A stretch of DNA of 40,876 bases from Holophagae bacterium (GTDB lineage Bacteria; Acidobacteriota; Thermoanaerobaculia; Thermoanaerobaculales; Thermoanaerobaculaceae), in contig JAAYVZ010000272.1 in assembly GCA_012516935.1 (NCBI GenBank), positions 1-40,876 of the forward strand. Direction: 5' to 3'. This document shows positions 1-40,876 of this stretch, piece after piece. How positions within the stretch are numbered: position 1 is the first letter of the stretch; every line of letters begins with the position of its first letter. Made by a program: the position numbers and the translations under genes. The notes beneath the pieces were generated by a model, which saw only the letters and a list, made by a program, of their open reading frames with translations, made no database searches and was not told the DNA's origin.

Positions 1-2
1 CG

Positions 3-89
3 CGCGGCACCCCGGCGGTGGGCGCGGAGGTTTCCGGCCGCGCCATCAACGCTGCGGTGGGACATGGCCCAACTTCGCCCCCGACGTGA
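3..89 (+). CDS. Possible C-terminal fragment of an unidentified protein (partial)
   Basis: An open frame enters from the left edge and stops with TGA at 87-89, giving 28 residues ending in GHGPTSPPT. Its third codon positions are mostly G or C, as in the real genes here, and it would converge on the radical SAM gene ending at 113, with a hairpin between the two stops. The fragment is too short to recognise a family, and it could be non-coding. The call rests only on codon bias and gene geometry. Confidence 0.25.
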   Translation, partial: RGTPAVGAEVSGRAINAAVGHGPTSPPT

Positions 90-110
90 ACCGGGCGGGT
101 GGGCCGGTTC
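88..110. terminator. Inverted repeat between convergent gene ends, possible terminator
   Basis: A perfect 7-bp inverted repeat (GAACCGG at 88-94 and CCGGTTC at 104-110) with a 9-nt loop fills the gap between the stop at 87-89 and the stop of the minus-strand radical SAM gene at 113. There is no clear T-tract on either side, so it may be a weak bidirectional terminator or only a structured spacer. Confidence 0.3.
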
Positions 111-112
111 CC

Positions 113-1024
113 TCACAGCCAACGGGCGAGCTCGACCCGGCGCAGGCCGGCGCCGCGGCACGCGTCCGCAGCGGCCCGGTACTCATCGGCGGTGAGCCGG
201 CGCCCGAGCCCCGAGTGCTCCCGCGCCCGGTGGCAGGGGTGGTACTGCGCCATGAGGTTGAGGTAGGTATCCGGCGAGATCTCGTTGGCCAGGAACCCGG
301 CCACGCGCGCGGTGTCTGCCAGCCCCTCGGGCAGCACCAGGTGGCGGACGAGCAGCCCACGCCGAGCAAGGCCCTCCCGATCCACGGCCAGGTCTCCCAC
401 TTGCCGGTGCATTTCGCGCACGGCATCCCGGTTCACGCCCGGGTAGTCGGCGGCGGCGGATAGACGCCGGCCCACGCTCTCGTCCGCGTACTTCATATCG
501 GGCATATAGATATCGACCACACCGTCAAGCAGTGCGAGAGCCTGGGGTGACTCGTACCCGCCGGTGTTCCAAACCAACGGCAGCTCCAAGCCGGCCGCCG
601 ACGCCAGTGCCAACGCCTCGAGAGCCATCGGTAGCACGTGCGTGGGGCTCACGAGATTGAGGTTGTGGCACCCCTGCTCCTGAAGCGCCAGCATGACGCT
701 GGCCAGTACAGCCGGAGCGGTCTTCCGACCTTTGCCGTGCTGGGAGAGGTCGGCATTCTGACAGAAAACACACCCGAGGTTGCACCACGAGAAGAAGATC
801 GTGCCGCTGCCACGCCACCCCGAGAGGACCGCCTCCTCGCCGTGGTGGGGCCCGTACGACGCGACAACCGCCGTCGTACCGGTCCGGCACCGACCCAGCT
901 CCCGGTGGCGATCGACGCCGCACGCATGGCCGCACAGGCGACACGCCGTGAGAGCCTGCCTCGCCCGCTCAGCCCTGTAACCGAGCTCCGCACCGAGGCT
1001 GCGGTACGCCGGCACCACGCGCAT
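113..1024 (-). CDS. PflX-like radical SAM protein (COG1313 type)
   Basis: The 303-residue protein carries the radical SAM cluster motif CX3CX2C at Cys81, Cys85 and Cys88 (CNLGCVFCQN), which binds a [4Fe-4S] cluster and S-adenosylmethionine. A second cysteine set near the N-terminus (Cys28, 31, 35, 46) could hold metal, as is usual in the PflX branch. Further family signatures are NLNLVSPTH, a DIYMPDMKY block and LMAQYHPCH near the end. The family is distantly related to pyruvate formate-lyase activases, but its substrate is unknown. The start is placed at the ATG at 1024 because residues upstream of it are low-complexity. It lies 134 bp downstream of yceI on the same strand, so co-transcription is possible but not shown. 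Confidence 0.85.
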   Translation of the reverse strand: MRVVPAYRSLGAELGYRAERARQALTACRLCGHACGVDRHRELGRCRTGTTAVVASYGPHHGEEAVLSGWRGSGTIFFSWCNLGCVFCQNADLSQHGKGRKTAPAVLASVMLALQEQGCHNLNLVSPTHVLPMALEALALASAAGLELPLVWNTGGYESPQALALLDGVVDIYMPDMKYADESVGRRLSAAADYPGVNRDAVREMHRQVGDLAVDREGLARRGLLVRHLVLPEGLADTARVAGFLANEISPDTYLNLMAQYHPCHRAREHSGLGRRLTADEYRAAADACRGAGLRRVELARWL

Positions 1025-1158
1025 CGGTTCCCATGGTACGACGAAGGGGCCGCACCCGCGGCCCCAACGCCAATCTCCCCCCACGCCAGTTTTCGCTCGT
1101 CAGCGGCCCGCACTCCGAGGCGGGCGGGGGACAACGACGGTCAGCTCCTGGCCAGCAA

Positions 1159-1752
1159 CTACTCTTGGGGCTTCTGCTTCACCAGCTCGACCTCGAGCTC
1201 GATGGTGACCTCCTCGCCCACGACCAGACCGCCGGTCTCCATGACGTTGTTCCACGTCAGCCCGAAATCCTTACGGTTGATCTTGACCTTCTCGAACTCG
1301 AGACCGTAGCGGACGCTGCCCCAGGGGTCGGTGATCGGCCCACTGACCGTGAACGGCAACGCGATCTCCTTGCTCACACCCTTGATCGTGAGCTGCCCGG
1401 TCGCCACGTACCCCTCGCCCCGCTTCTCCACCTTGGTCGACTTGAAGCTCATCGTCGGGAACTTCTCGACGTCGAAGAAGTCGGCGCTGCGCAGGTGCGT
1501 GTCGCGGTCGGCGTTACGGGTGTCGATGCTCGCCACCCCGATCGTCACCTCGACCCCGGAGTTCGCGAGGTCGTTCGGATCGGCCACGACCGTACCCTTG
1601 ACGTCGCCGAACACACCCCTCGTGTTGGTGACCATCATGTGCTTGACACTGAAGCCCACGACCGTGTGGGCCGGGTCGATGACATAGGTTTCGGCCGCTG
1701 CCAGCGAAGCGGCGCTGCCGAGCATGACCAGGGACGGAATCGTCTTGTTCAT
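1159..1752 (-). CDS. YceI family periplasmic lipid-binding protein
   Basis: The 197-residue protein begins with a signal peptide (MNKTIPSLVMLGSAASLAAA, likely cut before ETY). The mature part shows the YceI lipocalin-like barrel: YVIDPAHTVVGFSVKHMM at the start, then DTRNADRDTHLRSADFFDVEKFPTMSFKST and the terminal GEEVTIELEVEL strand. YceI proteins bind isoprenoid-type lipids in the periplasm; the ligand here is unknown. A strong AGGAGG ribosome site lies 6 nt before the ATG. It follows the marR gene by 17 bp and is almost surely co-transcribed with it, so the MarR protein probably controls it. Confidence 0.93.
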   Translation of the reverse strand: MNKTIPSLVMLGSAASLAAAETYVIDPAHTVVGFSVKHMMVTNTRGVFGDVKGTVVADPNDLANSGVEVTIGVASIDTRNADRDTHLRSADFFDVEKFPTMSFKSTKVEKRGEGYVATGQLTIKGVSKEIALPFTVSGPITDPWGSVRYGLEFEKVKINRKDFGLTWNNVMETGGLVVGEEVTIELEVELVKQKPQE

Positions 1753-1769
1753 CTATAGCCTCCTTGGGT

Positions 1770-2315
1770 TTATGAGCTCATGACCATTGCTGCAGAGGGT
1801 CGTGCCCGGGTGAGGTTGCGGTTGCGATCGCCATCGGCGGTGCGCGGCCCTTCGCGGTCCGTGGTCGCTCCGATACCACGTCCGAGCGTGCGGCAGAGGG
1901 CACCGAGCGCCTCCTGCTCCTGCGGCGCGAGTGCTGCCATCCGGCGGGTCAGGCGCGTCGCATGGCGAGGGAAGACCTCACCGATGAGCTGCTGGCCGCG
2001 CGGCGTCAGCGAGACGATCTGGACACGGCGGTCCTCGTTTCGTCGCCGCCGCTGCACCAAGCCGGCGCGCTCGAGGTTGGCGAGCACCACGCTGGTGTTG
2101 CCCGACGACCGCAGGAGCTTGCCCGCCAGCTCGTGCTGCGGCAATGGGCCGAGGTGCATGAGCGCCTCGAGCACGCCGAACTGGCCCAGGGTGAGGCCCG
2201 CCTCCGCGAGCGCCGGCTGAACTGCGGCGGTCACGGAGTCCGCCGCCCGCATCAGCTTGATGTAGGCATCGAGCGCTCGACGCTCGACATCGTTGCCGCG
2301 GTGGTGTGTGGCCAT
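1770..2315 (-). CDS. MarR family transcriptional regulator
   Basis: The 181-residue protein has a MarR winged-helix domain at about residues 10-145. LTLGQFGVLEALMHLGPLPQHELA leads into the recognition region SGNTSVVLANLERAGLVQRRR, and the wing is NEDRRVQIVSLTPRGQQL. The last ~30 residues are an arginine-rich tail without known function. MarR proteins bind DNA as dimers and usually release it on binding a phenolic or oxidising ligand; the ligand is unknown here. The gene is first in a pair with yceI, and a perfect inverted repeat 49-69 bp upstream is the obvious candidate for autoregulation. The nearest GGAGG is about 12 nt from the ATG, so the start is only moderately certain. Confidence 0.9.
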   Translation of the reverse strand: MATHHRGNDVERRALDAYIKLMRAADSVTAAVQPALAEAGLTLGQFGVLEALMHLGPLPQHELAGKLLRSSGNTSVVLANLERAGLVQRRRRNEDRRVQIVSLTPRGQQLIGEVFPRHATRLTRRMAALAPQEQEALGALCRTLGRGIGATTDREGPRTADGDRNRNLTRARPSAAMVMSS

Positions 2316-2363
2316 GAAAGCGCCGACCCTCCAGTCACCGAGGACAATGCTTCGAATTGAAGT

Positions 2364-2384
2364 GATATTCCATCTCAGAATATC
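2364..2384. promoter_or_regulatory. Palindromic candidate operator for the MarR protein
   Basis: GATATTC (2364-2370), a 7-nt spacer and GAATATC (2378-2384) form a perfect inverted repeat in an AT-rich island of an otherwise GC-rich sequence, upstream of the marR start at 2315. Size and symmetry suit a MarR dimer. A smaller palindrome, TTCGAA, sits at 2351-2356. That the MarR protein binds it is inferred from position. Confidence 0.55.
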
Positions 2385-2393
2385 AGCCCGCTC

Positions 2394-2407
2394 GACCGCC
2401 GGCGGTC
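2394..2407. repeat. Perfect 14-bp GC palindrome
   Basis: GACCGCC followed directly by GGCGGTC is a perfect palindrome without a loop. It lies 16 bp past the response-regulator stop at 2424 (minus strand) and 9 bp from the AT-rich marR inverted repeat. It could be a second protein-binding site or part of a terminator, or chance in GC-rich DNA. Confidence 0.35.
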
Positions 2408-2423
2408 GCCGGTTGCGGCCGCC

Positions 2424-3710
2424 TCAGGACGCAGCTAGCTTGGCGCGGACCAGCTCGAGGTTGCGGAGTAGCAAGGCGTTACCAGGCTCGAGGTGGGCCG
2501 CCTCCTCCCACAGGGTGAGAGCTCTGGCTAGATCTCCGGCAGCAGCCCGATCCCTGCCCTGCTGGAACAGCTCGTCGAACGTCGGGCGGTAGGGCTGCCC
2601 GGCTGCTGTACGACCCGCGGCGATGAACCTCTCCACGCGACAGCGTACTTCCGACTCGACTTTCTCATGCTGCTCGGCCATCTGGCGCTGGAGTTCCTCG
2701 CGGTTCTGCCAACGCGGACACTCGCGGTCGCGCTTGACGAGCGCCTTGCCCCGGTAGGTCGCCACGGTGACGATCCGACGGGGTATGCCTTCGATGATCT
2801 CGGTCTGCACCTGGAACAGCTTGCCTCCGACCTCCAGCCCCGAAAGCATGCCACCAGGGGCGGCGACTCCCGGGTCGGTTCCTTCCGCAGGCGGTGCCAC
2901 CGCACTGACCAGTGGAAGTGACAGGGGAGGAGGCGGGTCGGGCAGCGTCGCAATCCCTTCCACCGGCAGCTCACTGGCCGGAAGCTGGAACGGTGCTTCG
3001 GCTGGACCACCGAGCTCTTCCGGCTCGGGCAACGCTCGGAAAAGGTCCTCCTCCTCGGGAGAGAGCTCGAACGACTCCGCGTTCTCCTCTGGTACGGTGA
3101 TGGTCGCCGCGGCGACCGGCACCGAGATGATCGCGAACCGCCCCTGCTGCAGCCCGAGGAGTTGCTCGAGCACCTCGTCCGAGACGCTCGCCTCGTCGAG
3201 CCGCCCGGCGACGAACGGCAGGCTCACGTCGATGTCCTCGCCGAACACCTCGAGGATCCCGGTGAGACCAGAGCGCTCGCACTGCCGGATCAGAGCCGTG
3301 AACGGAAGCTGATGGAGGTTGCCGCGCGTGACCCGCAGCCCGAACGCGTTGGCCTGCCGCAGGTGGCTGCGAACCTTGGCGCACAGCAAGCCGGGGTCGA
3401 TTGGCTTGGTCAGGTAGTCGTCGGCGCCTTTGTCGAGGCCTCTGCTGATCTGCTCCGGTCTGCTCAGTGCGGAAAGAAACACGAACGGCGTCTTACGCGC
3501 CGCATGGCGGGTGCGGTAGGTGTGCAGGAAGTCGAACCCACTCATCTCCGCCATTCGAACCTCGGAGATGATGAGGTTGGGTACCTCCTGACCGCAGAAA
3601 CGCAGCGCCTGATACGGCTCATTGAACGCCTCGACCTCGTAGCCGTCCTTCTCGAGCACCTCGCGGAGAAAGCCGAGCATTTGCAGATCGTCATCGACAA
3701 CTAAGATCAC
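2424..3710 (-). CDS. Response regulator: atypical receiver, DUF4388/PATAN-like domain and TPR tail
   Basis: Numbered from the GTG at 3710, the 428-residue protein opens with ILVVDDD and a receiver domain (1-115). The acidic pocket, the Ser/Thr position (FLSA, Ser80) and the Lys (YLTKP, Lys102) are kept, but the phospho-acceptor Asp is Glu50 (LIISEVRMAEMSG). A DUF4388/PATAN-like segment follows (about 120-205: LTGILEVFGEDIDVSLPFVAGRLDEA), then a Pro/Glu-rich linker, a short beta-rich segment and a TPR-like repeat (GDLARALTLWEEAAHLEPGN) at the C-terminus. There is no DNA-binding domain or output enzyme, so a protein-protein role is likely. The GTG at 3710 has a GGGGG ribosome site 5 nt upstream and gives a canonical receiver start; a longer form from the GTG at 3746 is possible. 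Confidence 0.85.
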   Translation of the reverse strand: MILVVDDDLQMLGFLREVLEKDGYEVEAFNEPYQALRFCGQEVPNLIISEVRMAEMSGFDFLHTYRTRHAARKTPFVFLSALSRPEQISRGLDKGADDYLTKPIDPGLLCAKVRSHLRQANAFGLRVTRGNLHQLPFTALIRQCERSGLTGILEVFGEDIDVSLPFVAGRLDEASVSDEVLEQLLGLQQGRFAIISVPVAAATITVPEENAESFELSPEEEDLFRALPEPEELGGPAEAPFQLPASELPVEGIATLPDPPPPLSLPLVSAVAPPAEGTDPGVAAPGGMLSGLEVGGKLFQVQTEIIEGIPRRIVTVATYRGKALVKRDRECPRWQNREELQRQMAEQHEKVESEVRCRVERFIAAGRTAAGQPYRPTFDELFQQGRDRAAAGDLARALTLWEEAAHLEPGNALLLRNLELVRAKLAAS

Positions 3711-3773
3711 CGCCGCCCCCTGGTGTCCGTGGCAGGTCGTCTGCACTCTTCCTGATCATTCTAGCACACTCGG

Positions 3774-4598
3774 TCAGATCGGCCGATCATCTCGACGGTC
3801 GGGCCGGTCCGGCTCTTCCAGCAGCTCACGAACCGCTTTCTCCGCCATCGCAGCCAGACCTCGGCGGTCGGCGTGAGGGGGCGGAATCGGCGAACCGAAT
3901 CGCACCGTCGCCTGTACGACGCGGTGGCTCGCAAGCTGCAGCGCGTGCGCGAGGAACGGCTCGCCGTCGAACCACCCGACGATCCGCAGCCGGTCGGCGT
4001 CGATCTCCGCACCGTCGAGCGTCAAGTAGCGAATCGTGGCCGGAACGACCGGGACCTGGGCGACGACCGCCGCCTCGAAAAGCCCGGTCCTGAACGGCAG
4101 CATCCCACCACCCGACGAGGTGCCCTCGGGGAAGCCGATCACCGTTGCGCCCGCCTCGAGCGCCTGCCCCACCTGCTGGATCCCCCGCGCCCCGGCCCGC
4201 TTGCTGTGGCGGTTGATGAAGATCGTCGCCCCCGACGACGCCAGCGCTCCGAACAGCGGCCAGGACCGCATGTCGTGGCGAGCCGCGAAAATGCAGGGGC
4301 CGACGCCGCCGATGGTCGGAATGTCGAGCCAACCCTGGTGGTTGGCCACCACCAAACTGCCGGCAGGCGGGAGCTGGCCGAGCACCACGACCTCGAGCCC
4401 CAGGCATCGGCGGCCGAGCCGTGCCCAGCGCGCAATGTAGGGTGCCGTGCGCACCCAACGCCGGGGAAACCGGGTGCACACCGCCAGCAGCGCGCTGGCG
4501 ACCACACCCCACGAGGCGATAGCGAACCACCCCAGACGCCCGATCGCCCGCCAGCGCGCTCGGCCGGTACGGGGAGGCAGCACGCCCCATTCGTTCAT
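3774..4598 (-). CDS. 1-acyl-sn-glycerol-3-phosphate acyltransferase family protein (PlsC-like)
   Basis: This 274-residue protein has an N-terminal membrane segment (about 22-42) and the acyltransferase motifs of the PlsC family: NHQGWLD (HX4D, His87 and Asp92), FINRHSKR and FPEGTSSGG (Glu158-Thr160). It probably transfers an acyl chain to lysophosphatidate or another lysolipid at the inner membrane; the exact acceptor cannot be read from sequence. The ATG overlaps the stop of the Rieske gene by 4 nt (ATGA), so the two are translationally coupled. The arginine- and aspartate-rich C-terminal tail after about residue 262 is not part of the domain. Confidence 0.9.
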   Translation of the reverse strand: MNEWGVLPPRTGRARWRAIGRLGWFAIASWGVVASALLAVCTRFPRRWVRTAPYIARWARLGRRCLGLEVVVLGQLPPAGSLVVANHQGWLDIPTIGGVGPCIFAARHDMRSWPLFGALASSGATIFINRHSKRAGARGIQQVGQALEAGATVIGFPEGTSSGGGMLPFRTGLFEAAVVAQVPVVPATIRYLTLDGAEIDADRLRIVGWFDGEPFLAHALQLASHRVVQATVRFGSPIPPPHADRRGLAAMAEKAVRELLEEPDRPDRRDDRPI

Positions 4599-4924
4599 CC
4601 GCGCTGCCGCCCCGCCAGGACCACCAGGACCTCGTCACCCACCACCTGAACCTCGAAAACCTCGAGCGGCAGCACCGCCGGGGGCGAGAGCGCTTCGCCG
4701 GTCTGCACGTCGAACTCGGCGCCGTGGAGCGGGCACTCCACCGTCCGCCGGACGCGATCCACGCTCCCGGCCGACAGGTCGGCGAGGGCGTGCGTACAGA
4801 TCGAGCTCACGGCATGCACGTCAGACCCGAAGCGGAAGATCGCGATCTCGCGGCCGTCTACCCAGACGCCTTTCCCTTCCCCGTCCTTGAAGTCCGTCAG
4901 CTTGCCCACCGGCACGACGCCCAT
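4595..4924 (-). CDS. Rieske [2Fe-2S] ferredoxin-like protein
   Basis: The 109-residue protein consists of a single Rieske domain. The cluster ligands are visible as CTH (Cys43, His45) and CPLH (Cys64, His67), with the fold's GAEFDVQTGEALSPPA segment after them. It resembles the soluble ferredoxin components of dioxygenases and NirD-type proteins and is expected to carry one electron in the cytoplasm; its partner oxygenase or reductase is not in the window. The ATG at 4924 has a clear GGAGG site (GGAGGCGAG before ATG). It is coupled to the downstream PlsC-like gene by a 4-nt overlap, which hints at a lipid-related role but proves nothing. Confidence 0.9.
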   Translation of the reverse strand: MGVVPVGKLTDFKDGEGKGVWVDGREIAIFRFGSDVHAVSSICTHALADLSAGSVDRVRRTVECPLHGAEFDVQTGEALSPPAVLPLEVFEVQVVGDEVLVVLAGRQRG

Positions 4925-4990
4925 CTCGCCTCCGCGACCGGCATTGTACGAGCAGCCTGGAATGCCGCACAATCGGCCCGGAGGACGTGC

Positions 4991-5881
4991 GTGGCCGACG
5001 AGCCGATGACCGTGAGGCATCACCTCGAGTATGCAGGGCTCATGGCGGTGGCCGCGACGCTGCGGGCGTTGCCGCGCCCGCTCGCCCTTGAGGTCGGCGC
5101 GGCGATCGGAGCGCTGGGATGGGCGCTGCGGGTGCGGCGGAGGCTCGTGCTCTCCAACCTCGTCCAGGCGCTCCCCGCCCTCTCGCACCGCGAGCGATGT
5201 CGTCTGGCAGCGCGCGCAGCCCGCAACTTCGGCCGGGTGGTGGCGGAGTTCGTGCGCTTCGCCGGCCGCGATCGCACGCGTCTGCGGGAGCTGGTCGCGC
5301 TGCACGGTACCGATTGCCTACGAGCGGCACTCGAGCGCGGCCAGGGTGCCATCGTCGTGACCGCACATCTGGGAAGCTGGGCGCTGTACGTGACCGCCCT
5401 GGCTGAGGCCGGGATCCCCTCGGCGCTTCTGGTCGGCAAGCAGCACAACCGCAAGGTCGACGACTTCATCTTGTCGATCCCCGGCGAGGCCGTGCACTTC
5501 ATTTCCAAGGGGCGGGCGTCGCCACGCGACATCCTCCGCTCACTCAAGGACAACCGCGCCGTCGTCATGGTCGCCGACCAGCACTCCGGTCCGCGTGGGG
5601 AGGTGGCGCCGTTCTTGGGACGGCCGGCCTCGACGCTGCCGTTGCCCGGAGCTCTGGCGGCGCGGCAGGGCACACCGATTTTCGTTTTGGCCGGCCACCG
5701 CGTGACCCGTGGCACCCACCGGGTGGAGATCACGCCGCTGGAGCGGCCCCCAAGCGGCGAGGAAGCGACGCTCCGCCACGAGATCACCGTCCGCTGCAAC
5801 GAGGCGCTCGGCGCCGCCATCCTCGCCCACCCCGACCAGTACTTCTGGTACCACCGGCGCTGGCGAGGTGAGCAGGGCTGA
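4991..5881 (+). CDS. LpxL/HtrB-like lysophospholipid/lipid A acyltransferase family protein, catalytic acid replaced
   Basis: The 296-residue protein matches the LpxL/LpxM family across its length: VLSNLVQALP near the N-terminus, the core TAHLGSWAL, then VMVADQHSGPRG and FLGRPASTLPLPGALAARQG, ending DQYFWYHRRWRG. The family transfers acyl chains to Kdo-lipid A or related glycolipids at the inner membrane. The usual HX4(D/E) dyad is altered: His126 is present but the acid position holds Ala131. Activity may be lost or rely on another residue. The GTG at 4991 is preferred because GAGGA sits 5 nt upstream; the in-frame ATG at 5006 is the alternative. It is divergent from the Rieske-PlsC pair, with 66 bp between starts. 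Confidence 0.88.
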   Translation: MADEPMTVRHHLEYAGLMAVAATLRALPRPLALEVGAAIGALGWALRVRRRLVLSNLVQALPALSHRERCRLAARAARNFGRVVAEFVRFAGRDRTRLRELVALHGTDCLRAALERGQGAIVVTAHLGSWALYVTALAEAGIPSALLVGKQHNRKVDDFILSIPGEAVHFISKGRASPRDILRSLKDNRAVVMVADQHSGPRGEVAPFLGRPASTLPLPGALAARQGTPIFVLAGHRVTRGTHRVEITPLERPPSGEEATLRHEITVRCNEALGAAILAHPDQYFWYHRRWRGEQG

Positions 5882-5955
5882 CGGTGATCGGTGGCTGGCT
5901 CCCCGACACTGCCGACACTGAATCTTCGGGGCGGTCGCTGGGAGCTGCGCAGCGG

Positions 5956-6624
5956 CTACGACATGCCGACAGCGCTCGCGATGCAGGCAGGGTCGTCGTT
6001 CGCCGGGCTGTTGACCCGCGGACTCACCGGATGAGCCCGCATCTCACGAGCCGCCAACGGCACGAGCAGCGCCAGAAGATCCGCGGTTGCACCACCCGCG
6101 AGCCAGTGCCGGCTGCCCCTGGCGTCGAGGATCACCGGCATGCGGCCGTGCACCTGCGCCACCACCGCGTTGGCTTCGGTCGTGACGATCGTGCAGGACT
6201 CGAGCGGATCGATCCCCGGCGGTGCCCATTGCTCCCAGAGCCCAGCGAAGCCGAACGGCCGCCCGTCCCCGAGCTGGAAGTACCAAGGTTGCTTGCGCCC
6301 GCTCGTGGGCTGCCACTCGAAAAAGCCATCGGCCACGACGAGACAGCGTCGAGCCCGCAGCGCCGCACGAAACGAGGGTTTTTCGGCCACCGTCTCGGCC
6401 CGCGCGTTGATCAGCTTCGGCCCGATCGCAAGGTCCTTCGCCCACGACGGCACGAGCCCCCACTGCAGCATGTCCAGGCGCGGCCGATCCCCCGTGACCC
6501 GAACCACTGCGACCCGCTGCGTCGGCGCGATGTTGTACCGCGGCCGCAACTCGGGTGCCTCGTCGAGCCCGAACAGCTCCGCCACGACGTTGCCCGGTGC
6601 CGCCAGCGTGTACCGCCCGCACAT
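5956..6624 (-). CDS. SOS response-associated peptidase / abasic-site crosslinking protein (HMCES/YedK)
   Basis: All hallmarks of the SRAP family are present in 222 residues: the catalytic Cys2 exposed after Met removal (MCGRYT), Asn31 (RYNIAPTQ), WGLVPSWAKD, the NARAET block, Glu103 (DGFFEWQ) and His159 (HGRMPVIL). The protein covalently caps abasic sites in single-stranded DNA through Cys2 and so shields them at stalled forks. Length is typical for bacterial YedK. The gene stands alone, convergent with the acyltransferase gene ending at 5881 and separated from the CpgS-like gene by 269 bp without an evident gene. Confidence 0.95.
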   Translation of the reverse strand: MCGRYTLAAPGNVVAELFGLDEAPELRPRYNIAPTQRVAVVRVTGDRPRLDMLQWGLVPSWAKDLAIGPKLINARAETVAEKPSFRAALRARRCLVVADGFFEWQPTSGRKQPWYFQLGDGRPFGFAGLWEQWAPPGIDPLESCTIVTTEANAVVAQVHGRMPVILDARGSRHWLAGGATADLLALLVPLAAREMRAHPVSPRVNSPANDDPACIASAVGMS

Positions 6625-6829
6625 CCGTCGATGATACCTCCCAGCGTGCGATCGGCAGGTCGGTCAGTACGGTGTTGCCCGTGCCCCACCGGTCGTGGCT
6701 TTCGTGCCGTGCGCCCCCAGCCCACGCTCGGTCGAGCCCCCATCGCAGCAGGGTGCAGCCGGGTGAGGGGGACAGGGCATCACGAGGTCGATTCTGGGCT
6801 CGGTCGGTTGTCAGCTGGGCGAACAGAGA

Positions 6830-6851
6830 GGGCGGGCCCTGCGACCCGCCC
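6830..6851 (-). terminator. GC hairpin downstream of the CpgS-like gene
   Basis: GGGCGGG (6830-6836) and CCCGCCC (6845-6851) form a perfect 7-bp stem with an 8-nt loop. On the minus strand it lies about 43 nt after the CpgS-like stop at 6894 and is followed by TCTCTGTT, a weak pyrimidine run. It may end the guaA-CpgS-like transcript; the T-run is poor, so confidence is low. Confidence 0.35.
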
Positions 6852-6893
6852 CTCGAAACGACGGTTGACCCGGGCGCGTGCCCGGCACCTTTC

Positions 6894-8210
6894 CTACTTC
6901 ACGGCCTCGCGCACCATCGCCTCGATGACGCCAGGCTCGATCTCTTCGAGCTCGTACGTGACCTGGGCGATCGGCTTGTTGATCGTGATCAGGCGGGTGA
7001 TGTCGATCGGTGTGCCCTCGATGACCACGTCGGCCGGGGTGGCGTTGATCGTGTCCTCGAGGTCCTTCACCTGCTGCCCGGAGTAGCCCATGGCCGGCAG
7101 GATCTGCCCGGAGTTGGGATACTTCTCGTAGGTCGCCTTGATCGTGCCGACAGCGTATGGCTTGCAGTCCACGATCTCGGCCACGCCAGCGTTCTTGGCG
7201 GCGAACCAACCGGCACCGTAGGTCATCCCACCGTGGGTGAGCGTCGGACCGTCCTCGATGACGATCGCCCGCTTGCCGGCGATCAGCTCTGGCCGGTCGA
7301 CCGTGATCGTCGAGGCGCAACGGATGATGCGGGCTTTGGGGTTGAGCTGGCGGCAGTTGGCCTCCACCTCCGCGACCTTGGCCGGATCCGCCGTCTGCAC
7401 CTTGTTGACGATCAGCAGGTCGGCGATCACCACGTTGGTCTCGCCCGGGTAGTAGTTGAGTTCGTGTCCGGCCCGGTGCGGATCGAGCAGGTTGATGTGT
7501 AGGTTCGGCTTGTAAAACGGCGTGTCGTTGTTGCCGCCGTCCCAGAGGATGACGTCAGCTTCCTTCTCGGCCTCACGCAGGATCATCTCGTAGTCGACGC
7601 CGGCATAGACGACGAAGCCGTTGTCGATGTGCGGCTCGTACTCCTCGCGCTCCTCGATCGTGCACTGGTGCTTGTCGAGATCGGCATAGGTCTCGAAGCG
7701 CTGGCAGGCCTGCTTCGCTAGGTCGCCGTACGGCATCGGGTGGCGCACCGCCACCACCTTCTTACCCATGGCCTTGAGGATGTGCGACACGTATCGCGTG
7801 GTCTGCGACTTGCCCACGCCCGTGCGCACCGCGGTGATGGCGATGACCGGCTTGGTGGACGGCAACATCGTCTTCTGCGCCGAGCAGATGCCGAACGCCG
7901 CACCCCAACCGATGACGTGGCTGCCTTTGTCCATGACGTACTGATGCGACACATCGGAGTAGGAGAACCACACCTCGTCGACCTCGAGCTCCTTGACGAG
8001 GCGCTCCAGCTCCTCCTCACCGAAGATGGGGATGCCGTTGGGGTACTGCGGCCCCGCGAGCACCGGCGGGTACAGCCGGCCCTCGATGTCCGGAATCTGC
8101 GTCGCCGTAAAGGCCACAACCTCGACGTTGGCGTCGTTCCGGAACAGGCAGTTGAAGTTGTGGAAGTCGCGGCCAGCGGCTCCCATGATGAGGACCCTAC
8201 GCTTCGCCAT
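6894..8210 (-). CDS. Cyclic 2,3-diphosphoglycerate synthase-like P-loop protein (predicted GTPase, COG2403 type)
   Basis: The 438-residue protein starts RRVLIMGAAGRDFHNFN, followed by a TATQIPDIEGRLYPP block. A P-loop is visible as RTGVGKSQTT at about 145-154, and downstream are VRHPMPYGDL, REEYEPHID, VILWDGGNND and DPHRAGHELNYYPGET. As I recall it, this family is annotated as cyclic 2,3-diphosphoglycerate synthetase or as a predicted GTPase. In methanogenic archaea the enzyme makes a thermoprotective solute from 2,3-diphosphoglycerate and ATP; the bacterial role is unsettled. The ATG at 8210 has GGAGGTG 4 nt upstream, and residues upstream of it are not conserved-looking. It follows guaA on the same strand after a 186-bp, repeat-containing gap. 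Confidence 0.82.
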   Translation of the reverse strand: MAKRRVLIMGAAGRDFHNFNCLFRNDANVEVVAFTATQIPDIEGRLYPPVLAGPQYPNGIPIFGEEELERLVKELEVDEVWFSYSDVSHQYVMDKGSHVIGWGAAFGICSAQKTMLPSTKPVIAITAVRTGVGKSQTTRYVSHILKAMGKKVVAVRHPMPYGDLAKQACQRFETYADLDKHQCTIEEREEYEPHIDNGFVVYAGVDYEMILREAEKEADVILWDGGNNDTPFYKPNLHINLLDPHRAGHELNYYPGETNVVIADLLIVNKVQTADPAKVAEVEANCRQLNPKARIIRCASTITVDRPELIAGKRAIVIEDGPTLTHGGMTYGAGWFAAKNAGVAEIVDCKPYAVGTIKATYEKYPNSGQILPAMGYSGQQVKDLEDTINATPADVVIEGTPIDITRLITINKPIAQVTYELEEIEPGVIEAMVREAVK

Positions 8211-8315
8211 GTGCACCTCCCAGAAAGGGCCGACGCGTTCCAGGCGCCGGGGCTCGGCTGGCGTCCGAGCCAATCCGCCGGGTTAGGCTGAACCGGCGGT
8301 ATTCTTGCGAGTCCA

Positions 8316-8384
8316 AAGCCGAGAGTCGAAAGGTCAGAAAGGTGTCAGGCCAGAGCTCGGCTTCTCGCTCTCGACTCTCGACTC
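8316..8384. repeat. Intergenic inverted/heptamer repeat element between guaA and the CpgS-like gene
   Basis: AAGCCGAG (8316-8323) and CTCGGCTT (8356-8363) form a perfect 8-bp inverted repeat. It contains CGAGAGTCGAAAG (8320-8332), which recurs exactly at 29900-29912. The right side ends in two and a half tandem copies of the heptamer CTCTCGA (8368-8384). The element could fold in the guaA transcript, but its heptamer structure and recurrence point to a dispersed intergenic repeat. Confidence 0.6.
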
Positions 8385-8396
8385 CCAACCGTCGTC

Positions 8397-9929
8397 CTAC
8401 TCCCACTCGATCGTCCCCGGGGGTTTGGACGTCACGTCGTACACCACCCGGTTGATCCCCCGTACCTCGTTGACGATCCGGCGGGCCACCCGGTCCAGCA
8501 CCTCGGAGGGAAACCGGAACCAGTCCGCCGTCATGAAGTCCTCGGTCGTGACCGCCCGCAGTGCCGCTACGTTCTCGTATGTCCGCTGGTCGCCCATGAC
8601 ACCGACGCTACGCACCGGCAGCAGCACCGTGAGCGCTTGCGCGATGGCGCGATACAGCCCGGCCTCGCGGATCTCGTCCATGAAGATGGCGTCGGCGCGC
8701 TGCAGCAGCGCCACGCGTTCCGGCGTCACCTCGCCGAGGATGCGCACCGCCAGCCCCGGCCCCGGAAATGGGTGCCGCCACACGAGCTCGTCCGGCAGCC
8801 CCAGCTCGACCCCCAAACGGCGCACCTCGTCCTTGAACAGGTCACGCAGCGGCTCCACCAGACCGAGCCCCAGCCGCTGGGGTAACCCACCGACGTTGTG
8901 ATGGGTCTTGATCGTCGCCGACGGCCCACGCACCGAGATGGACTCGATGACGTCGGGGTAGAGGGTGCCCTGCGCGAGAAATCGGGCGTCCGGATAGCGC
9001 CGCGCTTGCTCCTCGAACACGGCGATGAACTCGTGCCCGATCCGCCGCCGCTTCTCTTCGGGGTCTTCGATGCCGGCGAGACGGGAGAAGAACCTCTCGG
9101 CTGCGTTGATACGGTCGATCGGCAGCCCGTAGGCGGCAAACCGCCGCTCCACTTCATCGCCCTCGTCCAGCCGCAGCAAGCCGGTGTCGACGAAGATCGG
9201 CACCGTATTCGCGCCCACCGCCGCGCGGCACAGCAGCGTCGTGACCGAGGAATCCACGCCGCCCGACAGCCCGACGATGATCCGGCCATCGCCGGCCTGC
9301 TCGCGAATACGAGCGACCGCGTCGTGGCGGATCGAGGCTGCTGTCCAGTCGCGCTTCGCCTGGCAGATGTCCAGGAAGTTGTCGAGGATCCTCCGCCCGT
9401 GATCGGTGTGGCGCACCTCGGGGTGGAACTGGATACCGTACAGCCGTCGCGCCGGATCGGCGATCGCAGCGAACGGGGTGCCCGAGGTACAGCCCACCGC
9501 CACGAAGCCACCGGGCAGACGTGTCACCCTGTCGCCGTGCGACATCCAGACCTTCTGGTGCTCCGTCGTGCCGGCGAACAGCGGGCAGTCGAGCTGAGCC
9601 AGCAGCTCGGCGGCGCCGTACTCGTGGTTACCTGCCGCTGCCACCTGCCCACCGAGCTCCAGCACCATCGTTTGCAGCCCGTAGCACACCCCGAGCACCG
9701 GCACGCCCTGCTGGAACACCGCCGCGTCGGGACGGATCGCACCCTCCGCATAGACCGAGGCCGGGCCGCCGGAGAGCACGATCCCAACCGGTGCCAGGCG
9801 CGTGATCTCGGCTGCCGGCAAGTCACCGCGCCGGATCTCCGAGAAAACCCCCACCTCGCGCACCCGGCGGGCAATGAGCTGGGTGTACTGCGAGCCGAAG
9901 TCGAGGATCAGCAGGGTCTCGTGGATCAT
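8397..9929 (-). CDS. guaA: GMP synthase (glutamine-hydrolysing)
   Basis: GuaA converts XMP, glutamine and ATP to GMP. The 510-residue protein has an N-terminal class I glutamine amidotransferase domain with the triad Cys82 (GVCYGLQ), His169 and Glu171 (FHPEVRH), followed by an ATP-pyrophosphatase domain with the P-loop SGGVDSS at 222-228. The C-terminal dimerisation domain ends in the characteristic KPPGTIEWE. Length is normal for the family. The start ATG at 9929 gives the standard MIHETLLILDFGSQYTQ; the longer open frame upstream has no family resemblance. The CpgS-like gene follows on the same strand. Confidence 0.97.
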   Translation of the reverse strand: MIHETLLILDFGSQYTQLIARRVREVGVFSEIRRGDLPAAEITRLAPVGIVLSGGPASVYAEGAIRPDAAVFQQGVPVLGVCYGLQTMVLELGGQVAAAGNHEYGAAELLAQLDCPLFAGTTEHQKVWMSHGDRVTRLPGGFVAVGCTSGTPFAAIADPARRLYGIQFHPEVRHTDHGRRILDNFLDICQAKRDWTAASIRHDAVARIREQAGDGRIIVGLSGGVDSSVTTLLCRAAVGANTVPIFVDTGLLRLDEGDEVERRFAAYGLPIDRINAAERFFSRLAGIEDPEEKRRRIGHEFIAVFEEQARRYPDARFLAQGTLYPDVIESISVRGPSATIKTHHNVGGLPQRLGLGLVEPLRDLFKDEVRRLGVELGLPDELVWRHPFPGPGLAVRILGEVTPERVALLQRADAIFMDEIREAGLYRAIAQALTVLLPVRSVGVMGDQRTYENVAALRAVTTEDFMTADWFRFPSEVLDRVARRIVNEVRGINRVVYDVTSKPPGTIEWE

Positions 9930-10244
9930 CGTGCGACCCGCGCATGCAGGCCGGCGAATTCTAGCATTGCCGGGGAACCACGTGGAGGCGGGTGGGACCG
10001 AGGGAGCTCCCAGCCCTCCCGAGAGGTCGGCGACCGAACAATCGTCCGGCCCAGGCGGGGCGCTCGTTGTCCTGAGCCTGGACCTGTCCGGCCGCGTCGG
10101 CGAGCCACAGCTCATTCGTCGGCCCCGTTCGCCGGTGCCCGCTCCCCCATCCCGCGTGGTTGTCTTGCACTCGCTCGGCCTCCGACCGGCCGGGGGCCGG
10201 AGCACGCTTCCGACTCTCACCGCCCGAGCGGGCTGGCGCCGCGG
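9930..10244. other. Intergenic region between guaA and trmB, nothing identified
   Basis: These 315 bp separate the trmB stop at 10245 from the guaA start at 9929 on the minus strand. Open frames through it lack family signatures. No convincing purine riboswitch, T-tract terminator or tRNA was seen. A few short GC-rich inverted repeats (around 10178-10204) are what this composition would give by chance. The guaA promoter should lie here. Confidence 0.5.
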
Positions 10245-10856
10245 TCAGAGCTTGCGGTACGCGAACCGGTGGAGCGGGCGCTCCTCGCGGAGGTACTTGA
10301 TCTCGAACGAGGTGGCCGGCAGGTCCATGAACGCCGCCTCGAGCGCCACCGGCTCGAGGCTCGGCCACCCGCTCAGGAGCGGCCCGATGACGGCGGCGTA
10401 GTCGGCGTGGTCGGTCTTGACGCGCAGCAGCCCGCCGGACACCAGCAGCTCGACGAGCCGGGCGAGGTTCTCGGTGCGGAAAAACCGCCGCTTGTGGTGG
10501 CGCTTTTTCGGCCACGGGTCGGGGAAGTAGACGTGAAACGCCGCCACCGAGGCCGGCCCGAGGCAGCGGAACAGCAGATCCTCGGCCGTGGTCACCGCCA
10601 CCCGCGCGTTGGCCAACCCCGCCCGCAGCATGCGCGTGGCGGTCAGCTCGGCGTACTTGCGGGCCCGCTCGACAGCCAACAGGCCGATCTCCGGATGCGC
10701 CGCCGCCCACTCGAGAAGGAACCGCCCCTTGCCGCTGCCGAGCTCAACCTCGAGCGGGCAGTCGCGGCCGAACAGCGCCCGCGCGGACAGCGGCAGCCCC
10801 ACGGCGGTGAGGTCCACGAGCCCCGCCGCGCCGGTCGCGTCGAGCGACGCCCTCAC
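10245..10856 (-). CDS. trmB: tRNA (guanine-N7-)-methyltransferase
   Basis: TrmB methylates G46 of tRNA with S-adenosylmethionine. The 203-residue protein shows the SAM-binding motif ELGSGKGRFLLEWA near residues 38-51, the TrmB signature YFPDPWPKKRHHKRRF at about 110-125, and TSFEIKYL near the C-terminus, a variant of the usual TxYE/RK motif. Length is typical. The ATG overlaps the pfkA stop by 4 nt (ATGA), so it is the last gene of the dCMP deaminase-pfkA-trmB operon and translationally coupled. Confidence 0.95.
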   Translation of the reverse strand: MRASLDATGAAGLVDLTAVGLPLSARALFGRDCPLEVELGSGKGRFLLEWAAAHPEIGLLAVERARKYAELTATRMLRAGLANARVAVTTAEDLLFRCLGPASVAAFHVYFPDPWPKKRHHKRRFFRTENLARLVELLVSGGLLRVKTDHADYAAVIGPLLSGWPSLEPVALEAAFMDLPATSFEIKYLREERPLHRFAYRKL

Positions 10857-11980
10857 CCTTCGGATTCCTCGACGGCTTCCGGGTCCTCATCCCCGAAGAC
10901 GGTACCCACGGCGCGCGCGGCGGCCACCATCTGGCACCCCGGATCGACGAGCTTGAGCTTGCCGATAGCGTCCACCAACGGCACCGCCACGATCTGGTCG
11001 GCGCGCAGCGCAACCATCTGGCCGAACTGCCCGGTCGCCGCCAGTCGCGCCGCTTCGACGCCGCAGCGGCTGGCGAGGATGCGGTCGACCGGCACCGGTG
11101 AGCCGCCGCGCTGGATGTGACCGAGGATCGTCGAGCGCACCTCGTAACCGCCCAGCTCCTCGATCTGCCGCGCCACCGCCGCCGAGATTCCACCGAGGCG
11201 CTTCCACCCGGTGAGTGCATCCTCGCTCGCGAACACCTGGTCGCCACCGGCTGGGGCTGCACCTTCCGCCACCACGACCAGGGAGAACGGTCGGCCCCGC
11301 CGCTCGCGGGCGCGGAACTTGGCGAGAATCGGCTCGATCCGGAACGGGATTTCTCTGATGAGGATCACGTCGGCGCCACCGGCCATCCCGGCGTGCAAGG
11401 CAATCCACCCGGCCTCGCGCCCCATCACCTCGAGCAGCATCACGCGGTGGTGGCTCTCGGCCGTGGTGTGCAGGCGGTCCAGGGCATTGGTCGCCACCTC
11501 GAGCGCGGTCGCGAATCCGAACGTGTACTCCGTGGCTGAAAGGTCGTTGTCGATGGTCTTGGGCACGCCCACGACCGGGATGCCGAGCTCCCGCTGCATC
11601 CGCTCGGAGCAGGCCAACGTGCCGTCGCCGCCGATCGCGATGAGACAGTCGAGCCCCAGCTTTTCGAAGTTCTTCTTGACCGCCGGCGAAGCGTCGATCA
11701 TCTCCTCCGCACCGTCCGGGCGCACGTACGGGTAGCGAAACGGGTTGGCCCGGTTGGAGGTGCCGAGGATCGTGCCGCCGCGAACCAGTAGGCCCGATGT
11801 GTCGTCGAGAGTCAGCTCCCGCGCCCGCAGCTCCACGAGCCCGGCATAGCCGCCGGTGATCCCAATCACGGTGATGTGGTGGATGTACTTGCACGCCTTG
11901 ACCACGGCCCGGATCACCGCGTTGAGCCCCGGGGCGTCGCCGCCCCCCGTCAGCACACCGATGCGTCGGACGCCACTCAT
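10853..11980 (-). CDS. pfkA: 6-phosphofructokinase with Gly/Lys substrate motif
   Basis: The 375-residue enzyme phosphorylates fructose 6-phosphate. Visible are TGGGDAPGLNAVIR at the nucleotide site, GGDGT at 117-121, PKTIDNDL at 140-147 with the catalytic Asp144, MLLEVMGREAGWIALHAG, and LGHIQRGGSP. In this superfamily Gly in GGDG favours ATP while Asp there marks pyrophosphate enzymes, and Lys in PKTIDND is typical of the pyrophosphate and plant/trypanosome-type ATP branches. The combination here (Gly120, Lys141) suggests an ATP-dependent enzyme of the latter type. The protein is longer than E. coli PfkA, mostly in a C-terminal tail. It overlaps both neighbours by 4 nt. Confidence 0.93.
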   Translation of the reverse strand: MSGVRRIGVLTGGGDAPGLNAVIRAVVKACKYIHHITVIGITGGYAGLVELRARELTLDDTSGLLVRGGTILGTSNRANPFRYPYVRPDGAEEMIDASPAVKKNFEKLGLDCLIAIGGDGTLACSERMQRELGIPVVGVPKTIDNDLSATEYTFGFATALEVATNALDRLHTTAESHHRVMLLEVMGREAGWIALHAGMAGGADVILIREIPFRIEPILAKFRARERRGRPFSLVVVAEGAAPAGGDQVFASEDALTGWKRLGGISAAVARQIEELGGYEVRSTILGHIQRGGSPVPVDRILASRCGVEAARLAATGQFGQMVALRADQIVAVPLVDAIGKLKLVDPGCQMVAAARAVGTVFGDEDPEAVEESEG

Positions 11981-12411
11981 GACTCCTCCTGTAGCCCCAG
12001 ATGCACGAGCTCGATCCCGGCGGCGCGTGCGAACTCGAGGATCCGCTCGTCGCGGTAAAACTCACCGTACAGCACCTTGACGATGCCGGCATTGGCGATG
12101 AGCTTGAAGCATTCCCAGCACGGCGAAGCCGTAACCACCATCTCCGAACGCTCGATGCGAACGCCGTGGCGAGCGGCTTGGAGGATCGCGTTGGCCTCGG
12201 CGTGCACCGTGCGCACGCAATGCCCGTTATCCATCAGGCACCCGACGTCGGTGCAGTGGGGCAGACCCCGCAGCGAGCCGTTGTAGCCGGTGGCGAGCAC
12301 CGCCTTGTCGCGCACGATCACTGCACCCACATGCTTGCGCGGACAGGTCGAGCGCGTCGCTGCCTGCACCGCGAGGTTCATGAAGTAGCGGTCCCAAGAC
12401 ACTCGCGACAT
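11977..12411 (-). CDS. dCMP deaminase / ComEB-like cytidine deaminase family protein
   Basis: The 144-residue protein has the zinc deaminase motifs HAEAN (His70, Glu72) and PCWEC (Cys98, Cys101). CPRKHVGAVIVRDKAVLATGYNGSLRGLPHC precedes them, with the insertion and extra Cys/His residues typical of dCMP deaminases. It likely converts dCMP to dUMP, which feeds the flavin-dependent thymidylate synthase encoded at 18.7-19.6 kb. The ATG at 12411 fits the family start; an in-frame GTG at 12426 is an alternative, and neither has a good ribosome site. It is first in the operon with pfkA and trmB, overlapping pfkA by 4 nt. Confidence 0.92.
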   Translation of the reverse strand: MSRVSWDRYFMNLAVQAATRSTCPRKHVGAVIVRDKAVLATGYNGSLRGLPHCTDVGCLMDNGHCVRTVHAEANAILQAARHGVRIERSEMVVTASPCWECFKLIANAGIVKVLYGEFYRDERILEFARAAGIELVHLGLQEES

Positions 12412-12463
12412 GGGGGTAGTGTACACGCCGGGCCTCGATCGTCTCGCCTGCTCCGCCGCGGTT

Positions 12464-12491
12464 TGAGTCCGTCCGCGGCTTGCGCTACGCT
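12464..12491 (+). promoter_or_regulatory. Possible sigma-70-type promoter for the cyclic-nucleotide-binding gene
   Basis: TTGAGT (12464-12469) and TACGCT (12486-12491) are separated by 16 bp, and the ATG at 12519 follows 27 bp later. The match to consensus is moderate, and in GC-rich genomes such matches are weak evidence. It sits in the divergent gap between the dCMP deaminase gene and this gene. Confidence 0.3.
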
Positions 12492-12518
12492 GCTCACGGT
12501 AACGAACCGGATCGTCGC

Positions 12519-13520
12519 ATGGCTCGCCTCAACCCTCCTTCGCAGGCGCCGACTCCCACAGCCTATGCTGATCTACGGATGTTCCGCATTTTCCAGCACT
12601 TCTCCGACACCTTGCTGCGTCGGTTGGCGGCTATCGCCCAGGAGCTTGCGGTCCCCCAGGGCAAGTCGTTGTTCACCGAGGGCGATGGGGGCGAGGATTT
12701 CTTCGTCATCATCGGCGGCTCCGTGGAAGGAGGGCGGGTCACGCCGGTGGGCCGACAGCTCGTAGTCCGGCTCCGGGTCGGACAGATGTTCGGCGACGAG
12801 TCGTACCTGGATGCGAAGCCGCGCCCGATGACGATCACAGCCACTCAGGATTCGGTCGTCCTGCGCTTCGACTCCTACCAAGTACGGGCGCTCGTCGAGC
12901 GCGATCTCGAGCTCAACGTTGCGCTGCTGCGAGCGTTCTGGCACTCGTTGGCGACCAAGATCCGTCAGGCCAACCAGTTCATGGCGGAGGTGTTCACCAA
13001 GCGCGACACCATCAGCTACGCGGGCTGCCCGGCCGAGGGCGAGGATGTCGATCTCGGCCCTGGCAAGAAGCTCGAGCTCTTCAAGGAGCGCGGGCTGTCC
13101 GCCGCTGAGCTACGGCTGCTGGCGATGACCCTCACGGCACGCCGCTACCCACCCGACGCCTTCGTCTTCGTCGAGGGCGACAAGGGCGACTGCCTGTACA
13201 TCGTTGTCGACGGGCGGGTGCGCATCTCGCGTCGCCTCCCCGAGCTGGGCGAGGAAACCCTGGCGGTGCTCGATCGCGGCGAGGTGTTCGGTGAGATGGC
13301 GCTGGTCGACGACCAGCCACGCAGCGCCGATGCCCGCGCCCACCTCGACGCTTGCACGGTACTGACGCTCACCCAGGCCGACCTCGAGGACATCCTCAGC
13401 CTGCCGCCGACCGCCGCCGCGCAGTTCCTGCGCCTGCTCGACTGCATCCTCTGCCGACGCCTGCGTAACATGGTGGACCTACTGGTCTCCTGGCGCATGA
13501 TGGCCGGCTTCGGCTCGTGA
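12519..13520 (+). CDS. Tandem cyclic-nucleotide-binding (CNB) domain protein without DNA-binding domain
   Basis: Two cNMP-binding domains make up almost all of the 333 residues (about 22-140 and 190-310). The second has an intact phosphate-binding cassette, FGEMALVDDQPRSA at 257-270 with Glu259 and Arg268; the first has a looser version, FGDESYLDAKPRPM at 91-104. There is no helix-turn-helix, kinase or channel segment; the C-terminus is helical and ends GFGS. It may act as a cAMP/cGMP-responsive adaptor, and its partner is unknown. The ATG at 12519 is chosen over an in-frame TTG at 12480. It lies upstream of nifJ on the same strand but 422 bp away. Confidence 0.85.
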   Translation: MARLNPPSQAPTPTAYADLRMFRIFQHFSDTLLRRLAAIAQELAVPQGKSLFTEGDGGEDFFVIIGGSVEGGRVTPVGRQLVVRLRVGQMFGDESYLDAKPRPMTITATQDSVVLRFDSYQVRALVERDLELNVALLRAFWHSLATKIRQANQFMAEVFTKRDTISYAGCPAEGEDVDLGPGKKLELFKERGLSAAELRLLAMTLTARRYPPDAFVFVEGDKGDCLYIVVDGRVRISRRLPELGEETLAVLDRGEVFGEMALVDDQPRSADARAHLDACTVLTLTQADLEDILSLPPTAAAQFLRLLDCILCRRLRNMVDLLVSWRMMAGFGS

Positions 13521-13809
13521 TCCCCATCCTCCCCGCCAAGGCATGGCGAGAAGCCGCACGGCAAGCACGAGCTGAACCTGGCCGTTTTGGTGATCAGCCA
13601 ACCGCAGGCAGCAGACGGAGGCGCTCCGGCTCCTTGGCGCACCGCTTTTCGACCACCGGTCCGACTGGAGCCGCGCCCCTCGCCTCAGGCGTGGCCTGCG
13701 CACCACCCACTCCTGGCGATAGAGCCGACCTCACCGAAGACGGCGGCCCAGACCTCGGAGTGCGCATCGCCGCTTCTGTTGCACTCGATCCTCAGGGGTG
13801 CAACGGGCC
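13521..13809. other. Intergenic region upstream of the nifJ promoter, nothing identified
   Basis: This is the 5' part of the 422-bp gap between the CNB gene and nifJ. Short open frames on both strands lack ribosome sites and any recognisable motif, and no terminator with a T-tract is apparent after the CNB gene. The promoter and operator of nifJ follow directly downstream. Confidence 0.5.
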
Positions 13810-13838
13810 TTGCCAAGCCCGCGCCGCACGCCTAGACT
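13810..13838 (+). promoter_or_regulatory. Predicted sigma-70 promoter of nifJ
   Basis: TTGCCA (13810-13815) and TAGACT (13833-13838) are separated by exactly 17 bp, each matching consensus at most positions. The predicted transcription start is near 13845, leaving a leader of about 100 nt before the nifJ ATG at 13943. An operator-like inverted repeat begins right at the predicted start. Confidence 0.5.
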
Positions 13839-13844
13839 GCGCGC

Positions 13845-13881
13845 TGTGAAATGGTTCACGTGTCAGGTGATGAACCATTTC
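13845..13881. promoter_or_regulatory. Nested operator: Rex/CRP-like half-sites within an 11-bp-arm inverted repeat
   Basis: TGTGAA, four bases and TTCACG (13845-13860) match the Rex operator core (TGTGAA-N4-TTCACA) with one mismatch, and equally the CRP consensus (TGTGA-N6-TCACA). The inner part, GAAATGGTTCA (13848-13858), recurs inverted as TGAACCATTTC (13871-13881), giving perfect 11-bp arms around a 12-nt loop. The site lies at the predicted transcription start of nifJ, a position that suits repression. Which protein binds is inferred; the repeat could also act as an RNA hairpin in the leader. Confidence 0.6.
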
Positions 13882-13942
13882 TGGCACTGACCTCCAGCCA
13901 CATCTGGAAGTGCAGCGCAGGCAAGAGAAAGGGAGGAAAGCC

Positions 13943-17533
<3,591 letters not shown>

Positions 17534-17546
17534 GAAGGGGGACGAC

Positions 17547-18539
17547 ATGGATCTTTCCACTTCGTATCTCGGTCTGAAGCTCGCGAACCCTCTCCTGGTC
17601 GGTTCGTCCCCACTCGTGGACGAGATGGACACCGTCCAGCGGCTGGCCGAGGCCGGCATCGGCGGCATCGTCATGCACTCGATCTTCGAGGAGCAAATCA
17701 CTCGCGAGCAGCTCGGCACGATCATGGACATGGAGCTGCACGCCGAGTCGTTTGCCGAGGCGCTGTCGTACTTCCCGCATCCCGAGGAGTACCGCCTGGG
17801 ACCCGAGAAGTACCTCGAGCAGATCCGCAAAGTGAAGGAGACGACCGGCCTCCCGGTCATCGGCTCGCTCAACGGGGTGACACCCGCCGGGTGGCTCGAT
17901 TATGCCAAGCAGGTCGAGCAGGCGGGCGCCGACGCCCTCGAGCTCAACGTTTACTACCTGCCGACTCAGGTGTGGGAAACCGGCGACGAGGTCGAAAAGC
18001 GCACCCTCGACATCGTCAAGACCGTCAGGGCAGCGGTGAAGCTGCCGCTGGCCGTCAAGCTGTCGCCGTTCTTCTCCTCGATCCCCAACCTCGCCCAGCG
18101 GCTCGAGACCGCTGGCGCTGGAGCCCTCGTCATCTTCAACCGCTTTTTCCAGCCGGACATCGATATCGAAGCGCTGGAACCGAAGGTGCACCTCGAGCTT
18201 TCCACCTCGGACGAGCTGCTGCTGCGGCTGCGGTGGCTGGCAATCCTGCACGGCCAGATCAAGTGCGACCTCGCGGTCACCGGCGGCGTTCACACCGCCC
18301 ACGACGCCATCAAGGCGCTCATGGCCGGCGCTTCCGCGGTGCAGCTCGTCTCGGTGCTGCTCGCCAAGGGGCCGGAGCAGGTCAAGGTCATCCGCGACGT
18401 CATGCGGACCTGGTTCGAGGAGCACGAGTACGAGTCGATGGAGCAGGTGATCGGCTCCATGAGCCTGCAGCGCTCCCCCAACTCGCAGACATTCACGCGC
18501 GCCAACTATCAGCGCCTACTGGCGGGTTGGCGGCCGTAA
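17547..18539 (+). CDS. Dihydroorotate dehydrogenase-like FMN protein linked to nifJ
   Basis: The 330-residue protein has a TIM-barrel flavoprotein fold like class 1 dihydroorotate dehydrogenases: LGLKLANPLLVGSSPL at the N-terminus, VIGSLNGVTPAGW, LPLAVKLSPFF, and the phosphate-binding TGGVHTAHDAIKALMAGASAVQLVS near the end. The active-site loop does not show the catalytic Cys/Ser of true PyrD (the region reads ALELNVYYLP), so orotate synthesis is doubtful. I recall similar genes next to nifJ in other anaerobes. A GGGGG ribosome site precedes the ATG at 17547. The gene is co-transcribed with nifJ, so a role in pyruvate or ferredoxin metabolism is more likely than in pyrimidine synthesis. Confidence 0.88.
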   Translation: MDLSTSYLGLKLANPLLVGSSPLVDEMDTVQRLAEAGIGGIVMHSIFEEQITREQLGTIMDMELHAESFAEALSYFPHPEEYRLGPEKYLEQIRKVKETTGLPVIGSLNGVTPAGWLDYAKQVEQAGADALELNVYYLPTQVWETGDEVEKRTLDIVKTVRAAVKLPLAVKLSPFFSSIPNLAQRLETAGAGALVIFNRFFQPDIDIEALEPKVHLELSTSDELLLRLRWLAILHGQIKCDLAVTGGVHTAHDAIKALMAGASAVQLVSVLLAKGPEQVKVIRDVMRTWFEEHEYESMEQVIGSMSLQRSPNSQTFTRANYQRLLAGWRP

Positions 18540-18582
18540 AGGCAGGAAACAGGGGACAGCCCCCACCCCGCCACGACCCTCC

Positions 18583-18620
18583 AGAAGGGCGGGCCCACGG
18601 GCTCGCCCTTCTCTTTTCTC
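18583..18620 (+). terminator. Rho-independent terminator of the nifJ operon
   Basis: AGAAGGGCG (18583-18591) pairs with CGCCCTTCT (18604-18612). The stem extends inward through a G-T wobble into GCCC/GGGC, with a tiny loop around ACG, and is followed by CTTTTCTC. It starts 43 bp after the stop at 18539 and lies before the oppositely transcribed thyX end at 18681. It is the clearest intrinsic terminator in the window. Confidence 0.85.
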
Positions 18621-18680
18621 GCCTCGAGCTGGTCTGGCCGGTTGCCCCCGCAACGATCCCGGCTTGCGAATCCCGGCTCC

Positions 18681-19607
18681 CTATTTTCTCCATGGAGGCA
18701 CGAGGCCGAAGCGGGCCAGTTTCTCCTCCGCCTCAGCGCGCTCACGGTTGCGCTTGAGTCCGGAGGCGCCACGCTCCAGCCAGCCGAGCGCCCGCGCGGT
18801 TTCGATCGCCGCCCCGACATCGCCGCGCGCGACGAACCCCACGATTTCCGCTTCGGCACGGGACAGGTGCATGGCCAGGAACCGGTAGTCGAGAAACGCG
18901 TCCCAGGTGAGCGGTACCCAGCGCTTGACGATCTCGTGGCCGATCACCGACGAGTACGCCCGGATCTCCTCCTGGGCGTGAAGGTCCAGGCGCAGGTCGA
19001 GGAAGTGGAGCAGGTTGTGCAAGTCGATCTTCCAGTACGCCTCGGTGTAGGTACACAGCGGCAGGTCCTTGCGCGCCTGCTCCCGCGCCACACCGAGCGC
19101 CAGCCGCGCCTCGTACGCCTCCCGGGCCAGCCGGTGCACCATCCGCTCTTGGCGCGAAAGCGTCGTGCCTCGCTCGACATCGAGTAGCCCGGCGGAGCCC
19201 TGCTTGTTGTCGCCCGACTGCAGCCGCCACGCCTCGGGCGCGGTGAGCACCGCCGCGTCGATCGCCACCGAGTAGCGGGTCGAGTACTCGTTGACGCTCG
19301 CCGTGCGGTGGCGGATCCACTGCCGCCAGGCATCCATCGGCACCCGCACGTGGAGCTTGAGCTCGCACATCTCGAACGGCGTCGTGTGGCGATGCCGCAT
19401 GAGGTAGCGGATGAGCCCACGGTCCTCTTGCACGTGCTTGGTGCCGGCGCCGTACGAGACACGCGCCGCCTGCACGATCGCCCGGTCGTCCCCCATGTAG
19501 TCGATGACCCGCACGAAACCGTCGTCGAGCACCGGCAACGCCACGCCGAGGATCTCGTCGAGCGCCTCGACCCCGGGCCGCGTCAGCTTCTCGAGCTCGC
19601 GATGCAC
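18681..19607 (-). CDS. thyX: Flavin-dependent thymidylate synthase
   Basis: ThyX makes dTMP from dUMP using methylene-tetrahydrofolate and reduced FAD. The 308-residue protein has the signature RHRTASVNEYSTRY at 99-112, preceded by the FAD/substrate segment LMRHRHTTPFEMCELKLHVRVPMDAWRQW, and downstream DLPLCTYTEAYWKIDLHNLLHFLDLRLD. It is longer than the ~220-residue ThyX of many bacteria, with an extended C-terminus. The GTG at 19607 has GGAGG 4 nt upstream, whereas the longer frame has no family resemblance. The dUMP it needs can come from the dCMP deaminase at 12 kb. Confidence 0.95.
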   Translation of the reverse strand: MHRELEKLTRPGVEALDEILGVALPVLDDGFVRVIDYMGDDRAIVQAARVSYGAGTKHVQEDRGLIRYLMRHRHTTPFEMCELKLHVRVPMDAWRQWIRHRTASVNEYSTRYSVAIDAAVLTAPEAWRLQSGDNKQGSAGLLDVERGTTLSRQERMVHRLAREAYEARLALGVAREQARKDLPLCTYTEAYWKIDLHNLLHFLDLRLDLHAQEEIRAYSSVIGHEIVKRWVPLTWDAFLDYRFLAMHLSRAEAEIVGFVARGDVGAAIETARALGWLERGASGLKRNRERAEAEEKLARFGLVPPWRK

Positions 19608-19880
19608 GCTGCCTCCACCCGCAGTGCGGTATGGTAGCAAGGTCCTTTCATGCTCGTCGGTGTCGCAGCTCACCAACCTCGCGGCGACGGTCAGGGGTTC
19701 AACCCACCGTGACCCGGGTGTCGGCGTTCGTATCGTCTCTCCTCGTTCGTCCTGCCCACCCCTGGCCCGCGCTTCCGACGAGCGACCCACAAGTGACCGA
19801 GGCCGCCTTCGACACGGTCGACGCCGCCTCCCGCCTGGCGCGGCGGAGAGCCCTCCACGCCCCTCGGGTTTCGCCGTCCG

Positions 19881-21266
19881 TCAGCTCCATCCCGACAGCG
19901 CCGGCCAGATGAGTGCCAGCAGCGACAACACCGCGAACACCACCTGCATCGGCCAGTGCCAGCGCACCCACTTCTCGTAAGGGATCTTGGCCAGCGCCAT
20001 GGTACCGACGGTCACCCCAGAGGTCGGGATGATCATGCTCGTGAACCCAGTCCCGAGCTGGTAGGCAAGCACCACGGTCTGCCGCGTCACGCCCGAGAGG
20101 TCAGCCAGTGGCGCCAGCAGCGGCATCGTCAGCACCGCCTTGGTCGAGCCGGAAGGAATGAAGAAGTTGAGGACGGTCTGCAGCAGGAACATCGACTGCG
20201 CCGCCAACACGCCACCCAATCGCGAAGTCACCGACGCCATGCCGTAAAGGATGGTGTCGAGAATCTGGCCGTTCTCCAAAATCACGATGATGCCACCGGC
20301 GAACCCCACGATCAGCGCCGCCCCGGCGATGTCCTTGGCCCCGGCGATGAACGACTTCGCGACCCTGTTCGGGCCCATTGCCGCAACCAGGCCGGATGCC
20401 ACGCCCATGGCGAGGAAGAGCCCGGCGAGCTCCAGCATGTACCAGCCGAGCGTGGTGACGCCCACGATCAGGCCGGCGATCGCTATCCCGAGGATGACGA
20501 GACACATGGCGTCCCGCCAGGTGAAGCGTTGGTGCTGGGCGGCGCTTTTCTCGAGCTCGGCCCGGCGCGCCTGGTCGAGCTCGAACATGATGCTGCGTTG
20601 TGGGTTGGCCTTGATTCGGGCGGCATAGGCCATGACCCAGGCGATGGTGACCGCCGTCACCACCGCCCACACCACCAGCCGGTAGCCGAGCCCCGAGAGC
20701 GCCGGTACGCCGGCGATCCCCTGCGCGATCTGCACCGTGAACGGGTTCATGAAGCCGGCCGCGAACCCGACGCCGGCGGCCACGAACGACATGCACACCC
20801 CGACGATCGAGTCGTATCCCAGGCTGATCGCCATCGGCACGAGGATCAGGGCAAACGGCATCGCCTCCTCGCACATGCCGAACGCCCCGCCGAAAAACGA
20901 GAACACCGTCATGACGATCGGAATGATCAGGTAGGTGCGTTTCTGCAGCATCTGCACGAGCTGGCCGATGCCGGCCGCAATCGCCCCCGTGTCGTTGAGG
21001 ATGTTGAACGCACCGCCGACGATGAAGATGAAGGCGATGATGCTGCCGAGCTTGAGAAAACCGTGAGCCGGCGCGGTGAAGATAGACCCGATCTGCGGCT
21101 TCGAGGGGATGGTGTGGAACGACCCGGGCTTGACGATCTCCCGTACGCTCTCCCCTACCTTGACCTGCTCACGCTCGTACGCACCGCCCGGCAGGACCCA
21201 GGTCAGAATCGCTGCCAAAATGATGAGTGAAAAAGCGATAACGAAGACATCGGGGCTTTTCTTCAC
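19881..21266 (-). CDS. YfcC family integral membrane transporter
   Basis: The 461-residue protein is very hydrophobic, with about 11-12 predicted membrane spans. It opens with KKSPDVFVIAFSLIILAAILTWVLPGGAYE, the usual start of the YfcC/ArcD-like C4-dicarboxylate and amino-acid antiporter group. Typical segments are FGGAFGMCEEAMPF, GFMNPFTVQIAQGIAG, and FFIPSGSTKAVLTMPLLAPLAD with TSMIIPTSG near the end. Family members probably exchange amino acids or organic acids; the substrate is unknown. The GTG at 21266 has GGGAGG 6 nt upstream; an ATG at 21290 is an alternative. No partner peptidase or deiminase gene is directly adjacent. Confidence 0.9.
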   Translation of the reverse strand: MKKSPDVFVIAFSLIILAAILTWVLPGGAYEREQVKVGESVREIVKPGSFHTIPSKPQIGSIFTAPAHGFLKLGSIIAFIFIVGGAFNILNDTGAIAAGIGQLVQMLQKRTYLIIPIVMTVFSFFGGAFGMCEEAMPFALILVPMAISLGYDSIVGVCMSFVAAGVGFAAGFMNPFTVQIAQGIAGVPALSGLGYRLVVWAVVTAVTIAWVMAYAARIKANPQRSIMFELDQARRAELEKSAAQHQRFTWRDAMCLVILGIAIAGLIVGVTTLGWYMLELAGLFLAMGVASGLVAAMGPNRVAKSFIAGAKDIAGAALIVGFAGGIIVILENGQILDTILYGMASVTSRLGGVLAAQSMFLLQTVLNFFIPSGSTKAVLTMPLLAPLADLSGVTRQTVVLAYQLGTGFTSMIIPTSGVTVGTMALAKIPYEKWVRWHWPMQVVFAVLSLLALIWPALSGWS

Positions 21267-21494
21267 ACGCAGCCTCCCGGGCGCGCACATTATACGGCCG
21301 CGGCGAGCTTCCCCCGGCCTGTCCGCCCGGTCGGGAGTCGAGCGTCAGAAGTCCCGCCCGCGCCCCCCACACAGCACTGCCGCCACCCCCCCTCCTCCAC
21401 CCATCCCACCGATCCAGGACCCGGACTCCAGCCTCATCGTGGTCGTGAAGGTGACCGCAGTGGACCCGGACGCCACCGCACGGATCGTCGGCGG

Positions 21495-23306
21495 CTACTG
21501 CCTGGGGACGCGGTAGACGTCGACGCCGTCCACCGTCGCAACCCGTTCCAACTGGCGGCGGAGGTCGGAGATCACTCGACCCTCGTGGGCGTTGGCCGCG
21601 AGCGGGAACAGGCTCCGAGACGTGCCGCCGCCGTAGCCGGGCGTCACCAGCAGCACCGTCACCTGCTCCGCTCGCAGCCGTCCGATCAGATCCGTGCCGG
21701 AGTGGGCTGCCCGCAACCAGCTTCTGAGCGGCGGGTCGAGCAGGATCCCCTCGGCGATCCAGGGCCGATCGAGGTAGAACGGCGCCGGAAAATCGAGCGC
21801 CATGATCCTCCCCGCCGTGGCCTCACGGCTCGCCAGGCGCGCCGCACCGTACCCGGGAACGGTCGCCGCCAGGAACGCTTCGCGACTCAACGCGCCTCCG
21901 AGAAAGCGCCACGGACCCAACGTCGTCGTGACCACCTTGCAGGCGACGACAGCCGACGGAACGCATAGCAGCGTCGCCACCCAAACCCAGCCCCTCTCGC
22001 GAAGGCGCGCCACCGCGATCCCTTCGCACGCCGCAAGAGCCCAGATCGCTGGCAGAAGGTAGCGCGTCGGCGGGTGGAACCACAGCCCCAGGACCCCATA
22101 CGCCACGAGGATGCCGGCAAGGGGCCTCGCCGAGCGAACCCTGACCACGGTCAGCACCGCCAGCAGGCCGATGAGGTGGTGCCAGCCGACGATCTCGTCG
22201 GCTCGCTCCGCCAGCGCCTCGCCCCAGGCGATGCCGAGCCACCCGCCGACACCGGCATTGAACTGCGTGGCATAGCGGAGCGCGCCCTCGGCCAACCCCG
22301 GGATGGGTCTCCCGAGCACGCCGAGCCCCATCGGGTAGAAGGGATCGCCGGTGCTGCACGAGTTGCGGATGCCGAACGGCAGCCAGGCGAGCGCGACCGG
22401 AAAAAGCAGCGAACCCGCCGCCCGCAGCCGTCGCCCGCGCTGTACCGCGAGCAGTGCCGCCGTTCCCGTCACCAGGACGGCCGGCCAGGCCGTCACCTTG
22501 GTCACGGTTGCCGCGGCCAGCGGGAGCCCCGTCCAGGTCTCCCGCCTCCGAGCCACCAGCAACGCTCCGACACCGACATGAAAGACCGCGATATGGTCGA
22601 TGAACGCCGTTCCTGCCTGCGCCAACGCCACCGGTGTGGCGGCGAAGGCGATGCCCGCCAGCAGCGCTGGCCCGCGCGATCGCCGGTTGCGGTGAACGGT
22701 CATCACGAGCACCGCGAGGCTGCCGAGAAAGAACAGCGTGTGCATCCACTTCGAGCTCTCGGCGCGCCCCAGGCGCAGCCCCAGCAGGTACAGCATTTCT
22801 CCGGCCTGCGGGAACCCGCCCACCACGTCGTAGGGGTAGAACGCCACCCTGCCCTCGAGCAGGAAGAGCTTCGGGAGCGCGAGGTGATAGCGCAGCCCGT
22901 CCGAGTCGACGACCGGCAACGATGCCTGGACGACGACAGCAGCTGCCGTCACCACGAGCATGGCGGCGAGTGCGGGTCGGGCACGGCCGAGCCGCCACAG
23001 ATACCCGCCGAACACGCGAGCCCGCCGCGCGAACGTCGGCGCCACGCGAAGCGACTGTGCAGCGAGCACAACGGCCAGCACCACACCGGCTGTCGTCCCG
23101 ACCACCGCACCGACGACCCACACGCTCCAGCCGACGGCCAGCGCCCCCACCGAGAGTGCCAACGGGACTCCGAGCCGGCCGCTCCACCGCCGCACACCGG
23201 CTGGCAACAGCGAGAACCCCACCAGGGCGCATGCGGCCAGGATGCCGATCGCCTCGCCCGCCGCCAATGCGGCCGACGACCAGGCTTCCCAGGCGTTCGC
23301 CACCAT
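21495..23306 (-). CDS. Polytopic membrane protein, GT-C/ArnT-like glycosyltransferase fold (putative)
   Basis: The 603-residue protein has roughly 11-13 hydrophobic spans in the first ~460 residues and a soluble C-terminal domain. The loop after the third or fourth span reads DSDGLRYHLALPKLFL, an acidic first-loop motif typical of GT-C (GT39/GT83-like) enzymes, which use polyprenyl-phosphate sugars outside the membrane. WLPFGIRNSCSTGDPFYPMG and WFHPPTRYLLPAIWALA also fit this fold. No precise function can be assigned. Its start is 13 bp after the M20 peptidase stop, so the two are probably co-transcribed. The ATG at 23306 lacks a clear ribosome site. Confidence 0.7.
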   Translation of the reverse strand: MVANAWEAWSSAALAAGEAIGILAACALVGFSLLPAGVRRWSGRLGVPLALSVGALAVGWSVWVVGAVVGTTAGVVLAVVLAAQSLRVAPTFARRARVFGGYLWRLGRARPALAAMLVVTAAAVVVQASLPVVDSDGLRYHLALPKLFLLEGRVAFYPYDVVGGFPQAGEMLYLLGLRLGRAESSKWMHTLFFLGSLAVLVMTVHRNRRSRGPALLAGIAFAATPVALAQAGTAFIDHIAVFHVGVGALLVARRRETWTGLPLAAATVTKVTAWPAVLVTGTAALLAVQRGRRLRAAGSLLFPVALAWLPFGIRNSCSTGDPFYPMGLGVLGRPIPGLAEGALRYATQFNAGVGGWLGIAWGEALAERADEIVGWHHLIGLLAVLTVVRVRSARPLAGILVAYGVLGLWFHPPTRYLLPAIWALAACEGIAVARLRERGWVWVATLLCVPSAVVACKVVTTTLGPWRFLGGALSREAFLAATVPGYGAARLASREATAGRIMALDFPAPFYLDRPWIAEGILLDPPLRSWLRAAHSGTDLIGRLRAEQVTVLLVTPGYGGGTSRSLFPLAANAHEGRVISDLRRQLERVATVDGVDVYRVPRQ

Positions 23307-23319
23307 GGGCTGTGGGCAG

Positions 23320-24525
23320 CTACATCGCTTCCAGGAGGTCCGCCAAGAGCACGATCCGACGGCCGAACGAGCGGAGGCTCACGTACTCCTCGCGGGTGTG
23401 CATGCCCTCCCCCACCGGGCCGAGGCCGTCGACCAGCGGGACCCTTCCCGGATCCTCGAGATAGTTCGGAAACGAGATCCCGCCCCGATCCCTCTCGACG
23501 ACGAGGTCCCATCCCCTGGCTCGTGCGAGCGCGACGGCTTCTTCGACCAGCGCCGAACCGGGGCCTTCCGGGTCGACCGGCGGCACCGAGAAGCCCTGCT
23601 CGAACCGCATCGTCACGCCGTGTGCCGCAGCCAGCTTCGCCGCCAACGACGTCAGGGTGGCGAGCACGCGCTCACGATCCTCGTTCGACAAGAACCGCAC
23701 CTCGCCTTCGGCCACCGCACGGTCGGACACGACGTTGCGCCGTCGCGGCGACCCGAGCAGATCGTGGTGCGCCGCGAGGTTGCTCACGAAGTCCACGTCG
23801 CCGCCGACCAAGCGCGCCACGTTCACCGTCACCCCGGCACCTCGCTCCGAAAGCGCCTGTGCCTGTGCTGCCCAGTCTGCCGCGGCGGCGGTGGCTGACC
23901 GCCCGTCCCAGTACGCCAGACCGGAGTGCGAGGCCTTACCGGCCACCTCGAGCCGCCACTCCGACATCCCACGTCGTCCAGCGACCAGCGTCTCCGACTC
24001 GCCATGGCGCTCGCCGGGCTCCAGCACCAGCACCGCCCGGGCGCCCGAACCCCACCTCCGCACCGCGTTCTCGGAGACCTGCCCTCCCACCTCCTCGTCC
24101 GGCACGACCACCAGCAACAGGTCTTGCGGCAACTGCTGACCGCGGGCCGCCAGCAGGTCGAGGGCGCCGAGGAACATCGCCAGGCCGGCTTTCATGTCGA
24201 GCCCCCCGGTGGCGATCAGGCGATCTCCTTCGATGCGCGGCGGGATGGCTGGCAGCACGGTATCCATGTGGCCGACCAGCAGCCGGTACCGGTCGCGGGC
24301 CTGTGACCCCCGGGCCACCAGCACCGGCTGAGACGCACCCTTACCGTCAGCCTCCTCGACGACCTCCACCGCGAACCCACGGGCCAGCAGCTCGTCGCCC
24401 AGCCGCGCTGCCACCCGACGCAACCCGTCGAGCTCCCCGCTCGCCGACGAGATGGCGCACAGCTCGACAAGTAGGTCTTTCGAAGAAATGACGATCGATT
24501 CCAAGGCTTCACTCGTTGGCGGCAT
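23320..24525 (-). CDS. M20 family metallopeptidase (glutamate carboxypeptidase/ArgE-like)
   Basis: The 401-residue protein carries the di-zinc ligands of the M20 family: His86 with the catalytic Asp88 (GHMDTV), Asp110 (GGLDMKAG), the Glu144-Glu145 pair (VPDEEVGG), Glu169 (LEPGE), and a C-terminal His in GEGMHTREEYV. A dimerisation domain lies in the middle (GKASHSGLAYWDGRSA). It has no signal peptide, so it is probably a cytoplasmic amidohydrolase or carboxypeptidase acting on an N-acyl amino acid or peptide, closest in feel to the CPG2 group. The ATG at 24525 has a G-rich ribosome site just upstream. It precedes the GT-C-like membrane protein in a two-gene unit. Confidence 0.92.
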   Translation of the reverse strand: MPPTSEALESIVISSKDLLVELCAISSASGELDGLRRVAARLGDELLARGFAVEVVEEADGKGASQPVLVARGSQARDRYRLLVGHMDTVLPAIPPRIEGDRLIATGGLDMKAGLAMFLGALDLLAARGQQLPQDLLLVVVPDEEVGGQVSENAVRRWGSGARAVLVLEPGERHGESETLVAGRRGMSEWRLEVAGKASHSGLAYWDGRSATAAAADWAAQAQALSERGAGVTVNVARLVGGDVDFVSNLAAHHDLLGSPRRRNVVSDRAVAEGEVRFLSNEDRERVLATLTSLAAKLAAAHGVTMRFEQGFSVPPVDPEGPGSALVEEAVALARARGWDLVVERDRGGISFPNYLEDPGRVPLVDGLGPVGEGMHTREEYVSLRSFGRRIVLLADLLEAM

Positions 24526-24860
24526 AGCCCCCCCACGTACGAGCGCCGAGTGTAGCACCCCGGCCGGACGAGCTTCGTCCGAGGCGAGGCGAAGGTTCCA
24601 TCGCGGCCGGCTCGCGGATGCTGACTCACGCCTCGGTCCCAGGCACCACCACCTACCACCCCGCCGCCGTGCAGGCAGTCGGTCGACCACCACACCCACC
24701 GCCCGGACGGGGGAGACCGCTGGGAGGCCACGTCGTGCCGCACCTTGCACCCTCACCCGGCACCGGCCTCGAAGACCCCCAGACCTACCCTTTCTCCGCT
24801 GCTCGAGACCACTCCCGCGCCTCGCCACCTCGCGCAGGCGCCGGACGCGACAGCGAAGAC
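24526..24860. other. Intergenic region between prolyl oligopeptidase and M20 genes, nothing identified
   Basis: The 335 bp between the oligopeptidase stop at 24861 and the M20 start at 24525 (both minus strand) contain open frames only as by-products of high GC. They are proline/arginine-rich and lack motifs. No terminator with a T-run, tRNA or riboswitch was recognised. The M20-gene promoter probably lies here. Confidence 0.5.
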
Positions 24861-27023
24861 CTACTCAGGAGCTTGTTCCACCGGTCGGTAGGTGCGGCCG
24901 AGCTGGTTGAGCAGGAACGCGTAGACGTCGGTCTGCTCGACGATCCGCGTCGCCAGGGGAGTACCCCCGCCGTGCCCGGTGGTACCGCTGGTGCGCAGCA
25001 GGACCGGCAGTCCGGAGGCAGAGGCTGCTTGCAACCGCGCCACCATCTTGCGCGAGTTCATGGGGTCCACCCGCGGGTCGTTGGCGCCGGTCATGAACAG
25101 CACCGCCGGGAAGCGTACGCCGTCACGCACGCGGTGATACGGCGAGTAGGCGTGGAGCGCTTCGAACTGCGCGCGGTTGGCTACGGAGCCGTACTCGGTG
25201 ACGTTGAACGAGCCGTTGGCCGTGAGCTCGTTGCGCAGCATATCGTAGATACCGACGTGCGTGACCACAGCGCCGAACAGCTCCGGCGCCTGGGTGAGTG
25301 CGGCGCCCATGAGCAGGCCGCCGTTGGAGCCGCCCTCGATTGCCAACGCCCGCGGGTTGGTGTAGCGGTTGGCGACGAGGAACCGCGCACAGGCGAGGAA
25401 GTCGTCGAACACGTTCTGCTTGCGCGTGAGCATCCCGGCCCGGTGCCAGCTCTCACCGAAGTCGCTGCCGCCGCGAAGGCTGGCGATGGCGACGATCCCG
25501 CCCTGCTCGAGCCATAGCCGCCGGACGTCGGAAAACGATGGACGGGTGGCGATGCCGAAACCACCATAGCCGGTCAAGAGCGTGGGGTTGGTCCCGTCGA
25601 GCGGTGCGGCACGTCGCATGATGATGGCCAGGGGCACTTTCGTGCCGTCCTTCGAGGTCACCGTGGCGCGGACCACCTCGCAGTCGGAGAAGTCGGCCAC
25701 CGAGGTCTTGGCGAGCGCGGTGGGCTCGAGCGAAAAGCTTTGGGGCGTCCAACGGAACCAAGCCGCGGGCTTCAGGTACCCCTCGACGTTGAGCAGCACG
25801 GTGTCGCCCTGCTCGCGCACTACCTGCCACACGGAGGACATCTCGGGCACCGCGACGAGGCCACCCGGAGCGCCGTCGAGCCCGACCCAGCGCAGGCGCG
25901 ACGGCCCGCCCAAGATCTCATTGAGATACAACCGGGTGGCGGTGGGAACAAGACCTTGAATGACGCCGTCGCCCTCCGGCACGACGACCGTGGCGCTGGC
26001 CAGCCGTGTCTGCCCCGCTGCCAGCCGGAGCACCTTGCCGCGCGGCGCCTGGTGGTGGGAGAGCAGGTAGAGCGAGCCATCAGGGCCAAACGCAGCTCCC
26101 ACGACCCCATCGGCAAACGCCGCGATCTGTGCCCACGCACCGTCGGGGCGGCGGAGAAAGAACGCATGCTCGCCGCCATCGCCGTTTTTCACCGCTGCCA
26201 GCACGGCCGAGCCCTCGTCCGGGGTGTCGAGACGGATCTCGGCGATGCGCGGCAGCTCCTTTCCGGTGCAGTACGTGTCCCGCTCGGTCGGCGTGCCGAG
26301 GACGTGGAGGTAGACCTGTTGGAAGAAGTCGAGGTCGGCGACCGGCCGCTCCCCCGGACGAGGGTACCGCGTGTAGAAAAGCGCCTTGCCGTCCGGGGTC
26401 CAGACGACGCTCCCTGCGGCCGTGCCGCCGTTGACGCGCGGGATCACCTCGAACACCGCTGCGCCGGTCGCCACCTGGAAGATGTGGAGGTCGCCGCTCT
26501 CGCTGCCACCTTTGGACAGCGACACGGCGACGAGCGAGCCGTCGGGCGACGGTTCGAAAAAGTCGATGCTCGTGAAACCACTGGGGTCGAGCAGGTTGGG
26601 ATCGAGGACGACGCGGGCCGAGGAGGGGTCGCCGAGGCTCGGCAACACCACGAGCTGCGGCTGCTGCCGGGCAGGGTCGCGCCTGATCGCGAAGAACACG
26701 CCGCCACGCTTGCGCAGGCCTCCGAACGAAACCGAGGCGCCCCTCATCAGCGCCTCGACCCGCGTCTGGATCGCTGTCCGGCCAGGCAGCGCGTCGAGGA
26801 CGGCCCGCGCCGCGGCGTTTTGTGCGTCGCTCCAGGCCCGCACCTCGGGATCGCTCCAGCTCTCGAGCCACCGGTAGTCGTCGCTGACCTCGACGCCCCA
26901 ATACTTGTCCACGACCGGCCGCCGCGCCGCCGCCGGAGGCTTCGACCCCGCGGCCGGCTGAGCGCTCCCGACCACCCCGCCGAGAGCCAACACCGTGATG
27001 CCGACAACCAATGCCTTGACCAT
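24861..27023 (-). CDS. Secreted prolyl oligopeptidase family serine peptidase (S9A)
   Basis: The 720-residue protein starts with a signal peptide ([22 protein letters not shown]), so it probably acts in the periplasm or outside. An N-terminal beta-propeller (about 60-440) is followed by an alpha/beta-hydrolase domain with [26 protein letters not shown] and the triad Ser566 (GGSNGG), Asp649 (NDPRVDP) and His684 (GHGGG). The family cuts short peptides after proline. The ATG at 27023 has a GGAGGTGGAG site; the open frame runs 188 codons further upstream but shows no domain. It stands alone, 185 bp from the AmrS-like stop. Confidence 0.95.
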
Positions 27024-27208
27024 CTCCACCTCCCGAGTTCCGGATCGCACGATAGCAGCCCTCACGCGAGGCCGCTCGGCCGCCAGCTCGCGGCGGCTCG
27101 ACGAGCCGCAAACCCGCTGTCGGGAGCTGGAGCGACGCTGTTGGGCGCGCCGCCAGCGCCCCCGGAAACCGGCCAGAAACAGGCAACTACTCTTCGTCGG
27201 AGCCTCGA

Positions 27209-28345
27209 CTATACCCACACGCCGGGGATGGTGCGGTGGCAGGCGGGACAGGCGCCGTGGTGGAGGCGGTTCGAAAGCACCTGGAAACCGGCGCGCTCGA
27301 TGAGCAGCTCGCCACAGCCCGGGCAGACGGTGCTCTCGCCGGCGTGGCCGGGGACATTGCCCACGTACGCGAACTGCAGACCCTCGGCCTTGGCGATCGC
27401 CCACGCCCGGTCGAGGGTGGCGACCGGCGTCGCCCGCAAGTTGGTGAGCCGGTACGTGGGGTGGAAGCGCGTGAAGTGCACCGGCACCTCGGGCCCGAGG
27501 GTGCGGACGACCCAGCGCGCGAGGTCGCGCACCTCGGCTTCGGAGTCGTTGAGTGTCGGGATGAGCAGGACGACGATCTCGAGCCACACGCCAGAGGCCC
27601 GGATGATCTCGAGTGCCCTGAGCACCGGCTTGAGCTCGCCGCGCACGAGGTCGCGGTAGAACTGCTCGCGGAACGCCTTGAGGTCCACCTTGAACGCGGC
27701 CAGCAACGGCAGCACCTCACGCAGCGGCTGCTCCTGGATGTAGCCGTTGCTGACGACCGTGGAGCGGATGCCGAGGCGGCGGCCGGCCTGCGCGGCGTCG
27801 CGCACGTACTCCCAGAACACCACCGGCTCCGAGTACGTGGCCGAGAGCAGTGGAGCGCCAGCTCGCCGGGCGGCCTTCGCCAGCTCCTCGGGCGGCAGAT
27901 ACACGGCTTTCACCTGCTCCGCGCGGAACTGCGAGATCTCCCAGTTCTGACAGAACTTGCACTCGACGTTGCAGCCCGCGGTAGCAAACGACAGCGCCCG
28001 CTGCCCCGGCAGCACGTGGAAGAAGGGCTTTTTCTCGATCGGATCGACGTGCACGGCGCAGGCCGCGCCCCACACCAGCGTGTGGTAGACACCGCCGCGG
28101 TTTTCGCGCACTCCGCACCCGCCGGTCTCGGCCTCCGCAACCTGACACGCTCGCGGGCAGAGCTGGCAGGCGACCCGTTTCTCCTCGAGCTTCCGATACC
28201 ACGACGCCTCACGAGCGGGAATCTGGTCGCCCGCGACCGTGGCGCCGACCACCGGCTCGCTCTCCAGACCACGAGCCAAAAGACCGAAGCCAGCGCCCGC
28301 ACAGGCAAGACTCAAGAGCCGCCGGCGGTCGAGGTCGCCACTCAT
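27209..28345 (-). CDS. amrS: AmmeMemoRadiSam system radical SAM enzyme with Tat-like leader
   Basis: The 378-residue protein has the radical SAM motif Cys125, Cys129 and Cys132 (CNVECKFCQNW), an N-terminal cysteine set (Cys60, 63, 67, 77) and a C-terminal zinc-ribbon-like segment (CPGCG, CPACH), all usual for the AmrS family. The substrate is unknown; elsewhere the gene sits with Memo and AMMECR1 genes, neither of which is here. Residues 7-26 (RRRLLSLACAGAGFGLLARG) look like a twin-arginine leader, implying export, which is odd for an enzyme that needs reduced electron donors. The ATG overlaps the DUF362 stop by 4 nt. Confidence 0.9.
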   Translation of the reverse strand: MSGDLDRRRLLSLACAGAGFGLLARGLESEPVVGATVAGDQIPAREASWYRKLEEKRVACQLCPRACQVAEAETGGCGVRENRGGVYHTLVWGAACAVHVDPIEKKPFFHVLPGQRALSFATAGCNVECKFCQNWEISQFRAEQVKAVYLPPEELAKAARRAGAPLLSATYSEPVVFWEYVRDAAQAGRRLGIRSTVVSNGYIQEQPLREVLPLLAAFKVDLKAFREQFYRDLVRGELKPVLRALEIIRASGVWLEIVVLLIPTLNDSEAEVRDLARWVVRTLGPEVPVHFTRFHPTYRLTNLRATPVATLDRAWAIAKAEGLQFAYVGNVPGHAGESTVCPGCGELLIERAGFQVLSNRLHHGACPACHRTIPGVWV

Positions 28346-29304
28346 GCCAGCACCTCCCGCACCGCCGCCGGGTCACCCACGCCGAGCCCGTATCGTGCCG
28401 CAGTGGCGACGAAGCTCGGCGGCCGCTGGGCCTCGGCCAGGCGCGGCAGGCCCCGGCGGGTGCGCTCCTCGTCGATGACCTTCCACGCCCAGGCGTCGAT
28501 CGCCACCGGATCGGTGGAGGCCGCAACCATCCCCAGCGGCCAGGCCATGTCCGGACGGTAGGCGGGCCCGCCGTGGCACTGCGCCGTGCCTGCGTCCAGC
28601 ACGGTGAGGCGGAGCTTGCTCCGCACGTACGGGTGGCTGACGACATCGGCGACGTACGGGTTACAGTTGCCGTCGTGGTACTTGTTGGGGTTGTGGATGA
28701 CCCCGAACCAATTCTTGAGCCCCGCCGAGACGCCGGCGAGGTCGTGGTCCTTGACGACGCCGAGCGACACGAGCGCCGTGCAGGTCGCCGACACCAGCCT
28801 CGCGAAGCATGAGCCGATCGCCCCGTGGCTCGCGGGCTGGCGGTCGTAGTCGTTGTCGATACCGAAGCAAAGGAACGGCTCGCCGGAGCGGCGGATCGTG
28901 TACCCGGCCCGCTGCAGCTCGCGGGAGGAGCGATCGAAGACGATGATCCGCTCGGAGCCGACGCCAGCGTCCCTCAGCAGTGCCGCCAGCGCCTCGACGA
29001 GAGCGGGGCGCGGCGACAAGCGCGGCCCGCCGAGGGTGTTGACCTTGATCCCGACCGTGTCGCCCGGCGCGAACAACTGCTTTGCCGCGGCCGCGCCCGA
29101 GCTCGCGCCGGTGGCCGCAACGAGCGCCCGCTCGAGCGCTTCACGCGCCTGCGCCGTCGTCATGTCCGCTCCAACGGCGGTCGCGGGAAGCCGCGCCAGA
29201 CCGACCTTGCCCCGGCGGACCGGGGCGGCTCCGGTGCCCACGGCGCCGACGACCCCGGCGCTCACAACAGCCAGCAACTCGCGGCGGCTCAGCGGCTCAC
29301 GCAC
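28342..29304 (-). CDS. DUF362 domain protein with twin-arginine leader
   Basis: The 320-residue protein begins REPLSRRELLAVVSAGVVGAVG, a good Tat signal (SRRELL plus a hydrophobic core). The DUF362 domain follows, with GIKVNTLGG, the DHDLAGVSAGLKNWFGVIHNPNKYH block and a C-terminal DPVAIDAWAWKVIDEER. DUF362 proteins have no settled function; some are fused to Fe-S domains, though none is seen here. The GTG at 29304 is chosen because it has a GGGGGGCGG stretch just upstream and puts the Tat motif at the N-terminus; an ATG at 29436 would add a long, unlikely extension. It is coupled to the AmrS-like gene by a 4-nt overlap. Confidence 0.85.
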   Translation of the reverse strand: MREPLSRRELLAVVSAGVVGAVGTGAAPVRRGKVGLARLPATAVGADMTTAQAREALERALVAATGASSGAAAAKQLFAPGDTVGIKVNTLGGPRLSPRPALVEALAALLRDAGVGSERIIVFDRSSRELQRAGYTIRRSGEPFLCFGIDNDYDRQPASHGAIGSCFARLVSATCTALVSLGVVKDHDLAGVSAGLKNWFGVIHNPNKYHDGNCNPYVADVVSHPYVRSKLRLTVLDAGTAQCHGGPAYRPDMAWPLGMVAASTDPVAIDAWAWKVIDEERTRRGLPRLAEAQRPPSFVATAARYGLGVGDPAAVREVLA

Positions 29305-29439
29305 TTTCCGCCCCCCGAAGATACGAATAAGGCTCGCCGCTGCCGGGCGCAAGCTTCGGCCGGCCCCGACGGCGCGAGCAACGGGGAAAACCCACGCACC
29401 GCTGACAGAGTGGGGGCTGCTCGGTCGACGGTTCACAGG

Positions 29440-29835
29440 TCACGGGTGAGCCGACTCGATCGTGAACGACGAGGTTGCGAGCACCTTACCGGCTCCGTCC
29501 TGGACCTCGACTCGCCACCCTCCGGTCGCGGTGGCCGGAACACTCTTGGTCGACCAGGTGCGCCAACGCGCCGCCTTTACCGGCAGCTCGGTGCGCCGCA
29601 CCTCCTTGTCGTTGAAGTACCACACGTGCACGACCTTGTCGGTCCCGCCCTTGACCTCCGAGAAGCAGTAGAGGAGGCCGACCGTGGCCGGGAAGCTCTC
29701 CGCCACCCCCACGGGTGCGCGATCCTCCCCGCCGGTACAAACGATCGCCGTCGCGAAGGCGCCGTCCTCTGCCAGCACCGAGCCGACCCCGATCACCAGT
29801 AGAACCACCACCGACCCGAGCACCGTCCTCCGCAT
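29440..29835 (-). CDS. Secreted DUF2914 domain protein
   Basis: The 131-residue protein has a signal peptide (MRRTVLGSVVVLLVIGVGSVLA) and a single DUF2914 domain: LLYCFSEVKGG, VVHVWYFNDKEVRRTELPV, RWRTWSTKSV and GGWRVEVQDGAGKVLATSSFTI. DUF2914 is a small beta-rich periplasmic domain of unknown function. The ATG at 29835 is preceded by a GGGAGAA ribosome site. It lies 135 bp upstream of the DUF362 gene on the same strand and might belong to the same transcript. Confidence 0.88.
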   Translation of the reverse strand: MRRTVLGSVVVLLVIGVGSVLAEDGAFATAIVCTGGEDRAPVGVAESFPATVGLLYCFSEVKGGTDKVVHVWYFNDKEVRRTELPVKAARWRTWSTKSVPATATGGWRVEVQDGAGKVLATSSFTIESAHP

Positions 29836-29951
29836 GCCCGTTCTCCCTTCGTGCCCCATCGTACCCGATGCCCGCCCCACCACTCACCCGGTCGCAGGTC
29901 GAGAGTCGAAAGCTGAAGGCTCTCCCCCGCGCCCACCCGGCGGGACACCGC

Positions 29952-29993
29952 CTTCGACCTTCGACCTTCGACCTCCGACCTCCGACCTTCGAC
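29952..29993. repeat. Six tandem copies of a 7-bp unit
   Basis: Six contiguous heptamers, CTTCGAC three times, CTCCGAC twice and CTTCGAC once, fill 42 bp between the DUF2914 gene and pyrR. Just upstream, 29900-29912 carries CGAGAGTCGAAAG, identical to 8320-8332. The unit resembles the CTCTCGA tandem at 8368-8384. This is an intergenic heptamer repeat, not coding. Confidence 0.85.
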
Positions 29994-30017
29994 CGGGCGC
30001 AAGGGCGGACGATGTGC

Positions 30018-30065
30018 TACGATTAGGCCCCGATGCGAGGTGAACCAGAGGCCCAAGGAGGTTCC
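30018..30065 (+). promoter_or_regulatory. Possible -10 element and short leader of the pyr operon
   Basis: TACGAT (30018-30023) resembles a -10 box, but no good -35 is seen 17 bp upstream. A leader of about 35 nt to the pyrR ATG would contain ACCAGAGG (30044-30051), which loosely recalls the loop of known PyrR RNA sites, just ahead of the AGGAGGT ribosome site. There is no room for a terminator-type attenuator, so any PyrR control would have to act on translation. This is speculative. Confidence 0.25.
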
Positions 30066-30617
30066 ATGCACAGGATACAAGTGCTTGACGCCCGCGAGCT
30101 TGCGCGTGTTTTCGAGCGGCTCGCTGCGGAGATCGTCGAGCAGGTCGGAGACGACGAGAAGCTGTACATGGTGGGCGTCCAGACTCGGGGTGTGCCGATC
30201 GCTCGACGTCTGGCCGAGCTCATCGGCGTCTCCACGGGACAGAAACCACCCGTGGGTGCCATCGACATCTCGCTCTACCGCGATGACATCGGTCCGTGGC
30301 GCCCGGCGCACCAGCAGCCGGTGATCCGCGACACCCGTCTGGACGAGAGCATCGAGGGACGGATCGTCTGCTTGGTAGACGACGTGCTCTACACCGGCCG
30401 GACGGTCCGCGCCGCCCTCGACACCCTCATGGACTTCGGCCGACCACGCGCAATCCGCCTCGCGGTGCTGGTGGACCGCGGCCATCGCGAGCTACCGATC
30501 GCCGCCGACTTCGTGGGCCGAACGGTGCCCACCGCACGAGCCGAGGACGTCCAGGTGCGTATCAAGGAGGTCGACGGCGAAGAAGGTGTCTGGCTGTTCA
30601 AAGAGGTGGCGTCATGA
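30066..30617 (+). CDS. pyrR: Bifunctional pyr operon regulator / uracil phosphoribosyltransferase
   Basis: PyrR senses UMP and binds pyr mRNA; it also has uracil phosphoribosyltransferase activity. The 183-residue protein has the phosphoribosyltransferase fold, with [24 protein letters not shown] and the PRPP motif [13 protein letters not shown] at about 101-113. Length is normal. The ATG has an ideal AGGAGGT site 4 nt upstream. It is the first gene of pyrR-pyrB-pyrC-receiver; its TGA overlaps the pyrB ATG by 4 nt. Confidence 0.96.
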
Positions 30618-31570
30618 GCTTCCAACCGGCCCAGCGCCTGCGCAGCAAGGACCTCGTGGGGATCGACCCGCTCACCCCCGAGGAGATCCAGCTCATCCTC
30701 GACACCGCGGATCAGATGCGGTCGATTGCCGAGCGGCCGATCAAGAAGGTCCCGGCGCTGCGTGGCATGACCGTCGTCAACCTCTTCTTCGAGGCTTCCA
30801 CCCGCACGCGTTTCTCGTTCGAGGTGGCAGAAAAACGCCTGTCGGCCGACTCACTCAGCTTCGCGTCCTCGACCTCGGCGGTAACCAAGGGTGAGACGCT
30901 CATCGACACGGCGCTCAACCTCGAGGCGATGCAGCCCGACTTCATCGTCATTCGGCACCAAAGCCCGGGGGTACCGCACCAGCTCGCCAAGATCCTGCGC
31001 TCGGCGGTGATCAACGCCGGCGACGGGGCGCATGAGCACCCCACCCAGGCACTGCTCGATGCGCTGACCATCCGCTGCCGGCGCGGCACGCTCGAGGGTC
31101 AAGTCGTGGCGATCATCGGCGATTTGCAGCACTCGCGAGTGTTACGCTCCAACGTGCTGCTGCTCGCGCGCATGGGCGCCACGGTGCGCGTCGCCGGCCC
31201 ACCCAGCCTCATCCCAATCGGCCTGGAAAAGCTCGGCTGCGAGGTTCACCACCGGATCGAGGACTGTATCGCCGGGGTCGACGTGGTAATGATGCTGCGT
31301 ATTCAGCTCGAGCGGCAGGGCCGAATGAACTTCCCGTCCCCGCGCGAGTTCTACGACTTCTACGCCCTCACCCCCGAGCGGCTCAAGCTGGCGAAGAAGG
31401 ACGCGCTAGTGATGCACCCCGGGCCGATGAACCGCGGGGTGGAGATCGATTCCCGGGTGGCGGACGGCCCCCAGTCGGTGATTCTCGAGCAGGTCACCAA
31501 CGGGGTGGCGGTGCGTATGGCGGTGCTGTACTTGCTGGCTGGAGGTTCCGGTGAACCGACTGCTCATTAA
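30614..31570 (+). CDS. pyrB: Aspartate carbamoyltransferase catalytic subunit
   Basis: The enzyme joins carbamoyl phosphate and aspartate in the second step of UMP synthesis. The 318-residue protein has the carbamoyl-phosphate motif STRTR at 62-66, the SAVTKGE loop, [10 protein letters not shown], and a C-terminal [11 protein letters not shown]. These are the standard catalytic residues, and the length fits the family. Translation is coupled to pyrR (ATGA overlap), and the end overlaps the pyrC start by 20 nt. No pyrI regulatory subunit is present here. Confidence 0.97.
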
Positions 31571-32843
31571 GCATGCACGGGTAGTGGACCCTTCCCAGCG
31601 CCTCGATGAGGGGCTGGACATTCTGATCGTCGACGGCAAGGTAGCGCGCCTGGGCGAACGCCTCGAGGACAAGGACGCATCGGTTCTCGACGCCGCCGGC
31701 CTGGTAGCCGCACCGGGCTTCATCGACATCCATGCGCATCTGCGGGAGCCGGGGTTCGAGTACAAAGAGACCATCGCCTCCGGGGTTGCTGCCGCCGTCG
31801 CGGGAGGATTCACGGCCGTGTGCTGCATGGCCAATACTCAGCCGGTCAACGATTGTGCGGCGGTGACCGAGCTCATCCGCTCGCGAGCAGCAGCCGCCGA
31901 CCTTGCGCACGTGTACCCGATCGGCGCCGTTTCCAAAGGGCTCGCCGGCGAAGAGCTGGCCGAGTTCGGCGAGATGGTGCAGACCGGAGCGGTGGCGTTC
32001 TCCGACGACGGCAAACCGGTGCACAACAGCTACCTCATGCGACGGGCGCTGGAGTACGCGCAGCTCTTCGATGTGCCGGTCATCGATCACTGCGAGGACC
32101 TCGATCTGGTGGCCAAGGGGGTGATGCACGAAGGAGCGGTGAGCACTCGGCTGGGCTTGCGGGCGATCCCGAGCGCCGCTGAGGACGCGATGGTGGCTCG
32201 CGATATCGTGCTCGCCGAGCTGACCGGCGGCCACGTGCACATCGCCCACCTGTCGACCAAAGGGGCCATGGAGATGGTGCGTACCGCCAAGGCCAGGGGG
32301 CTTTTGGTCAGCTGCGAGGTCACGCCTCACCACCTGGCGCTCTCCGATCAGGCCGTGGCCGACTCCGACTTCGACACCAACACCAAGGTCAACCCGCCGT
32401 TGCGCTCTGCCGACCACGCGGAGGCGCTCATCCACGGCGTCATGGACGGGCTCGTCGACTGTCTGGCGACCGACCACGCACCGCACCATGCGGACGAGAA
32501 GGCGCAGGAGTACGACGTGGCGCCGTTCGGGATGGTGGGGCTCGAGACCGCACTCCCGGTCACCTATGACCTTCTCGTGCTCAAGCGCAAGCTACCGTTG
32601 CGGCTGTGGATCCAGCTCTGGTCCACCAACCCGGCCCGGCTGCTGAAGCTACCCGGCGGCACCCTCAAGCCGGGCTCCCCCGCCGACATCACGCTCCTGC
32701 ACCTCGACAGGACCGCCGTCGTGATCCCCGAGAAGTTCCGTTCCCTCTCGCGCAACACGCCGTTCGGAGGGCGGCGCCTGCGCGGCTGGCCGGCTGCTAC
32801 GATTGTCGGTGGGAGGGTCGTCTGGCAGCGTGAGCGAAGATAG
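31551..32843 (+). CDS. pyrC: Dihydroorotase (type I)
   Basis: The zinc enzyme closes carbamoyl aspartate to dihydroorotate. The 430-residue protein has the metal motif HAHLREPG (His61, His63), an MANTQPVND block, [26 protein letters not shown] and the DHAPHH motif that carries the catalytic Asp. Length and motifs point to the long type I (class PyrC/PyrX) form; since the metal-binding residues are intact it should be active. The start is a GTG at 31551 with GGAGGT 5 nt upstream, inside the pyrB end. It overlaps the receiver-domain gene by 14 nt. Confidence 0.96.
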
Positions 32844-33219
32844 GCCCCGCCGCGTCGTCGTCGTCGACGATTCATCACTGCAGTGCGCGGCCTGGCGCAA
32901 TATGCTGGAAAGGCGGTACGGGCTCCGGGTGGCGGTGGAGACCTACACCGATCCGGTTGTCGCGTGCGTCCAAATGCGACCGGACATCCACCTCATGCTG
33001 CTCGACTGGGAGATGCCGGTCATGGACGGTCAGGCGGTCCTCGCCGAGGCTCGGCGCCGGGGCGTCAACCTCAAGCGCGTCATCATCTCCTCCTCGCACC
33101 CCGCCGACGAGCTGCACCGAGTCTTCGACGCCTCGGGCTGCTTGGCGGTGATCGAGAAGGCCGAGCCCGAGCAGCAGGCCGCGTTCATGATGATCCTCGA
33201 CTCGATCATGCGGCGGTGA
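32830..33219 (+). CDS. Stand-alone receiver-domain response regulator
   Basis: The 129-residue protein is a single receiver domain, with VVVVDDSS at the N-terminus, phospho-acceptor Asp59 (LMLLDWEMPVMDG), Ser in IISSSHP and a Lys in IEKAEP. The Pro that normally follows this Lys is Ala. It has no output domain, so it probably acts in a phosphorelay or binds a target, like CheY or Spo0F; no kinase is nearby. The GTG at 32830 overlaps the pyrC end by 14 nt, with a GGGAGGG about 12 nt upstream; a TTG at 32803 or GTG at 32809 is possible. Confidence 0.85.
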   Translation: MSEDRPRRVVVVDDSSLQCAAWRNMLERRYGLRVAVETYTDPVVACVQMRPDIHLMLLDWEMPVMDGQAVLAEARRRGVNLKRVIISSSHPADELHRVFDASGCLAVIEKAEPEQQAAFMMILDSIMRR

Positions 33220-33438
33220 GCCCGCCAAGAGCCCGGCGCTCGGCAGCCAGTGATCAGTGGGCTGGGACCACTCGCCGCCCCCGCCGTCGCGGCTGGCTGG
33301 TCGTCGGCTCGGCCGCGCTCCGGGAGGAGGCGGAGGAGTGTGTTTCGAGCTCAGCAAAATCGTGACGGTGGAAAGACGAAGAGGTCGCCGTCAGGTCTGC
33401 CAACGGCGTGTCGGCTGACCCCGGGGGTCGGACACCGA

Positions 33439-34650
33439 TCAACGCTCGAGCGGTTGACGGACGAGCGCCGAGGGACGCACGAGCTCGACATGAGGAGCGA
33501 GGCGGGGCAGCTCGGCAACCAAGACCCGAATCGTCGCAGGGTGAACGTGGCCGATCGCAACCACCCGGCCATGCTGCTTGCAGAGCTCGACGGCTTGGCC
33601 GAGCGACCGCCTGACGGCGGGCGGCTCGCCGATCACGTCCAGGAAGACGTCGCGCCCGAGCGCCGGGATGCCGGCGTCCCGCATCACCACCTCGGCCACG
33701 GAGTCAGAGCTGGTGCGGGAGTCCAGGAAGTAGAGGCCCGTCTCCCGCAGCGCCCTCGCCAAGGCCTCCATCGTCGTGACGTCGGTGGTCGCCAGCGATC
33801 CCATGTGGTTGTTGACCCCGCGCGCGCCCGGCACCCGCGCCAGGGCGCGCCGGAGGCGGGAGTCGATCTCGGAGCTGCTGAGACCAACCTCGATGGCATC
33901 GGGGCCCGGCCCGCCGCCATCGTCGGTGACCGGCTGCATCGGCAGGTGCAGCAGCAGCTCCCGGCCCTGGCTCGCCAGGCAGCGGGCAACGTCGGTCGAC
34001 AGTGGGGTGTTCGGGAGCACCGCCACCGCCACCTCGGGCGCCAGAGCGCGCGCCTGCTCGCATACCTCGAGGCTGTTGCCGGCATCGTCGAGGACCACCG
34101 CCAGCCGGGGCGGCTCCGTGCTCGTGGCAGGGGTGGGCCTTGGGGAAGGGGCGGTCGCTGGGCCGGGGGTCCTGCCGCTCGTTCGAGCCGGCTCGCTGAG
34201 CACCAGGACGCGCCATCTGCTGGTGCCGACCGTCCCCTCGAGCCGGGCCAGGCCGTACCCACCTCGCTCGCCGAGCGGCCGCGGTTCGAGGCGTCCGCCC
34301 AAGTTATGGACCGCCGCCTGGAGGTCGAGGCTGAAGCGCTCCACGGCCAGGTGCCGAGGGGCGTGAACGGTGATGACCACGAGGTCACCGCTCGGCTCCT
34401 CCTGCTCCTCGGCGACGACGGCCTCGGCCGGACAACCGTGTCGAACCGCGACCTCGCGCACCACCTGCACCGGCCGCTCGGTGACCGGCACGGCGAGCGG
34501 CTGGCGTCGCTGGTGCTCTGAGAGCAGCACGACTGCCGTGACTCCGCCCACCAGCAAAACGACAGCCAGCGCAGCCCGCCACCCCCCACTGCCGCTGCGG
34601 CGACGGGAAGCGGCCTTGGGACTAGGCCGCTTTCTTGGCCGTCGCGCCAC
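33439..34650 (-). CDS. Divergent polysaccharide deacetylase family protein (YibQ-like)
   Basis: The 403-residue protein has a short basic cytoplasmic N-terminus, one membrane span (about 26-44: AALAVVLLVGGVTAVVLL), a variable Pro-rich linker and a C-terminal divergent deacetylase domain. Motifs are LAVVLDDAGNS, LPNTPLS, LLLHLPMQP, GVNNHMGSLATTD, YFLDSRTSSDSVAEVVM and a terminal IGHVHPATI. It probably acts on envelope glycans in the periplasm. It is last in the operon with EnvC and the S41-like protein; the envC-yibQ pairing is also found in E. coli. The GTG at 34650 with GGAG upstream is chosen; an ATG at 34668 would overlap the previous gene more. Confidence 0.88.
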   Translation of the reverse strand: MARRPRKRPSPKAASRRRSGSGGWRAALAVVLLVGGVTAVVLLSEHQRRQPLAVPVTERPVQVVREVAVRHGCPAEAVVAEEQEEPSGDLVVITVHAPRHLAVERFSLDLQAAVHNLGGRLEPRPLGERGGYGLARLEGTVGTSRWRVLVLSEPARTSGRTPGPATAPSPRPTPATSTEPPRLAVVLDDAGNSLEVCEQARALAPEVAVAVLPNTPLSTDVARCLASQGRELLLHLPMQPVTDDGGGPGPDAIEVGLSSSEIDSRLRRALARVPGARGVNNHMGSLATTDVTTMEALARALRETGLYFLDSRTSSDSVAEVVMRDAGIPALGRDVFLDVIGEPPAVRRSLGQAVELCKQHGRVVAIGHVHPATIRVLVAELPRLAPHVELVRPSALVRQPLER

Positions 34651-35755
34651 GCGCGAGCTCCAGGGCACGGTCGAGGACGGGGTCCGCGTCGGGCCGCATG
34701 CGCACCACCTCGTCAGGTTTGAGACCGTTGCCCAGCAACGGCTTGGAGTCGGGTCCGAGCGCCCATTCCTCAGCCAGCCACACCCGCCCCTCGCTCGTCC
34801 GGTACGCGTTCCGCACGCCGGTGTCGCCGTACGTCTCGAACCCCACCAGGGGCACGCCCCGGGCCTTGAGCAGCACAGCCACCAGCTCCCCGGCCCGGGC
34901 CGTGGTGTAGTCGACGCACGCGACGACCCGCCAGCTCCTGGGCTGGGCCTCGGCCGTGAGCGTCCCGCCCTCGCCCTCTCGCCTCGCCAGCTTCATCTCG
35001 ATGCGCCCACCCACGAGCAGCGCCGCCACCTCCGCGGCCGCGGTCTCGTCGCCGAGCGCCAGACTGCGCAGATCGACGACCACGGCTGCCGCATCCTGCT
35101 GGGCGTCGAGCTGCACTCGAAGCGCTGCCACGTTCTCCCGCCTCACCGCCCCGATCCGTACCACGGGGACGCCTTCGCGCACCTCCACCGTCGGGCCCGC
35201 GGACCTGACTTGCGCCGCTTTCAACCGCACTGTCCGCGTACCCGAGAGCTGTCGGTCAATGACCACGACGTCGACGTCGCGTTCCGCCTGCTCGGCTTCG
35301 TCCAGGAGCACCAGCGCCCGCCACACCGGGCGCGCCCGCACCGCCACGCCCCCCACCCTCTCCAGCAACTCACCCGGCAGCAGCCCGGCGGTCGCGGCCG
35401 GTGAGTCGGGTAGGGTCTGCAGCACCAACGGGTAGGACGAGCGCTTCCCGAGCACCAGCCCGTACGGTGGCAGCTCCCTCGCGGTGATCCGCTCGAACGC
35501 CTTCGCCTCGGTTTCGGGGACGTAGGCACCCCCCGGGTCCACCGTCTCCACCATCCCCGCCAGCGCCCCTTGCTCGACCTGCGGGATGCTCACCTCCTCC
35601 ACATACGAGGAGCGCACGAGCGCCACAGTCTGTCCGACCAGGCCCACGAGACGGTACAGCCCCGAGCCGGCAGGGCCGCTCGCGCCCACCGTCACCGTCA
35701 CCACACCCAGCACCAGCACGACCGACACGATCAGAAACCAGGATCTCAGCTTCAC
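34622..35755 (-). CDS. S41/CtpA-like PDZ protein lacking the catalytic dyad
   Basis: The 377-residue protein has a signal anchor (about 5-25), the CtpA N-terminal helix region (ALAGMVETVDPGGAYV), a PDZ domain (about 90-165: LQTLPDSPAATAGLLPGELLERVGGVAV) and a C-terminal S41 fold (VVVDLRSLALGDETAAAEVA). In active CtpA enzymes the Ser lies in a SASAS block and the Lys in FGKG. Here these read YTTARAGE and YGDTG, so both dyad residues seem to be gone. It is likely a non-catalytic scaffold working with EnvC. The GTG at 35755 has GAGG 6 nt upstream and follows the EnvC stop by 7 bp. Confidence 0.85.
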   Translation of the reverse strand: MKLRSWFLIVSVVLVLGVVTVTVGASGPAGSGLYRLVGLVGQTVALVRSSYVEEVSIPQVEQGALAGMVETVDPGGAYVPETEAKAFERITARELPPYGLVLGKRSSYPLVLQTLPDSPAATAGLLPGELLERVGGVAVRARPVWRALVLLDEAEQAERDVDVVVIDRQLSGTRTVRLKAAQVRSAGPTVEVREGVPVVRIGAVRRENVAALRVQLDAQQDAAAVVVDLRSLALGDETAAAEVAALLVGGRIEMKLARREGEGGTLTAEAQPRSWRVVACVDYTTARAGELVAVLLKARGVPLVGFETYGDTGVRNAYRTSEGRVWLAEEWALGPDSKPLLGNGLKPDEVVRMRPDADPVLDRALELARGATAKKAA

Positions 35756-35762
35756 CCCAACC

Positions 35763-36908
35763 TCACTTGCCGAGCGGCTTGAGCCACGCCAAAGGATCCT
35801 GGGCCTGCATACCCGCACGAATCTCGAGGTAGAAGTTGCCCTCGCCCTCCTCGGCCGACCCCAGCACACCGACCGGATCGGACATCGCGACCCGCTCGCC
35901 GGCGCGCACCAGCATACTCGAAAGCCTCGCGTACAGGGAGTAGACCTCGCCGCCGTGCTGGACGATGACGAGGTTCCCATAGCCCTTGAGGAACTGGGCA
36001 TAGGCGACCTTCCCGGCGGCGACGGAGCACACCAGCTCACCCTTCGGTGCCGCCATCACGACGCCGTGCGAGACCGTGACCGTGCCATACTGCTGATCGC
36101 GACGGGAGCCGAAGCGCGACAACACGCGCGCCCCGCTGACCGGCCACGGCATGCCGCCACGTAGCAAGCGCGTCGTGCCACTCGCACGATCCTCCCGCTC
36201 GGTAACCAAGCCCCACAGGCGTTCGAGCCGGGCCTCGGCCTCCTGCGCGTCCGCCAGCGCCACGGCCCCGGCCCGTCGCTGCTGCTCGAGGCGCTGGAGC
36301 TCCGCCACCACCCGGGTGCGCGTGGCTTCCAGAGTGCTGCGAAGACCCGCACCCTCGGACCGCAACGCCTCGAGCTCGTCCCGCCGCTGCGACAACACCG
36401 AGAGCGCCCGGACCCGAGCCTCTGCCAGCTCAGCCACCTCGTCGCGCCGCCGCCGCTCCTCCTCGACCAGGGCCAGCGTCACGGTCATCCGCTCCGGCAC
36501 GTCACGCCCCGAGCCGAGAGCGTGCAGCACCAGCGGTGAGAGCCCGGCGCGTCCCAGTACCGCCAGGAGCGAAACCTGCAGCTTCAGGCGGCTCACCGCC
36601 AGGTCGAGCGCACCCCTGGCTTGCTCCGCAGCCACCGCGGCAACCCCGACAGCGTGCTCGGCGTGCCCGAGCTCCGCCTCCCACTCGCTCAGACGCAGCG
36701 CCGCGAGCCGGAGCTCACCTTCCAACCGTTGTCGCTGTGCCGCCAGATCGGATTGCTTCGCCTCCACCGCCTGCAGCCTGGCCTCCAGCTCCTGGATCTG
36801 CTGGCGGAGGTGCACCAGCTCCGCAGGCGGAGGGTCGGCCGTGGCTGTCCCAGCCGCCAGGGCGAGCACCATGACCGCGACGAGACCAAAAAGACGGCCG
36901 CGGCTCAT
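35763..36908 (-). CDS. envC: EnvC-like murein hydrolase activator
   Basis: The 381-residue protein has a signal peptide (MSRGRLFGLVAVMVLALAAGTATA), a long coiled coil (about 30-235, rich in Glu, Arg, Gln and Leu) and a C-terminal LytM/M23 domain (GVVMAAPKGELVCSVAAGKVAYAQ, KGYGNLVIVQHGG). The metal ligands of active M23 peptidases are missing, as in E. coli EnvC: the YGHN His is replaced in YARLSS, and the last His is gone in YLEIRAGM. EnvC activates cell-division amidases through its coiled coil, with FtsEX. The gene overlaps the upstream serine-hydrolase stop by 4 nt and leads into the S41-like gene. Confidence 0.93.
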   Translation of the reverse strand: MSRGRLFGLVAVMVLALAAGTATADPPPAELVHLRQQIQELEARLQAVEAKQSDLAAQRQRLEGELRLAALRLSEWEAELGHAEHAVGVAAVAAEQARGALDLAVSRLKLQVSLLAVLGRAGLSPLVLHALGSGRDVPERMTVTLALVEEERRRRDEVAELAEARVRALSVLSQRRDELEALRSEGAGLRSTLEATRTRVVAELQRLEQQRRAGAVALADAQEAEARLERLWGLVTEREDRASGTTRLLRGGMPWPVSGARVLSRFGSRRDQQYGTVTVSHGVVMAAPKGELVCSVAAGKVAYAQFLKGYGNLVIVQHGGEVYSLYARLSSMLVRAGERVAMSDPVGVLGSAEEGEGNFYLEIRAGMQAQDPLAWLKPLGK

Positions 36909-37996
36909 CCCCGCCGCCTCGTGCGGGCCAGGAGGTGGAAGGTGCGGCGGAGCGGGTGCAGGTCAGGGGTGCGGCCCCCGGGGTGGAGGCGGTTCCCGAG
37001 CAGCACCAGCACCATGCGGTCTGCAGGCTCGACCCAAACCGACACCCCGGTGAAGCCAGTGTGTCCGAACGCCTCCGGCGCCAGCCCAGGCCCGGCCGAG
37101 CAACCGGGGGTCGCGGCCAGCTGCCACCCCAAGCCGCGTGCCTGCTCGAGCCCGTCCGTACAGCACCGCGTGGCGAGCTCGGCTTCCTGGGCCGTGACCA
37201 GCTCGCCTCCCCCGGGTAGGTACTCGGCTGCGAGCCGCGCGACCGCCGCGGCGCTCCCGAACAGCCCGGCGTTTCCCGCCGCGCCATCGAGGCCGCGGGC
37301 GTTTCCGTCGTCGCACGCCCAGGCGCCAGCACGCCCGGCGGGCGGCGCCAAAGCCACCCCCCGGTCGGCCAACAACCTCCGTTCCACGAACCATTCACGC
37401 TCCCCGGCCGCGACCTGCACGCGGCGCGGAGGAGCGAAGCCACACTCCTCCAGCAACCCCAGGGGCTCGAGGATCAGGGCTTGCGTCAGGGTGGCGAGGT
37501 CGGCCCCGGCGGCCCGCTCGAGCGCCAGCCCGAGAGCGATAAAGCCGAGGCACGAGTAGAGGACGTGCTCGCCGGGAGCGGCCACCGGCTGCACTTTGGC
37601 CAGGCAGGCCAGGTACGCCTCGGCCCCCGTCCCCTCCGAGTAGAGCGGCTCCCACGCCGGGAAGCCTGTGGTGTGGCACGCACACTGCTCGAGCGTGACG
37701 CCGGCCCACGGCGAGCCGCCGAGCTCTGCCAAGACCTCTGCCAACGGCGTGCGGAGCTCCAAGCCGTCGCGTCGCGCGAGCAGCAGCAGCGTGGTGGTCA
37801 CGAGCGGCTTGGTGAGCGAAGCGAGGTCGAACCAGAGATCGGCGCCAACCGCCTCTCCCCCCTGCTCCCGCCGGCCCGCGACCCAGCACGCTCCGGCCTC
37901 TCCCTCGTGCAGCGCCGCGGCAACCCAGCCGCACGCCAGGCCTGCCGCCGTCGCGCGGGTCAGCAGACGCCCGACCCAGTCCTCGCGGTCTGTCAC
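36905..37996 (-). CDS. Beta-lactamase family serine hydrolase
   Basis: The 363-residue protein has the SxxK nucleophile motif SLTK (Ser60, Lys63) and the C-terminal HTGFTG motif of class C beta-lactamase-like esterases and DD-peptidases. The second motif, usually YxN or YxD, reads YSC (Tyr147, Cys149). No clear signal peptide is seen, so it may act in the cytoplasm or leave by another route; a peptidoglycan-fragment or ester substrate is likely given its neighbours. It starts with a GTG at 37996 behind a GGGTGG stretch and is first in the envelope operon, overlapping envC by 4 nt. Confidence 0.87.
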   Translation of the reverse strand: MTDREDWVGRLLTRATAAGLACGWVAAALHEGEAGACWVAGRREQGGEAVGADLWFDLASLTKPLVTTTLLLLARRDGLELRTPLAEVLAELGGSPWAGVTLEQCACHTTGFPAWEPLYSEGTGAEAYLACLAKVQPVAAPGEHVLYSCLGFIALGLALERAAGADLATLTQALILEPLGLLEECGFAPPRRVQVAAGEREWFVERRLLADRGVALAPPAGRAGAWACDDGNARGLDGAAGNAGLFGSAAAVARLAAEYLPGGGELVTAQEAELATRCCTDGLEQARGLGWQLAATPGCSAGPGLAPEAFGHTGFTGVSVWVEPADRMVLVLLGNRLHPGGRTPDLHPLRRTFHLLARTRRRG

Positions 37997-38203
37997 GCCG
38001 CCACCCTAGCCCGCTGGCGGTGGGATGTAAACCGGGACGACCTCGCTCGGGTTGGACCCGAGATCGTGCTCCACCCAATCACCAGCTCGAAGGTCCGGCA
38101 CCGGGGCTGAAAACCAAAAAGCAGTTCGGCTCACGGCTCGCAACCGGGTAGTCGCGAGAGGGAGGCGAGCGCAACGGCGGGCGGGCGGTGCTACTCTCCC
38201 GCG

Positions 38204-39250
38204 ATGGACCAGCCCATGCGCCTGGCGCGGCGCGTGCAGCTCCTGCTCCGCTGCTCGTTCTCACGGGCCCGCCGCGAGGTCGAGGTCGGCCACGTGCTGG
38301 TCTCTGGCACCGTGGTGACCGAACCGGGGGCATTGGTTGGCGCCAGCGACACCGTCGCGCACAACCCCCACCTCCCGAAACGCCGGCGGGTGGCGGAGAT
38401 CGCTCCGATCCGCATCCTTCATCTCGACGAGGACGTGGTCGTGGTCGAGAAACCGGCCTGGGTCGTGATTCACCCCACGTCCGCCCACGAGACCGATACG
38501 GTGGTGGCTCGGGTGGAGGCCGCCGTCGAGCGGACGGCCGGCTCGCCCCGTCGCGTGCTGGTCGTCCACCGCCTCGACCGCGAGACCTCGGGCGTAATGG
38601 TGTTCGCGCTCAACCACCACGCCGCCGGGCACCTCCACGCCCAGCTCAAGAGACACCTGATGGAACGCCGCTACCTCGCACTCGCCGCCGGAGACCTCGG
38701 CGAGCCGACCACCGTCGACCGCGGCATCGGTCGCCCGCGGCCGAGCGCCCGGCTCGCTGCGCTCGGCCCCGGGCTCGGAGTGCGCCCGGCGGAGACGTCG
38801 TTCGAGCCGATCGAGCAGCTCGGTGGCGCCACCCTGGTGGCGGCCACGCTGGCCACCGGCCGCACCCACCAGGTGCGCGTACACCTGTCGTATCTCGGCC
38901 ACCCCGTGCTCGGCGACCCGGTGTACGGCAACCCCCGACTGGACCCGATTCCAGTGCCCCGTCTGGCGCTGCATGCCGCCGCGCTGGGGTTCGTCCAGCC
39001 CCGCACCGGTGAGTGGATGCGCTTCACCTCGCCGCTGCCGCCCGACCTCAAGCGGGTCGTGCGCGCCCTGCGCCAGCGCCTGCTCCGCGCGATCGCGCTT
39101 CCACCGGCCCATCCGGCTCGACCCGGAACCGCAGCGGCCAGCCCGCCGCCTCCCCGGCGTAGGCCACACCCACTCGGGGACCGCGGACGACCGAGCCAGA
39201 AGGCACCCGCACCCCGTCGTCGGCCAGCCAGATCGCCCCGCCCACGGTGA
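38204..39250 (+). CDS. RluA family pseudouridine synthase with S4-like N-terminus
   Basis: The 348-residue protein has an S4-like N-terminal region (RVQLLLRCSFSRARREVEVGHVLVSGTVV) and a catalytic domain with the RluA motif HRLDRETSG carrying the catalytic Asp125, plus TGRTHQVRVHLSYLGHPVLGDPVYG. It isomerises uridines in rRNA or tRNA; RluC- or RluD-type, the exact site unknown. After about residue 290 the chain is a Pro/Arg-rich tail unlike the family, which runs antisense over the glycosylase gene. The frame stays open to 39250. No strong ribosome site precedes the ATG. Confidence 0.92.
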   Translation: MDQPMRLARRVQLLLRCSFSRARREVEVGHVLVSGTVVTEPGALVGASDTVAHNPHLPKRRRVAEIAPIRILHLDEDVVVVEKPAWVVIHPTSAHETDTVVARVEAAVERTAGSPRRVLVVHRLDRETSGVMVFALNHHAAGHLHAQLKRHLMERRYLALAAGDLGEPTTVDRGIGRPRPSARLAALGPGLGVRPAETSFEPIEQLGGATLVAATLATGRTHQVRVHLSYLGHPVLGDPVYGNPRLDPIPVPRLALHAAALGFVQPRTGEWMRFTSPLPPDLKRVVRALRQRLLRAIALPPAHPARPGTAAASPPPPRRRPHPLGDRGRPSQKAPAPRRRPARSPRPR

Positions 39251-39722
39251 GGTCGGCACCGTTCTCGGCGCGTCCCAGGCCGAGCCCTCGACACAGCCGT
39301 CCCGGGCCGTCGAGCCAGCCGCGGCGGTCGCGGCGCCCACGGCGCCGCTCGACGAGCCCCACTCCGGCCAGCACCACGCCGCCCCGCAGCAGTGCCGCCT
39401 CCGGCTCGCCCGGCCCGGAAGTCACGACGTTGGCACAAAAGTGCATACCATACGTGAAGTAGACGTAGAGGTGTCCGGCCTCGCCCCACATCACCTCGGT
39501 GCGCGGCGTGCGCCGACCGCCGAAAGTGTGGCAGGCCGGGTCGTCCACCCCGAGATACGCCTCGATCTCGCACAGCCGCAGCGCCACGAGCCCCTCGGGA
39601 AGACGGCGCACCAGGAGCTTGCCCAGCAGCTCCTCGGCGACCGTCTCGGTAGGGCGCTGGTAGAATCCGCGTTCCAGGGGTGCGAGCGCCTCGATCGCGG
39701 CATCGGAAAGGGGTGACCACAT
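39048..39722 (-). CDS. DNA-3-methyladenine glycosylase (AAG/MPG family)
   Basis: The 224-residue protein removes alkylated bases from DNA. Motifs of the AAG family are present: GFYQRPTETVAEELLGKLLVRR at the N-terminus, EIEAYLGVDDPACHTFGGRRTPRTEVMWGEAGHLYVYFTYGMHFCANVV around the active site, and PRVGVAYAGEAAGWPLRF near the end. The final ~17 residues are a Gly/Ala/Arg tail. Its 3' end overlaps rluA by about 200 nt, and its ATG (39722-39720) overlaps the start codon of the epimerase gene on the other strand. The ATG has no clear ribosome site. Confidence 0.93.
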   Translation of the reverse strand: MWSPLSDAAIEALAPLERGFYQRPTETVAEELLGKLLVRRLPEGLVALRLCEIEAYLGVDDPACHTFGGRRTPRTEVMWGEAGHLYVYFTYGMHFCANVVTSGPGEPEAALLRGGVVLAGVGLVERRRGRRDRRGWLDGPGRLCRGLGLGRAENGADLTVGGAIWLADDGVRVPSGSVVRGPRVGVAYAGEAAGWPLRFRVEPDGPVEARSRGAGAGAGRARPA

Positions 39723-40659
39723 GGCTTCGCGGACCGTCTGTGTAACCGGAGGCGCAGGGTTCATCGGCTCCCACGTGGCCGACGCGCTGGTAGCCGCCGG
39801 CCACCGCGTGCTGATTGTCGACGACCTCTCCTCGGGCCGCAAGGAAAACGTCCCGGCCGGCGCCGAGCTGCACGTCCTCGACATCCGCTCGCGGGAGGCC
39901 GCCGTGCTCGTTCGCGATGCGGGCGTCGAGGTGCTGATCCACCACGCGGCACAGATGGACGTGCGGCGCTCGGTCGCCGACCCAGTGCTCGACGCCAGCA
40001 TCAACGTCGTCGGCACGCTCACGCTGCTCGAGGCTGGACGGCGTGGGGCTCTCCGCCAAGTGATCTTCGCGTCCACCGGCGGGGCGATGTACGGAGAGCA
40101 GGACTACTTCCCGGCCGACGAGGAGCACCCTGCGAGGCCCGTGTCACCCTACGGCGTCGCCAAGCTGGCGGTCGAGCGGTATCTCTACTTCTTCCACGTC
40201 GAGTACGGCTTCGACGCCACCTGCCTTCGCTACGCCAACGTCTACGGCCCGCGCCAGAACCCGCACGGTGAGGCCGGCGTGGTGGCGATCTTCCTCGATC
40301 GCCTACTCTCCGGCCGCCAGGCGACGATCAACGGCGACGGTCTGCAGACCCGTGACTACGTGTACGTGGCCGACGTGGTCGCCGCGAACCTCGCAGCCCT
40401 GGGCCGTCCAGGCTTCCGGATCTTCAACGTCGGCACCGGAATCGAGACCGATGTCGTGCAGCTCTACCGAGGCCTCGCCGCCGCTGTGGGCAGCGACCGG
40501 CCACCTGCCCACGGCCCAGCCAAGCCCGGCGAACAGCGCCGTTCGTGCATCACCGCCGCGAAGCTGGCACGCGAGCTGGGCGTGCAGGTTACGGTGCCGG
40601 TGGCCGAGGGCCTGCAGCGCACCGCCGAATGGTTCGCGCGCATGGCGGCCAACGGTTGA
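39721..40659 (+). CDS. NAD-dependent epimerase (UDP-glucose 4-epimerase-like SDR)
   Basis: The 312-residue extended short-chain dehydrogenase has the NAD motif TGGAGFIGS at 9-17, the Ser/Thr of the active site in IFASTGGAMYG, and the catalytic YGVAK (Tyr144, Lys148). The segment YANVYGPRQNPHGEAGVVAIF and a terminal substrate domain fit the GalE-like group of UDP-sugar 4-epimerases, probably for envelope polysaccharide precursors; the sugar is not certain. GAAAGGGGTG upstream could serve as ribosome site. The start codon shares two bases with the divergent glycosylase ATG. Confidence 0.93.
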   Translation: MASRTVCVTGGAGFIGSHVADALVAAGHRVLIVDDLSSGRKENVPAGAELHVLDIRSREAAVLVRDAGVEVLIHHAAQMDVRRSVADPVLDASINVVGTLTLLEAGRRGALRQVIFASTGGAMYGEQDYFPADEEHPARPVSPYGVAKLAVERYLYFFHVEYGFDATCLRYANVYGPRQNPHGEAGVVAIFLDRLLSGRQATINGDGLQTRDYVYVADVVAANLAALGRPGFRIFNVGTGIETDVVQLYRGLAAAVGSDRPPAHGPAKPGEQRRSCITAAKLARELGVQVTVPVAEGLQRTAEWFARMAANG

Positions 40660-40726
40660 CGGATCGCGGCTTTCGGCCCGACTGCGAAACGAGAGCCGAC
40701 GACCGGGAACCTGGGGGGCGAATCGC

Positions 40727-40876
40727 TCACCGCGAGCGGAGGCGCTCGATCTGGCGGCGGTTGCGCTTTTCGGGGCGACCGGCACCGGGCGGCGGAGCGG
40801 GGGGCGGGGCGTAGCGGTGCCGCTGCCGCTGCTCGAGCTCCAAGGGACTCGGCGGCGGGGGCACGTCCTCGTACAG
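40727..40876 (-). CDS. C-terminal end of an S4-domain RNA-binding protein (Hsp15-like), partial
   Basis: The frame enters from the right edge and stops with TGA at 40729-40727, giving 49 residues. The fragment has a Pro-rich stretch and the C-terminal signature GRPEKRNRRQIERLR, resembling the GRPTKxxRRxLxxFR end of Hsp15/HslR-type S4 proteins, which bind free 50S subunits carrying nascent chains. The RNA-binding domain itself lies outside the window. It converges on the epimerase gene with 67 bp between stops. Confidence 0.65.
   Translation of the reverse strand: MYEDVPPPPSPLELEQRQRHRYAPPPAPPPGAGRPEKRNRRQIERLRSR

Follow-up and report, generated by a model that had tools for sequence, protein, structure and literature searches.

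We propose that the adjacent AmrS-family radical SAM and DUF362 genes of a Holophagae bacterium encode the Tat-exported half of an AmmeMemoRadiSam system that works outside the cytoplasm and has a dedicated transmembrane electron wire. We regard this reading as likely, with export and electron flow inferred; its basis, i.e., conserved leaders, synteny, co-occurrence, gene fusion, and intact catalytic residues, is shown. The system would be a widespread, uncharacterized version of AmmeMemoRadiSam in which nearly every component has, as inferred from sequence, an export signal. Radical SAM enzymes are generally treated as cytoplasmic and as needing SAM and strongly reducing electrons.

Gene content of the window

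The window is the whole 40,876-nt stretch of DNA analyzed (contig JAAYVZ010000272.1 of assembly GCA_012516935.1), and its relevant features are listed in Table 1. An earlier, sequence-only reading had described here an AmrS-type radical SAM enzyme and a DUF362 protein, both with twin-arginine leaders and encoded by genes overlapping by 4 nt (ATGA, positions 28342 to 28345), and all of this held. The AmrS protein (378 amino acids) scored 369 bits against NCBIfam TIGR04337 (AmmeMemoSam_rS; cutoff of 220) in the profile search, and the DUF362 protein likewise exceeded its cutoff. The leaders are MSGDLDRRRLLSLACAGAGFGLLA in AmrS and VREPLSRRELLAVVSAGVVGAVGTGAA in DUF362; the GTG start of the latter agrees with starts in relatives, and the longest open reading frame reaches 29436. 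The genome encodes TatC. The same reading had inferred that Tat export of the pair would mean either radical SAM chemistry in the periplasm or a complex anchored in the membrane, which is supported and extended below, with export remaining an inference from sequence. It had also pointed to a secreted DUF2914 protein encoded just upstream: the gene is real, but the neighbor is not conserved, being absent beside other copies of the pair, and it was rejected as a part of the system and is probably incidental.

Table 1. Features of the window and cysteine motifs of its AmrS protein
Feature	Position	Strand	Details
AmrS-family radical SAM gene	27209..28345	minus	TIGR04337 match; ATG at 28345, stop at 27209
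DUF362 gene	28342..29304	minus	PF04015, 80 bits (cutoff of 24); GTG at 29304; putative Tat leader VREPLSRRELLAVVSAGVVGAVG
DUF2914 gene	29440..29883	minus	PF11141, 78 bits; Sec-like signal, start MRRTVLGSVVVLLVIGVGSVLA
pyrR, aspartate carbamoyltransferase, and dihydroorotase genes	30033-32843	plus	A short way upstream of the AmrS/DUF362 pair
AmrS N-terminal motif	C60 C63 C67 C77		
AmrS radical SAM motif	C125/C129/C132		CxxxCxxC
AmrS C-terminal motif	C341/C344/C366/C369		Zinc-ribbon-like

AmrS groups, leader conservation, and distribution

Searching 60 relatives with TIGR04337 recovered three AmrS groups, scoring ∼630, ∼345 to 393, and ∼270 to 314 bits, and the window AmrS falls in the second (group 2, here AmrS2). 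Groups 1 and 3 each formed one starred branch in a tree of 141 AmrS sequences. Stops apparently lying inside group 2 genes were dismissed as matches running beyond the terminal stop, because the group 2 open reading frames are full length without stops. The window's genome has one group 2 and one group 3 gene; the latter, leaderless, lies on contig C106 (L055), and neither there nor in relatives (L056 to L074) are the tested system parts beside it.

Absence of the leader from orthologues would have counted against export, but this did not occur: the leader is nearly universal in AmrS2. By a fixed rule (RR, a start codon nearby, and an uncharged hydrophobic run), it was present in 94/104 AmrS2 proteins from about 20 phyla, with 4 more recognized by eye, versus 0/17 and 2/20 (2/37 together) in the other two AmrS groups of the class, where the two scoring paralogues resemble out-of-frame artifacts. 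Out-of-frame translations of the same DNA scored in 5/208 cases, and these out-of-frame and paralogue controls exclude wrong start codons as the origin of the leaders. The AmrS2 loci of the class that were scanned first carried RR leaders except for a few divergent copies. Four AmrS2 proteins (L035, L020, L166, and L157) have no leader of any kind, and two (L162 and L159) have, by eye, Sec-like starts.

The leaders satisfy what is expected of Tat substrates, i.e., RRx[FL] followed by a moderately hydrophobic region and conserved in orthologues; Tat-dependent export itself is inferred. The consensus position is F in 58 and L in 18 of the 94 scoring proteins, and the hydrophobicity of the leaders (median of 1.77) is below that of the Memo-AMMECR1 Sec signals (median of 2.54; P = 6e-16), as expected for Tat versus Sec.

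When 84,980 species genomes were scanned, at least 80 loci were recovered, a lower bound since only the best were counted. They occur in Acidobacteriota, Aminicenantes, Zixibacteria, Planctomycetota (including Brocadia), Latescibacterota, KSB1, Eisenbacteria, Krumholzibacteriota, Neomarinimicrobiota, Verrucomicrobia and relatives, Deltaproteobacteria, Myxococcales, Poribacteria, Omnitrophota, Anaerolineae, Sumerlaeota, Elusimicrobia, and others.

The RR-hydrophobic segment could alternatively be a membrane tether, holding AmrS and DUF362 at the inner face for cytoplasmic chemistry with ordinary SAM and ferredoxin. In its favor, no radical SAM enzyme is known to work outside the cytoplasm, and some AmrS2 members lack the leader entirely. 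Nevertheless, we consider a tether unlikely: a plain anchor does not need the RRx[FL] consensus, which is conserved across about 20 phyla, and the Sec signals and lipoboxes of Memo-AMMECR1, the triple fusion, and the dual-targeted polyferredoxin described below all indicate the outside.

Catalytic residues and fold of AmrS2

Each of the seven cysteines of the N-terminal and radical SAM motifs is present in 100% of 104 aligned AmrS2 sequences. The Gly in the SNG region is retained, as are TY-x-E/D-P and both Asp and Lys of DLK. The closest match, by both alignment and fold, is the pyruvate formate-lyase (PFL)-activating enzyme. AmrS2 thus meets the motif and SAM-site requirements for membership of the radical SAM superfamily; membership is inferred from these residues and the fold, and reductive cleavage of SAM is likewise an inference.

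A second alternative is that exported AmrS performs no SAM catalysis and, as an Fe-S carrier or scaffold, passes electrons between the polyferredoxin and Memo-AMMECR1. SAM would then not be required outside the cytoplasm, and the GGE motif of PflA is indeed replaced by TYSEP or TYTEP in AmrS2. However, the cluster- and SAM-binding residues of AmrS2 are as conserved as those of the leaderless groups, which themselves have TYNEP or TYNDP, and DLK and TY-x-E/D-P are essentially invariant. A carrier role is therefore improbable.

DUF362 and other neighboring genes

The pairing recurs, as do the AmrS leaders, widely: a DUF362 gene of the window's type (DUF362B) is directly upstream of AmrS in 70/103 loci, the other 33/103 having no adjacent DUF362B. 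Among scorable pairs, an RR leader was found on both proteins in 42, on AmrS only in 23 (3 of them scoring failures), on DUF362 only in 1, and on neither in none. The expectation that both partners have leaders thus needs correction, since the DUF362 proteins of about 20 adjacent pairs, chiefly from Aminicenantes and Zixibacteria, have none; these proteins may hitchhike on AmrS or may remain cytoplasmic. The pattern could fit a complex exported as a unit for which one leader is enough, but it is merely suggestive because AmrS nearly always has the leader. One locus (L035:4449-5525) presents the reverse hitchhiker case: its AmrS2 is leaderless, but the neighboring DUF362 has an RR leader and the neighboring Memo-AMMECR1 has a signal.

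The predicted structure of DUF362 (mean pLDDT of 93) matches the fold of LarA-type nickel-pincer racemases (E value of about 4e-6), consistent with the placement of DUF362 and LarA in the same Pfam clan. DUF362 did not reach the curated Lar family cutoffs in profile searches, and a sequence search of the PDB gave no match indicating function; only the fold search was informative.

These features raise a third possibility, that AmrS and DUF362 do their work on each other or on a cargo (e.g., placing a cofactor onto DUF362) once, in the cytoplasm, and that the modified complex is then exported. The frequent adjacency, with no scorable pair lacking an RR leader altogether, fits such co-export, and the 4-nt overlap and the LarA-like fold of DUF362 also speak for this possibility. 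We nevertheless consider it very unlikely, as it leaves the Sec-exported Memo-AMMECR1 and the polyferredoxin unexplained and there is no adjacent DUF362B at a third of the loci (33/103).

Unbiased clustering of neighbors at about 100 loci found no gene for a dedicated peptide or protein substrate. The only cross-phylum neighbors in that clustering were DUF362 (A and B), Memo-AMMECR1, the polyferredoxin, and DUF6599, the remaining clusters being lineage synteny or antisense shadow open reading frames. In many Aminicenantes, DUF6599 is ∼1.5 kb from AmrS2 on the opposite strand and might be another exported component. Many Aminicenantes also have pyrR and dihydroorotase genes 5 to 6 kb upstream of AmrS2, probably through chance or old synteny.

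Memo-AMMECR1 fusion

The sequence-only reading had suggested looking elsewhere in the genome for memo and AMMECR1 genes. They were found, as a single fused gene on another contig, C192, whose product scored 219.8 bits for TIGR04336 (cutoff of 26) and 150.4 bits for TIGR04335 (cutoff of 99) and has a short leader, MRRRWVAMGVLMMGWNLHGE. Upstream of it are a polyferredoxin gene and, preceding that, a DUF6599 gene and a second DUF362 gene (Npun_F2552-like, with its own RR leader), noted at L033:11-1404. The gene linkage expected of AmmeMemoRadiSam is met in many relatives, while in the draft genome of the window the two halves of the system are on different contigs, a caveat to the exported-system reading, as is the shortness of the Memo leader in this genome.

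Fusions next to AmrS2 in relatives are predicted to be exported: they have Sec-type signals ending just ahead of the Memo domain, with a lipobox in some. Stand-alone Memo proteins of the class (n = 22) begin at the domain and have no signal. At L157, the leader is missing from both AmrS and Memo. A planctomycetotal protein of about 767 amino acids (L161:4565-6868) is a single polypeptide in which a signal is followed by Memo, AMMECR1, and AmrS domains, and its three domains must therefore be on the same side of the membrane; it is also an attractive single protein for structural or biochemical work. One genus (G004, G007, and G009) lacks AmrS2 but has Memo and AMMECR1 fused as in the exported type. 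The only such fusion inspected (L193, from G009) starts MSPVRPPAVAG and has no signal, possibly as if returned to the cytoplasm.

Polyferredoxin and proposed electron supply

The sequence-only reading had raised the concern that radical SAM enzymes need low-potential electrons, for which the polyferredoxin encoded on C192 (495 amino acids, NapH followed by NapG) is a candidate source. Its four membrane segments are followed by PDLSRRAAIGTAVTTLAVAPLL and a multicluster ferredoxin domain, and it meets the criteria for dual targeting (NapH-type transmembrane region, RR before a fifth segment, and NapG-type four-cluster domain). Export of the ferredoxin domain in this family has been shown by others: in Escherichia coli, Sec inserts the first segments of the MLMS-1 polyferredoxin and Tat places a C-terminal reporter outside, the construct tested being its transmembrane region with the twin arginines (PMC5449189).

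Two lines of evidence link this protein to AmrS2. First, its gene is in or near the AmrS2 operon at L042, L049, L043, L076, and L144. At L042 and L049, DUF362A, polyferredoxin, Memo-AMMECR1, DUF362B, and AmrS genes form a single run in that order, and in Neomarinimicrobiota (L144) the order is DUF362A, polyferredoxin, AmrS, and Memo-AMMECR1. Second, the two co-occur. Among 60 relatives, 27 had both, 8 AmrS2 only, 1 polyferredoxin only, and 24 neither (P = 7e-9); for 197 genomes of the phylum, with AmrS2 presence set at 450 bits, the respective numbers were 44, 6, 17, and 130 (P = 2e-23), and outside the window's class 39, 5, 17, and 111 (P = 8e-20). The P values are not corrected for relatedness or shared ancestry, and there are exceptions: 17/147 Acidobacteriota genomes without clear AmrS2 have the polyferredoxin, and 6/50 with AmrS2 lack it. 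Quinol is insufficiently reducing for a radical SAM cluster, and the polyferredoxin would therefore need low-potential cytoplasmic donors. Electron flow from polyferredoxin to AmrS, like export of AmrS, DUF362, and Memo-AMMECR1, is inferred.

Proposed mechanism

We predict the following. (i) AmrS would gain its [4Fe-4S] cluster and fold in the cytoplasm, and Tat would export the folded enzyme, with DUF362 leaving together with it through its own leader or as a hitchhiker. (ii) The Memo-AMMECR1 fusion would be exported by Sec and fold outside with its Memo metal site. (iii) The NapH-NapG polyferredoxin would pass electrons across the membrane to AmrS through, by analogy with the characterized homologue, three [4Fe-4S] clusters on the cytoplasmic side and four outside. 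(iv) AmrS would cleave SAM for radical chemistry on an envelope substrate, on which Memo and AMMECR1 would also act. This combination gives every part a role.

No source of SAM outside the cytoplasm is known. SAM might, speculatively, be held in the folded enzyme and regenerated at each turnover, or it might be imported. SAM is regenerated at each turnover by spore photoproduct lyase and by lysine 2,3-aminomutase; retained SAM is a conjecture drawn from that chemistry and not evidence. A bolder reading, which we would neither back nor dismiss, is that about 20 phyla run extracytoplasmic radical SAM catalysis, with a Tat-exported AmrS, a seven-cluster transmembrane polyferredoxin, retained SAM regenerated as a cofactor, and an envelope substrate modified together with exported Memo-AMMECR1.

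If the proposal is true, an exported set with a membrane electron wire would overturn the cytoplasm-only rule for radical SAM enzymes, and an orphan dual-targeted polyferredoxin would gain a partner. It would also provide a handle on the function of Memo and AMMECR1, which are also present in human cells and whose substrate would have to be sought outside the cytoplasm in these bacteria. Neither an exported AmmeMemoRadiSam nor an extracytoplasmic radical SAM enzyme was found in the open-access literature searched, although prior mention is not excluded.

Comparison with known systems

The PFL-activating enzyme (3CB8 and 3C8F) shares CxxxCxxC, the SAM-site motifs, and DLK with AmrS2, but it is cytoplasmic and activates a glycyl radical enzyme, whereas AmrS has a leader and additional N- and C-terminal Cys motifs. 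LarA-type nickel-pincer-nucleotide racemases (7S91 and 6D6Z) resemble DUF362 in fold, with a TM-score of <0.5 and 15% identity; LarA has a nickel-pincer cofactor, none has been shown for DUF362, and the comparison rests on fold only. The fusion can be aligned with MEMO1 (7KQ8 and 3BCZ) along the whole of its Memo domain, which keeps PHAGY, GPSH, and CG, which we take to be the motifs holding the MEMO1 metal ligands; unlike MEMO1, the fusion has a signal and a fused AMMECR1. The polyferredoxin PFD of the deltaproteobacterium MLMS-1 (Q1NSB0; Tooke et al. 2017, PMC5449189) and the C192 protein have in common four NapH-type segments, an SRR motif ahead of a weakly hydrophobic fifth segment, and a NapG-type four-cluster domain. 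The relevant sections of that paper name no partner or function for Q1NSB0, whereas the homologue here is tied to AmmeMemoRadiSam genes.

The known AmmeMemoRadiSam system consists of AMMECR1 (TIGR04335), Memo (TIGR04336), and the radical SAM protein (TIGR04337), all three defined in NCBIfam as hypothetical equivalogs only; Memo-AMMECR1 systems are treated in a 2019 analysis by Burroughs et al. (cited in PMC7159879). All three models are above cutoff in the window's genome, and the catalytic residues of AmrS2 match those of the leaderless groups. Signals are absent from stand-alone Memo proteins and from the leaderless AmrS groups of the same class; the variant described here differs in its export signals, its fused Memo-AMMECR1, and its DUF362 and polyferredoxin partners.
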